Assembly (NCBI GenBank): GCA_019117085.1
Contig: DXAJ01000044.1
Span: 1-47,488, forward strand
Source: Candidatus Gallimonas gallistercoris
GTDB taxonomy: Bacteria > Bacillota > Clostridia > Christensenellales > Borkfalkiaceae
Reading direction: 5' to 3'
DNA: 47,488 nucleotides
Position numbers and translations under genes: made by a program. Below, one piece after another: positions 1-47,488 of the stretch. Positions within the stretch are counted from its first letter, which is position 1; each line of letters begins with the position of its first letter. Under the pieces are notes generated by a model. The model had not been told where the DNA came from, made no database searches, and worked only from the letters and a program-made list of their open reading frames with translations.

Positions 1-322
1 TCAGATCGAAGGCGAAGTGTTCCGAAAGCCCGTCCTCCGAATAATAGTAGGTCTTTCCTCCTTCCCGGATGCGAAAGACATAGACAAGGCGCACGTCGGA
101 AAGCTCCAGCTCCGCCGTATAATAGTTGAAAAGGCGGTCGGAACAGCAAAGGCGCATGGCTTTTTCGCGGCGCTTTCGGGCAAAATCATACTTTCCGCCG
201 TAGAGTACCGAAACTTCCGGGGTATCCTCCTTTGCCGTCCTCAGCCGCAGCGCCACGCTGTTTTCGGAGAGGGCATATGCGTACTGCGTCTCCGGTTTGT
301 GATACATTGCCTGTTCTTGCAT
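1..322 (-). CDS. N-terminal part of a cyclomaltodextrinase/neopullulanase-like glycoside hydrolase (truncated by window edge)
   Basis: Manual minus-strand translation from ATG at 322: MQEQAMYHKPETQYAYALSENSVALRLRTAKEDTPEVSVLYGGKYDFARKRREKAMRLCCSDRLFNYYTAELELSDVRLVYVFRIREGGKTYYYSEDGLSEHFAFDL; aligns with the N-terminus of the 8502-10163 amylase (FDYYTAELIVPDSRIGYVFYLESGKEAYYYSEEGL). Not in the supplied ORF track because it has no stop inside the window. Confidence 0.8.
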   Translation of the reverse strand, partial: MQEQAMYHKPETQYAYALSENSVALRLRTAKEDTPEVSVLYGGKYDFARKRREKAMRLCCSDRLFNYYTAELELSDVRLVYVFRIREGGKTYYYSEDGLSEHFAFDL

Positions 323-339
323 ACGTTTGCTCCACGATA

Positions 340-368
340 TTGACAAAATACAAAATTCCGATTATAAT
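340..368 (+). promoter_or_regulatory. Promoter of lacI-1 (TTGACA-N17-TATAAT)
   Basis: ttgacaaaatacaaaattccgattataat; ATG only 7 nt after the -10. Confidence 0.75.
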
Positions 369-375
369 GAGAACT

Positions 376-1173
376 ATGAACAAAAAAGTTACGATCAAGG
401 ATGTCGCCGAGGCGGCGGGCGTGTGCAAGGCGACCGTCTCTTACGTCCTCAACGACCGAAAGGATCAGAAGATCAGCGAAGAGACAAAAAAGAAGGTGTG
501 GCAGGTCGTCAATATGCTCGGCTACCGCCCCAACGCCTTTGCGCAGAATATGCGCACCGCCGTCGCGCGGCAGATGTTCGGCGTCTATCTTCCTTCCGAT
601 CTCAACGCCCTCGAACGGGCGATGTGCCTTGATTTTTTGGAGGAACTCATCGCCGTCGCGCGCGAAGAGGACGCAAATATCGTGCTTTTGCCGTCCGTTC
701 CCGAGCGCGTCAACACGGCGGACGCCATCGTCACATTTTTTTTGACGAGAGAGCAGTTCTTCGCGCTCGGCGAAAGCAATTTTATCCCCATCCTTTCGGT
801 GGACTGCCGCATCGACGATGCGCTCTTCTTTGAGATCGCGCCCGACTATGCGGCGCTCAGAGCGCAGGCGGACGCGCATTTTCAAGCTCCTTACCGCTAT
901 GTCTGCATCCCGCCCCGCGACGAAACGCTGAAAAGGGAAATCGAAGGGGCGTTTGAAAACGTCACCTTTGTGCGCGGGCTTTCCGACCTTGCCTCCATTC
1001 CCGAAGGAAATTGTTTCATCACGCAGACGGTGCTTATTGAAGCGCTCTCGGGCCGAAAAGACGTGTTCTGCCCCGATGGATTGGAGAGGAGGACCGCCGA
1101 ACGCGCTGCCGCGTGTATCCGCCTTGCGCTTTCGCACGAACCCTGTAAGCAGCACATCTTCAGAGTTTCTTAA
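376..1173 (+). CDS. LacI-family transcriptional regulator with short effector domain
   Basis: MNKKVTIKDVAEAAGVCKATVSYVLNDRKDQKISEETKKKVWQVVNMLGYRPNAFAQNMRT is a canonical LacI HTH; start chosen at 376 rather than the ORF-track 232. Confidence 0.9.
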   Translation: MNKKVTIKDVAEAAGVCKATVSYVLNDRKDQKISEETKKKVWQVVNMLGYRPNAFAQNMRTAVARQMFGVYLPSDLNALERAMCLDFLEELIAVAREEDANIVLLPSVPERVNTADAIVTFFLTREQFFALGESNFIPILSVDCRIDDALFFEIAPDYAALRAQADAHFQAPYRYVCIPPRDETLKREIEGAFENVTFVRGLSDLASIPEGNCFITQTVLIEALSGRKDVFCPDGLERRTAERAAACIRLALSHEPCKQHIFRVS

Positions 1174-1177
1174 AAAT

Positions 1178-1208
1178 CCGATCGGACGGCTTAAAAGCCG
1201 TCCGATCT
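1178..1208. terminator. Bidirectional terminator between convergent genes
   Basis: atcggacggc-ttaaaa-gccgtccgat hairpin with flanking A/T runs. Confidence 0.75.
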
Positions 1209-1217
1209 TTGTGTCCG

Positions 1218-3053
1218 TTAAGCCGTTACTTTGTAAATAATCAATTTGCCCGTATTGAGGTCATACACAAAGCGGTATGTCCCTGCCGTCGTCGAAGTGA
1301 GGTTGTTGCCCGTTTCGGGGCGGAAGAGCGCGTTGGCATTGTCTGCCGCGTCATCGCCCAGCGCACCTGCGCCGAGGAACGTGCCGTCGTTGCCCGTCGT
1401 CGTATCGAGCTGCAGCCCTGCCTGCCACGTCGCGCCATCCGCTACCATCTCGTCTGTGATGGTCATCGTGATCTCAAACACGCCGTCCGAAGTTTCTTCG
1501 AGCTTATAATCGTCGATGAGTTCACCGTTTTCGTCGGTGATCTTCCAGCCTTCGACGAAACTGCCCTTGATATACACCGTGTGCTGCATATCGGCGGGCA
1601 CGATGGTGATGATCTTGGCATAAGCGTCAAATTCGATATTGTACGTTCCCGCCGTCACGACGGCAATGTTGTAGTTGTTATTGCCCGCGTCCGCCGCCTC
1701 GAAGGCGCCGTCCGTGCCGCGGTAGTAACGGAAGTTGTAGGCAGCAAGCTTCTCGCCGCTCTCTTCCGTCGCGCCCTGTGTGAACGATTGGATGACGATC
1801 TCGTCGCCGGCGGCAAGTTCGATGCCGTCAAGGGTATAGACGTCGTTCCCCGCAGCGGCAAACTTGTAGTCGGGATCGTAGAACGATTGGTTCCAGGAAA
1901 GCCCGCCGAAGCTGCCGTCGAGATAATAGTCCGCCTCTACAAGCGTCGCATCCTCATCGAGCGCCGCGCTGAGTGTTTTGCTGTCTGCATCGTAGGTGAA
2001 GGTGTATTCGCCCGACGTGTTGACGGTCATGTTGTTGCCCGCCGCCGTAAAGAGCGAAGCGCTCTCTTCGTCGAGGTTGGTCACATTGATGTACGTCGTG
2101 CCGACTGTGCTTTCCCCCGTCTCACGGTCAACGTTCAGGCTCGTGAACATGACCTGGTCGCCCGCTTTCAGATAGACGGTGAGCGTATAGGTGGAGCCGA
2201 CGCGCGTCATCTGCGTAGCGGGATTATACATATCGCCCCACTGTGTGATATCCTGCCCCTTGATGTAGAACTCAGTCACGGTGGAGGAAAGCTCTGCGGC
2301 AGGTCCGTTGTATTCGTAAGTAATGGTATCGAAATTGCTGATGGAGACCTGCCCATTATTGACGTTGTCGTCATAGTAGTCCTCGTCGGGATAGGTCGTC
2401 AGCGTAAAGGTGTAGTTCCCGGGGTATTCGACGGTGATGTTGCTCTGCTTGTCGGCAGTCTCGCCGATCCCGCCGCCGCCCGAGAAGGGTGTCACTTCCT
2501 CGCCGTCCACCGTCATGGTGCGGTCGGCAAGGGGGATATAGCCGAAGCCGCGCTGGTTCATCCAGCTCGTATCCGTCGCAAACTGGAACTGATCGTCCTC
2601 ATAGAGATCGAGCGTGATCGTAAACTCGTTTTCACCCTCCGTCTTTTCCAGCGCATGGACGTCGGTGATGACCGTTCCCCAGGCGCTCGACGAGAGGATG
2701 TCTCCCTGCCCGCTGCCCACGATCGCCCAAGTGCGCGTATCGTCGGTACCGACTGCAACATAGCCTGCATACAGGCTCCTGTCGGCAGTGATGGACTCTC
2801 CCTCGAAGTCAAAGACGCGGTTGAGCCCCGCATCGACATACCAATCGGAGAACTCCATGCCCTCTTTGGCTTCGGGTTCCCAATAGGTCGCGTGACCGCC
2901 CTTTTCCACTTCTTCCGTCTTCAAGACGGTCGTGCCGTCATAATAAGTGACGGTAAAGACGGGCGTTTCGGGCTCATCCTGCTTACAAGCCGCAAATGCA
3001 GCCATGCCCAGCACTAGAACAAGTGCCATAACGATCCACTTCAGCTTTTTCAC
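1218..3053 (-). CDS. Secreted lipoprotein with InlB-B-like repeat and tandem carbohydrate-binding-like beta-sandwich modules
   Basis: Signal peptide MKKLKWIVMALVLVLGMAAFAAC (lipobox), FTVTYYDGTTVLKTEEVEKGG..FSDWY repeat, modules with W-I-x-G and F-T-I-T-L-D-L-Y-x-D-D-Q-F-Q-F patterns; paralogous to 10225-11907. Confidence 0.75.
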   Translation of the reverse strand: MKKLKWIVMALVLVLGMAAFAACKQDEPETPVFTVTYYDGTTVLKTEEVEKGGHATYWEPEAKEGMEFSDWYVDAGLNRVFDFEGESITADRSLYAGYVAVGTDDTRTWAIVGSGQGDILSSSAWGTVITDVHALEKTEGENEFTITLDLYEDDQFQFATDTSWMNQRGFGYIPLADRTMTVDGEEVTPFSGGGGIGETADKQSNITVEYPGNYTFTLTTYPDEDYYDDNVNNGQVSISNFDTITYEYNGPAAELSSTVTEFYIKGQDITQWGDMYNPATQMTRVGSTYTLTVYLKAGDQVMFTSLNVDRETGESTVGTTYINVTNLDEESASLFTAAGNNMTVNTSGEYTFTYDADSKTLSAALDEDATLVEADYYLDGSFGGLSWNQSFYDPDYKFAAAGNDVYTLDGIELAAGDEIVIQSFTQGATEESGEKLAAYNFRYYRGTDGAFEAADAGNNNYNIAVVTAGTYNIEFDAYAKIITIVPADMQHTVYIKGSFVEGWKITDENGELIDDYKLEETSDGVFEITMTITDEMVADGATWQAGLQLDTTTGNDGTFLGAGALGDDAADNANALFRPETGNNLTSTTAGTYRFVYDLNTGKLIIYKVTA

Positions 3054-3077
3054 CTCAATTCCCTCCGAAAATAGTGT

Positions 3078-3130
3078 TACTGAACTGTTTCAGTACGACT
3101 TGATTATAGCACATATTTTCATTCTGTCAA
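3078..3130 (-). promoter_or_regulatory. Promoter plus palindromic operator-like site for the lipoprotein gene
   Basis: Minus strand TTGACA(3130-3125)-N16-TATAAT(3108-3103) followed by TACTGAA-CTGT-TTCAGTA (3078-3095, perfect 7-bp arms). Confidence 0.8.
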
Positions 3131-3244
3131 GACCTTTTTTGAAATTTCCGAAAATTTTTTGTGATGTTTGTTCTTATCGGGCTTATCTCTGCATGAAGAT
3201 GGGAGAGAGTCAATGCAGGCTTTTGCTGAATTTCCTTATTTGGA

Positions 3245-3275
3245 CTTGACAAAGGGACATTGCAATGATATAATA
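3245..3275 (+). promoter_or_regulatory. Promoter of the DUF3990-like/XRE pair
   Basis: ttgaca ... tataat upstream of aggag RBS and ATG at 3298. Confidence 0.65.
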
Positions 3276-3297
3276 TCCGTACAGGAGACGAATCATA

Positions 3298-3977
3298 TGG
3301 CTGAAGTAACGTTATATCACGGCTCTGTTTCCGTGATCGAACAGCCCGTATTCGGGAAAGGCAAACCGCACAACGATTACGGACGCGGCTTTTATTGCAC
3401 GCAGTCTCTCGCGCTTGCCAAAGAATGGGCGGTAGAAGAAGATCGCGACGGGTATGCAAATCGGTATTTGCTGGATCTGCAAGGGTTGAAAATACTTGAC
3501 CTTTCGCAAAAGGGCTTTACTACGTTGCATTGGATCACCCTGCTTTTACAAAACCGTGTTTTTACGCTCAAAAATGATATTATAAAGGCGGGGAAGCGGT
3601 ATCTCGTCGAACATTTCGCTCTCCCAGTCCATGCGTATGACGTGATCAAAGGATACCGCGCCGATGATTCCTATTTTGCCTACGCAGAGAGCTTTCTGAA
3701 CAATACGATTTCCGTTCAGCGGCTTTCGGAAGCATTGAAATTGGGAAATTTGGGCGAGCAGGTCGTTTTGATGTCGCAAAAGTCGTTTGGACAGCTACGG
3801 TTTTTGGGATATGAAGCTGCCGATGCCGCTACCTATTACCCCCTGCGGAAAGCCCGGAACGAACAGGCGCGCATGGAATTTTTGAGCAACCGGAGAGGGG
3901 TGCTCTCGCCGGATGACCTTTATCTTGCCGATATTATCCGAGGAGGTATCAAGCCCGATGATCCACGCCTACAATGA
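3298..3977 (+). CDS. DUF3990-like protein, probable ART-fold (ADP-ribosyltransferase-like) toxin component
   Basis: MAEVTLYHGSVSVIEQPVFGKGKPHNDYGRGFYCTQSLALAKEWA; YHGS, GRGFYCT and GEQVVLMSQ resemble an H-Y-Q/E triad. Confidence 0.75.
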
Positions 3978-4569
3978 ACAGTTCCTCGATATCATCCAAA
4001 GAAAGGTGTCTGCCATGTTTGAACTTGCCGTCTTGGAAGAGCATATCGAGATCGATGCCTTTGCGCAAAACTTCCTGTCGTCTCCCGTCTGCCGCGCACT
4101 CGAGACTGCCGATCCCGTCTATGCGCTGGGGAAATCGGCAAATGAACTTTTGGCACTGATATTGGACAATGAACCGCTGAATATAGAAACAAGCAGCTAT
4201 GCATCGCCCGAGTATTGGGTGGGCTGGGTGCTTGCCTATGCGCAGTGGTACTTCAATAAGCCATATGCAGCTATCATAGCCGCAATGCCGTGCAGTACGA
4301 TCCTGGGGCATTACTTCCCCTATCACGAAATGGACATCATGCACAGCATGGATTTGATCGCAAAATATCTTAAACCGATCTGTCCTTTGAAATCGATCAG
4401 GCAAAAACGCAAACTCAGCCAAACGCAGCTTGCCAACCTTTCCAACGTGCCTCTGCGCACGATAAAGGCATACGAACAGGGCACCGTCGATATCGCAAAA
4501 GCGCAGGCAGAAACATTATATTCCCTTGCGCAGACGCTGCACTGCACGATAGAAGAACTGATCCGATAA
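3958..4569 (+). CDS. XRE-type HTH protein, probable antitoxin/regulator partner of the DUF3990-like gene
   Basis: C-terminal HTH: LKSIRQKRKLSQTQLANLSNVPLRTIKAYEQGTVDIAKAQAETLYSLAQTLHCTIEELIR; start overlaps the upstream gene by 20 bp. Confidence 0.8.
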   Translation: MIHAYNEQFLDIIQRKVSAMFELAVLEEHIEIDAFAQNFLSSPVCRALETADPVYALGKSANELLALILDNEPLNIETSSYASPEYWVGWVLAYAQWYFNKPYAAIIAAMPCSTILGHYFPYHEMDIMHSMDLIAKYLKPICPLKSIRQKRKLSQTQLANLSNVPLRTIKAYEQGTVDIAKAQAETLYSLAQTLHCTIEELIR

Positions 4570-4672
4570 CGAGGCGAATTTCAGAGTTGCAGATCATAAT
4601 TTCTATTTGCCCAAAAGTGATCACTGTGGTGTTTATCGTGCGGGAATGGTTTTCCTCTTGAACGGCATGAAA

Positions 4673-4702
4673 AAAGGCTGTCCGATCGAAGGACAGCCTT
4701 TT
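4673..4702 (+). terminator. Rho-independent terminator
   Basis: aaggctgtcc-gatcga-ggacagccttttt. Confidence 0.7.
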
Positions 4703-4855
4703 TGTGTAAAACGGTTTTGGCGGCGCGAAGGCGGGGAACCGCCAAAGCGCGCCTGCCGTAGGAAATTTGCACGCGGCGGAGCGAAGGGGGAGGGCGCCCC
4801 GCTGCGTGCGGAGCGAACGGGGGAGGGAACGTTCCGCCGCGTGCGGAGGGAGGGG

Positions 4856-5698
4856 TCATTCTTTGACGGCGCCTGCCGAGCCGCCCTCGATGAGGTACTT
4901 GGAGAGCGCCACATACAGCGCGATGATGGGCACCGCCACGAACATGGAGCCCGCCGCAAAGACGGAAAATTCGCTGTCGTCGAGCGAATTGAGCCCGACG
5001 GCGACCGTCCAGGAGGACTTATCGACGAGCAGCATGCTCGGGAGCATGAAGTCCGCCCACGGCCACACGAAGGCGGTGAGCGCCGTGTAGACGATCATCG
5101 GCTTGGAAAGGGGCAGCGTGATGGAGACGAAGACGCGGAAATCGCTCGCGCCGTCCAGCGTGGCGGCGTCGTAGATGGTGCCGGGGATGGTATCGAAGAA
5201 GCCTTTCTGCACCAAAAATCCCATCGCCGAGCCGCTGCTGTATAAAAGGACGAGCCCCCATAAATTGTTGATGAGGTGCAGCTGCGTCATGATAACGAAG
5301 AGCGCCGTCATGTTCATGAAGTTGGGAAAGATGCCCAAAATGAGCGTCGCCTTCATGAGCGCCTTCCTGCTCTTGAAGCGGTAGCGAGAGATGGTATAGG
5401 CGACCGCGATGACGAGGAAGGTCGAAATGACGCAGCTCACCGCCGCCACGAAGAAGGTGTTGCCGAACCAGCGCGGATAGTCGTACTTGTTGGTCTCGGT
5501 GAAGAGGCGGCGGAAGGTATCGAAGCTGTAACGTTCAGGGAAGAAGCCCTCGAGCGTCAGAAGATCTCCTTCCGCGTTGAACGCCGAAAGCACCAGCCAC
5601 ACGCAGGGGAAGGCGAAGAGAAAGCTCACAAGAAGGACGAGGAGGTAGACGAGCGCCGTTTTCAAAGCCCGCTCGGGGCGGAATAATGTGCGTTTCAT
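4856..5698 (-). CDS. Carbohydrate ABC transporter permease, MalG-like
   Basis: 280-aa membrane protein with EAA-type motif (IYDAATLDGASDFRVFVSITLPLSKP); overlaps upstream permease gene. Confidence 0.9.
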   Translation of the reverse strand: MKRTLFRPERALKTALVYLLVLLVSFLFAFPCVWLVLSAFNAEGDLLTLEGFFPERYSFDTFRRLFTETNKYDYPRWFGNTFFVAAVSCVISTFLVIAVAYTISRYRFKSRKALMKATLILGIFPNFMNMTALFVIMTQLHLINNLWGLVLLYSSGSAMGFLVQKGFFDTIPGTIYDAATLDGASDFRVFVSITLPLSKPMIVYTALTAFVWPWADFMLPSMLLVDKSSWTVAVGLNSLDDSEFSVFAAGSMFVAVPIIALYVALSKYLIEGGSAGAVKE

Positions 5699-7023
5699 CG
5701 GTAGGTGTCCTCCTTTTTGTAGGCGGGTGAGGTGACGTACGCGACGAGCGAGAAGAGCGCCATGAACGCGAACAGGATGAGGCTCAAAGCCGATCCCAGC
5801 GAATACAGCCCGTTTTCCACCGTCAGGTTATACATCCAGTTGATGAGAAGATCGGAACTGTTGGCGTTGAAGTAGCCGGGCGCGTACACCGTTTCGGGCC
5901 GCAGGAAGTAGAAGATGGAGAAGTTGTTGAACTGGTTGATGAAGGTGCTGATGATGACGGGCGTCGTCGCGAACAGCACGAAGGGGAGCGTCAGATAGAG
6001 GAACTGCTGGAACGCGTTCGCGCCGTCCAGCCGCGCCGCCTCGTACATATCCTTGCTCGCGTTGGAGAGGATGCCCGTCGCAAGGAACATGACGGAGGGG
6101 ACGCCGATCCACGCGCAGCAGAAGAAGCCGAGAAGGCGGAGCGACCATTTGGAGTCGTACGAGATGATGGTGAACGTCTCTTTGACCCAGCCGAGCGCTT
6201 TGAGCTGCCACACGATGGGCCCGCTGTCACAGAACATGAAGCAGAAGCCCGTCAAGGTGATGAAGCTTGGGATGGCGTAGGCGAGCATGGGGAAGACGCG
6301 CCAGAACCGCTTGAATTTGAGGCACTTCGCGTTGTATAAAAGTGCCAGCCCCAGCCCGCCGAAGTAGACGAGGAAGGTCGAACCGAACGCCCACAGCACG
6401 TTCCAGACGAGGATCTTGCCCATCGTGCCGATGTATTCGCTCATCGTGAAGATGACGCGGAAGCTCTGAAAGCCCGTCCAGCTCACGAGTTTGGGCGGTA
6501 CGATCTCGCCGCCGTAGTTGGTGAAGGCGACGAGCGCCGTGAACACGATGGGCATCACGTTGAAGATGCACACGAAAGCGAGGGGCAGGGCGAGCGTCAG
6601 CACATAGAACTTCTGATTGAGGAGCGTCCTGCAGCTCTCGCGGAAATTGCGCACGCGGCTGCCCCGCCCGATCTCCCGCACGGTGAAGATGACGTCCTTG
6701 ATATTCGCATGATAGGCGAGCACAAAGAAGGCGATGAGAAAGAGCGTCGTGATGCCCCATGCGAGCATGGAGACGGAGTTGTCGCCCTCGATGCCCATGA
6801 TGGGAACGCCCTCCGTCGTGCCGAGCGTGAAGAGCCCGATGATGTTTTCGACGCCCTGAAAGACGAGGAAGAGGATAAAGCCGATCTCAAAGAGCAGTAA
6901 AAGCGTGCCTTTGATGAACTGGTGGCAGAAGAGCTGCCCCAGCCCCATGAAGATGCAGCTCAGCCTGACGCGGTAGTCGGAGTACGGGCTCCCCCGTGCA
7001 AACGATTGGTGTTTTGCCTGCAT
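5695..7023 (-). CDS. Carbohydrate ABC transporter permease, MalF-like
   Basis: EAA motif MYEAARLDGANAFQQFLYLTLPFV; multiple TM segments; adjacent to binding protein. Confidence 0.9.
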   Translation of the reverse strand: MQAKHQSFARGSPYSDYRVRLSCIFMGLGQLFCHQFIKGTLLLLFEIGFILFLVFQGVENIIGLFTLGTTEGVPIMGIEGDNSVSMLAWGITTLFLIAFFVLAYHANIKDVIFTVREIGRGSRVRNFRESCRTLLNQKFYVLTLALPLAFVCIFNVMPIVFTALVAFTNYGGEIVPPKLVSWTGFQSFRVIFTMSEYIGTMGKILVWNVLWAFGSTFLVYFGGLGLALLYNAKCLKFKRFWRVFPMLAYAIPSFITLTGFCFMFCDSGPIVWQLKALGWVKETFTIISYDSKWSLRLLGFFCCAWIGVPSVMFLATGILSNASKDMYEAARLDGANAFQQFLYLTLPFVLFATTPVIISTFINQFNNFSIFYFLRPETVYAPGYFNANSSDLLINWMYNLTVENGLYSLGSALSLILFAFMALFSLVAYVTSPAYKKEDTYR

Positions 7024-7035
7024 GGTGCGCCTCCT

Positions 7036-8505
7036 TTACGAGATGTCGCCGACCGCCATCGCCGAACGGATGTCGGAAACGAGCTTTTCGAGCGCGCCTT
7101 TGAGCGCTTCCTTCGTCGTATAGACGGGCGTCTCGCGCGTCGTGTTGTCCGTCGCCACGTCGTTGAAGAGCGACGAGAGGGGATCCCAGATATACTGCGT
7201 ATCGCGCGTCGAGGGCATCATATAGACGAGTCCCGAAGAGACGCGCCCGCTCAGCACTTCGGAAACGCCGCCGAGCTCTTCGGCAAGGTCGGTGCGGGCG
7301 GGAACGGCGCCCAGGGCTTCGCTGCGCCATCTGAGGTTTTCATATTCCGAGACGAACTTCACAAAGGCAAGGCTCGCTTTGGGGTACTTCGTGTAGGAGC
7401 TGATGCCGAAGGCGTTGACGCCGCCCATCGTCGTGGGAGCAAACGTCTCTTCCTCGATGTCCGTGAGCTCCTTTGTGATGTTGCCGTCCTTGGGAAGGCG
7501 CGGGGGCGCCACAACGACAAGGTTTTCCTTTGCGGCAGCCGCTGCTTCTTCTTCCGTCATGCCGTCGCGCATATAGGTTTGGGTCAGATTTTCCTGGAAG
7601 GTCGTCAGCCAGTCGGGCGTGCCGATGGTGCAAAACGCCGTGCCCGCCGCGTTGGTGAGATAGGTCGCGACCTGCGTCGTCGCGTTCTGCGAGATGCAGG
7701 TGGAGCCCAGAACGCCCGCAAGATCGCGGAACAAGTTGAGGCCGGTTTCCGCGCCTTCTGCGGCAAGGCCGATGTCGTCGTGCGTTTCGCCGAACACATA
7801 CGCCCCGTAGGAGAGCAGGTATCCCGTATTGAAGTACTGGTCGACGAGCGACATATACAGGCCGTATTTCGCCCCCGAGGAGCTCTCTTTCACCTGTTTG
7901 CTGTATGCGTAGAGCCCGTTCATCGTCTCCACCATATCGGGGATGCCGTTTTGGTCGTCGTCCCATTCTTCCTCCCAATTTGCGGGGAGCAGGTCTTTGC
8001 GGTAGGTGAGGACGGTGGACTGCTGCGCCACGGGCATGCCGTAGTAAAGGTCGAGCCCGTACGTTTCAAGCTTGTAAACGTCCATCACCGTTTGAGGGAT
8101 CGCATCAATGTCGAGCTGCTCGGTGGGGAGGGGCAGGATATGCCCGCCCTCCGCATAGCGCATGAGCATATCGTTCGCCTGATATAAAACGTCGGGTCCG
8201 TACCCGTCGGGGCCGTTCTGTTCGAGGTCGACGTACTGATCCATGTTGGCGTCCACCGCCTGCACGTTGTATTCTGCGTACCGCTCGTTGAAGGCGTCCA
8301 GAACTTCCTGAAGATGCCCCGTCTCCACCGCCATCTGATTGTCGAGGACACGGATGACGGCATTTTGTTCGATGTCGCCTTCAAACTTTGCCATGAGTTC
8401 TTCGTAGGTGAACGTGCCGCCGCTCGTGCGTTCCCCGCAGGCGGTAAGCGCTGCGGCGGAGAGCGCCGCGGCAAGGCACAGTGCAAATACTTTTCCGCGT
8501 TTCAT
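7036..8505 (-). CDS. Extracellular solute-binding lipoprotein, maltose/maltodextrin-type
   Basis: MKRGKVFALCLAAALSAAALTACG lipobox; YGMPVAQQSTVLTYRKDLLP, operon with MalF/MalG-like permeases. Confidence 0.9.
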   Translation of the reverse strand: MKRGKVFALCLAAALSAAALTACGERTSGGTFTYEELMAKFEGDIEQNAVIRVLDNQMAVETGHLQEVLDAFNERYAEYNVQAVDANMDQYVDLEQNGPDGYGPDVLYQANDMLMRYAEGGHILPLPTEQLDIDAIPQTVMDVYKLETYGLDLYYGMPVAQQSTVLTYRKDLLPANWEEEWDDDQNGIPDMVETMNGLYAYSKQVKESSSGAKYGLYMSLVDQYFNTGYLLSYGAYVFGETHDDIGLAAEGAETGLNLFRDLAGVLGSTCISQNATTQVATYLTNAAGTAFCTIGTPDWLTTFQENLTQTYMRDGMTEEEAAAAAKENLVVVAPPRLPKDGNITKELTDIEEETFAPTTMGGVNAFGISSYTKYPKASLAFVKFVSEYENLRWRSEALGAVPARTDLAEELGGVSEVLSGRVSSGLVYMMPSTRDTQYIWDPLSSLFNDVATDNTTRETPVYTTKEALKGALEKLVSDIRSAMAVGDIS

Positions 8506-10163
8506 ACTGTTTCCTCCAGATCGAGAATGAGATAGGAACGAGCCCCGATGATATGATAGCAGTTCTGCCCCTCAAACGTCAAGGGGCCCGCCGTCGCATT
8601 GACGGCTAGCGTGAGTTTTTCCCGCTCGATGACGACGAGCTCTCCCTGTGCATAGATGCGCGCCCTTCCGCTTATCCTGGGGCGGAGCGCCGTCAGAGAG
8701 CGGACGGCCGAAAAGATGGTTTTATCCCAATGCGTTTCGTCCCAGTCGAAGGTGCGGCGGGAGTCGGGCTCGTATTCCCCCTCCATGCCGATCTCCGTGC
8801 CGTAGCAGATGCAGGGCATCCCCGGGAAGAAGAAGAGGACGGCGAGCGCCAGGATGAGCGCGTCGCGGTCGCCGCCCGTCAGCGTCAAAAAGCGTTCGGT
8901 ATCGTGGCTGTCGAGAAGATCGAGCATCATCTCGTTGACCTGATCGGTGTTGCGCATCAGAAGTTCGTTGAGCCGCGCCGTAAAACTTTCGGCAGTCCGC
9001 GTCCTGTTGGCGAAAAAGTCGATGCACGCTTTGGTGAACGAGTAGTTCATGATGCCGTCGAATTCATCGCCTCTCAGCCAGGGCGCGGCGTCGTGCCAGC
9101 TCTCGCCGATGAGGATGGCGTCCTCGTTCTCCGCTTTCACCGCCTTGCGGAAGCGCCGCCAGAAATCGTGCGAAACTTCGTCCGCAACGTCCAGCCGCCA
9201 GCCGTCGATGTGGCACTCTCTCATCCAATGCAGTGCCACGCCGATGAGGAAGTTCTGCACTTCCTTATTGCTCGTGTTCCATTTGGGCATATAGCGGCAG
9301 GCGGCAAAGCACTCGTAGTTGCCCTCTTCGGGGTCGGGCTTTTCGCCGCGGATCAAAAACCAATCGAAATACCGCGATGCCCGCCCCTTTTCGAGCACGT
9401 CCCGGAATTCGGCGCAGTGCATGCTGCAATGGTTGAACACGGCGTCCAATACGATGCGGATGCCCCTTGCGTGCGCCTCTTCAACGAGCGCTTTTAAGTC
9501 CTCGTCCGAGCCGAACATCTTATCGACACGGAAGTAGTCGACGGTGTCGTACTTATGGTTGCTCGGCGAGGAAAAGACGGGCGTCAAGTAGACGGCGTTG
9601 ACGCCGAGTTCTTCGAGATAGCCGAGCTTTTCGCGGATGCCCCGAAGGTCGCCGCCGTAAAAGCTCTTGGGGTCGGGGATCTCGCCCCATTGTTTGTTGA
9701 TGTAGCTCGTATCCTTCTTGGTGTCGCCCATGCGGAAGCGGTCGATAAAGATCTGATAAAAGACTGCATGATCGCACCAGCCGACTTTGCGGTGGACGTC
9801 CGCCTCGTTGATATAGGGATGCTGAAAGAAGTTGTAATAGCTCTTTTCGTGGTCGTAATCGACGGTGAGCCCCTCTTCGGAATAGTAGTAGGCCTCTTTC
9901 CCGCTTTCGAGATAGAACACATATCCGATGCGCGAGTCGGGGACGATGAGCTCGGCGGTGTAGTAGTCAAAGAGCTCGTCCGTATAGCTTTTCTGCATGG
10001 AGACGGTTTTTCTCTCTTTCAGCCAGTCGTATTTGACCGCATAGATGAGGGTGACGCGGTCGAGATCGCCCTTTTCCGCCCGCAGGCGGATGCGCAGTTC
10101 CTGTTCGCCGTATGCAAAGGAATATTGGGATCCGGGGATATGGCAGATCGCCGTTTTGTTCAT
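8502..10163 (-). CDS. Alpha-amylase family (GH13) cyclomaltodextrinase/neopullulanase-like enzyme
   Basis: GH13 motifs: GVNAVYLTPVFSSPSNHKYDTVDYF, VLDAVFNHC, GWRLDVADEV, ILIGESWHD, LLDSHDTERF. Confidence 0.93.
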   Translation of the reverse strand: MNKTAICHIPGSQYSFAYGEQELRIRLRAEKGDLDRVTLIYAVKYDWLKERKTVSMQKSYTDELFDYYTAELIVPDSRIGYVFYLESGKEAYYYSEEGLTVDYDHEKSYYNFFQHPYINEADVHRKVGWCDHAVFYQIFIDRFRMGDTKKDTSYINKQWGEIPDPKSFYGGDLRGIREKLGYLEELGVNAVYLTPVFSSPSNHKYDTVDYFRVDKMFGSDEDLKALVEEAHARGIRIVLDAVFNHCSMHCAEFRDVLEKGRASRYFDWFLIRGEKPDPEEGNYECFAACRYMPKWNTSNKEVQNFLIGVALHWMRECHIDGWRLDVADEVSHDFWRRFRKAVKAENEDAILIGESWHDAAPWLRGDEFDGIMNYSFTKACIDFFANRTRTAESFTARLNELLMRNTDQVNEMMLDLLDSHDTERFLTLTGGDRDALILALAVLFFFPGMPCICYGTEIGMEGEYEPDSRRTFDWDETHWDKTIFSAVRSLTALRPRISGRARIYAQGELVVIEREKLTLAVNATAGPLTFEGQNCYHIIGARSYLILDLEETV

Positions 10164-10179
10164 GTCGGCTTCCTCCCTT

Positions 10180-10206
10180 TTAGGAGCATCGGGGCGGTAT
10201 GCACCG
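10180..10206 (-). terminator. Terminator-like hairpin between lipoprotein and amylase genes
   Basis: atcggggcggtatgcaccgccccgat followed on the minus strand by gctcctaaaagg; weak U-run. Confidence 0.5.
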
Positions 10207-10224
10207 CCCCGATACCGCGTTTTA

Positions 10225-11907
10225 TTATGCTTTTTCTACCGTCAGCGCGAGCGTGCCGTCCGCCGCAACAGAGACCGTGAAGGTGTAGCTACCCGCCTCG
10301 GTGCAGAGCAGGTTGCCGCCCCATGCCCAGTCGGAAACGACGCCATCGGGCAGTTCCTCCGCCACCGCCAGTTTGGAGGTGTAGGCGGGGGTATAATAGG
10401 TATCTTCGCGGTAGGGCGCGTGGACCGCCATGGGGATGCAGAAGTAGAAGTAATCGCCTTCGACGAGTTCGAGTGTCACCGCATACTCTCTTGCCATGCC
10501 CTCGGCGGGATCGATCGCTTCAAGCTGCTGCACGGTGCCGCCCACGCCGAAGTTGTTGTCCGCAAACACCGAAGTCTTGCCGTTGTAGGTCGCTTCGTCG
10601 ATGGTGAGGTTGCCCGTCGCGGGGTCGACGGCCTGCGCATAGGAGAGCCTGCCGCCCAGCACCTTCCATTCCTGCTCGGACGTCAGAAGATCTGCCGTCT
10701 TGTCCACTTCGATGGAGCCTTCGAGGGAATTTGTCTCCGCATTGAGCGTCACGGTGAGGGTGAAGGTGTACGTTCCGCCTTCCACGACGACGATGTTGCT
10801 GCCCATGCCGTCCGCCTTCTTGAACGCGGCGTCTTCGCCGTTGAATTCGTCGATGTCGGGGTAGTAGAACATCGTGCCGTCCTGCGCCGCGATGCCGCCC
10901 TCTTCCTTGAGGAGGCAGTACGCAAGCAGGAACTCGTCGCCCTCCGCAAGCTTCCACGTCTGCGTCCAGGTGCCCGTGCCGTCCGCCTCGTTGTCGGAGA
11001 TCTTGAACATCTCATAGGCGGAATATTGCAGCGATTCGACGTTCGCGCCCCAGTTGGTGCCCGCGAGCACGGACTCTGCGCTCGTCTCTGCCGACGAATT
11101 GCCGTAGATATACCAGGTGTAATCGGAGCGGTCGACGGTCACTTCGGGCGCGTCGCCGTTGCGCACCACCGTGATGGAGCCCACGTTTTTGTCCTCGGCG
11201 TCCGTGGTGAGCGTCAGCGTATAGTTGCCGCTTACGGAGACGGTGATGTTCACCTGCCCGTCGCCGAGCCCCGTGCCGGGCGCGCTCATGTATTCGTTTT
11301 CTTCGAGGTACTGCCCGCCGCGCGCACCGCCGCCGCTTGCGTCGTCTGTGTTCCAGACGCCTTCCTCATCCATGATGCAGAATTGGAACTGATCGCCCAC
11401 ATACAGGTCGATGGTGATGGTAAACTCGTTCTTGCCTTCCGTCTTTTTGAGGATATTGCCGTTCTCCCCTGCGATGGGGCCGCCGTTCCAGCCGATCGTA
11501 GCGAGCGGCCCGCCTGCGGAAGAACTGCCCGCGATGAGCCATTGCCGCGTATCTTCCTTGGAGGACGACCACATCGAATAGACGTTGGTGTCCTTTTCGA
11601 TGACGGTATCAAAGCTCCAGTCATGCGTGAAGTCCGCCGTCGCATACCAGCCTTCAAAGACGAAGCCCTCCTTTTCGTAGCCCTCGTCTTCGGGCGTGAA
11701 GGAAGCGACGGTGCCGCCCTCTTCCACTTCCCGCTCGGCAATGACGCTCTCCCCGTCGAGGAAGGTCACCGTAAAGCGGGGCGTCTCCTCCGTGTCCATG
11801 CAGGCAGCCAGGACGCCGAAGGCGAGCACGAATGCAAACACCAGCCCCGTGAGAAGGCTCATCGTTTTGCGCAGCTTGTTGGTCATTTGTGTTTTCCTCC
11901 TTACCAT
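10225..11907 (-). CDS. Secreted lipoprotein with InlB-B-like repeat and carbohydrate-binding-like modules, paralogue of 1218-3053
   Basis: Lipobox (FGVLAAC), FTVTFLDGESVIAEREVEEGGTV..FEGWYATADF, DTRQWLIAGSSSAGG..KTEGKNEFTITIDLYVGDQFQF aligns with DTRTWAIVGSGQGD..KTEGENEFTITLDLYEDDQFQF. Confidence 0.75.
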   Translation of the reverse strand: MVRRKTQMTNKLRKTMSLLTGLVFAFVLAFGVLAACMDTEETPRFTVTFLDGESVIAEREVEEGGTVASFTPEDEGYEKEGFVFEGWYATADFTHDWSFDTVIEKDTNVYSMWSSSKEDTRQWLIAGSSSAGGPLATIGWNGGPIAGENGNILKKTEGKNEFTITIDLYVGDQFQFCIMDEEGVWNTDDASGGGARGGQYLEENEYMSAPGTGLGDGQVNITVSVSGNYTLTLTTDAEDKNVGSITVVRNGDAPEVTVDRSDYTWYIYGNSSAETSAESVLAGTNWGANVESLQYSAYEMFKISDNEADGTGTWTQTWKLAEGDEFLLAYCLLKEEGGIAAQDGTMFYYPDIDEFNGEDAAFKKADGMGSNIVVVEGGTYTFTLTVTLNAETNSLEGSIEVDKTADLLTSEQEWKVLGGRLSYAQAVDPATGNLTIDEATYNGKTSVFADNNFGVGGTVQQLEAIDPAEGMAREYAVTLELVEGDYFYFCIPMAVHAPYREDTYYTPAYTSKLAVAEELPDGVVSDWAWGGNLLCTEAGSYTFTVSVAADGTLALTVEKA

Positions 11908-11920
11908 TCGCCCGAAGGCG

Positions 11921-11970
11921 ATTTATTTAATCGGTTAAGTAAATTATAGCACACATTTTCATTCTGTCAA
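11921..11970 (-). promoter_or_regulatory. Promoter of the maltodextrin operon with LacI-like operator over the start site
   Basis: Minus strand TTGACA(11970-11965)-N16-TATAAT(11948-11943); atttatttaatcggttaagt at 11921-11940 with a second similar site (16/20 identical) at 11998-12017. Confidence 0.75.
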
Positions 11971-12064
11971 TAGTTTCGGGAAAAATAGTTTCTAAAAATT
12001 TATTTAAGCGGTTCGATCAAGAAACCCCGTTGACTTTTGCACCCGTTTCGGGTACAATAGCCGT

Positions 12065-13120
12065 ATGGAACGCGAAGAAAGGCAAAAAAACGTGACGATC
12101 GCAGAGGTCGCAAGGGCGGCGGGGGTGTCCTCGGCGACGGTCTCCTATGTGCTGAGCGGCAGGACGGACATCAAGGTCGCCGAAGCGACGCGCGAAAGGG
12201 TGCTTTCTGTCTGCCGCGAGCTCGGCTACCGGAAGGGCGCCGGGCGCGGGCGCACGGCAAAGGGGGTCACCATCGACGACATCGCGCGCGAGGCGGGCGT
12301 CTCGACGGCGACGGTCTCCTATATCGTCAACGGGCGGACGGACGTCAAGATCGGCGAAGAGACGCGAAGAAAGGTGTTGCAGATCTGCAATCTGCGCCAA
12401 TATACGCCCTCTTCCGTCGCGCGGCAGCTTGCGGGCAAAAAGAGCGGGCTGGTCGGCATCTGCGTGCCCGAGAGCGACTGCGCTCTTCAAAACGCGCACT
12501 ACTTTTCCCTCCTCCATGCGCTCCAAAATGCCCTTCGCGAGGCGGGGTACGGCGTTCTCCTTTTCCCCGCGGGCGAAGAAGGATGCCCCAAAGAGATGCC
12601 CGAGGGCATCCTCTGCATCGATCTGACGCAGGAGGAATTTTACTCTCTCAAAGAGAGCTGCTTTGTTCCCATTGTCGCCGTCGGGATGATCGTGGACGAT
12701 CCGCTCTTTTTTAAGGCGTTCGTCGACCACGCGGCGCTCATCGCCGCTGCAAAAGAGCGGCTCCGTTGCAAAACGCTCACCTATGCCGCCTATCCTTACC
12801 GCAATGCGCCCTATCTCGACGATCTGCGCGCGGCAATGAACGGGGATACGCTCTTTCTCGTTCATTCCCTTTCCGCGCTTCAAGAATACGTCAAGGCGCA
12901 CCCCGAAGAACATTATCTCTTTGCCGATCGGGCGCTCGCCGAAACTTGTGCGCCGCTTTTGGATGCGAAGCAGTACTGTGCGGCAGTTTACGGTGAAGGG
13001 GCGGGGGAGCTCTGCCTTTCCTTGCGCGAAATGGCGGAGCATGCCGTCAAGATGCTGGAAAGCGCGATCTTCCGCGAAGAGGACGCGCCGCACACCTTCC
13101 GCCTTGCGCCGAACCTCTGA
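12065..13120 (+). CDS. LacI-family regulator with two tandem N-terminal HTH domains
   Basis: [46 protein letters not shown] then [68 protein letters not shown]. Confidence 0.93.
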
Positions 13121-13188
13121 CACACGGCTCCTTCCCTATGTCAAGTGGGCGGGAGAAGGGGCGGAGATCTCCGGAAGAACAAAATCGG

Positions 13189-13217
13189 GCGGCATCGGAA
13201 AATGCCGCCCGTTTTGT
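13189..13217 (+). terminator. Rho-independent terminator after lacI-2
   Basis: gggcggcat-cggaaa-atgccgcccgtttt. Confidence 0.75.
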
Positions 13218-13460
13218 GTGAAAAGTTTTGGGAAGAAGCGGGAAGACAACAAATCGCAGAAGGATCGGTGCAGACGGAAATGGTCTTGTCTCGGGCAGAT
13301 TTTGCCTTGTTTTGGCGCATGACTGCCCTGTCGATCGCATGGCGGTGAGCAGGGGCGGAACATGATCTGTAAATCTGAAAGAACGTACTTGAATTTATGC
13401 CGATCATATGATAAAATAAACTAGGAGCTTCATTTTACGGCTTGCAAACACAAGGAGTAT

Positions 13461-14276
13461 ATGCTGATAAAAATAGGTGATTTTGACTGCACAGAAGTTT
13501 GGGACGGCGTGTTTTATAAAAAACTCTCCAATTATCCGAAGGTTTCCGATTGGGAGATCAAAACGATCATTGAGTTCATAGAATATGAAGAGAAACATGG
13601 CAGAACTTGCAGCATCGAATGTGAAGACAAAGACGCATTGCGGACAGTGTTGGATGGCATCAAGCGAAAAGAAGCTTATCTTTCCGTACCTCGCCCGAAA
13701 CTGCTGACGGAGTGCACTGCTTGTCCGTACAGAAAAGGCTGCGTTACCGATCATGTATGCCACACCACATCTGCCGACAACGCGATCAAGATCTTTGCAT
13801 GCGGCAAGTTGCTCTCTGCGGTAAATGTGCGGCAAGTTCCCGTCGAAGTCTTGATCAGTGAGGACAGAAATGCGGCAACCGATCCTGCGGACTATTTTGA
13901 ATACATCATGTTTGCGTGGGGGAACTGCCAAGCGGGGGATCGGTTGGTCATGGAGCGGGCGTTGGGGCATTTCCCGAATGAAGAGGAGCTGAGCACTCGT
14001 TTTGAGTCCGGCGTGAGATTTTACTTTCAATACGATCGGCTGTTAAAGCATCCGAATGCCGTGTGTGACGGTGTGCTGCCGATCAAGGTCAAGGATGAGA
14101 TCGTTCTGAAAGATTGGGTATATAAGATCGTAATTCCCATGAAATTAAAAGAGAAATTGCGATCGCATATCCCTTGTGAATTAAAAGACAGGATCATTTA
14201 TATTGAGAATGATTGCAAAGATATATGGGATTGGTCTGAAAAAGTTTATCGGATGATAGAAAATAAGAGCGCTTGA
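13461..14276 (+). CDS. Hypothetical protein with Cys cluster and possible ART/DarT-like fold
   Basis: 271 aa; CTACPYRKGCVTDHVCHTTSADNAIKIFACGKLLSA, then DPADYFEYIMFAWGNCQAGDRLVMERALGHFPNEEEL; low-GC relative to neighbours. Confidence 0.8.
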   Translation: MLIKIGDFDCTEVWDGVFYKKLSNYPKVSDWEIKTIIEFIEYEEKHGRTCSIECEDKDALRTVLDGIKRKEAYLSVPRPKLLTECTACPYRKGCVTDHVCHTTSADNAIKIFACGKLLSAVNVRQVPVEVLISEDRNAATDPADYFEYIMFAWGNCQAGDRLVMERALGHFPNEEELSTRFESGVRFYFQYDRLLKHPNAVCDGVLPIKVKDEIVLKDWVYKIVIPMKLKEKLRSHIPCELKDRIIYIENDCKDIWDWSEKVYRMIENKSA

Positions 14277-14323
14277 AAAATATAGTTTGTCAAAGCGACA
14301 AATCTAAATTTTTAAATAAGAGG

Positions 14324-14354
14324 CGGCGCGGCGGAATGTTCCGCCGCGCCGCAA
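14324..14354 (+). terminator. GC-rich hairpin downstream of the 13461 gene
   Basis: gcggcgcggcggaa-tg-ttccgccgcgccgc. Confidence 0.55.
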
Positions 14355-14481
14355 CTGTTCTTGTGAGGGAGCAGCCTGAGCGCGCTTGTCATATAAAATT
14401 TGCACGCGGCGGAGCGAAGAGGGGAGCTCCGCCTTTTTTGGACGCATTCAGGGTGGGGGCGCTTGGCTGAAAATGACCTTT

Positions 14482-14518
14482 ACAAAAAAGTAAGCGGTGC
14501 ATCGGATGATGCACCGCT
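14482..14518 (-). terminator. Intrinsic terminator of the large ncRNA candidate
   Basis: 11-bp perfect stem, GGAT/ATCC loop, U-rich tail on minus strand only. Confidence 0.85.
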
Positions 14519-15242
14519 ATTTGACGAATATTTGATCTTTTGTCCGACCGTTGATTCCGAAAAGTATTCCTCTTGGATCGAACTTACAGGCTTTTCCCTA
14601 CTTTTTTCTTTCGGTCAAATTCACGATCCGGAAAAATTTTTCTTTCCCTTTTACGATCTTCTTGCTCTTTTCTTCCCATCCATTCCGTGTCGTTTCTTAT
14701 TTTTCAGGCCCCGAACAAATTTCCGATCTTCAGATCTTCCAAGTTTTCATCTTATCCGTTCTGAATATTGTTCCTTTGCTCTTTCCTGAAATCTTTCTTT
14801 GACCCGATCCAAAAAGTTCTTTCAAAATTTTCGTTTTGAAAAATTCTTTTCAAATTGCCAAAGACTTTGTTCCTTCTGAATGCGATTTGAAGGGTTTCGA
14901 GCTTCAGATAAAATATCCGTCCAACAATTGGTAACGTTCCACTGCGTTTCCCGTTTTATTCCTGCGCTTGAAATAAACCGTCTGTGGAAGGAATTCCTTT
15001 TTCTTGATCGAAAGCAGTTCCGAATTTTTTCTTACCGATTGGGGGGAGGCATTTCTTCAAGAGAAATTCTTGTTCCAAAAGAACTTTGGTTTCGATCCCG
15101 TTTCGGGATCGTCCACAGATCAAACTGATATTCTTTTGTTCAAAGAAATTTCCTTTTGGAAACTTTCCTTTGATCGGGAAGGTAAAACTTGGCTTTCTTG
15201 GGATCCGATCGAGGTCCGCCGTGTTGGTTACTTCCTTGTTGT
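14482..15242 (-). ncRNA. Candidate large (~760 nt) structured noncoding RNA
   Basis: No credible ORF on either strand; minus-strand promoter TTGACA(15276-15271)-N16-TATAAT(15254-15249); perfect 11-bp terminator hairpin agcggtgcatc-ggat-gatgcaccgct (14493-14518) followed on the minus strand by ttacttttttg; purine/A-rich sense strand; internal hairpins such as cgatcccg-aaa-cgggatcg. Confidence 0.75.
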
Positions 15243-15248
15243 GCCTAC

Positions 15249-15276
15249 ATTATAGCACACATTTTGTTTTTGTCAA
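15249..15276 (-). promoter_or_regulatory. Promoter of the large ncRNA candidate
   Basis: TTGACAAAAACAAAATGTGTGCTATAAT with extended -10 (TGC-TATAAT); 25/28 identical to the promoter at 11943-11970. Confidence 0.85.
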
Positions 15277-15380
15277 GCGTTTTGGTGAAAAATTTTTGCC
15301 TTTTCTGCAACTTTTTTTCGGAAAAGTTTTTCGCATTTTCAAATCGTGCCGCATAAGCCCGCATAGGCACGCCGAAGGGC

Positions 15381-16121
15381 TTAAAACGGCTTGGCGTTGT
15401 AGTTTTCGAGGAAGCGGTTGATGCGGGGGAAGTCGGAGGGGGTGATGATGGAGAGCGCCTTTTCGCCGAACACGCCGTTTTCGGTGACGATGACGGCGGT
15501 GAGGTCGCGCTTTTCTTCGAAGGCGACAAAGACGTCGAAGACGGTCGCCTCCTGGCTCACGATGAGATAGCGCTTCATCTCCTCCTCGTCCACGAGCTCG
15601 CGGCAGGGGGTCGTGAGCAAAAAATCGGTGACGCTCTTGCCCGAAGCCGCGCACTGCAAGATCTTGGAGTAGAGAAGATAGGTGTTGACCGCGCCGATCA
15701 TGGTGCCGTGGTCGTAGACGAGCAGCGTCTTTTGACGGTAGGCGGCAAACGTCTCCACGGCGGAGATAGCGGGCTTATCGGCAAAGACGGAGGTGACCTT
15801 CTTCACCTTGATGGCGTCCATCAGGCGGGGCGGGTGGCACAAGAGCTTTTCGATGAACTCGATGTGCCGCACGACCTCGTCGCAGGGAACGGCGATGACC
15901 GTCTCGCCCGCGCCCCCGTCCGAGCGGTGGACGATGGCGTTCCTCAGCTTGCCGTAGTCGATGAGCTCGGCTTCATAGCGGCGGACGGTGATGTCGAGGT
16001 CGGAACACCGCTTGACGAGATCGGTAAAATTCTGCGTCGCCTTGGCGTTATACACGAGTTTTAGCTGCGCTTCGATGCGGTTGTAGCTGTTGATGAACCG
16101 CGATGCGTTGGATATGTCCAT
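15381..16121 (-). CDS. HEPN-like N-terminal domain fused to a CBS-domain pair
   Basis: LRNAIVHR (R-x4-H) in a helical N-terminus; C-terminal repeats typical of CBS (KKVTSVFADKPAISAVETFAAYRQKTLLVYDHGTMIGAVN..; YLIVSQEATVFDVFVAFEEKRDLTAVIVTENG). Confidence 0.7.
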   Translation of the reverse strand: MDISNASRFINSYNRIEAQLKLVYNAKATQNFTDLVKRCSDLDITVRRYEAELIDYGKLRNAIVHRSDGGAGETVIAVPCDEVVRHIEFIEKLLCHPPRLMDAIKVKKVTSVFADKPAISAVETFAAYRQKTLLVYDHGTMIGAVNTYLLYSKILQCAASGKSVTDFLLTTPCRELVDEEEMKRYLIVSQEATVFDVFVAFEEKRDLTAVIVTENGVFGEKALSIITPSDFPRINRFLENYNAKPF

Positions 16122-16241
16122 GATCTCCTCCTTACCTAACTTATCCACAGTATAGCATATCGGCGGGCAGATTTCAAGAGGGGAATTTGTTGAACGGAAG
16201 CAGGGGCGGAGAAGGACAAAAAGGCAGCCCGCAAAAAGAGG

Positions 16242-16277
16242 CGCCGCCGCGCGGGCAGTTGCCCGCGCGGCGGCGCC
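16242..16277 (-). terminator. Strong GC hairpin at end of 16299 gene
   Basis: gcgccgccgcgcgggca-gt-tgcccgcgcggcggcgc. Confidence 0.6.
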
Positions 16278-16298
16278 GAAGTGTTATCACAGGTGCGT

Positions 16299-16814
16299 TC
16301 AGGCGCGCTTTTTGTTCTTTTTGAGCGCCTTGTCGCGCTCGAGGATGCGCTCCATCGTGGCAAGGCTGCCTTCGGTACGGGTGCGCGCCTCGTGCAGGCG
16401 CCAGGCTTCCGTGCCGCCCCCGTTGCGGAAGGCGGAGAGCTCTTCCCGCGCGCCTTCGAGGAGGGTGCACACGCCGTCCATATCGCTGTCGCGCTCCTTC
16501 TGAGCGATGGCGCTCGTTGCGTAGATGAGCTTGTCGCAGTCGCCGAGGAGCTTATTGGCGCGGTTGAGCCGCTCTACAAGGTGCTCGGGCGCGCTCTCGT
16601 CCGCGGCGGCAAGGGCGGCGGAGAAGGCGGCGATCTTTTCCTTGACTTCCGCATGAGAAGGCAGGCGGGAAGCCCTTCTCAGGAGCAGCAGGATGAGGAT
16701 GCCGACGACGATGATGACGGCGTAGATGAGATAGTTGAGGAGCAGTTCGCCCGAAGTTCCGGCGGTTTCGGCGACGGGTTCGGCAGCATCGGTCAACAGC
16801 AGAAAGACGTTCAT
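16299..16814 (-). CDS. Small membrane protein of unknown function with one N-terminal TM helix
   Basis: LLNYLIYAVIIVVGILILLLLRRASRLP TM segment; overlaps mscS stop by 4 nt. Confidence 0.75.
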   Translation of the reverse strand: MNVFLLLTDAAEPVAETAGTSGELLLNYLIYAVIIVVGILILLLLRRASRLPSHAEVKEKIAAFSAALAAADESAPEHLVERLNRANKLLGDCDKLIYATSAIAQKERDSDMDGVCTLLEGAREELSAFRNGGGTEAWRLHEARTRTEGSLATMERILERDKALKKNKKRA

Positions 16815-17665
16815 TTTTCGTCACCTCCGTAGGAAGCATTGGGGCGCATCGTGACTTCAAGGCGGTCGTAGGGGATCTCGAGCCCGTTCTCGTTGAGCAC
16901 TTTCAGCACGGTGTCGCGGATGGCGGCGTGCGTCGTCCAGTAAAATTCGTTGGGCGTCCACACGCGCACGGAATAGCCGACGGCGCTCGCCTGATAGTCG
17001 GTGATGACGACGGAGGGCGCGGGCGTATCCACGACGTTGGGGATGGCCTTCACCCCCTCGAGCACGACGCGCTTGACCGTCTCGGGGTCTTCGCCGTAGG
17101 CAACGGAGAAGTTGAAGGCGATGCGCCGCATGGGCATGGTGCTGTAATTGACGAGCTCGCTCCCCAAAACGTCGCTGTTGGGGATGATGACGGTGTCGTT
17201 GTCGGGCGTTAAAATTTTGGTGTTGAAGAGGCGGATCTCCTGCACGCTGCCCGTGTAGTCGCCGATCTTGACGCTGTCTCCCTTCTTGAAGGGCTTCGTG
17301 AAGATGATGATGACGCCGTTCGCAAGGCTGCCGAGGCTGTCCTTCAAGGCGAGGGCGACGGCGAGGGCGACGGCGGAAAACGCCGCGATGATGCCTGCCG
17401 TAGAGAAGCCCAGAGAGCTGACGAGCACGATGACGAGCGCGATATACAGCACCACCGTGAGGATGGAGAGCACGAAGGTGGAGGCGGCGCGGTCGAGCCG
17501 CCTGCTTTTGAGCGAGGCGGAGCGGGCGATGATCTGCACGATGCGGATGACGACGAGCCCCAAAACGAGAAAGGCGAGCGTGCGGACGATGGTGAGCCCC
17601 GTGTTGTTCACGAACTGCTCCCAGAAGGCGCCGACGCCGCTTACGATCTTTTCCCAAAAAGTCAT
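16811..17665 (-). CDS. mscS: Small-conductance mechanosensitive channel (MscS family)
   Basis: ALALKDSLGSLANGVIIIFTKPFKKGDSVKIGDYTGSVQEIRLFNTKILTPDNDTVIIPNSDV; start at 17665 (MTFWEK) rather than ORF-track 18091. Confidence 0.93.
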   Translation of the reverse strand: MTFWEKIVSGVGAFWEQFVNNTGLTIVRTLAFLVLGLVVIRIVQIIARSASLKSRRLDRAASTFVLSILTVVLYIALVIVLVSSLGFSTAGIIAAFSAVALAVALALKDSLGSLANGVIIIFTKPFKKGDSVKIGDYTGSVQEIRLFNTKILTPDNDTVIIPNSDVLGSELVNYSTMPMRRIAFNFSVAYGEDPETVKRVVLEGVKAIPNVVDTPAPSVVITDYQASAVGYSVRVWTPNEFYWTTHAAIRDTVLKVLNENGLEIPYDRLEVTMRPNASYGGDEK

Positions 17666-17837
17666 AGTAACACTCCTTGCGATTGATCTGGGCGTATGGT
17701 ACGCCCGAGTGGTATTGTAGCACGTCCGAATGGTATTGTCAACATCTTGCCAAAAAATATTCGCGGAGAGCGGCGGGAGACAGGGCGCGAATGTCCTGCT
17801 GGTTTTGCATTCGGATAAGCAAACAAAAAGAGAGGCG

Positions 17838-17868
17838 GCCCTTCGGGGCCGTCCCTCTCGTAAGTTTT
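17838..17868 (-). terminator. Terminator of PFOR gene
   Basis: Minus strand agagggacggccccgaagggccgcctctttttg. Confidence 0.8.
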
Positions 17869-17891
17869 GCGGTTTCAGACCGCGCGGGTGC

Positions 17892-20800
17892 TTATTCCTT
17901 TGCCGCGAGGTGCTTGTAGCCTGCAAGGCGCTCCTTGGAAGCCTCTTCAGTCTCCTTGAAGAGCTCCTCTGCAACGGCGGGCTGCGTCTTCTTGAGGGAA
18001 GCGTAGCGCGTCTCGCCGAGGATGAACGCCTGATAATCGCCCGTGGGATCCTTGGAATCGAGGACGAAGGGGTTCTTGCCTTCCTTGGCAAGTTCGGGGT
18101 TGTAGCGGAAGAGCTGCCAGTAACCGCAGTCGACTGCCGCCTTCTCCTCTGCCTGCGACTTCGTCATGTTGATGCCGTGGTTGATGCAGGGCGCGTAGCA
18201 GATGATGAGCGAAGGGCCGTGGTAAGCTTCCGCTTCCTTGAGGGCCTTGACAAGCTGTGCCTTATCCGAGCCCATCGCGCACTGAGCGACATACACATAG
18301 CCGTAGGTCGCAGCGATCATGCCGAGGTCCTTCTTCTTCACGCGCTTGCAGCTCGAAGCGAACTTCGCGACCGCGCCGATGGGGGTGGACTTACTTGCCT
18401 GACCGCCCGTGTTGGAGTAGACTTCGGTATCGAGGACGAGCACGTTGACGTCTTCGCCGGAGGCAAGGACGTGGTCGAGACCGCCGTAACCGATATCGTA
18501 AGCCCAGCCGTCGCCGCCGATGATCCAGAAGGACTTCTTGACGAGGCAGTCCTTATCCGCGAGCACTTCCTTGACGAGCGCATCCGCTTCACAGCCGCAG
18601 TCCTTGCAGCCTTCGCATGCCTTGACGAGCGCCGCTGCCGCCTTCTTGCTGCCCTCGGCGTCGTTCATGTTCTCGATCCACGCCTCGCAGGCAGCCTTGC
18701 CCTCTTCATAGCCCGCCCAAGCTTCTGCAAGCTTTGCGACCTTTTCTTTGAGGGTCTCTCTTCTTGCCTTGTAAGCGAGGTTCATGCCGTAGCCGAACTC
18801 TGCGTTGTCTTCGAAGAGGGAGTTTGCCCATGCGGGGCCGTGGCCCTGCTTGTTGACGGTGTAAGGGCAGGTAGGGGAGGAGCCGCCGTAGATGGACGAG
18901 CAGCCCGTCGCGTTCGCGATGATCATCCTGTCGCCGAAGAGCTGGGTGACGACCTTGACATAAGGCGTCTCGCCGCAGCCTGCGCACGCGCCGGAGAACT
19001 CGAAGAGCGAAGGGGTGAACTGGCTCTTCTTGACGTCTGCCATCTTGACTTCGGAGAGGTCGACTTCGGGCAGATCGACGGCATATTCCCAATTTGCGGC
19101 TTCCTTGACTTCGAGCTCTGCAAACGGGGTCATGACGAGCGCCTTGTTGCCCTTCATGCCGGGGCAGACCTCTGCGCACACGCCGCAGCCCATGCAGTCG
19201 AGCGGGGAGACCTGCATACGGAACTCATAGCCCTTGATGCCGGTCGCGGGCTTGGTGTCGAAGTCTGCGGGCTTCTCTGCGCCTTCCGCAACGAGGGCGG
19301 GACGGATGCAGGCGTGCGGGCAGACGAAGGAGCACTGGTTGCACTGCACGCAGTTTTCCTTGACCCACTTGGGCACCATGACGGCGACGCCGCGCTTTTC
19401 GAACTTGGTCGTGCCGGTGGGGACGGAACCGTCCGCATTGAAGGCGGAGGAAGGCAGCTTATCGCCTTCGAGCGCGAGGATGGGCGCGATGACGTTCTTG
19501 AAGTAGTCGTTGTCCGCGAGCTTGATCATCTCCGCGCCTTCCGTCGTCGTTGCCCAAGATGCGGGGATGTCGATCTTGACGAGGTGTTCTTTCGCGGAGT
19601 CGATCGCGTTGTAGTTCATCTGCACGACGGCGTCGCCCTTTCTTGCGAAGGACTTATACGCCATCTTCTTCATGAGGTCGACCGCTTCGGTGTAGGGCAT
19701 GATCTGCTCGTTGATGAGGAAGAACGCCGACTGCAAAATGGTGTTCGTCCTGCCGCGGAGGCCGAGCTTCGCCGCAATGGAGATCGCGTCGATGACATAC
19801 AGCTTCGCGTGCTTCTTTGCGAGGGTGTTCTTGACCTTGGCAGGCAGGTTGACTTCGAGCTCTTCAACGGTCGTCCAAGGAGCGTTGAGGAGGAAGGAAC
19901 CGCCGTCTTTGAGGTCGCTGACCATGTCGTAGCGGATGATGTAGGAGGGGTTGTGGCAGGCGATGAAGTCCGCCGCGTCGATGAGGTATTCGCTCTGGAT
20001 GGGCGTCTTGCCGAAACGGAGGTGGGAGACGGTGATGCCGCCCGACTTCTTGGAATCATAGAAGAAGTATGCCTGCGCGTACATATCGGTGTGGTCGCCG
20101 ATGATCTTGATGGAGTTCTTGTTCGCGCCGACCGTGCCGTCCGAGCCGAGACCGTAGAACTTGCACGAGGTGGAGCCTGCGGGCGCCTCGTCGAACTTTT
20201 CGGAGAAGTCGAGCGAGGTGTTCGTCACATCCTCGTAGATACCGACGGTGAAGTGGTTCTTAGGCGTTTCCTTTTCGAGGTTCTTGTAGACGGAGAGCAC
20301 CATCGAGGGGTTGAACTCCTTGGAGCCGAGGCCGTATCTGCCGCCGACGACGGTGATGTCCTTCATGCCGTGCTCGAGGAGCGCGGTGCAGACGTCAAGA
20401 TAGAGGGGCTCGCCGAGGGAGCCGGGCTCCTTGGTGCGGTCGAGGACAGCCATCTTCTTGCAGCTTGCGGGGATGGCCTTCACGAAGGCTTCGGAGACGA
20501 AGGGGCGATACAGGCGGACCTTGATGAGGCCGTACTTCTTGCCCGTCGCGTTGAGCTTGTTGATGGACTCTTCCACCGTCTCAGCGCCCGAACCCATGAT
20601 GACGATGACCTCTTCCGCATCGGGCGCGCCGACGTAGTCGAAGAGGTGGTAGCTCCTGCCCGTGAGCGCGGAGACTTCGTCCATCATCTCCTGCACGATG
20701 GCGGGAGCGGCGAGATAGTAGCTGTTCGCGGTCTCGCGGTTCTGGAAGTAGGTGTCGCCGTTCTGCGCGGTACCCTTCTGGATGGGGTGCTCGGGGTTGA

Positions 20801-21428
20801 GCGCCCTTGCGCGGAAGTCGGCAATGTCCTTTTCAAGGCCCTTCTTGTCGACGATCGCCTTCATTTCCTCATAGGAGATGACGTCGATCTTACTTACCTC
20901 GTGCGAGGTGCGGAAGCCGTCGAAGAAGGAGATGAAGGGAACGCGCGCACGGAGGGTGGAAAGGTGCGCGACGAGGGCGAGGTCCATGACTTCCTGCACC
21001 GAGCAGGAGGAGATCATGGCAAAGCCCGTCTGGCGGCACGCCATGACGTCGGCATGGTCGCCGAAGATGTTCAGAGAGTGTGCGGCGAGCGCGCGCGCCG
21101 AAACGTGCATGACCATAGGCAGAAGTTCGCCCGAGATCTTGTACATATTGGGGATCATGAGAAGGAGCCCCTGAGAAGCGGTGTAAGTGGTCGTCAGCGC
21201 GCCTGCGGAGAGCGAGCCGTGCACGGCGCCCGCGGCGCCGCCTTCCGACTGCATCTCTGCAATGCGGAGCTTCTGCCCCCACATGTTCACTCTGCCTTGG
21301 GTCGCCCACTCATCCGCAGACTCCGCCATGGGCGAAGAGGGCGTGATGGGGTAGATGGCCGCCACTTCCGAGAAGGCGTAAGCGACGTGTGAGGCGGCGG
21401 TATTGCCGTCGATTGTCATTTTAGTCAT
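17892..21428 (-). CDS. nifJ: Pyruvate:ferredoxin (flavodoxin) oxidoreductase
   Basis: MTKMTIDGNTAASHVAYAFSEVAAIYPITPSSPMAE; CVQCNQCSFVCPHACIRP and CMGCGVCAEVCP ferredoxin motifs; GDGWAYDIGYGGLDHVLASGEDVNVLVLDTEVYSNTGGQ TPP domain. Confidence 0.97.
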   Translation of the reverse strand: MTKMTIDGNTAASHVAYAFSEVAAIYPITPSSPMAESADEWATQGRVNMWGQKLRIAEMQSEGGAAGAVHGSLSAGALTTTYTASQGLLLMIPNMYKISGELLPMVMHVSARALAAHSLNIFGDHADVMACRQTGFAMISSCSVQEVMDLALVAHLSTLRARVPFISFFDGFRTSHEVSKIDVISYEEMKAIVDKKGLEKDIADFRARALNPEHPIQKGTAQNGDTYFQNRETANSYYLAAPAIVQEMMDEVSALTGRSYHLFDYVGAPDAEEVIVIMGSGAETVEESINKLNATGKKYGLIKVRLYRPFVSEAFVKAIPASCKKMAVLDRTKEPGSLGEPLYLDVCTALLEHGMKDITVVGGRYGLGSKEFNPSMVLSVYKNLEKETPKNHFTVGIYEDVTNTSLDFSEKFDEAPAGSTSCKFYGLGSDGTVGANKNSIKIIGDHTDMYAQAYFFYDSKKSGGITVSHLRFGKTPIQSEYLIDAADFIACHNPSYIIRYDMVSDLKDGGSFLLNAPWTTVEELEVNLPAKVKNTLAKKHAKLYVIDAISIAAKLGLRGRTNTILQSAFFLINEQIMPYTEAVDLMKKMAYKSFARKGDAVVQMNYNAIDSAKEHLVKIDIPASWATTTEGAEMIKLADNDYFKNVIAPILALEGDKLPSSAFNADGSVPTGTTKFEKRGVAVMVPKWVKENCVQCNQCSFVCPHACIRPALVAEGAEKPADFDTKPATGIKGYEFRMQVSPLDCMGCGVCAEVCPGMKGNKALVMTPFAELEVKEAANWEYAVDLPEVDLSEVKMADVKKSQFTPSLFEFSGACAGCGETPYVKVVTQLFGDRMIIANATGCSSIYGGSSPTCPYTVNKQGHGPAWANSLFEDNAEFGYGMNLAYKARRETLKEKVAKLAEAWAGYEEGKAACEAWIENMNDAEGSKKAAAALVKACEGCKDCGCEADALVKEVLADKDCLVKKSFWIIGGDGWAYDIGYGGLDHVLASGEDVNVLVLDTEVYSNTGGQASKSTPIGAVAKFASSCKRVKKKDLGMIAATYGYVYVAQCAMGSDKAQLVKALKEAEAYHGPSLIICYAPCINHGINMTKSQAEEKAAVDCGYWQLFRYNPELAKEGKNPFVLDSKDPTGDYQAFILGETRYASLKKTQPAVAEELFKETEEASKERLAGYKHLAAKE

Positions 21429-21684
21429 CCTAAAACCTCCATAAATATTAAAGAATTCAGCGATTTGGGCACGCGAAAAGCAAAGCACCTTTTCGCCGCC
21501 GTCTTTATTATACCTTCTTTCCCGCCCGAAGTCAAGGCACATTTTCAAAAAAAGGGCAGTAAACCACAGATTTCTTTGTTCTTTTCCCTCATCGGGCGGG
21601 ATTTTTCGTTTCGCGCGCGCTTTCGGTTGTGTAATCTCGCCGCCTATGGTATAATGTGGGAAAACACGGGCAAGAGGTAAGAGT

Positions 21685-23268
21685 ATGTTACAGGTCACGG
21701 GCGTCAGCCTGCAATACGGCAGCAAGAAGCTGTTCGAGGACGTCAACCTCAAATTCACGAGCGGCAATTGCTACGGCATCATCGGCGCCAACGGCGCGGG
21801 CAAGTCCACCTTTTTGAAGGTGCTCTCGGGCGAGATCGAGCCCAACAAGGGCGAAGTGACTTTGGGCAAGAACGAGCGCATGTCCGTCCTTGCGCAGGAT
21901 CAGAACAAGTACGATTTCGAGACGGTGCTGCGCACGGTCATGCTGGGGCACAAGCGCCTCGTCGAAGTGATGGACGAAAAGGACGCGCTCTACGCGCACG
22001 CCGAGTTCACCGAAGAGGACGGCGTCAGGGCGGCGGAGCTCGAGAGCGAGTTTGCCGAGCTCGGCGGCTGGGAGGCGGAGAGCGAGGCGGAAACGCTTTT
22101 GAACGAGCTCGACATCCCCTCCGAATATCACTACTTGCAGATGGGCGAGCTGGACGCCAAGCAGAAGGTGAGGGTGCTGCTTGCGCAGGCGCTCTTCGGC
22201 AATCCCGACGTTTTGCTTTTGGACGAGCCCACCAACAATCTCGACTTAAAGACGGTGCGCTGGCTGGAAAACTATCTTCTCGATTTCGAGAACACCATCA
22301 TCATCGTCTCGCACAACCGTCACTTCCTCAATAAGGTCTGCACGCACATCTGCGACGTCGACTACGGCAAGATCAACCTCTTTTTGGGCAACTACGATTT
22401 CTGGTATCAGACTTCCCAGCTCATGGCGCGCCAGCAGAAGGACGCCAACAAGAAGGCGGAGCAGCGCGCCGCCGAACTCAAAGAGTTCATCGCCCGCTTT
22501 GCGGCGAACGCGAGCAAGTCCCGCCAGGCGACTTCCAGAAAGAAGGAGCTCGAAAAGCTCACCATCTCCGACTTCAAGCCCTCCCTCCGCAAGTATCCCT
22601 TCATCGATTTCAAGTACGAGCGCGAGATCGGCAACGACATCCTCACCGTCGAAGGGCTCACCAAGAAGGGGTATTTCGAGAACGTTTCCTTCAACGTGCA
22701 GAAGGGGGATAAGATCGGCATTTTGTGTGATAAGTCCACCTCCGTCACCATGCTCTACGACATTCTGACGGGCAAGGAAGAGCCCGACGAGGGCACCGTC
22801 AAATGGGGCAAGACCATCTCTTACTCCTACTTCCCGCAGAACAATTCCGAATACTTCGACGGCTGCTCTCTAACGCTCGTGCAGTGGCTCTCGCAGTTCT
22901 CCAAAGATCATTACGAGGAGTACCTGCGCGGCTGGCTAGGGCGCATGCTCTTCTCGGGCGAGGAAGCCTTGAAAGAAGCAAAGGTGCTCTCGGGCGGCGA
23001 GAAGGTGCGCTGCATGCTCGCCAAAATGATGCTCGAAGGGGGCAACTTCCTCATCTTCGACGAGCCGACCAACCACCTCGACCTCGAATCCATCACCTCG
23101 CTCAACAACGGGCTCACCGCCTTCAAGGGCTGCATGCTTTTAACGTCGCACGACCAGGAGCTCATGAATACCGTCGCGAACCGTATCATCGTTTTGGACG
23201 GCACCAAGGTATACGATAAGAGCATCACCTTCGACGAATACCTCGACGCCGCGGAAGAAAGAGCATAA
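21685..23268 (+). CDS. ABC-F family ATPase
   Basis: Two ABC domains (GANGAGKST, LSGGEKVRCMLAKMMLEGGNFLIFDEPTNHLDLES) without TM segments. Confidence 0.93.
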   Translation: MLQVTGVSLQYGSKKLFEDVNLKFTSGNCYGIIGANGAGKSTFLKVLSGEIEPNKGEVTLGKNERMSVLAQDQNKYDFETVLRTVMLGHKRLVEVMDEKDALYAHAEFTEEDGVRAAELESEFAELGGWEAESEAETLLNELDIPSEYHYLQMGELDAKQKVRVLLAQALFGNPDVLLLDEPTNNLDLKTVRWLENYLLDFENTIIIVSHNRHFLNKVCTHICDVDYGKINLFLGNYDFWYQTSQLMARQQKDANKKAEQRAAELKEFIARFAANASKSRQATSRKKELEKLTISDFKPSLRKYPFIDFKYEREIGNDILTVEGLTKKGYFENVSFNVQKGDKIGILCDKSTSVTMLYDILTGKEEPDEGTVKWGKTISYSYFPQNNSEYFDGCSLTLVQWLSQFSKDHYEEYLRGWLGRMLFSGEEALKEAKVLSGGEKVRCMLAKMMLEGGNFLIFDEPTNHLDLESITSLNNGLTAFKGCMLLTSHDQELMNTVANRIIVLDGTKVYDKSITFDEYLDAAEERA

Positions 23269-23276
23269 AATTCGCC

Positions 23277-23322
23277 TTGTTTTACGCCGCGCGGCTGCAT
23301 TTTTGTAGCCGCGCGGCGATTT
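23277..23322 (+). terminator. Rho-independent terminator
   Basis: cgccgcgcggct-gcatttttgt-agccgcgcggcgatttatt. Confidence 0.75.
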
Positions 23323-23392
23323 ATTCACGAAAAATACACCCCCGTGAAAGAGCCGATTTGCCTCAAAAATCGGACTTGCCGCCATTTTTTCC

Positions 23393-23431
23393 GATTTATT
23401 TACAGAATTCGACGATTTTTGTAAATAAATC
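23393..23431. repeat. Perfect 12-bp inverted repeat upstream of spo0A-like promoter
   Basis: GATTTATTTACA (23393-23404) - 15 nt - TGTAAATAAATC (23420-23431). Confidence 0.85.
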
Positions 23432-23514
23432 AATGACTTTTTTACAAAAATAGCTTTACAGCGGCAAAAAGTTGAATTATAATACAGGTATCAACTATTT
23501 CAGGGGGCGCAGAG

Positions 23515-24276
23515 ATGAAGACGGTACGGGTCTTGATCCTGGAGAGCAACGAATCATTTGCAAACGAACTCAAAGAACAGATCGCCTCGCGCGCGGGCTG
23601 GGAAGTGTGCGGCGCGACGGCAAGCGGCGAAGAGGGCATCGCCCTTTTGAAGAGCGAAGAACCCGATATCGTCATTTTGAGCCTGTTTTTGAAGAATCTC
23701 GACGGGTTCACGGTGATGGAAGAGGCAAAGCGGAGCGAAAAGAAGTGCGCGTTCATCGTCATGGGCAATTTTTCGGACGATAAGATCATCAACCGCGCCA
23801 TCGCATTGGGCGCGCGGTATTACCTCATGAAGCCCGTCGAAGCTTCCGTCGTCGCAGACAGGGCGGCGGAGGTCGCGGGCGAAGGGGTGCCCGCCCGCCG
23901 CGAAAGCTTGGAGCGCCGCCGCGCGAATTCTTTGGACGAGCGCATCAGCAACATCTTCATCTCCATCGGTATCCCGCCGCACATCAAGGGGTACGGATAC
24001 CTGCGCGAGGGCATCAAGATGGCGGTCGAAGATCCACACGTCATCAACAACGTCACGAAGGGGCTGTATCCCGTCATCGGCGAAAAATTCCAAACGACGG
24101 CGAGCAAGGTGGAGCGCGCCATCCGTCATGCCATCGAGGTCGCGTGGAACCGCGGCCGCATCGAAGCCGTCAACGCCATCTTCGGCGCGCGCGTCTACAT
24201 CGGCACCGAAAAGCCGACCAACAGCGAATTCATCGCCCTCGTCGCCGATAAACTCATCTTAGAGAACATGGGTTGA
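23515..24276 (+). CDS. spo0A: Spo0A homologue with degenerate receiver domain
   Basis: C-terminal domain near-canonical (IPPHIKGYGYLREGIKMAV..TTASKVERAIRHAIEVAWNRG..KPTNSEFIALVADKL); receiver has PDIVILSLFLKNLDG where Spo0A has PDVLVLDIIMPHLDG. Confidence 0.92.
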   Translation: MKTVRVLILESNESFANELKEQIASRAGWEVCGATASGEEGIALLKSEEPDIVILSLFLKNLDGFTVMEEAKRSEKKCAFIVMGNFSDDKIINRAIALGARYYLMKPVEASVVADRAAEVAGEGVPARRESLERRRANSLDERISNIFISIGIPPHIKGYGYLREGIKMAVEDPHVINNVTKGLYPVIGEKFQTTASKVERAIRHAIEVAWNRGRIEAVNAIFGARVYIGTEKPTNSEFIALVADKLILENMG

Positions 24277-24427
24277 AAGTTCTGTCCTGTTTTTGCACGC
24301 AAAGCCGTCCTTTTGGGGCGGCTGTTTGCTTTTCGGGCGTGTGAAAAAAATTTCATATGTAAGAACTTGCCAATCGCGCGCGGAGGGTGTAAAATAAAGG
24401 GGTATATATGGGAAAAGGAGGCGCACT

Positions 24428-24922
24428 ATGTTCCATGTCGTGCTCGTCGAACCCGAGATCCCGCAGAACGCGGGCAATATCGCGCGCACCTGCGCCGCCA
24501 CGGGGTGCGTTCTGCTCCTTATAAAGCCCCTCGGCTTTGAAATTTCCGATAAATACTTAAAGCGCGCGGGGCTCGACTATTGGCACCTCGTCCAAGTTGA
24601 AGTGCACGAAAGTGTGGAAGAAGCGCTCTTCGGCGTGCCCGAAGAAAAACTGCACTTTTTCACGACCAAATCTCCCCGCGTCTATTCCGAGGCGCGCTTT
24701 CGCGAGGGCGACTATCTCGTCTTCGGCAAGGAGACGAAGGGGCTCCCCGACGATCTTCTGCTCGCGCATCCCGCGGCATGCGTGCGTATCCCCATGCGGG
24801 AGGAGGCGCGCTCGCTCAATTTAAGCAATTCTGTCGCCGTCGCCGTCTACGAAGGGCTCAGGCAGAACGGCTTCGGCGCGCTCTCGACAGAAGACGCCGA
24901 GCACCGCCTCGACCTCTCGTGA
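24428..24922 (+). CDS. trmL: tRNA (cytidine(34)-2'-O)-methyltransferase, SpoU/TrmH family
   Basis: MFHVVLVEPEIPQNAGNIARTCAATG..LLIKPLGFEISDKYLKRAGLDYWHLV..FGKETKGLPDDLL..RSLNLSNSVAVAVYEGLRQNGF. Confidence 0.95.
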   Translation: MFHVVLVEPEIPQNAGNIARTCAATGCVLLLIKPLGFEISDKYLKRAGLDYWHLVQVEVHESVEEALFGVPEEKLHFFTTKSPRVYSEARFREGDYLVFGKETKGLPDDLLLAHPAACVRIPMREEARSLNLSNSVAVAVYEGLRQNGFGALSTEDAEHRLDLS

Positions 24923-25623
24923 ACGCCTCCTCGCGGGCGCGGCTTATAAAAGGGCTGCTTGCGGGCGCTTTGGCGCTCGTCCTTCTGGCGGCGGCGGTCA
25001 TCCTGCTGCTCCCCCGCCCGAAGCAGAAGGGCAGGGCGGAGCGCTTTTCCTGCCTTTGGGCGGACGGCGCAAAGAGCGAAGAGACGTTTTCTTCCGCCCT
25101 TACTTGCCTTGCGGGCGTGTCGCAGGAGGGCGTCCTTCTGGAACGGGAGGAGAACACGGGCACGGTGCCCGCCTCCGAGGCATTGAGAACGGTCGTTTCC
25201 GTGCTGGAAGGCGGCACGCTTGCGGAGCTTTTATCGCTCGACGGGAGCGCGCTCACGCCCCTCGAATCGTACGCCGTGCAGACTTTTTACGGCGATCGGG
25301 CATACTACGACGGAGAGCCCTTCGCCTGGGACGGCACGCGCGTGCGGCGCACGGAAAAGGACAGCTTTTCCGAAGCCGTGTTGCTGGGCGGGAGCCTTGA
25401 AGGCGGTTTTTTGCTCGAAAGCGGCGTGAAGACGCTCTACCTCCGCGCCGAGGGCGAAGTGGAAGCGGACGGGCTCTTATACACCGCGCTCTCCCATGTC
25501 GTTGCCGAAGCGCCCTACTTTTTCCGCGGCGGCGCGCTGTGGGAAGAACGGTACGGCATAGAACGCTACGTCTCCGCCCTTCCCCCGGGATGCACGTTTG
25601 AAGAAGCGGCCGCTTCCGAATAA
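24919..25623 (+). CDS. Hypothetical membrane-anchored protein
   Basis: GTG start overlapping trmL stop; N-terminal TM (LLAGALALVLLAAAVILLL). Confidence 0.65.
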   Translation: MNASSRARLIKGLLAGALALVLLAAAVILLLPRPKQKGRAERFSCLWADGAKSEETFSSALTCLAGVSQEGVLLEREENTGTVPASEALRTVVSVLEGGTLAELLSLDGSALTPLESYAVQTFYGDRAYYDGEPFAWDGTRVRRTEKDSFSEAVLLGGSLEGGFLLESGVKTLYLRAEGEVEADGLLYTALSHVVAEAPYFFRGGALWEERYGIERYVSALPPGCTFEEAAASE

Positions 25624-25688
25624 ACTTCCGCGAGGAGGGTTGCTCCTCAAAGTTCTGAAACGAAAACCAAAACGGACAAGAAATTCAA

Positions 25689-27266
25689 ATGAAGAGAAGA
25701 CTGCGCATTTTACTCAGCCGCTTTACGTTGGTGGCACTCACGATCATCGCCCTGTTCCTTGCAGGGTTTTTGGTCGTGGCGGGCGCGTTCTATCTTTTAA
25801 AACTCATTTTAGAGGCGGTCTTCGTGAGCGGTGCGGAGTGGATCGACCTCATCTTCCGCGCCGTGGGGTGGATCGTCGTCGTGGCGACCGCCATCCACAT
25901 CATCAACCGCAACATGATGCCCGAAGCAAAAGTCCTGTGGCTCCTGTGCATCGTCGCCTTCAACGCCTTCGGCGTCGCCATCTACGCCGTCTTTTCCTAC
26001 AACCGCCCCTCGCGCAGGCAGCGGAAGAAGTTCTTGGCGCTCAAAGAGGAAGCGCACAAGTTCACCCGCCCGACGCTCTCCAAAGAGGAACTCGTCTCGG
26101 GCATGGGGCGCTGGGCGGCGGTGTCGCGCGCGCTCTATACGAAGAACGAGCACGCCGTCGTCTACCGCGGCACCGATACAAAGTACTACCCCACGGGCGA
26201 AGACTTCTTCCGCCACTTCCTCTTCGACTTGCAGCGCGCGAAGAAGTACATCTTCCTCGAATACTTCATCATCGAATACGGCGTCATGTGGGGCACGGTC
26301 CTCGATATCCTCAAAGCCAAGGCGGCGGAGGGCGTCGAGGTGCGCGTTCTCTACGACGACATCGGCAGCATGGGCTATGTGCGCGCGGGGTACTATAAGT
26401 ACTTGCGCAAACAGGGCATCAAGTGCTATAAATTCAACCCCTTCGTGCCCGTCGTCTCCAACTTCCACAACAACCGCGATCACCGCAAGATCGCCGTCAT
26501 CGACGGGCAGGTCGCCTACACGGGCGGCATCAACCTCGCCGACGAGTACATCAACGTCAAACAGCCCTACGGCAATTGGAAGGATACGGCGGTGCGCCTC
26601 GAAGGCGAGGGCGCCAAGAGTTTGCTCTTCATGTTCCTGCGCTTTTGGGACCTTTGCAGCGGCAAGACGGAGGACTTCTCCCGCTTCCTGCCCGAAGAGA
26701 GCGGCGTGCGGGGCGAAGGCTTCGTGCAGCCGTACAGCGACGGACCCATCCCCCTCTACGGGCGGCATTTGGGCGAAGACCTCTACATCAACATTTTAAG
26801 CGTCGCCGAAAAGTATGTGTGGATCATGACGCCCTATCTCATCCTGGACTACCGCATGCGCTAGGCGCTCGTCTCGGCGGCGGCGCGCGGGGTGGACGTG
26901 CGCATCGTCGTGCCGCACATCCCCGATAAGAAGACGGCGTTCGCGCTCACCCGCTCCAACTATATGGCGCTCATCAAGGGCGGCGTGAAAATTTACGAAT
27001 ATCTCCCCGGCTTCGTCCATGCCAAGAGCTTTCTCTCCGATGACGAGGCGAGCGTCGTGGGCACCATCAACCTCGACTACCGCTCGCTCATGCACCACTA
27101 CGAAAACGCCGTCTTCATGTATCGCACGGCGGCGAACGCGGAGCTCAAAGCGGACTACGAGGCGACCTTCAAAAAGTGTGCTCTTCAAACGGAAGAGGAC
27201 GCGAAAAAGAGCGTCGTGTGGCGGGGGATGTGCGAGATATTGAAGGCTTTTGCACCCTTATTCTGA
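25689..27266 (+). CDS. cls: Cardiolipin synthase-like phospholipase D protein with one in-frame TAG codon (26862-26864)
   Basis: Two HKD motifs (HNNRDHRKIAVIDGQVAYTGGIN and HAKSFLSDDEASVVGTINLD) in one frame, separated by a single TAG; no frameshift, frame continues to TGA at 27266. Confidence 0.85.
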
Positions 27267-27421
27267 GCCGCGGAGGATCTGCGTCGCATCTCTTTGTCGC
27301 GCTTGCGGTTTTTCTCGGTCACTTACCTCTTAGTAAGCTCCCTTCGAAAAATCCGCGCGCTCCTCGATCTGCTCGCATCTTTTTCGCAGCTTGCCGCGAA
27401 GGATCTGAGCTGCATTTCTTT
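27267..27421. repeat. Dispersed intergenic repeat, copy A
   Basis: ctcggtcacttacctcttagtaagctcccttcg core with GTCGC/TTGCG flanks. Confidence 0.65.
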
Positions 27422-27453
27422 ATGGTGGGTCTGCAAAAAACCCAAAGGAGAAC

Positions 27454-27714
27454 ATGATGATCCATTCTTTGGCGGGCGGGGTGCTCGCGGACGGAGAAAT
27501 TTATACCTTTGCAAAAGTTCGGGCGGGGGAGGAGGCCGGGTGGTATCTCGTGCCCGAGCTCGTCTTCGTGAAGGAGGGCGACAGGGTGCTCGTGCCCGAA
27601 GGGCACCTCACGCGCGAGGGCGTCGTGGAAAAGCTCGAACGCTGCACGCGGCAGACCGCGCCCGTCCCCATGAGCCGTGTCAAAGAGATCGCGGGGCTCG
27701 CGCAAAACGGTTGA
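27454..27714 (+). CDS. Small hypothetical protein (86 aa)
   Basis: ATG after aaaggag RBS; acceptable composition; no recognised family. Confidence 0.55.
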   Translation: MMIHSLAGGVLADGEIYTFAKVRAGEEAGWYLVPELVFVKEGDRVLVPEGHLTREGVVEKLERCTRQTAPVPMSRVKEIAGLAQNG

Positions 27715-27746
27715 CAACCCGCCGCCCTCCGTGTTATCATGGGGAG

Positions 27747-28160
27747 GCATAGGGGAGTAGAAGGCCCCCTCGGGCGGTATTCTTCCACATATTGCGGCGA
27801 TGCGCCGCGGGGATACTGTAAGGGAACAATAGGGACCACGCTTTTTGCGGCATCTTTTGTGCGCCTTGCCGTTCATCGTCTTTGCAATACGCGGGTATTG
27901 CTGCATCCTCTTCGCGGCAATCCATCCCAAAATCTTGCCGCAAAAAGTGCGCAGCAATCAAAAGCGGCAAGATGGGCGCTAAGACGAGGCGAAGCCCGCA
28001 GGCCGTGCCGACCGCACGGTCAAGGGCTTCAACAATGTATGAGCGCCTCAGTTTCCGCTTTTGATCGGGTCCGTACTATTCCCTTACAGTATACCTAAAA
28101 CATCGAGACCTGTGCACGGAACGCTTTTTCGGCGCGCCGTGCACGGGTCTTTCTTTTTAC
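27747..28160 (+). promoter_or_regulatory. Probable yybP-ykoY manganese riboswitch with intrinsic-terminator expression platform, interrupted by a ~280-bp insertion
   Basis: 5' GCATAGGGGAGTAG and 3' CATCGAGACCTGTGC match the conserved GGGGAGUAG / GCGAGACC segments; GCAUAGG pairs with CCUGUGC as P1; GACCTGTGCACGG (28107-28119) also pairs with CCGTGCACGGGTC (28137-28149) followed by tttcttttt; mntP follows. Confidence 0.75.
27813..28092. mobile_element. MITE-like ~280-bp element bounded by ~25-bp terminal inverted repeats
   Basis: ATACTGTAAGGGAACAATAGGGACC ... reverse complement ATACTGTAAGGGAATAGTACGGACC (22/25 identical), no internal ORF; internal inverted repeats CTTTTTGCGGCA/TGCCGCAAAAAG and ATCAAAAGCGG/CCGCTTTTGAT. 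Confidence 0.65.
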
Positions 28161-28173
28161 GGGAGAAACATTC

Positions 28174-28752
28174 ATGAGCATTTTTGATATCGTCTTATTG
28201 GGCGCGGCGCTTTCGATGGATGCGGCGGCGGTCGGCATGGCGAATGGCATGGCGGAGCCCCGTATGAGCCGCAAAAAGACCTTTCTCATCGCCCTCTTTT
28301 TCGGTGTCTTTCAGGGCGGGATGCCCCTTTTGGGATATTATGGGAGTTCCGTCTTTTCCTCCCTCGTCGGGCGCATCGCACCCTATCTTTCCTTCATGCT
28401 GCTCCTCTTTTTGGGCGGGAAGATGCTCCTCGACGCGGCGTTGGAAGAGGAGGGGCGCTTCCTTGTGAGGCGGGAGGGGCTACGTCTTCCCGCGCTCACC
28501 GCGCAGGCGGTCGCAACTTCTATCGACGCGCTCGCCGTCGGCGTTTCCTTCATGGCACAGGAGGCGGCGGGCTCTCTTCCGCTCGGCGTGCCGATCTGCG
28601 CCCTCATCATCGCCGCGACCACCTTTCTTTTGTCGCTTGCCGCCGTGCAGGTGGGGAAACTCACGGGCGATAAACTTTCGGGCGGGGCGCAAAAGATAGG
28701 CGGGCTCGTGCTCGTCCTCATCGGCATCAAGCTGCTTTTTGAAGCATTTTGA
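28174..28752 (+). CDS. mntP: Putative manganese efflux pump MntP
   Basis: Six-TM, two-repeat protein: LGAALSMDAAAVGMANGM and AVATSIDALAVGVSF. Confidence 0.92.
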   Translation: MSIFDIVLLGAALSMDAAAVGMANGMAEPRMSRKKTFLIALFFGVFQGGMPLLGYYGSSVFSSLVGRIAPYLSFMLLLFLGGKMLLDAALEEEGRFLVRREGLRLPALTAQAVATSIDALAVGVSFMAQEAAGSLPLGVPICALIIAATTFLLSLAAVQVGKLTGDKLSGGAQKIGGLVLVLIGIKLLFEAF

Positions 28753-28848
28753 GGGCGTTTTGTTTGCATGCCTTGACAAAATGCCTTCCCTCTGTTATAC
28801 TGGAAACGGGAATATATCCCGCACGAGAGAATAGAGGGGGAAAAACAA

Positions 28849-30150
28849 ATGAAACAAAACAAGGAACCCAAGCGCTACGATTTTGCGCGAAAACCCAAAA
28901 AGCCGAGCAAACTGTGGATGTGGATCGCCAACAAGTTTGCCATCGACCCCCGCCTCAAGGGGCGGCCCGTCACCATCAACAAGATCAACATGGAGGGCAT
29001 CGAGCCGCCCTATCTTCTGCTTGCGACGCACGCGAGCATGCTCGACTTTCCCCTCATGTATAAGGCGGTGGCGCCCTACGGCGCCAACAACGTCGTCGCT
29101 ATCGACGCCATCCGCGACGTGGGCGACTGGCTCATGCGGCAGCTGGGGTGCATCTGCAAGCGCAAGTTCGTCAAAGACCTGCACCTCATCAAGAACATGA
29201 AGTACTGCATCGACACCCTCGGGGATATCGTCTGCGTCTATCCCGAAGCGCGCTATACCTTCGACGGCACGACTTCCTTTTTGCCCGATTCTTTGGGCAA
29301 GTCGGGCAAGCTCATGAAGGTCCCCGTCGTCGTCCTCAGGATGTACGGCCCCTTCATCTCCGCGCCGCAGTGGAACAAGGTGGAGCAGCACCTTCCTATG
29401 CGCGCCGACCTCGTCTGCGTCGCGAATGCGGAGGAAGTCAAGACGCTCTCCGCCGCCGAACTCAACGCGCGCATCCACAAGGAATTGCAGCGCGACGAAT
29501 ACGCCTGGCAGAAGGAGGAGGGCATCCGCAACACGTACGAAAAGCGTGCCGAAGGGCTGCATCACATCCTCTATCAGTGCCCGCACTGCAAGAAGGAATT
29601 TGAAATGTATTCGAAGGGCACCAAGCTCTGGTGCAACGCCTGCAAGAAGGTGTGGGAGATGAGCGAGCTGGGCGAACTTCATGCCGAAGAGGTGGAGACG
29701 GAGTTTTCGCACATCCCCGATTGGATGGCGTGGGAGAGGCGGAACGTGCGCGAGGAAGTGGAGAGCGGCAGATATCGCTTCGAAGACGAGGTCACCGTGC
29801 ATACCCTGCCCAATGCCAAGCGCTTTTACGATCAGGGCATGGGCAAGCTCGTGCAGACCGTCGAAGGCACGCATCTGACCTGCACCGCCTACGGCAAGCC
29901 CGTCGATCTCTTCTGGGCGGGCAACGAGCTCGAAAGCGTGCACGTCGAATACGATTATCCCTTCCGCAAGGATAAATACAAGAAGAACATCTTCGGCGAC
30001 TGCATCGACATCTCGGTGCACGACGACAGTTATTGGCTGCATCCCGTATCAAACCGCACGCAGCTTTCTAAATTCTCCTTTGCGACGGAAGAAATTTTCC
30101 GCTTGGCGCAGGAGAGGGTGAAACGCGAACATTCTGTCAAGCAAAATTGA
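28849..30150 (+). CDS. PlsC-like acyltransferase with C-terminal extension containing a zinc ribbon
   Basis: HASMLDF (HX4D), YPEARYTFDG; then YQCPHCKKEFEMYSKGTKLWCNACKKVWEM. Confidence 0.8.
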   Translation: MKQNKEPKRYDFARKPKKPSKLWMWIANKFAIDPRLKGRPVTINKINMEGIEPPYLLLATHASMLDFPLMYKAVAPYGANNVVAIDAIRDVGDWLMRQLGCICKRKFVKDLHLIKNMKYCIDTLGDIVCVYPEARYTFDGTTSFLPDSLGKSGKLMKVPVVVLRMYGPFISAPQWNKVEQHLPMRADLVCVANAEEVKTLSAAELNARIHKELQRDEYAWQKEEGIRNTYEKRAEGLHHILYQCPHCKKEFEMYSKGTKLWCNACKKVWEMSELGELHAEEVETEFSHIPDWMAWERRNVREEVESGRYRFEDEVTVHTLPNAKRFYDQGMGKLVQTVEGTHLTCTAYGKPVDLFWAGNELESVHVEYDYPFRKDKYKKNIFGDCIDISVHDDSYWLHPVSNRTQLSKFSFATEEIFRLAQERVKREHSVKQN

Positions 30151-30189
30151 AAAGCATTCATCGGCATTGAAAAGCATTCATCGGATGAA

Positions 30190-30290
30190 TACTTTGTCGC
30201 CCTTACGCACGGCTCAGTCACTTACGTCTCAGTAAGCTCCTGTCGCCGCTTGCGCGGGCTCCTCGTCTCATCCGCGACTACTTTCCGATT
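30190..30290. repeat. Dispersed intergenic repeat, copy B
   Basis: ctcagtcacttacgtctcagtaagctcctgtcgccgcttgcgcgggctcctcg. Confidence 0.65.
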
Positions 30291-30346
30291 TTTCGCCTTA
30301 ACGATACCGATTTGTGATCTCCGAGATACTTATTTGCAACCAGACA

Positions 30347-30380
30347 GTCAGGCGCCTTGAAAGGCGCTTGACTTTTTTTG
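30347..30380 (+). terminator. Rho-independent terminator
   Basis: gtcaggcgccttgaaaggcgcttgacttttttt. Confidence 0.8.
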
Positions 30381-32186
30381 TGCAACAAGTTACAATTTGA
30401 AAAAGCGGCGTTTTGCCGCAAAAAATTTGCAAAAATACTTTTTCGGAGCAGAGTTTTGAAACATCTTTTCTCCTGTTTAAAACGTTTCAAGGCGGAATGC
30501 ATCTTGGCGCCCATTTTCAAGCTTTTGGAGGCGAGCCTCGAACTTGTCACCACGCTCATCGTCGCCCTCATCGTCGATAAGGGCATTGCGGAGGGGGATA
30601 AGCAGTTCATCGCCCTCATGTGCCTTGTGCTCGTGGGCATGGGGCTCGTCGGGTGCGCCTTCTCCATTGCGGGGCAGTTCTTTGCGGCGCGCGCCGCCGT
30701 GGGCTGTTCGGCAGAGCTTCGCTCCCGCCTCTTCCGCAAATTGCAGTCCTTCTCGTTTTCTCAGATCGACGAGATGGGCACCTCCACGATGATCACCCGC
30801 ATGACGAGCGACATCAACCAGGTGCAGACGGGCGTCAACATGACGCTGCGCCTCTTTCTTCGCTCGCCCTTCATCGTCTTCGGCGCGATGGCGATGGCGT
30901 TCACCGTCGATGCGAAGGTCGCGCTCGTCTTCGTCGGCGTCATCCCGCTCCTTGCAGTCGCCGTCTATTCGGTGATGGGCGCCTGCATCCCTCTCTATAA
31001 AAAAGTGCAGGCAAAACTCGACAGGGTGTTCCTGTCCGTGCGCGAAAATTTGGCGGGCGTGCGCGTCATCCGCGCCTTCTCGATGGAAGAAAAGGAGCGC
31101 CGCGCCTTCGACGAGCACACGCGCGAACTCGAACGCGCGCAAAAAAAGGTGGGGCGCATCTCGGCGCTCACGGGGCCAATTACCTACATCCTCATCAATT
31201 TGGCTCTCATCCTGCTCCTCTATCTGAGCGCGGGGCGCGTCGATCACAATATCCTCTTAAAGGGCGACGTCATCGCGCTTTACAGCTATCTTTCGCAGAT
31301 CCTCGTCGAGCTCATCAAGCTTGCCAACCTCATCGTCACCATGACGAAGGCGGTCTCCTGCCAGCAGCGTGTGGGCAAGGTGCTCGACAGGGAGGGGGAG
31401 CCCTCCGTCCTCGAGCCGACGCTTTCCGCGGGCCATGCCGATAACGCAGCCGTGCGCTTCGAGCACGTCTCTTTCGCCTACGGAGGCGGCGGCAACGCGC
31501 TTTCCGACGTCACTTTTATGGCGCGCCCCGGCGAGACGATCGGCATCATCGGCGGCACGGGCGCGGGCAAGAGCACGCTTATCAATCTCTTGCCCCGCTT
31601 CTATGCGGCGACGCAGGGGCGGGTGCTCTTAAAGGGGCGCGACGTGCGCGGCATCCCCGTCGAAGAGGTGCGCGAGCGCGTGGGCATCGTGCCGCAGAAG
31701 GCGGTGCTCTTCGAAGGCACCATCCGCAGCAACCTTCTGTGGGGCAACGAGAACGCCACCGACGACGAATTGATGGAGGCGGTGCGCCTCGCCCAGGCGG
31801 AGGACGTCGTTTCTTCCAAGGGCGGGCTGGACGCCCCCGTCGAACAGGAGGGCAAGAACCTCTCGGGCGGACAGCGGCAGCGCCTCACCATCGCCCGCGC
31901 CCTCGTCAAAAAGCCGGAGATCCTCATTCTGGACGACTCCGCTTCGGCGCTCGACTACGCGACGGACGCCCGCCTCAGGGTCGCGCTGAGGACGCTCGAC
32001 AGCACCGTCTTCCTCGTCTCCCAGCGCGCGGCATCCGTGCTGCACGCCGATCTCATCCTCGTCCTCGACGGCGGCAAGGTCGCCGGTATGGGCAGGCACG
32101 AGGAGCTTTTGAAAACTTGCGAGATCTATAAGGAAATTTATCATACGCAGTTTAGGGATACCGACGAAAAGGGGGTGCAGGCATGA
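30378..32186 (+). CDS. ABC exporter half-transporter (TMD-NBD); actual start probably further in (for example TTG at 30456)
   Basis: Walker A GGTGAGKST, signature LSGGQRQRL, N-terminal TM domain. Confidence 0.93.
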   Translation: MCNKLQFEKAAFCRKKFAKILFRSRVLKHLFSCLKRFKAECILAPIFKLLEASLELVTTLIVALIVDKGIAEGDKQFIALMCLVLVGMGLVGCAFSIAGQFFAARAAVGCSAELRSRLFRKLQSFSFSQIDEMGTSTMITRMTSDINQVQTGVNMTLRLFLRSPFIVFGAMAMAFTVDAKVALVFVGVIPLLAVAVYSVMGACIPLYKKVQAKLDRVFLSVRENLAGVRVIRAFSMEEKERRAFDEHTRELERAQKKVGRISALTGPITYILINLALILLLYLSAGRVDHNILLKGDVIALYSYLSQILVELIKLANLIVTMTKAVSCQQRVGKVLDREGEPSVLEPTLSAGHADNAAVRFEHVSFAYGGGGNALSDVTFMARPGETIGIIGGTGAGKSTLINLLPRFYAATQGRVLLKGRDVRGIPVEEVRERVGIVPQKAVLFEGTIRSNLLWGNENATDDELMEAVRLAQAEDVVSSKGGLDAPVEQEGKNLSGGQRQRLTIARALVKKPEILILDDSASALDYATDARLRVALRTLDSTVFLVSQRAASVLHADLILVLDGGKVAGMGRHEELLKTCEIYKEIYHTQFRDTDEKGVQA

Positions 32187-32337
32187 AAAAAATCTACGGC
32201 GCAATGCTGTGTCGCGTTTGCGCGCTCCTCGGTCACTTACGTTTTAGTAAGCTCCCTTCGTCGCTTGCGCACGCTCCTTGCCTTGCTTGTATCTCTTTTC
32301 CATGCAACACAGATCATATGGAGGTGCAGGCATGAAA
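32174..32337. repeat. Dispersed intergenic repeat, copy C, flanked by 15-bp direct repeats
   Basis: Core ctcggtcacttacgttttagtaagctcccttcgtcgcttgcgcacgctcc; ggtgcaggcatgaaa at 32174-32188 and 32323-32337. Confidence 0.7.
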
Positions 32338-34092
32338 CGTATCAGAAAACGCCCCGAAGGCACCTTCCGCGGCATCCTCGGCTATTTGAAGCCCTATTCG
32401 CTCTTCCTCGTCTGCACGGTGGTGTGCGCCGTCGTCTATGTCGCGTCCACGCTCGTCGTGCCCTATCTTGCGGGCCTTGCCATCGACTGCATGGCGGGAG
32501 CAAACGAAGTGGACTATCCCCGCCTCTATGCGCTCTTTGCGGCGATCGGCGTGAGCATCGCTTTAACGGCGCTCTCGCAGTGGCTCATGAGCCTTTCCAA
32601 CAACCACATCGCCTACCGCGTGCTCGCGGATATCCGCCGCGACGCCTTCCGCAAGCTTGGCGTGCTCCCTTTAAAGTATCTCGACGGCCGCTCCTACGGC
32701 AAGACGGCTTCCGTCGTCATCACGGACGCCGAGCAGTTCTCCGACGGCCTTCTCCTCGGCTTTACGCAGCTGTTTACGGGCGCGGCGACCATTTTGGGCG
32801 TGCTCGTCATCCTCTTCGTGCTGCGCTGGGAGGTCGCGCTCGTCGTGCTCTGCGTGACGCCGCTTTCCCTCTTCGTCGCCAAGTTCATCGCCTCGCACAC
32901 CTATTCCATGTTCAAGAAGCAGGCGGCGACGCGCGCCGAGCAGACGGGCTTCATCGACGAGATGATCGGGAATTTGAAGATCGTCAAGGCGTTCTCGCAC
33001 GAGGGGGAGAACGAAGAGAAGTTCGACGAGATCAACGAACGCCTCCGCGCGTGCTCGCTGCGCGCCATCTTCTATTCCTCGACGACCAACCCGGGCACCC
33101 GCCTCGTCAACAACATCGTCTATGCCCTCGTGGCGCTCGTGGGCGCCTTCCTCGTCATCGCGACGGCGGGCGCCGCCGTCCCCTTCACGGTGGGCAATCT
33201 GAGCTCCGTCCTCTCCTACGCGACGCAGTACACCAAGCCTTTCAACGAGATCACCGAGGTCATCACCGAATTCCAGAACGCCCTTGCGTGCGCGGCGCGC
33301 CTCTTTGCCCTCATCGGCGAGGAGGAGCAGCCCTCCGACGAAGGAAACATCGAGCTCACCAACGTCAAGGGCGAAGTGCGCCTTTCGGACGTCGGCTTTT
33401 CCTACGATCCCGAAAAGCCGCTCATCGAGCATCTCAACGTGCTCGCGCCTGCGGGCAAGCGCGTCGCCATCGTCGGCCCCACGGGCTGCGGCAAGACGAC
33501 GCTCATCAACCTTCTAATGCGCTTTTACGACGTGGACAAGGGGTGCGTTTCGGTGGACGGACACGATATCAGGGAGATCACGCGCAAGTCGCTCCGCAGT
33601 CACTACGGCATGGTATTGCAGGAGACGTGGCTGAAAAAGGCGACCGTGCGCGAGAACCTTCTGATGGGCAATCCCGAAGCGACCGAAGAGGAGATGATCG
33701 AGGCCGCCCGCGCGGCGCACGCGCACGGCTTCATCTCCCGCCTGCCCGAAGGGTACGATACCGTCATCGGCGACGAGGGCGCGCTCTCGCAGGGGCAGCG
33801 GCAGCTTCTCTGCATCGCGCGCATCATGCTCACCCGCCCGCCCATGCTCATTCTGGACGAGGCGACGAGCTCCATCGATACCCGCACCGAGATGCGCGTG
33901 CAGGACGCCTTCCAAAAGCTCATGCAGGGGCGCACCTGCTTCATCGTGGCGCACCGCCTTTCGACGATCGAAAACGCCGATCTCATCCTCGTGATGAAGG
34001 CGGGAACCATCATCGAGCAGGGCACGCATAAGGAGCTCCTGCAAAAGGGCGGCTTCTATTCGGAGCTCTATAAGGCGCAGTTTGCAGGATGA
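32332..34092 (+). CDS. ABC exporter half-transporter (TMD-NBD), partner of the preceding gene
   Basis: Walker A GPTGCGKTT, signature LSQGQRQLL, N-terminal TM domain; start MKRIRKRPEGTFRG after ggaggtg. Confidence 0.95.
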   Translation: MKRIRKRPEGTFRGILGYLKPYSLFLVCTVVCAVVYVASTLVVPYLAGLAIDCMAGANEVDYPRLYALFAAIGVSIALTALSQWLMSLSNNHIAYRVLADIRRDAFRKLGVLPLKYLDGRSYGKTASVVITDAEQFSDGLLLGFTQLFTGAATILGVLVILFVLRWEVALVVLCVTPLSLFVAKFIASHTYSMFKKQAATRAEQTGFIDEMIGNLKIVKAFSHEGENEEKFDEINERLRACSLRAIFYSSTTNPGTRLVNNIVYALVALVGAFLVIATAGAAVPFTVGNLSSVLSYATQYTKPFNEITEVITEFQNALACAARLFALIGEEEQPSDEGNIELTNVKGEVRLSDVGFSYDPEKPLIEHLNVLAPAGKRVAIVGPTGCGKTTLINLLMRFYDVDKGCVSVDGHDIREITRKSLRSHYGMVLQETWLKKATVRENLLMGNPEATEEEMIEAARAAHAHGFISRLPEGYDTVIGDEGALSQGQRQLLCIARIMLTRPPMLILDEATSSIDTRTEMRVQDAFQKLMQGRTCFIVAHRLSTIENADLILVMKAGTIIEQGTHKELLQKGGFYSELYKAQFAG

Positions 34093-34239
34093 AAAAATTC
34101 ACGAATTTCTTTTGCTTCGCAAAACAAATTCCGTGAGGAGATTTCGCCGCAAATCTTTCCCTTCGGGAAATCTTCGCGGCGAGGGGTGAGCGTTGTGCAT
34201 CTAAATTGCTTTTTTGCCCGCGCTTTTTTTCGTCCTTAT

Positions 34240-34545
34240 CTGACAATAAGCCCTAAGCATAGGGCAAATTGAGTGTGAACAAATGCTTTCTCGCAAAGAG
34301 CCCGGTGGGCTCTTTGCCATTTGTTCACAGGGAAATTTCCCATTGTGGGGAAATTTCCGTGCGAGCGCGGGTTCTACCGCGCGAGACGCAGCGCAGGGGA
34401 ACCCTGCCCGGCTCAGTAATTTCAGAAGCAAAAGCGTGGTTTTGCTTGCAGAAGAATTTTTAAGAAAAGGGCTCCCGCAAAAGCGTGGTTTTGCCCGCCG
34501 AAGTTTCAGAGGATCAGGCCCCCTCGGCGAGGGGGCTTTTTGCTT
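34240..34545 (+). other. Noncoding hairpin-rich segment ending in an intrinsic terminator
   Basis: gccctaagcatagggc; gtgaacaaatg...catttgttcac enclosing aagagccc-ggt-gggctctt; two copies of gcaaaagcgtggttttgc; terminal gccccctcggcgagggggcttttt. Confidence 0.55.
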
Positions 34546-34686
34546 GCAGAGGTTTCGTGCGGCGCGGGCGGCAGGCTCGTTCGGGCGAAAGGTGCGGCGG
34601 CGGGCTGCGCGGCGCGCGCAAGAGCCGTTTTTCCCTCTTTCGGCAAAAAAATTTGGGCGGCGGGGGAGGGGAGTTGCGCTTAACCG

Positions 34687-34716
34687 GTTGACAATCTGCA
34701 TAGAGTATTGTATAAT
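34687..34716 (+). promoter_or_regulatory. Promoter of rny
   Basis: ttgacaatctgcatagagtattgtataat (TTGACA-N17-TATAAT). Confidence 0.75.
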
Positions 34717-34803
34717 CATTAAGACAATGCCTAACTATACGCCTTTTTATGGGGCGATATACGGATAAAATGTCAAAAAAATAACCCAAGCAGGAGGCTG
34801 AAA

Positions 34804-36420
34804 ATGACGATTTTAAGCAGCCTGCTCCTTGATGTATCGACGGGGCTCGCAGTCGCGCTCTTTGTCGTCCTGCCCGTCTTAGGGCTTGTGATCGGCGGCG
34901 CGGCGGCCTACGTCATTCTTCAAAAAATTGCCAAAAAGAAGTCGGAGCAAAAGCTCGATGAGACCTCGCAGCAGGTCGAGAAGATGCTCGCAAGTGCGAA
35001 GGCGGAATGCAAGCAATTAAAAAAAGAAGCGGTCCTCGAGGCCAAGGAGCAGGAACTCAAAAGAAGAAACGAGTTTGAACAGGAAATGAAGGAGAAGCGC
35101 GCCGAGCAGCAGCGTATCGAAGCGCGCCTCAACAAGCAGGAAGACGCTCTCGAGCGGAAGGATCAGGAACTTTCCAAGAAGCTCGACAGCGTCGAACAGC
35201 AGAAGAACAATCTGAATCACCGCCTCGAAGAGGTGGAAAAGACGAGGGAAGAGCTCTCGCATCAGCATGAACTCATGGTGCAGGAGCTTGAGCGCGTCGC
35301 CCAGCTCACCAAAGAGGAGGCAAAGGCGCAGCTCACCGACGAAATTTTGGACGAGACCCGCCGTGACTGCGCGGTGCAGGTGAGGAACCTCGAACAGCAG
35401 GCAAAGGACGAGGCGGACCTCAACGCCAAGAACATCATCACGCTCGCCATCCAGCGCTGTGCATCCGACCACGCTTCGGAGACGACGGTCTCCGTCGTGC
35501 CGCTGCCCAACGACGACATGAAGGCGCGCATCATCGGACGCGAGGGGCGCAACATCCGCGCCATCGAGAACGCGACCGGCATCGAACTCATCATCGACGA
35601 TACGCCCGAAGTCGTCATCCTTTCGGGCTTCGACCCCGTAAGACGGGAGATCGCCCGCCTCACGCTCGAACGCCTCATCTCGGACGGCCGCATCCACCCC
35701 GCCCGCATCGAGGAGACGGTGGAAAAGGTCACCAAAGAGATCGATCAGCAGATCAAAGCCGCGGGCGAGAACGCCATGTTCGAAGTGGGCATCTTCGGGC
35801 TGCATCCCGAGCTCATCAAGCTCATCGGCCGCCTCAAATTCCGCACGAGCTACGGCCAGAACGTTTACCGCCACTCCATCGAAGTCGCGCAGCTCGCGGG
35901 GCTCATGGCGCAGGAGCTCGGCCTCGACGTCAATTTCGCCAAGCGCGCGGGCCTTCTGCACGACATCGGCAAAGCGGTCGACAGGGAGCAGGAAGGCACG
36001 CATATCCAGATCGGCGCAGACCTTGCAAAGAAGTACAAGGAAAATGCGATGATCGTCAACGCCATCATGGCGCACCACGGCGACGTGGAGCCCAAGACCA
36101 TCGAGGCGGTGCTCATCCAGGCGGCGGACGCCATCTCGGGCGCACGCCCCGGCGCACGCAGGGAGACGGGCAGCAACTACGTCAAGCGCCTCGAAAAGCT
36201 CGAAGAGATCGCCTCGAGCTTCCGCGGGGTCGACAAGAGCTACGCCATCCAGGCGGGCCGCGAAGTGCGCGTCATCGTCAAGCCCGATCAGGTGGACGAC
36301 ACCAAGGCGATGTATCTCGCCAAGGACATCGCCAAGAAGATCGAGAACGAGCTCGAATATCCCGGGCAGATCAAGGTCAACGTCATCCGCGAATTCCGCA
36401 GCGCAGAATTTGCAAAATAA
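34804..36420 (+). CDS. rny: Ribonuclease Y
   Basis: N-terminal TM, long coiled coil, KH domain ([40 protein letters not shown]) and HD domain ([12 protein letters not shown]). Confidence 0.97.
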
Positions 36421-36428
36421 AATAAGAA

Positions 36429-36470
36429 TGAAAACCGCCGCTTCCAACTCGGGAGCGGCGGCTTTTTCGT
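36429..36470 (+). terminator. Terminator after rny
   Basis: accgccgcttccaactcgggagcggcggcttttt. Confidence 0.7.
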
Positions 36471-36485
36471 GTCATGAGGTGTTTT

Positions 36486-36947
36486 TTATCGGATGTCGGG
36501 GCGCTCTTTCAGCATGGCGTCCACCTCTTCGCGGGTGCAGCGGTAGTCGCCCTCCCCGCTGCGGCGGTAGGTGCCCGTGTATGGGTCGGGGCCGAGATAG
36601 ACGGGTCGCTCCTTCCCTTCGGCGCGCGGAACGGAAATGACGACGATGCGGCATTTCCCCGCTTTCTGCACGCGCACGTCGCCGCGGCTTAAAATGTTGG
36701 CGCTCACAAAGCGCCGATCGCCGAGGATGTTCCAAAATTCGCCGATGAGCTTGTCGGGGTCGGGGAGCTCGACGGGGTGCAGGGAATGATCGGCCCGTTC
36801 CTCGACGCCGAGCAGAATGACCCCGCCCTCCGTATTGGCGAAGGCGGAGTACGTCTCCCACAGGCTCTCGGGCAGCCCGCCGACGGCGAGCTTGGCTTCC
36901 AGGCGGTTGCCCTCGCGGTAGCGTTCGAGGTGCGAAAAGTTGATCAT
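36486..36947 (-). CDS. AlbA_2/Schlafen-AAA_4-like putative DNA-binding/regulatory domain protein
   Basis: EAKLAVGGLPESLWETYSAFANTEGGVILLGVEE; start at 36947 (MINFSHLERYREGNRLEAKL). Confidence 0.8.
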   Translation of the reverse strand: MINFSHLERYREGNRLEAKLAVGGLPESLWETYSAFANTEGGVILLGVEERADHSLHPVELPDPDKLIGEFWNILGDRRFVSANILSRGDVRVQKAGKCRIVVISVPRAEGKERPVYLGPDPYTGTYRRSGEGDYRCTREEVDAMLKERPDIR

Positions 36948-37120
36948 ACCATCCCCCTTGCCGTCATTATAGCACAACTTTTCCTCAAAGGCAAGGGCGG
37001 AAAAGAGGGGAGAGCGGAAAGGCGGCGCGTTTCTACGGGGGAAAGAGAGGGCGGCGCGCCCTGCGGGCGCGCCGCCTAAAAAACACCCGCCCTGTTTGGG
37101 GCGGGTGCTGTTGAAAAGGT

Positions 37121-38512
37121 TCAAGCGGCGGCGGGGAGCAGTCGGTCGTCTTTGTCGTACTTTTCAAGGTTGCGCTTTTTAAGGCAGGGGATCGCAAAGT
37201 AGAAGGCGAGCGCGATGGCGGTGCCGAGCACCCAGCCGATGTCCCACGCCCAGCCCACGCCCGTAAAGCCCATGAAGGGGGTGAGGAGGAAGACGAACAC
37301 GACGCGCAGGATGAGGTCGGAGAAGGTGCTCACCATAAAGCCGACATTCCCGTTACAGCCGCGCACCGTCGCGTCCGCCATGATCTTGACGTTGACGACG
37401 AAGAAGAAGGGCGCCGTGAGGCGGATGTATTCGACGCCGGTTTGAAGGGCGAGCGCCGTGTCCTGTTCGCCGCCCGGCATGAAGAGGGAGACGAGCGGGG
37501 TCGCCGCCAGCATGGAGACGGCGACGAAGCAGGCGGTGAGCGCCGTCGAGATGACGAGCCCCCACAAGAATCCTTGGCGGATGCGGTGGAACTTGTTTGC
37601 GCCGAAGTTCTGCGAAACGTAGTTGGTGAGCCCCGTGGCGCAGGCGTTGAAGCAGGTCGTCGAAAAGACGAGCAGTTTAAAGCCCGAAGTAAAGCCCGAG
37701 GTGATGCCGATGCCCTCCGCATTCGCGAGCTCGTTGATGCGCACCTGGATGACGAGGTTGCCCACCGAAACAAAGCTGTTCTGCAAAATGACGGGGATGG
37801 AGAGCAGGAGCAGCGTCTTTAAGAGCGTTCCCGAAAAGAGGGGCGCCTTTTCTTCGCTCACGAAGCCTTTGAGACGGCGGTAGACGAAGAAGAGGGTGAG
37901 GATGCAAGCCGCGCCCTGGGCAAGGAAGGTCGCCCACGCGACGCCCGCAACGCCCCATGGCTTCACCATCACCCAATCGAGGAAGATGTTCGCAAGCGAG
38001 GAGGCGACGAGGAAGAGAAAAGGGGTCTTGCTGTCGCCGAGCGCCGAGAAGATGCCCGTGCCGAGGTTATAGAGGATGAGGAAGGGCAGCCCGTAGTAAT
38101 AGATGTTGAGATAAGTGACGGAGTCTTCCATCGCCGCTTCGGGCGTTTTGAGCGCTTGAAGGACGGGCTCGCAGGAGAGCACGCCCGCAAGGAGCAGCAC
38201 GCAGCTCAAAACGAAGAAGGAAAGGAGCGCCGTCGTGATGGCGGATCTGACCTTCGCATGCTCCTTTGCGCCGAAGTAGCGCGAAACGAGCACGGCGCAG
38301 CCCGCGTTTGCGCCGAGCGCCACCGCCATCAGGATATTGACGATGGAATTGGAGGCGCCGATGGCGGTGAGGGCGGTCTGCCCTGCGAATTTGCCTGCGA
38401 TGATGGTGTCGGCAAGCGTATAAAACTGCTGAAAGAGCGCGCTGCCCAGAAGGGGCAGGATGTAAAAGAGCAATACCTTTTGGGGTTTTCCCACGGTGAG
38501 ATCGCAATTCAC
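37121..38512 (-). CDS. MATE family efflux transporter
   Basis: KVLLFYILPLLGSALFQQFYTLADTIIAGKFAGQTALTAIGASNSIVNI; start set at GTG 38512 because a TATAAT overlaps the ATG at 38563. Confidence 0.93.
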   Translation of the reverse strand: MNCDLTVGKPQKVLLFYILPLLGSALFQQFYTLADTIIAGKFAGQTALTAIGASNSIVNILMAVALGANAGCAVLVSRYFGAKEHAKVRSAITTALLSFFVLSCVLLLAGVLSCEPVLQALKTPEAAMEDSVTYLNIYYYGLPFLILYNLGTGIFSALGDSKTPFLFLVASSLANIFLDWVMVKPWGVAGVAWATFLAQGAACILTLFFVYRRLKGFVSEEKAPLFSGTLLKTLLLLSIPVILQNSFVSVGNLVIQVRINELANAEGIGITSGFTSGFKLLVFSTTCFNACATGLTNYVSQNFGANKFHRIRQGFLWGLVISTALTACFVAVSMLAATPLVSLFMPGGEQDTALALQTGVEYIRLTAPFFFVVNVKIMADATVRGCNGNVGFMVSTFSDLILRVVFVFLLTPFMGFTGVGWAWDIGWVLGTAIALAFYFAIPCLKKRNLEKYDKDDRLLPAAA

Positions 38513-38689
38513 GGCCGTATTTCCTTCGGGGCGGGGCTCGCCCCTTGAATTTCCGCCGTGCATTATAGCACCGCGCCTTTGGAATGTAAAGCAAATGAAG
38601 GCCGATTTTTCGCGCGGGAACGCCTTTTTTGCAAAAAGAGGGGCGCCCGACGGCAAAGCCGTCGGGCGCCCCGTTTCGGGTCTTCTTTT

Positions 38690-39358
38690 TTAGAAGAACA
38701 CGCCGCGCGCCTGCTCCTTCACTTCCTGGGAAGCGGTGAAGGGGATGCGGGTCGTGTAGCCGCGCTTGGAGGCAACGATCATCTTGGTGGGCCATGCGAA
38801 GATGTCGCGGTTCCACACGTTGACGGTGTCGTTATACAGTTCGCGCGCCGCCGTGATCTCCTTTTGGAGATAGGAGTTCTGCTGCATGGCGTCGGCGATC
38901 TCCGCGTGTGCTTTGAGGTCGGGGTAGCTCTCGAAGGCAACGTTGATGCTCCTGCCCACCGCGTCGAGCTGCTGCGCCATCTGGTTGCGCGCCCCGTCGT
39001 CGGCGGGGGCGCCGCCCGAACGGTACGCCGCGATCTGGGTCATCGTCGTCTTGTCGAGGTCGATCGCCTTATCGAGGAGCCGCGCGCAGTTCTGCAGAAT
39101 GACGACGCGCTGTTCGAGGTAGTTGTCGATTTGCGAAGCGTCGTGCTGGATCTTCTGCTGCAGCTGCGAGAGGTAGTTGCCCGCCTTGATCTTCATAAAG
39201 AGGAAGACGATGCCGGGGATGATGCCGAGGATCCAGAGGATCACCTCGAAGATCACCGAGCCGACGCCCGTCTTGACGGGGATCTGCTTTTCGATGACGT
39301 TCACGTCGCGTCCCTGCCCGTTGACGGGGCCGTTGAGTTCGTCGAGTTCGTTTGCCAT
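38690..39358 (-). CDS. lemA: LemA family protein
   Basis: N-terminal TM then DASQIDNYLEQRVVILQNCARLL..; FAWPTKMI.. pattern of LemA. Confidence 0.85.
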   Translation of the reverse strand: MANELDELNGPVNGQGRDVNVIEKQIPVKTGVGSVIFEVILWILGIIPGIVFLFMKIKAGNYLSQLQQKIQHDASQIDNYLEQRVVILQNCARLLDKAIDLDKTTMTQIAAYRSGGAPADDGARNQMAQQLDAVGRSINVAFESYPDLKAHAEIADAMQQNSYLQKEITAARELYNDTVNVWNRDIFAWPTKMIVASKRGYTTRIPFTASQEVKEQARGVFF

Positions 39359-41506
39359 TTATGTTTCCTCCTGATTTGATTTCTCTATCGCTTCGGCGTC
39401 TGCCGTCAAAGCCGTCTCTTCTTGTTCGGGCGCGTCCGTTTCCGCAGGTTCTGCGCTTGTTTCTTCGGAAGCTGCCGCCCCGTCCGCCGCGGCTGCTTCC
39501 TCTATGGGCGTTTCGGGCGCAGGTGCGCTCGTATTTTCCGCCTCTTGGGGCGCTTCGTCGGGCGATCGTTCGGCGCGGGCCTTTTGTTCTGCGGCGTCGA
39601 GCATGTCGGAGGCCGCCTCCACCGCCGCGATGCCCGAAAGGATCGCCGCTCCCGCCGCTGCCGCTTCTTTGAGGCCGAAGATCGCGGAAAGCTCGCTGTC
39701 CGTGCTCTCGCTGAGGCCGCCGTTTGCGACGGGGAACGCCATGAGGCCGTCTGAGAACGCCGAAGCGCTCTCGCCGAAGCGGCGCACGAATTCCTGAAGC
39801 GCGCCGTTTTTGTGGCCTTCGAAGGCTTCGCGGGTGCCGCCCACGCGCTTTAACGCCATTTCGCTCATGCGCTCGACGGGGATATATTCCACCCACGGCA
39901 CGGGAACGGCGTGGTATCTGCCGTCGCCGCCGAAGACGTTCACATAGTCGACGCGGTCCACGGCGTCGAAGGAGTGTGCCGTCACCGAAACGCTGTCCGT
40001 GTTCCCTTCCCTTCGGACGGGGCGCGCCTTCAAGATGGTCTCCGTCTTGGCGTCTTGGGGGGCGAACACGGAGGGGGCGAAGCGGTTTGCAAGCACTTCT
40101 GCCTCTCCGCCCGTGTAGTTGTAGTCGTAGACGTCGCGGTAGATGAATTCCGCGGGCTTCTGCATGCGGTAAAGGGGCACGGCAAGCACGGGCGCAAGGT
40201 CGAAGTACATCGACTTGAAATACCCCGCGTTGAAGGAGATGAAGGACGCCTTGGACGCCGCAAGATCGTAGCTCTTGTAGCGGGCGGGGTCGGTGTCCGT
40301 GAGCCAGTTCTGCGCGTGTTCGGAGCAAATGATATTGATCATGCCCGATTTCACGAAGGAGAAGTCGTCGCCGTAGCCCTTGTCGGAGGTGATAAGGCCG
40401 AGCATGTTCTGCTGCGCGAGCGGGGTGAACATGAGGCGGTATTCCACTTCGTTGTCCCTGTCCAGCGCGCCGAAGAGCACTTCGAATTCGGTGTTGGCAA
40501 GCTCCGTGAAGCGCTTCCCTTCGCTGATGGCCTCTTCCGTGCGCTCCTTTAACTCCTTGCCGCCCTTTTTGACCTTCTTTTCGCGCTCCTTTTCGGAAAG
40601 GAGCTCGCTGTGCTGCGGGCCGCGCGTGAAGGTGAGGCGGGGCGCGCCTTCGTTGGCGTAGATAAGGCGCGTTTCGAAGCCGTAGTAGGGCGCGGGCTTT
40701 ATGACGCTCGCCGTCAGCGTTTGGGTGTGGTGTTGGGTATGGACGTGCCCTTCCGAGTCCGTCTCCGTCGTCGTCCAATGGATGGTGAGCGTGCCCGTGT
40801 AAGTCTTCGTGCCCATCGTGCGGCGGAAGCGCCGCTCAAAGAGGAAGGGGCTCCCTTCCGCCGTGCCCGAAAGGAGGAAGACGGTGGAAACGCTTTGATC
40901 CTCGTCGGGCTCGTAGCCGTACTTGCGGCAGAGAAGGTCGAGCCGTCTGACGTCGAGCTGTTCGTCGAGCGTGAGATCGGGCATCGTCTTCAAGACGAGT
41001 TCGCGCGTCATGTCCCAGGTGAAGAGGGCGTTGAGGGGCGCCATCTCGTCGTAAGCCTGCTTTAAGACGGCGTTTGCTTCCTCCACTTCCTTTTTGTGCC
41101 GCTCTTCGCGCTCTTTGAGCTTTTTCTTGATGACGGTGCAAAGGAGCACGACGAGCCCGATGCCGAGAAGGGCGAAAAGGATGCCGAGGAAGAGATACAG
41201 CCAATAGCCTTCGCCCGAGGCATACGAAAAGATGAGGATGATTGCCGCGAGGAATGCGGCGGCGGTGAGGACGATGAGAAAGACTTTGAGCGCTTTGAAA
41301 GAGCCCAGCTTCTTGCCCGCTTCCTCCGCTTCCGCCGCTTCCTTGTTGTAGCGCGCGACGGTCGCCTTGTTCTGTTCGGGGTCGACGCCCGAACGCTTCA
41401 CGAGCGCGTCGAAGTACTCCTCCGCGTTGCGTTCCATGGCGCCTTTTAAATGTTTTTCATAGTATTCGAGGGGCTCGAAATCGGCAAGCTGATCCATAAT
41501 CTCCAC
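39359..41506 (-). CDS. DUF3137-like membrane protein
   Basis: 715 aa, two TM segments, directly upstream of lemA; VLFGALDRDNEVEYRLMFTPLAQQNMLGLIT. Confidence 0.7.
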   Translation of the reverse strand: MEIMDQLADFEPLEYYEKHLKGAMERNAEEYFDALVKRSGVDPEQNKATVARYNKEAAEAEEAGKKLGSFKALKVFLIVLTAAAFLAAIILIFSYASGEGYWLYLFLGILFALLGIGLVVLLCTVIKKKLKEREERHKKEVEEANAVLKQAYDEMAPLNALFTWDMTRELVLKTMPDLTLDEQLDVRRLDLLCRKYGYEPDEDQSVSTVFLLSGTAEGSPFLFERRFRRTMGTKTYTGTLTIHWTTTETDSEGHVHTQHHTQTLTASVIKPAPYYGFETRLIYANEGAPRLTFTRGPQHSELLSEKEREKKVKKGGKELKERTEEAISEGKRFTELANTEFEVLFGALDRDNEVEYRLMFTPLAQQNMLGLITSDKGYGDDFSFVKSGMINIICSEHAQNWLTDTDPARYKSYDLAASKASFISFNAGYFKSMYFDLAPVLAVPLYRMQKPAEFIYRDVYDYNYTGGEAEVLANRFAPSVFAPQDAKTETILKARPVRREGNTDSVSVTAHSFDAVDRVDYVNVFGGDGRYHAVPVPWVEYIPVERMSEMALKRVGGTREAFEGHKNGALQEFVRRFGESASAFSDGLMAFPVANGGLSESTDSELSAIFGLKEAAAAGAAILSGIAAVEAASDMLDAAEQKARAERSPDEAPQEAENTSAPAPETPIEEAAAADGAAASEETSAEPAETDAPEQEETALTADAEAIEKSNQEET

Positions 41507-41711
41507 CCGCTTAACAAATTCTGCCTCTATTTTACCTTATTCGACGGGTTTCGTCAAGAGGTGCGGCAAAATTTCCAAATATTTTATGATATGCGGAAGA
41601 CGGGGAAATTAGGCGTATCTTAGGAGATCTTGCGGCGGCAGCGCCGTTTTTTGGAAAAAGCGCCCGCGGGGCGGCTCGTACGAGCCGCCCCGCGGGCGCG
41701 GTATGATACAT

Positions 41712-43181
41712 TCATTCAAAGAGCATCCCGTCCATAAAGTCGTCCGAAAAGGCGGGGTCGGCGGCAAGGTCGAGCGTTTTGCAGCGCGCGGCGATCTTCC
41801 CGCATTCCGCGCGGCAGCCTTCGTCGAGGAGGGCGAGATACCCCCCGTACAGGCTCCCGTTGCCGACGGCGTGCGTGCGCGTTTCCCAAGCGGGCGGGAT
41901 GAGCCCCGTTGTAGCCGCGCTCGCGCGGTCGATGTGGTATCCCAGCCCGCCTGCGATCAGGAGGCGGGAAAGCTCCTCTTCTCGGAGCCCCGCGTGCCGC
42001 AAGAGTGCCCGCATCCCTGCGCGGATGGCGCCTTTCGCGAGCTGGAAGGCGCGGATATCCCCCTGCGTGAGGTACACGTCCGGCGAAAAAAAGACGCGCT
42101 CTTTTGCAAGGCGGCCCGTTTCGTCGAGCTCGCCGCTGCGCAGAAGACAGGCAACGGCGTCCACGAGCCCGCTCCCCGCAATGCCCTTGGGGGGCGCGCC
42201 GCCGATCGTTTCGAGCGCGAACCCCTGTTCCGTTTGGCGTACGCGGGAGATGGCGCCCTCGACGCCGCCCGTACCGCATTCGATGCACGCTCCTTCGAGC
42301 GCGGGCCCCGCCGCCGTGGAGGCGGCGTATAAATTCCCGTCGGAAAAGAGCACCATCTCCCCGTTGGTGCCGAGGTCGGCGAGAAGGACGTTCTCCTTGG
42401 AAGAGCACAGGTCTGCCGCGAGGATATCCGCCGTGACGTCCGCGCCGATATAGGAGGAGACGGAGGGGAGAAGGAGCACTTCGTTTGCGGGGAGAGCAAG
42501 CTCGCTGCCCGCAAAGACGCGCTCTTGAAGGAAGACGGGCGTAAAGGGGGCGGAGCCGATGGGGGTGGGGTCGACGCCCGCAAAGAGGTGCAGCATGGTG
42601 GGGTTGCCCGTCACGACGAGGCGGGTAAGCGTTTCGTTCCTTCCCGCAAGCGCCCGTTCGATGAGCTCCCTCGTTTTTACAAGCACGAGCGCCTGCTGTT
42701 CGAAGACGGCTTTTTTGTCCTCGCACGCCTTGATGCGGCTCAAAACGTCGCTCCCGAACGCGGCCTCGGGATTGAGGCAGCTCTCCTTTGCAAGCACTTT
42801 GCCGCTCGATCGGTCCGCAAGGAGGAGGGCGAGCGTCGTCGTGCCGAGGTCGAGCGCCGCGCCGAGCCCTTCGCCGCGCCCTTGTGCGCGGCGGGCAAAG
42901 CAGAAGTCTTCAAGGCCCGTGCCCCGTTCGCTCTCCGCTTCGATCGTGCAGTCGCCCGCAATGCGCGCGCGGCAAGCCAAAATAAAGCCCTCTTCATCGG
43001 GGGAAGCGCCCTCCACGCTGCCCGAAAGCAGTTTGACGCGGCACTTTTTGCACGTTCCCCGTCCTCCGCAGCGGGCGGGGAGAAAGACGCCGTGGCGCGT
43101 CAAAAGGCGCAGCAAGGTTTCCCCCTGCGCCCCCTGCAATGTGCGGGTCTGCGTTCCCGAACGTACGGTGATCTTTGCCAT
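41712..43181 (-). CDS. 2Fe-2S/ASKHA-domain corrinoid protein reductive activator (RACo/RamA-like)
   Basis: N-terminal ferredoxin motif CGGRGTCKKCRV; LGAALDLGTTTLALLLAD, NPTMLHLFAGVDP, LLADLGTNGEMVLF, GIAGSGLVDAVACLL. Confidence 0.9.
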   Translation of the reverse strand: MAKITVRSGTQTRTLQGAQGETLLRLLTRHGVFLPARCGGRGTCKKCRVKLLSGSVEGASPDEEGFILACRARIAGDCTIEAESERGTGLEDFCFARRAQGRGEGLGAALDLGTTTLALLLADRSSGKVLAKESCLNPEAAFGSDVLSRIKACEDKKAVFEQQALVLVKTRELIERALAGRNETLTRLVVTGNPTMLHLFAGVDPTPIGSAPFTPVFLQERVFAGSELALPANEVLLLPSVSSYIGADVTADILAADLCSSKENVLLADLGTNGEMVLFSDGNLYAASTAAGPALEGACIECGTGGVEGAISRVRQTEQGFALETIGGAPPKGIAGSGLVDAVACLLRSGELDETGRLAKERVFFSPDVYLTQGDIRAFQLAKGAIRAGMRALLRHAGLREEELSRLLIAGGLGYHIDRASAATTGLIPPAWETRTHAVGNGSLYGGYLALLDEGCRAECGKIAARCKTLDLAADPAFSDDFMDGMLFE

Positions 43182-43194
43182 GCCGCGCCCGAAG

Positions 43195-43827
43195 TCAGTC
43201 AAAGTACGCCCTGCAAACTTCTGCGGCGGTGGCGGCGTCCGGCGTATAGGCGTCGGCGCCGATCTCGTCGGCAAACGCCTGCGTCACGGGCGCGCCGCCA
43301 ACCATCACTTTGACGCTCTCCCGCAGCCCCGCTTCCTTCAACGCGTCGATGACGTCCTTTTGGTGTACCATCGTCGTCGTAAGGAGCGCCGAAAGGCAGA
43401 CGACGCGGGGATGATGTTCTTTCACCGCTTCGACGACGCGCTCTGCGGGGCAGTCCACGCCAAGGTCGACGACCTGAACGCCCGTGCCTTCGATCATCAT
43501 CTTCACGAGGTTCTTGCCGATGTCGTGCAGGTCTCCCTTCACGGTGCAGATGACGGCGGTGCCGACGGGTTCCACGCCCGCCTGCGCGAGCACGGGCCGC
43601 AAGATCTTCAAAGCGGCGTTCATCGCGCGCGCCGTGATGAGCACTTCGGGCACGAAGATCTCGTCTTTTTTGAATCGCTCGCCCACCGCGCTCATGCCGG
43701 GGATGAGCGCCTTGGTGAGGATGTCGTTCGCGCTCGTGCCTTCGTTCAGTTCCGCTTGGACCAGGGCGGAAAGATCGCGCGCCTTCCCCTTTTGCAGCAG
43801 GGCGGAAATTTCGTCAAATTTGTTCAT
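43195..43827 (-). CDS. Corrinoid (B12-binding) protein of methyltransferase systems
   Basis: Cap domain (VPEVLITARAMNAALKILRP) and DLHDIGKNLVKMM cobalamin motif. Confidence 0.93.
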   Translation of the reverse strand: MNKFDEISALLQKGKARDLSALVQAELNEGTSANDILTKALIPGMSAVGERFKKDEIFVPEVLITARAMNAALKILRPVLAQAGVEPVGTAVICTVKGDLHDIGKNLVKMMIEGTGVQVVDLGVDCPAERVVEAVKEHHPRVVCLSALLTTTMVHQKDVIDALKEAGLRESVKVMVGGAPVTQAFADEIGADAYTPDAATAAEVCRAYFD

Positions 43828-44013
43828 AAATGCCTCCTTTCGTTGCGGGAACGGGGTATGATATGGATGATACCATTATAGCCTTTGCAGGGAAGAAGCA
43901 AAAGGCAGCGCGTTGCCCGATTTTTGGATTTTTTTGCAGGAGACGAAAAAAACCGCTTTTGCGTGAAAGGTTTGCGGGCGCGAAGTTGTATTATCGTTGA
44001 AGAGGGCAGGAAG

Positions 44014-44499
44014 ATGCAGAACATTTCCGAAGAGACGGTCCGTTCCGTCATCGGGCGCTACGGCGACATGGTGATGCGGATCGCCTATCAGAATACCCGC
44101 GATCGTGCCGAGTCGGAAGACATCGTGCAGGAAGTTTTCCTCGCGCTCTTTTTGCGCCCTCTTCCCAAGAGCGAGGAACACTTGAAAGCCTGGCTCATCC
44201 GCGTCACGATCAACAAGAGCCGAAACGTTATAAAATCTGCCCGAAGAAAGGTGCTCCCCCTCGACGAGCGCATCGCTCCGCCCTCTTCGTGGGAGCATCC
44301 TTCGGAAGCGGAAGTCCTCGAAGCGCTCTTTGCGCTCCCCTTTGACGAGCGCAACGCCCTCTATCTATTTTACTATGAAGGATATTCGGCAAAGGAGATC
44401 GGGAAGCTGCTCCGCCGTTCGGAGAACGCCATTTATATCCTGCTCTCGCGGGCGAGAAAGCGCCTTCGCATCATTTGGGAGGAAGAGGATGAAACTTGA
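44014..44499 (+). CDS. ECF-type RNA polymerase sigma factor
   Basis: Region 2 (YQNTRDRAESEDIVQEVFLALF) and region 4 (LPFDERNALYLFYYEGYSAKEIGKLLRRSENAIYILLSRARKRL). Confidence 0.92.
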   Translation: MQNISEETVRSVIGRYGDMVMRIAYQNTRDRAESEDIVQEVFLALFLRPLPKSEEHLKAWLIRVTINKSRNVIKSARRKVLPLDERIAPPSSWEHPSEAEVLEALFALPFDERNALYLFYYEGYSAKEIGKLLRRSENAIYILLSRARKRLRIIWEEEDET

Positions 44500-44866
44500 A
44501 GAATACAAAAAAGCCCTCTCGGCGGTCGCGCTCGGCGAGAAGGAAGAGGAACGCCTTGCGGCGGCGGTCATACAAAAGCTGGAAAAAAAGCGGCAAAAAA
44601 AGCGCATCGTGCGGCGGGTGCTCGTGCCCGTCTTCTCGGCGGCAGCACTCTGCATCGTCGCCGTGCCGCTCGCCATTGCCTGGGCGCCCGCGGGGGCGCC
44701 CGCAGGGTCGGAACCCGATCATTCCGATCCTCCTTTTTCCGAGGAAGATCCGCCCTCCGAAGAAGATCCTTCCGAAACGATAGAAGAGCCCGAAGCGTTT
44801 TCCTGCGTCTATGAAGCGGACGGCGTGCGGCTTTGCTTCAATTTTGACCTCAACGAGATAAGATAA
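44489..44866 (+). CDS. Anti-sigma-factor-like membrane protein
   Basis: Overlaps sigma gene; short cytoplasmic helix, one TM, acidic extracytoplasmic segment. Confidence 0.65.
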   Translation: MKLEEYKKALSAVALGEKEEERLAAAVIQKLEKKRQKKRIVRRVLVPVFSAAALCIVAVPLAIAWAPAGAPAGSEPDHSDPPFSEEDPPSEEDPSETIEEPEAFSCVYEADGVRLCFNFDLNEIR

Positions 44867-44878
44867 GGAGGAAATGAC

Positions 44879-46180
44879 ATGAAACGCAAGGTTATGGCAG
44901 CATTGAGCGTGCCGCTGTGCGCGGCGATGCTTCTGATGAGTTCGTGCGCAGGCGGGAGCACGCTGCTGCGTGCGGCGGCGGAACCCGAGGACTTCTCCTA
45001 CACGGAGCGGCAGGACGAGGATTTTATCGCCGTGCAGCAAGGCGCGGAAGATTTTGCGGCGCGGTTTGCCTCCGCCGCGCTATATGAGGCGGCAAGCGAG
45101 GGCACGGAAAACGCCGTTGTGTCGCCCATCTCCGTCTACATGGGGCTCTCCCTCGCGGCGGCTTCGAGCGCGGGAGAGACGAAGGAAGAGCTCCTCTCCG
45201 CTCTCGGCGTGACGGAAGAAACGCTCGGGGAGGGCATCTCTATTCTTTGGCGCTCACTCAACCGCGAACTCGGCAAGACGGGTAAGATCGCGCTGAGCAA
45301 CGGCATCTGGCTGGATGCGTCCACGCCCTTTGTCGAGGAGACGCTCGACGTGCTCGCCGAGGACTATTACTGCAACAGCTATTCCGCCGATTTTGCGGGT
45401 GACAACGATGCCGCCAACCGCGCGCTCTCCAAATACATCAAGGACGAGACGAACGGTCTCATCGACGCCGAGCTCGCGCTCTCGCCCGAGACGGTGTTCG
45501 CCCTCGTCAATACGCTGTATTTGAAAGACACCTGGAACGAGTACGGCGACGATATCGCCCGCACGGAGGAGAGGACGTTCACGCAAGGCAGCGGCGAAGA
45601 GGTGCTGCGTCGCCTGTTGCAGGGGGACTACGGCATGGGAAGAGCGTTTGAGGGGGAAAATTATACTTCCTATCATACTTCCACCCTGCACGGGTTCCGC
45701 ATCACCTTCCTCGTGCCGAAGGACGGCGTATCCCTTTCCGAGGTCATGACGGCGCAGAACATCGCCGAGGTTTCCTCAAAGGAAGATTGGAACGCGACTG
45801 ACGAGGAAAACCACATCCGCTACTACACGCGCTGTCTTTTCCCCGAGTTCGAAGGGGACTATGCAGGCGACGTTTCGCCCGTTCTCAAAGCAGAGTTCGG
45901 CATCGAAAAGCTCTTCGACCGCAAGCAAAGCGATCTTTCCGCGCTCACGGGCAAAACGAGCGGCGTTTATTGCACCGAGGCACAGCATATCGCAAAGCTC
46001 AAAGTGGACAGAAAGGGCATTGAAGGGGCGGCGGTATTCGTGCTTCCCGGCGCGGGCGAAGCGGGGCCCGACGAATATGAGCAGGTCTACGAAGATTTCC
46101 TCGTCGACCGTGCGTTCGGGTTCGTGCTTACCGACAGCTACAATACGACGCTTTTTGCGGGGGTCATCCATGAAGTCTGA
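44879..46180 (+). CDS. Serpin-family lipoprotein
   Basis: Lipobox (LLMSSC); NAVVSPISVYMGLSLAAASSAGETKEELLSAL, NTLYLKDTWNEY, C-terminal VDRAFGFVLTDSYNTTLFAGVI serpin signature. Confidence 0.93.
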   Translation: MKRKVMAALSVPLCAAMLLMSSCAGGSTLLRAAAEPEDFSYTERQDEDFIAVQQGAEDFAARFASAALYEAASEGTENAVVSPISVYMGLSLAAASSAGETKEELLSALGVTEETLGEGISILWRSLNRELGKTGKIALSNGIWLDASTPFVEETLDVLAEDYYCNSYSADFAGDNDAANRALSKYIKDETNGLIDAELALSPETVFALVNTLYLKDTWNEYGDDIARTEERTFTQGSGEEVLRRLLQGDYGMGRAFEGENYTSYHTSTLHGFRITFLVPKDGVSLSEVMTAQNIAEVSSKEDWNATDEENHIRYYTRCLFPEFEGDYAGDVSPVLKAEFGIEKLFDRKQSDLSALTGKTSGVYCTEAQHIAKLKVDRKGIEGAAVFVLPGAGEAGPDEYEQVYEDFLVDRAFGFVLTDSYNTTLFAGVIHEV

Positions 46181-46709
46181 AAAACTTGTCTTCCGCTTGT
46201 TGGCGGCGGCGATCGCCCCTGAGTTTCTTGCAGATTTTCGGCGGCGGCAGGAGGTCATGCTCTGTTACCGCCGCGGCGCAAACGGCTGGGAGGTGCGCCC
46301 CGATCCCTTCACGGACGACTGGACGGAGGAGGAGCGCGCGGCTGTTGTCAAGGCATTGCAGGAGACGGCAAAAAGCGGCGGCTTCGTGCAGGCGGCGTTC
46401 TTCGAAGGAAGGCCGGTGGGCTTTGCGGCGGTTTGTAAGCAGCCCCTCGGGAAAAAGCGGGAGTATCTCGACCTTTCGGAGCTGCACGTCTCTCAGGAGT
46501 GGCGGCGGCAGGGCGTGGGGCGCAGGCTCTTTCGGGCGGCTGCCGCTTGGGCGAAGGAGCACGGCGCGGAAAAGCTGTATATTTCCGCCCATTCCGCCGT
46601 CGAAACGCAGGTGTTTTACCGCTCGTTGGGCTGCACCGACGCGGTGTGGGAAGATAAGCGCCACGTCGAAAAGGAGCCATTCGACTGCCAGCTCGAATAC
46701 CGTTTATAA
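46170..46709 (+). CDS. GNAT family N-acetyltransferase
   Basis: LDLSELHVSQEWRRQGVGRRLFRAAAAWAKEHGAEKLYISAHSAVETQVFYRSLGC. Confidence 0.92.
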   Translation: MKSEKLVFRLLAAAIAPEFLADFRRRQEVMLCYRRGANGWEVRPDPFTDDWTEEERAAVVKALQETAKSGGFVQAAFFEGRPVGFAAVCKQPLGKKREYLDLSELHVSQEWRRQGVGRRLFRAAAAWAKEHGAEKLYISAHSAVETQVFYRSLGCTDAVWEDKRHVEKEPFDCQLEYRL

Positions 46710-46723
46710 GTTTTGTGGCGCGC

Positions 46724-46758
46724 CGCCCGCGGGAATGCCCGCGGGCGGCGCGTTATCG
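46724..46758 (+). terminator. GC-rich terminator-like hairpin
   Basis: gccgcccgcggg-aatg-cccgcgggcggc. Confidence 0.55.
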
Positions 46759-46967
46759 CGGACAGCGCGTTATCGCGGACGGTGTGTTGGCAAGAGAGCG
46801 AGTGGTTCGTCAAAAGAGAGGTTCTTCGCGGGGAAGCGCAAATGCCTTTGGCGGGCAAGCCTCATTAAGAGTCGTTTGCGGAAGGGCAAAAAAATTTCGG
46901 AAAAGGGAGCAAAAACGCTTGCTAAATCTTGCAAGGTCTGATAAAATACTGTTCGTTAAAAGAACCT

Positions 46968-47042
46968 TGGGGTGTAGCCAAGCGGTAAGGCAACGGACTC
47001 TGACTCCGTCATTCGTTGGTTCGAATCCAGCTACCCCAGCCA
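46968..47042 (+). tRNA. tRNA-Gln(CTG)
   Basis: TGGGGTGTAGCCAAGCGGTAAGGCAACGGACTCTGACTCCGTCATTCGTTGGTTCGAATCCAGCTACCCCAGCCA; cloverleaf with CUG anticodon and encoded CCA. Confidence 0.95.
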
Positions 47043-47049
47043 CAGATAC

Positions 47050-47101
47050 CATATATTGTATAAGGAATGTGCATCCAAATACAATATATGGTTTTTGTTT
47101 T
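47050..47101 (+). terminator. Terminator after tRNA-Gln
   Basis: ccatatattgtat ... atacaatatatgg (13-bp stem) followed by tttttgtttt. Confidence 0.85.
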
Positions 47102-47263
47102 ATATGGCTATTTTCACTCTTCCCCAAATTGGGGAAAGAAATGGGGAAACTTTTCGGATTAAATTTTGTTTTTCGCCCCGTTTTTTTGTCTGTTTTGCCC
47201 GCAATAGCGGGCTTTTTTGTTATGTTTTCGCTTCTTCAAAAATGTGGTTTGGGGAAAGATTTG

Positions 47264-47488
47264 TCAGTAAACGACCTTCTCCGCCTCTTTGAGCTGAAAT
47301 TCCTCCGAGTAGTGCGTGTAAACGGTGGAAGTGATCGTGCCGCTCAAACTGTGCCCCGCCCAGATGCTGACGACTTCGCTCAAAACGCCTGCCTCCTTGC
47401 AGCGGCTGATGAAGGTATGCCGCAGCTCATGCGGGTGGCGTTCGGGCAGCAGCCGCTTCATGCGCGTGGAGATGGTGTTGAGGTTGGT
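47264..47488 (-). CDS. Tyrosine recombinase/phage-type integrase, C-terminal part (truncated by window edge)
   Basis: HPHELRHTFISRCKEAGVLSEVVSIWAGHSLSGTITSTVYTHYS: HxLRHT, GHS and catalytic Y context. Confidence 0.9.
   Translation of the reverse strand, partial: TNLNTISTRMKRLLPERHPHELRHTFISRCKEAGVLSEVVSIWAGHSLSGTITSTVYTHYSEEFQLKEAEKVVY

Follow-up and report, generated by a model that had tools for sequence, protein, structure and literature searches.

In the draft genome of Candidatus Gallimonas gallistercoris, a MITE-like repeat has been inserted, probably recently, into the yybP-ykoY-type Mn2+ riboswitch aptamer in the leader of the manganese efflux gene mntP, an event found in this one species and likely to have weakened manganese control of the gene. 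This reading is given a probability of roughly two in three (0.68). The window analysed is a stretch of 47,488 nt, contig G000:C13 of a 1.63 Mb genome assembly (G000) in 114 contigs; leader coordinates below refer to its + strand.

The inserted segment is 278 bp long (27814–28091, TACTG...CAGTA), with the target TA remaining on either side. A first-pass annotation of the same DNA had called an insertion of about 280 bp at 27813–28092; the insertion itself is real, and only its size and limits needed revision. The inverted ends described there are also present, as 28-nt arms at 27810–27837 and 28068–28095 with 86 % complementarity. Deleting the 278 bp recreates GGGGATACC, identical to the sequence of a sister species, G273. 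Where G273 reads GCCGCGGGGATACCTGAAATTTTGAGACC, the window reads GCCGCGGGGA-[278 bp]-TACCTAAAACATCGAGACC, and the two halves of the window leader match adjacent stretches of G273, colinear and without gaps across the aptamer. A repeat-driven misjoin of contigs is a very improbable source of this arrangement: copies of the element do stand at the start or end of several contigs of the assembly, but the two flanks here are the syntenic halves expected of an mntP leader and follow each other in the proper order, this copy is itself complete, and the flanks meet at TA as they do around other copies.

Upstream regions of 90 mntP genes were gathered from genomes of the same genus. Of these, 72 contain a recognizable leader in which both L1 strands are present, and at 18 loci there was no leader within the stretch examined. 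The other 71 leaders, those of G001, G056, G035 and G027 among them, all lack the insertion. It is confirmed and far beyond chance, since the element is multicopy and since the aptamer core, measured from the first L1 strand to GAGACY, spans 77–91 nt in 70 of the 72 leaders and 359 nt in the window. The only other exception is G001, the closest sister species, whose MntP is 96 % identical in protein to that of the window; its leader (L017, contig G001:C17, reverse strand) has a tandem-duplicated P3/L3 arm with two TCCACA loops and a core of 137 nt. As the insertion is missing from the closest sisters it is probably young, and the lack of visible decay in the rest of the window leader relative to sister leaders therefore says little, being compatible with a recent arrival as well as with a functional switch.

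The leader begins with a sigma-70-type promoter, TTGACA-18-TATCAT (27711–27740), that matches the consensus at 11 of 12 positions and recurs in the sister leaders. The 5′ strand of P1, GCATAGG (27747–27753), pairs with CCTGTGC (28109–28115) in a helix conserved across the genus alignment, with a predicted probability of about 0.98 in the presence of the insert when the terminator is left out. Next come the 5′ strand of L1, GGAGTAG (27754–27760), part of the yybP-ykoY core and near-invariant in 36 aligned leaders, and the P2 hairpin GCCC-CCTC-GGGC (27764–27775), assigned from the genus consensus fold and its covariation. The 5′ strand of P3.1, GGTATTCTTCC (27776–27786), belongs to a helix in which five pairs show double changes. 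It is followed by the L3 strand ACATATT (27787–27793), 3′ of the conserved TCC within a TCCACA motif that is invariant in the alignment, and by the P3.2 hairpin GCGGC-GATGC-GCCGC (27794–27808), on which consensus fold, covariance model alignment and covariation agree. The 3′ strand of P3.1 is interrupted: its L3-side part, GGGGA (27809–27813), is contiguous in G273 with what is position 28092 of the window, and its outer part, TACC (28092–28095), was recognized by comparison with sister leaders. The aptamer halves are thus 27747–27813 and 28092–28115. For these placements the G273 allele, which is nearly identical, was aligned to the covariance model; MAFFT displaced the P3.2 loop when the joined leader was added to the genus alignment.

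The insertion hence falls in the 3′ strand of P3.1, between its L3-side and its junction-side part, at the base of the arm that bears the Mn-binding loop L3. The first-pass annotation had put it about where P4 should be, a position to be discarded, as the genus aptamers show no P4. Beyond the insertion lie CATC, the 3′ strand of P1.2, and GAGA, the 3′ strand of L1 (28101–28108, with GAGA at 28105–28108), GAGAC being near-invariant in the alignment. An intrinsic terminator occupies 28105–28158, an inverted repeat with a 15-bp outer stem (28105–28119/28137–28151) and a U-tract, and the 3′ strand of P1 lies inside this stem in the predicted fold. mntP itself (28174–28752) encodes a manganese efflux pump of 192 aa (Pfam PF02659 Mntp, 120.5 bits against a cut-off of 24.4). 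Promoter, L1, L3, P1 and the overlap of P1 with the terminator are all retained in the window leader; the strand shared by P1 and terminator agrees with the first-pass annotation. At 28096–28104 the P1.2 3′ strand, AAAACATC, resembles GAAACATC of G035 and G027 and not GAAATTTT of the closer sisters G001, G273 and G056, a likeness that suggests recombination or retained ancestry.

Thirty-six of the 72 leaders, among them those of G056, G035 and G027 but not that of G273, form the genus alignment (A1), from which a covariance model (R1) was built. The alignment folds into P1, P1.2, P2, P3.1 and P3.2 with 97.3 % of cells paired; double changes occur in 15 of 27 pairs, and slid partners pair in only 34–50 % of cells. 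Three helices meet at the junction of this consensus. Sister leaders score 74–88 bits with R1, the window matches through the left part of its aptamer only (34 bits), and the G001 leader gives two partial matches of 37 and 29 bits.

Assignment to the yybP-ykoY riboswitch, as first proposed, holds for the type, through the genus model and the relatives; the Rfam threshold, however, is missed. RF00080 has a gathering score of 45 bits, reached by no scanned genome of the family. It finds no match in the window or its own genome, gives 20–36 bits on the best relatives (top 33.7–36), and scores 16.1 bits on the empty allele, so that the match looked for in the spliced leader falls short. The leaders at L046 and L047 do align to the RF00080 core. 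The conserved L1 strands (GGGGAGUAG ... GAGAC) and L3 strand (UC[CA]ACA) are present in the window and near-invariant in the 36 leaders; the genus family has covarying P1, P2 and P3 helices, of which P3.1 is interrupted in the window. On these L1 and L3 letters, the manganese exporter gene downstream and the P1/terminator design, the data argue for a yybP-ykoY-type leader. It is called a type rather than a formal RF00080 member because the genus has a three-helix junction, whereas the known aptamers of L. lactis and X. oryzae are four-way junctions (PMC6754395) with two docking legs. The leader thus resembles RF00080 in its place before mntP, in its L1 letters and UCCACA L3, and in a P1 that overlaps an intrinsic terminator; it differs in lacking P4 and, in the window copy, in being split by 278 nt.

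The inserted sequence belongs to a dispersed family, with about nine copies or fragments in the host genome and carriers among 17 of 103 genomes of the genus. Forty-four distinct copies were collected, in length classes of about 60, 160, 278, 385 and 490–509 bp, the full-length ones 76–92 % identical to the window copy. They end in TACTGTAAGGG...CCCTTACAGTA and are mostly flanked by TA on both sides. A second element locus also has an element-free orthologue, diverged at the joint. Twenty-eight full-length copies share a consensus fold of 81 pairs, 97.3 % paired, with double changes in 22 of the 81; the outer helix, formed by the terminal inverted repeats, comprises 20 pairs over 23 columns and is 96.4 % paired. 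Changes on both sides of a pair were counted in 138 cells, against 46 in shuffled and 3–32 in slid controls, although the copies represent a few lineages and independent events are fewer than changed cells. No Rfam family matched the element. The DDE_3 transposase (PF13358), the only transposase family searched for, had no match in 14 carrier genomes. The element is therefore called a non-autonomous, TA-targeted, MITE-like repeat.

Since the insert has a covarying fold of its own, it could be viewed as an intrinsic extension that evolved with the riboswitch rather than as a mobile element. The distribution of the sequence refutes that view: G273 has the empty allele, the other leaders likewise lack the insert, and many unrelated loci carry it, which bears out the earlier preference for an insertion over an arm common to all orthologues.

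Some element copies at other loci lie close to transcription signals. G000, G001 and G273 share one and the same insertion right at a gene's −10 box, TACAAT (L003, L077, L092), with the 385-bp form in G273. In G038 (L081) a copy at 1503–1782 (− strand) is followed after 18 nt by a ZTP riboswitch (1404–1484, − strand; RF01750, 54.6 bits), and TTGACA lies 17 bp ahead of a TATAGT that the insertion joint has created. A −35-like hexamer lies 16–18 bp from TATACT in 8 of 84 distinct element ends (L113, L075, L085, L081 and others), with about 1.2 expected. The ends of the element thus seem to rebuild a −10 box, and in some cases a transcript may begin with ~270 nt of element sequence. A bias in how copies are oriented towards genes was set aside, as the ORF calls were crude. 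These ends raise the idea that the right end of the window copy supplies its own promoter, driving mntP downstream of a broken aptamer. On the + strand, however, the scan predicts no promoter within this copy or at its right end, and RNA started there would in any case run into the terminator; this account is highly unlikely.

In the normal state, Mn2+ docking of L1 on L3 stabilizes P1 (P1.1) and blocks the terminator in yybP-ykoY riboswitches (PMC6754395), and mntP would be switched on; without Mn2+ the 3′ strand of P1 would serve as the 5′ strand of the terminator. With the repeat in the 3′ strand of P3.1, the transcript would carry a self-paired arm of ~278 nt beside the three-way junction. 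Its inverted ends are expected to pair in RNA, and this pairing would run into the flanking GG/CC, compete with P3.1 and destabilize the ligand-competent fold. Because the terminator is intact and dominant without ligand, mntP would then be mostly off or less responsive to manganese. Weakened or lost manganese control is our favoured guess from the modelled folds.

When the RNA is constrained to the full aptamer fold, the price is 2.3 kcal/mol for the joined leader and 10.0 kcal/mol once the element is in place, as its end-stem reaches into the flanking GG/CC. The resulting penalty of ~8 kcal/mol is soft, since nearest-neighbour energies take no account of tertiary docking or of folding during transcription, and sister leaders without an insert also misfold in silico. 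Once included, the terminator wins in every leader tested, a predicted default that is in keeping with a switch turned on by its ligand.

The same leader can be read as a riboswitch that still works, the repeat forming an extra arm that turns the three-way into a four-way junction without disturbing P1 or the docking of L1 on L3. The aptamers known from L. lactis and X. oryzae have four-way junctions (PMC6754395), the predicted fold pairs the inverted ends and keeps P1 probable when the terminator is left out, the letters of L1, L3, P1 and the terminator are kept, and in pneumococcus the regulation by two T-boxes seems to go on working with a BOX element between them (PMC3049150). Against this, the element stem takes the GG/CC needed by P3.1, and the presence of the element in a single species gives no sign of selection for keeping it. 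The native element also does no better than shuffled inserts, with which the full fold costs 9.3 ± 2.4 kcal/mol: among 100 shuffles, 71 were equal to or cheaper than the native element for the full fold and 36 for the core. As shuffled inserts cost about the same, the energy test lends no support to a special compatibility of the element or to the idea that it preserves the aptamer better than they do. A working switch with an added arm is accordingly rated possible but unlikely, and it is equally doubtful that the transposable element has been adopted as a fourth structural arm that retunes the Mn2+ response; a recent insertion with weakened control is preferred.

The window leader and its precise empty counterpart in G273 form a natural pair in which to ask whether a large self-folding insert is tolerated by a riboswitch, abolishes it or retunes it. 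The comparison also raises the question of how much of the diversity of riboswitch arms could stem from transposition. A search of the open-access literature brought up no case of a mobile repeat within an aptamer helix of a riboswitch, and a review of MITEs merely speculates on riboswitch roles (PMC10969869).

Like other bacterial MITEs (Correia, ERIC and the pneumococcal RUP and BOX elements), the repeat is short, dispersed and non-coding, with inverted ends and strong secondary structure, and it shares with them modular lengths (60 to ~500 bp) and insertions flanked by TA; it differs in that its sequence family was found here in this genus and has no Rfam match. The nearest precedent is the BOX element between two trp T-boxes of pneumococcus (PMC3049150), likewise a mobile repeat in a riboswitch-controlled leader and part of a composite 5′ UTR transcript. 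There, however, the BOX lies between two intact aptamers, whereas the repeat in the window lies inside an aptamer helix.
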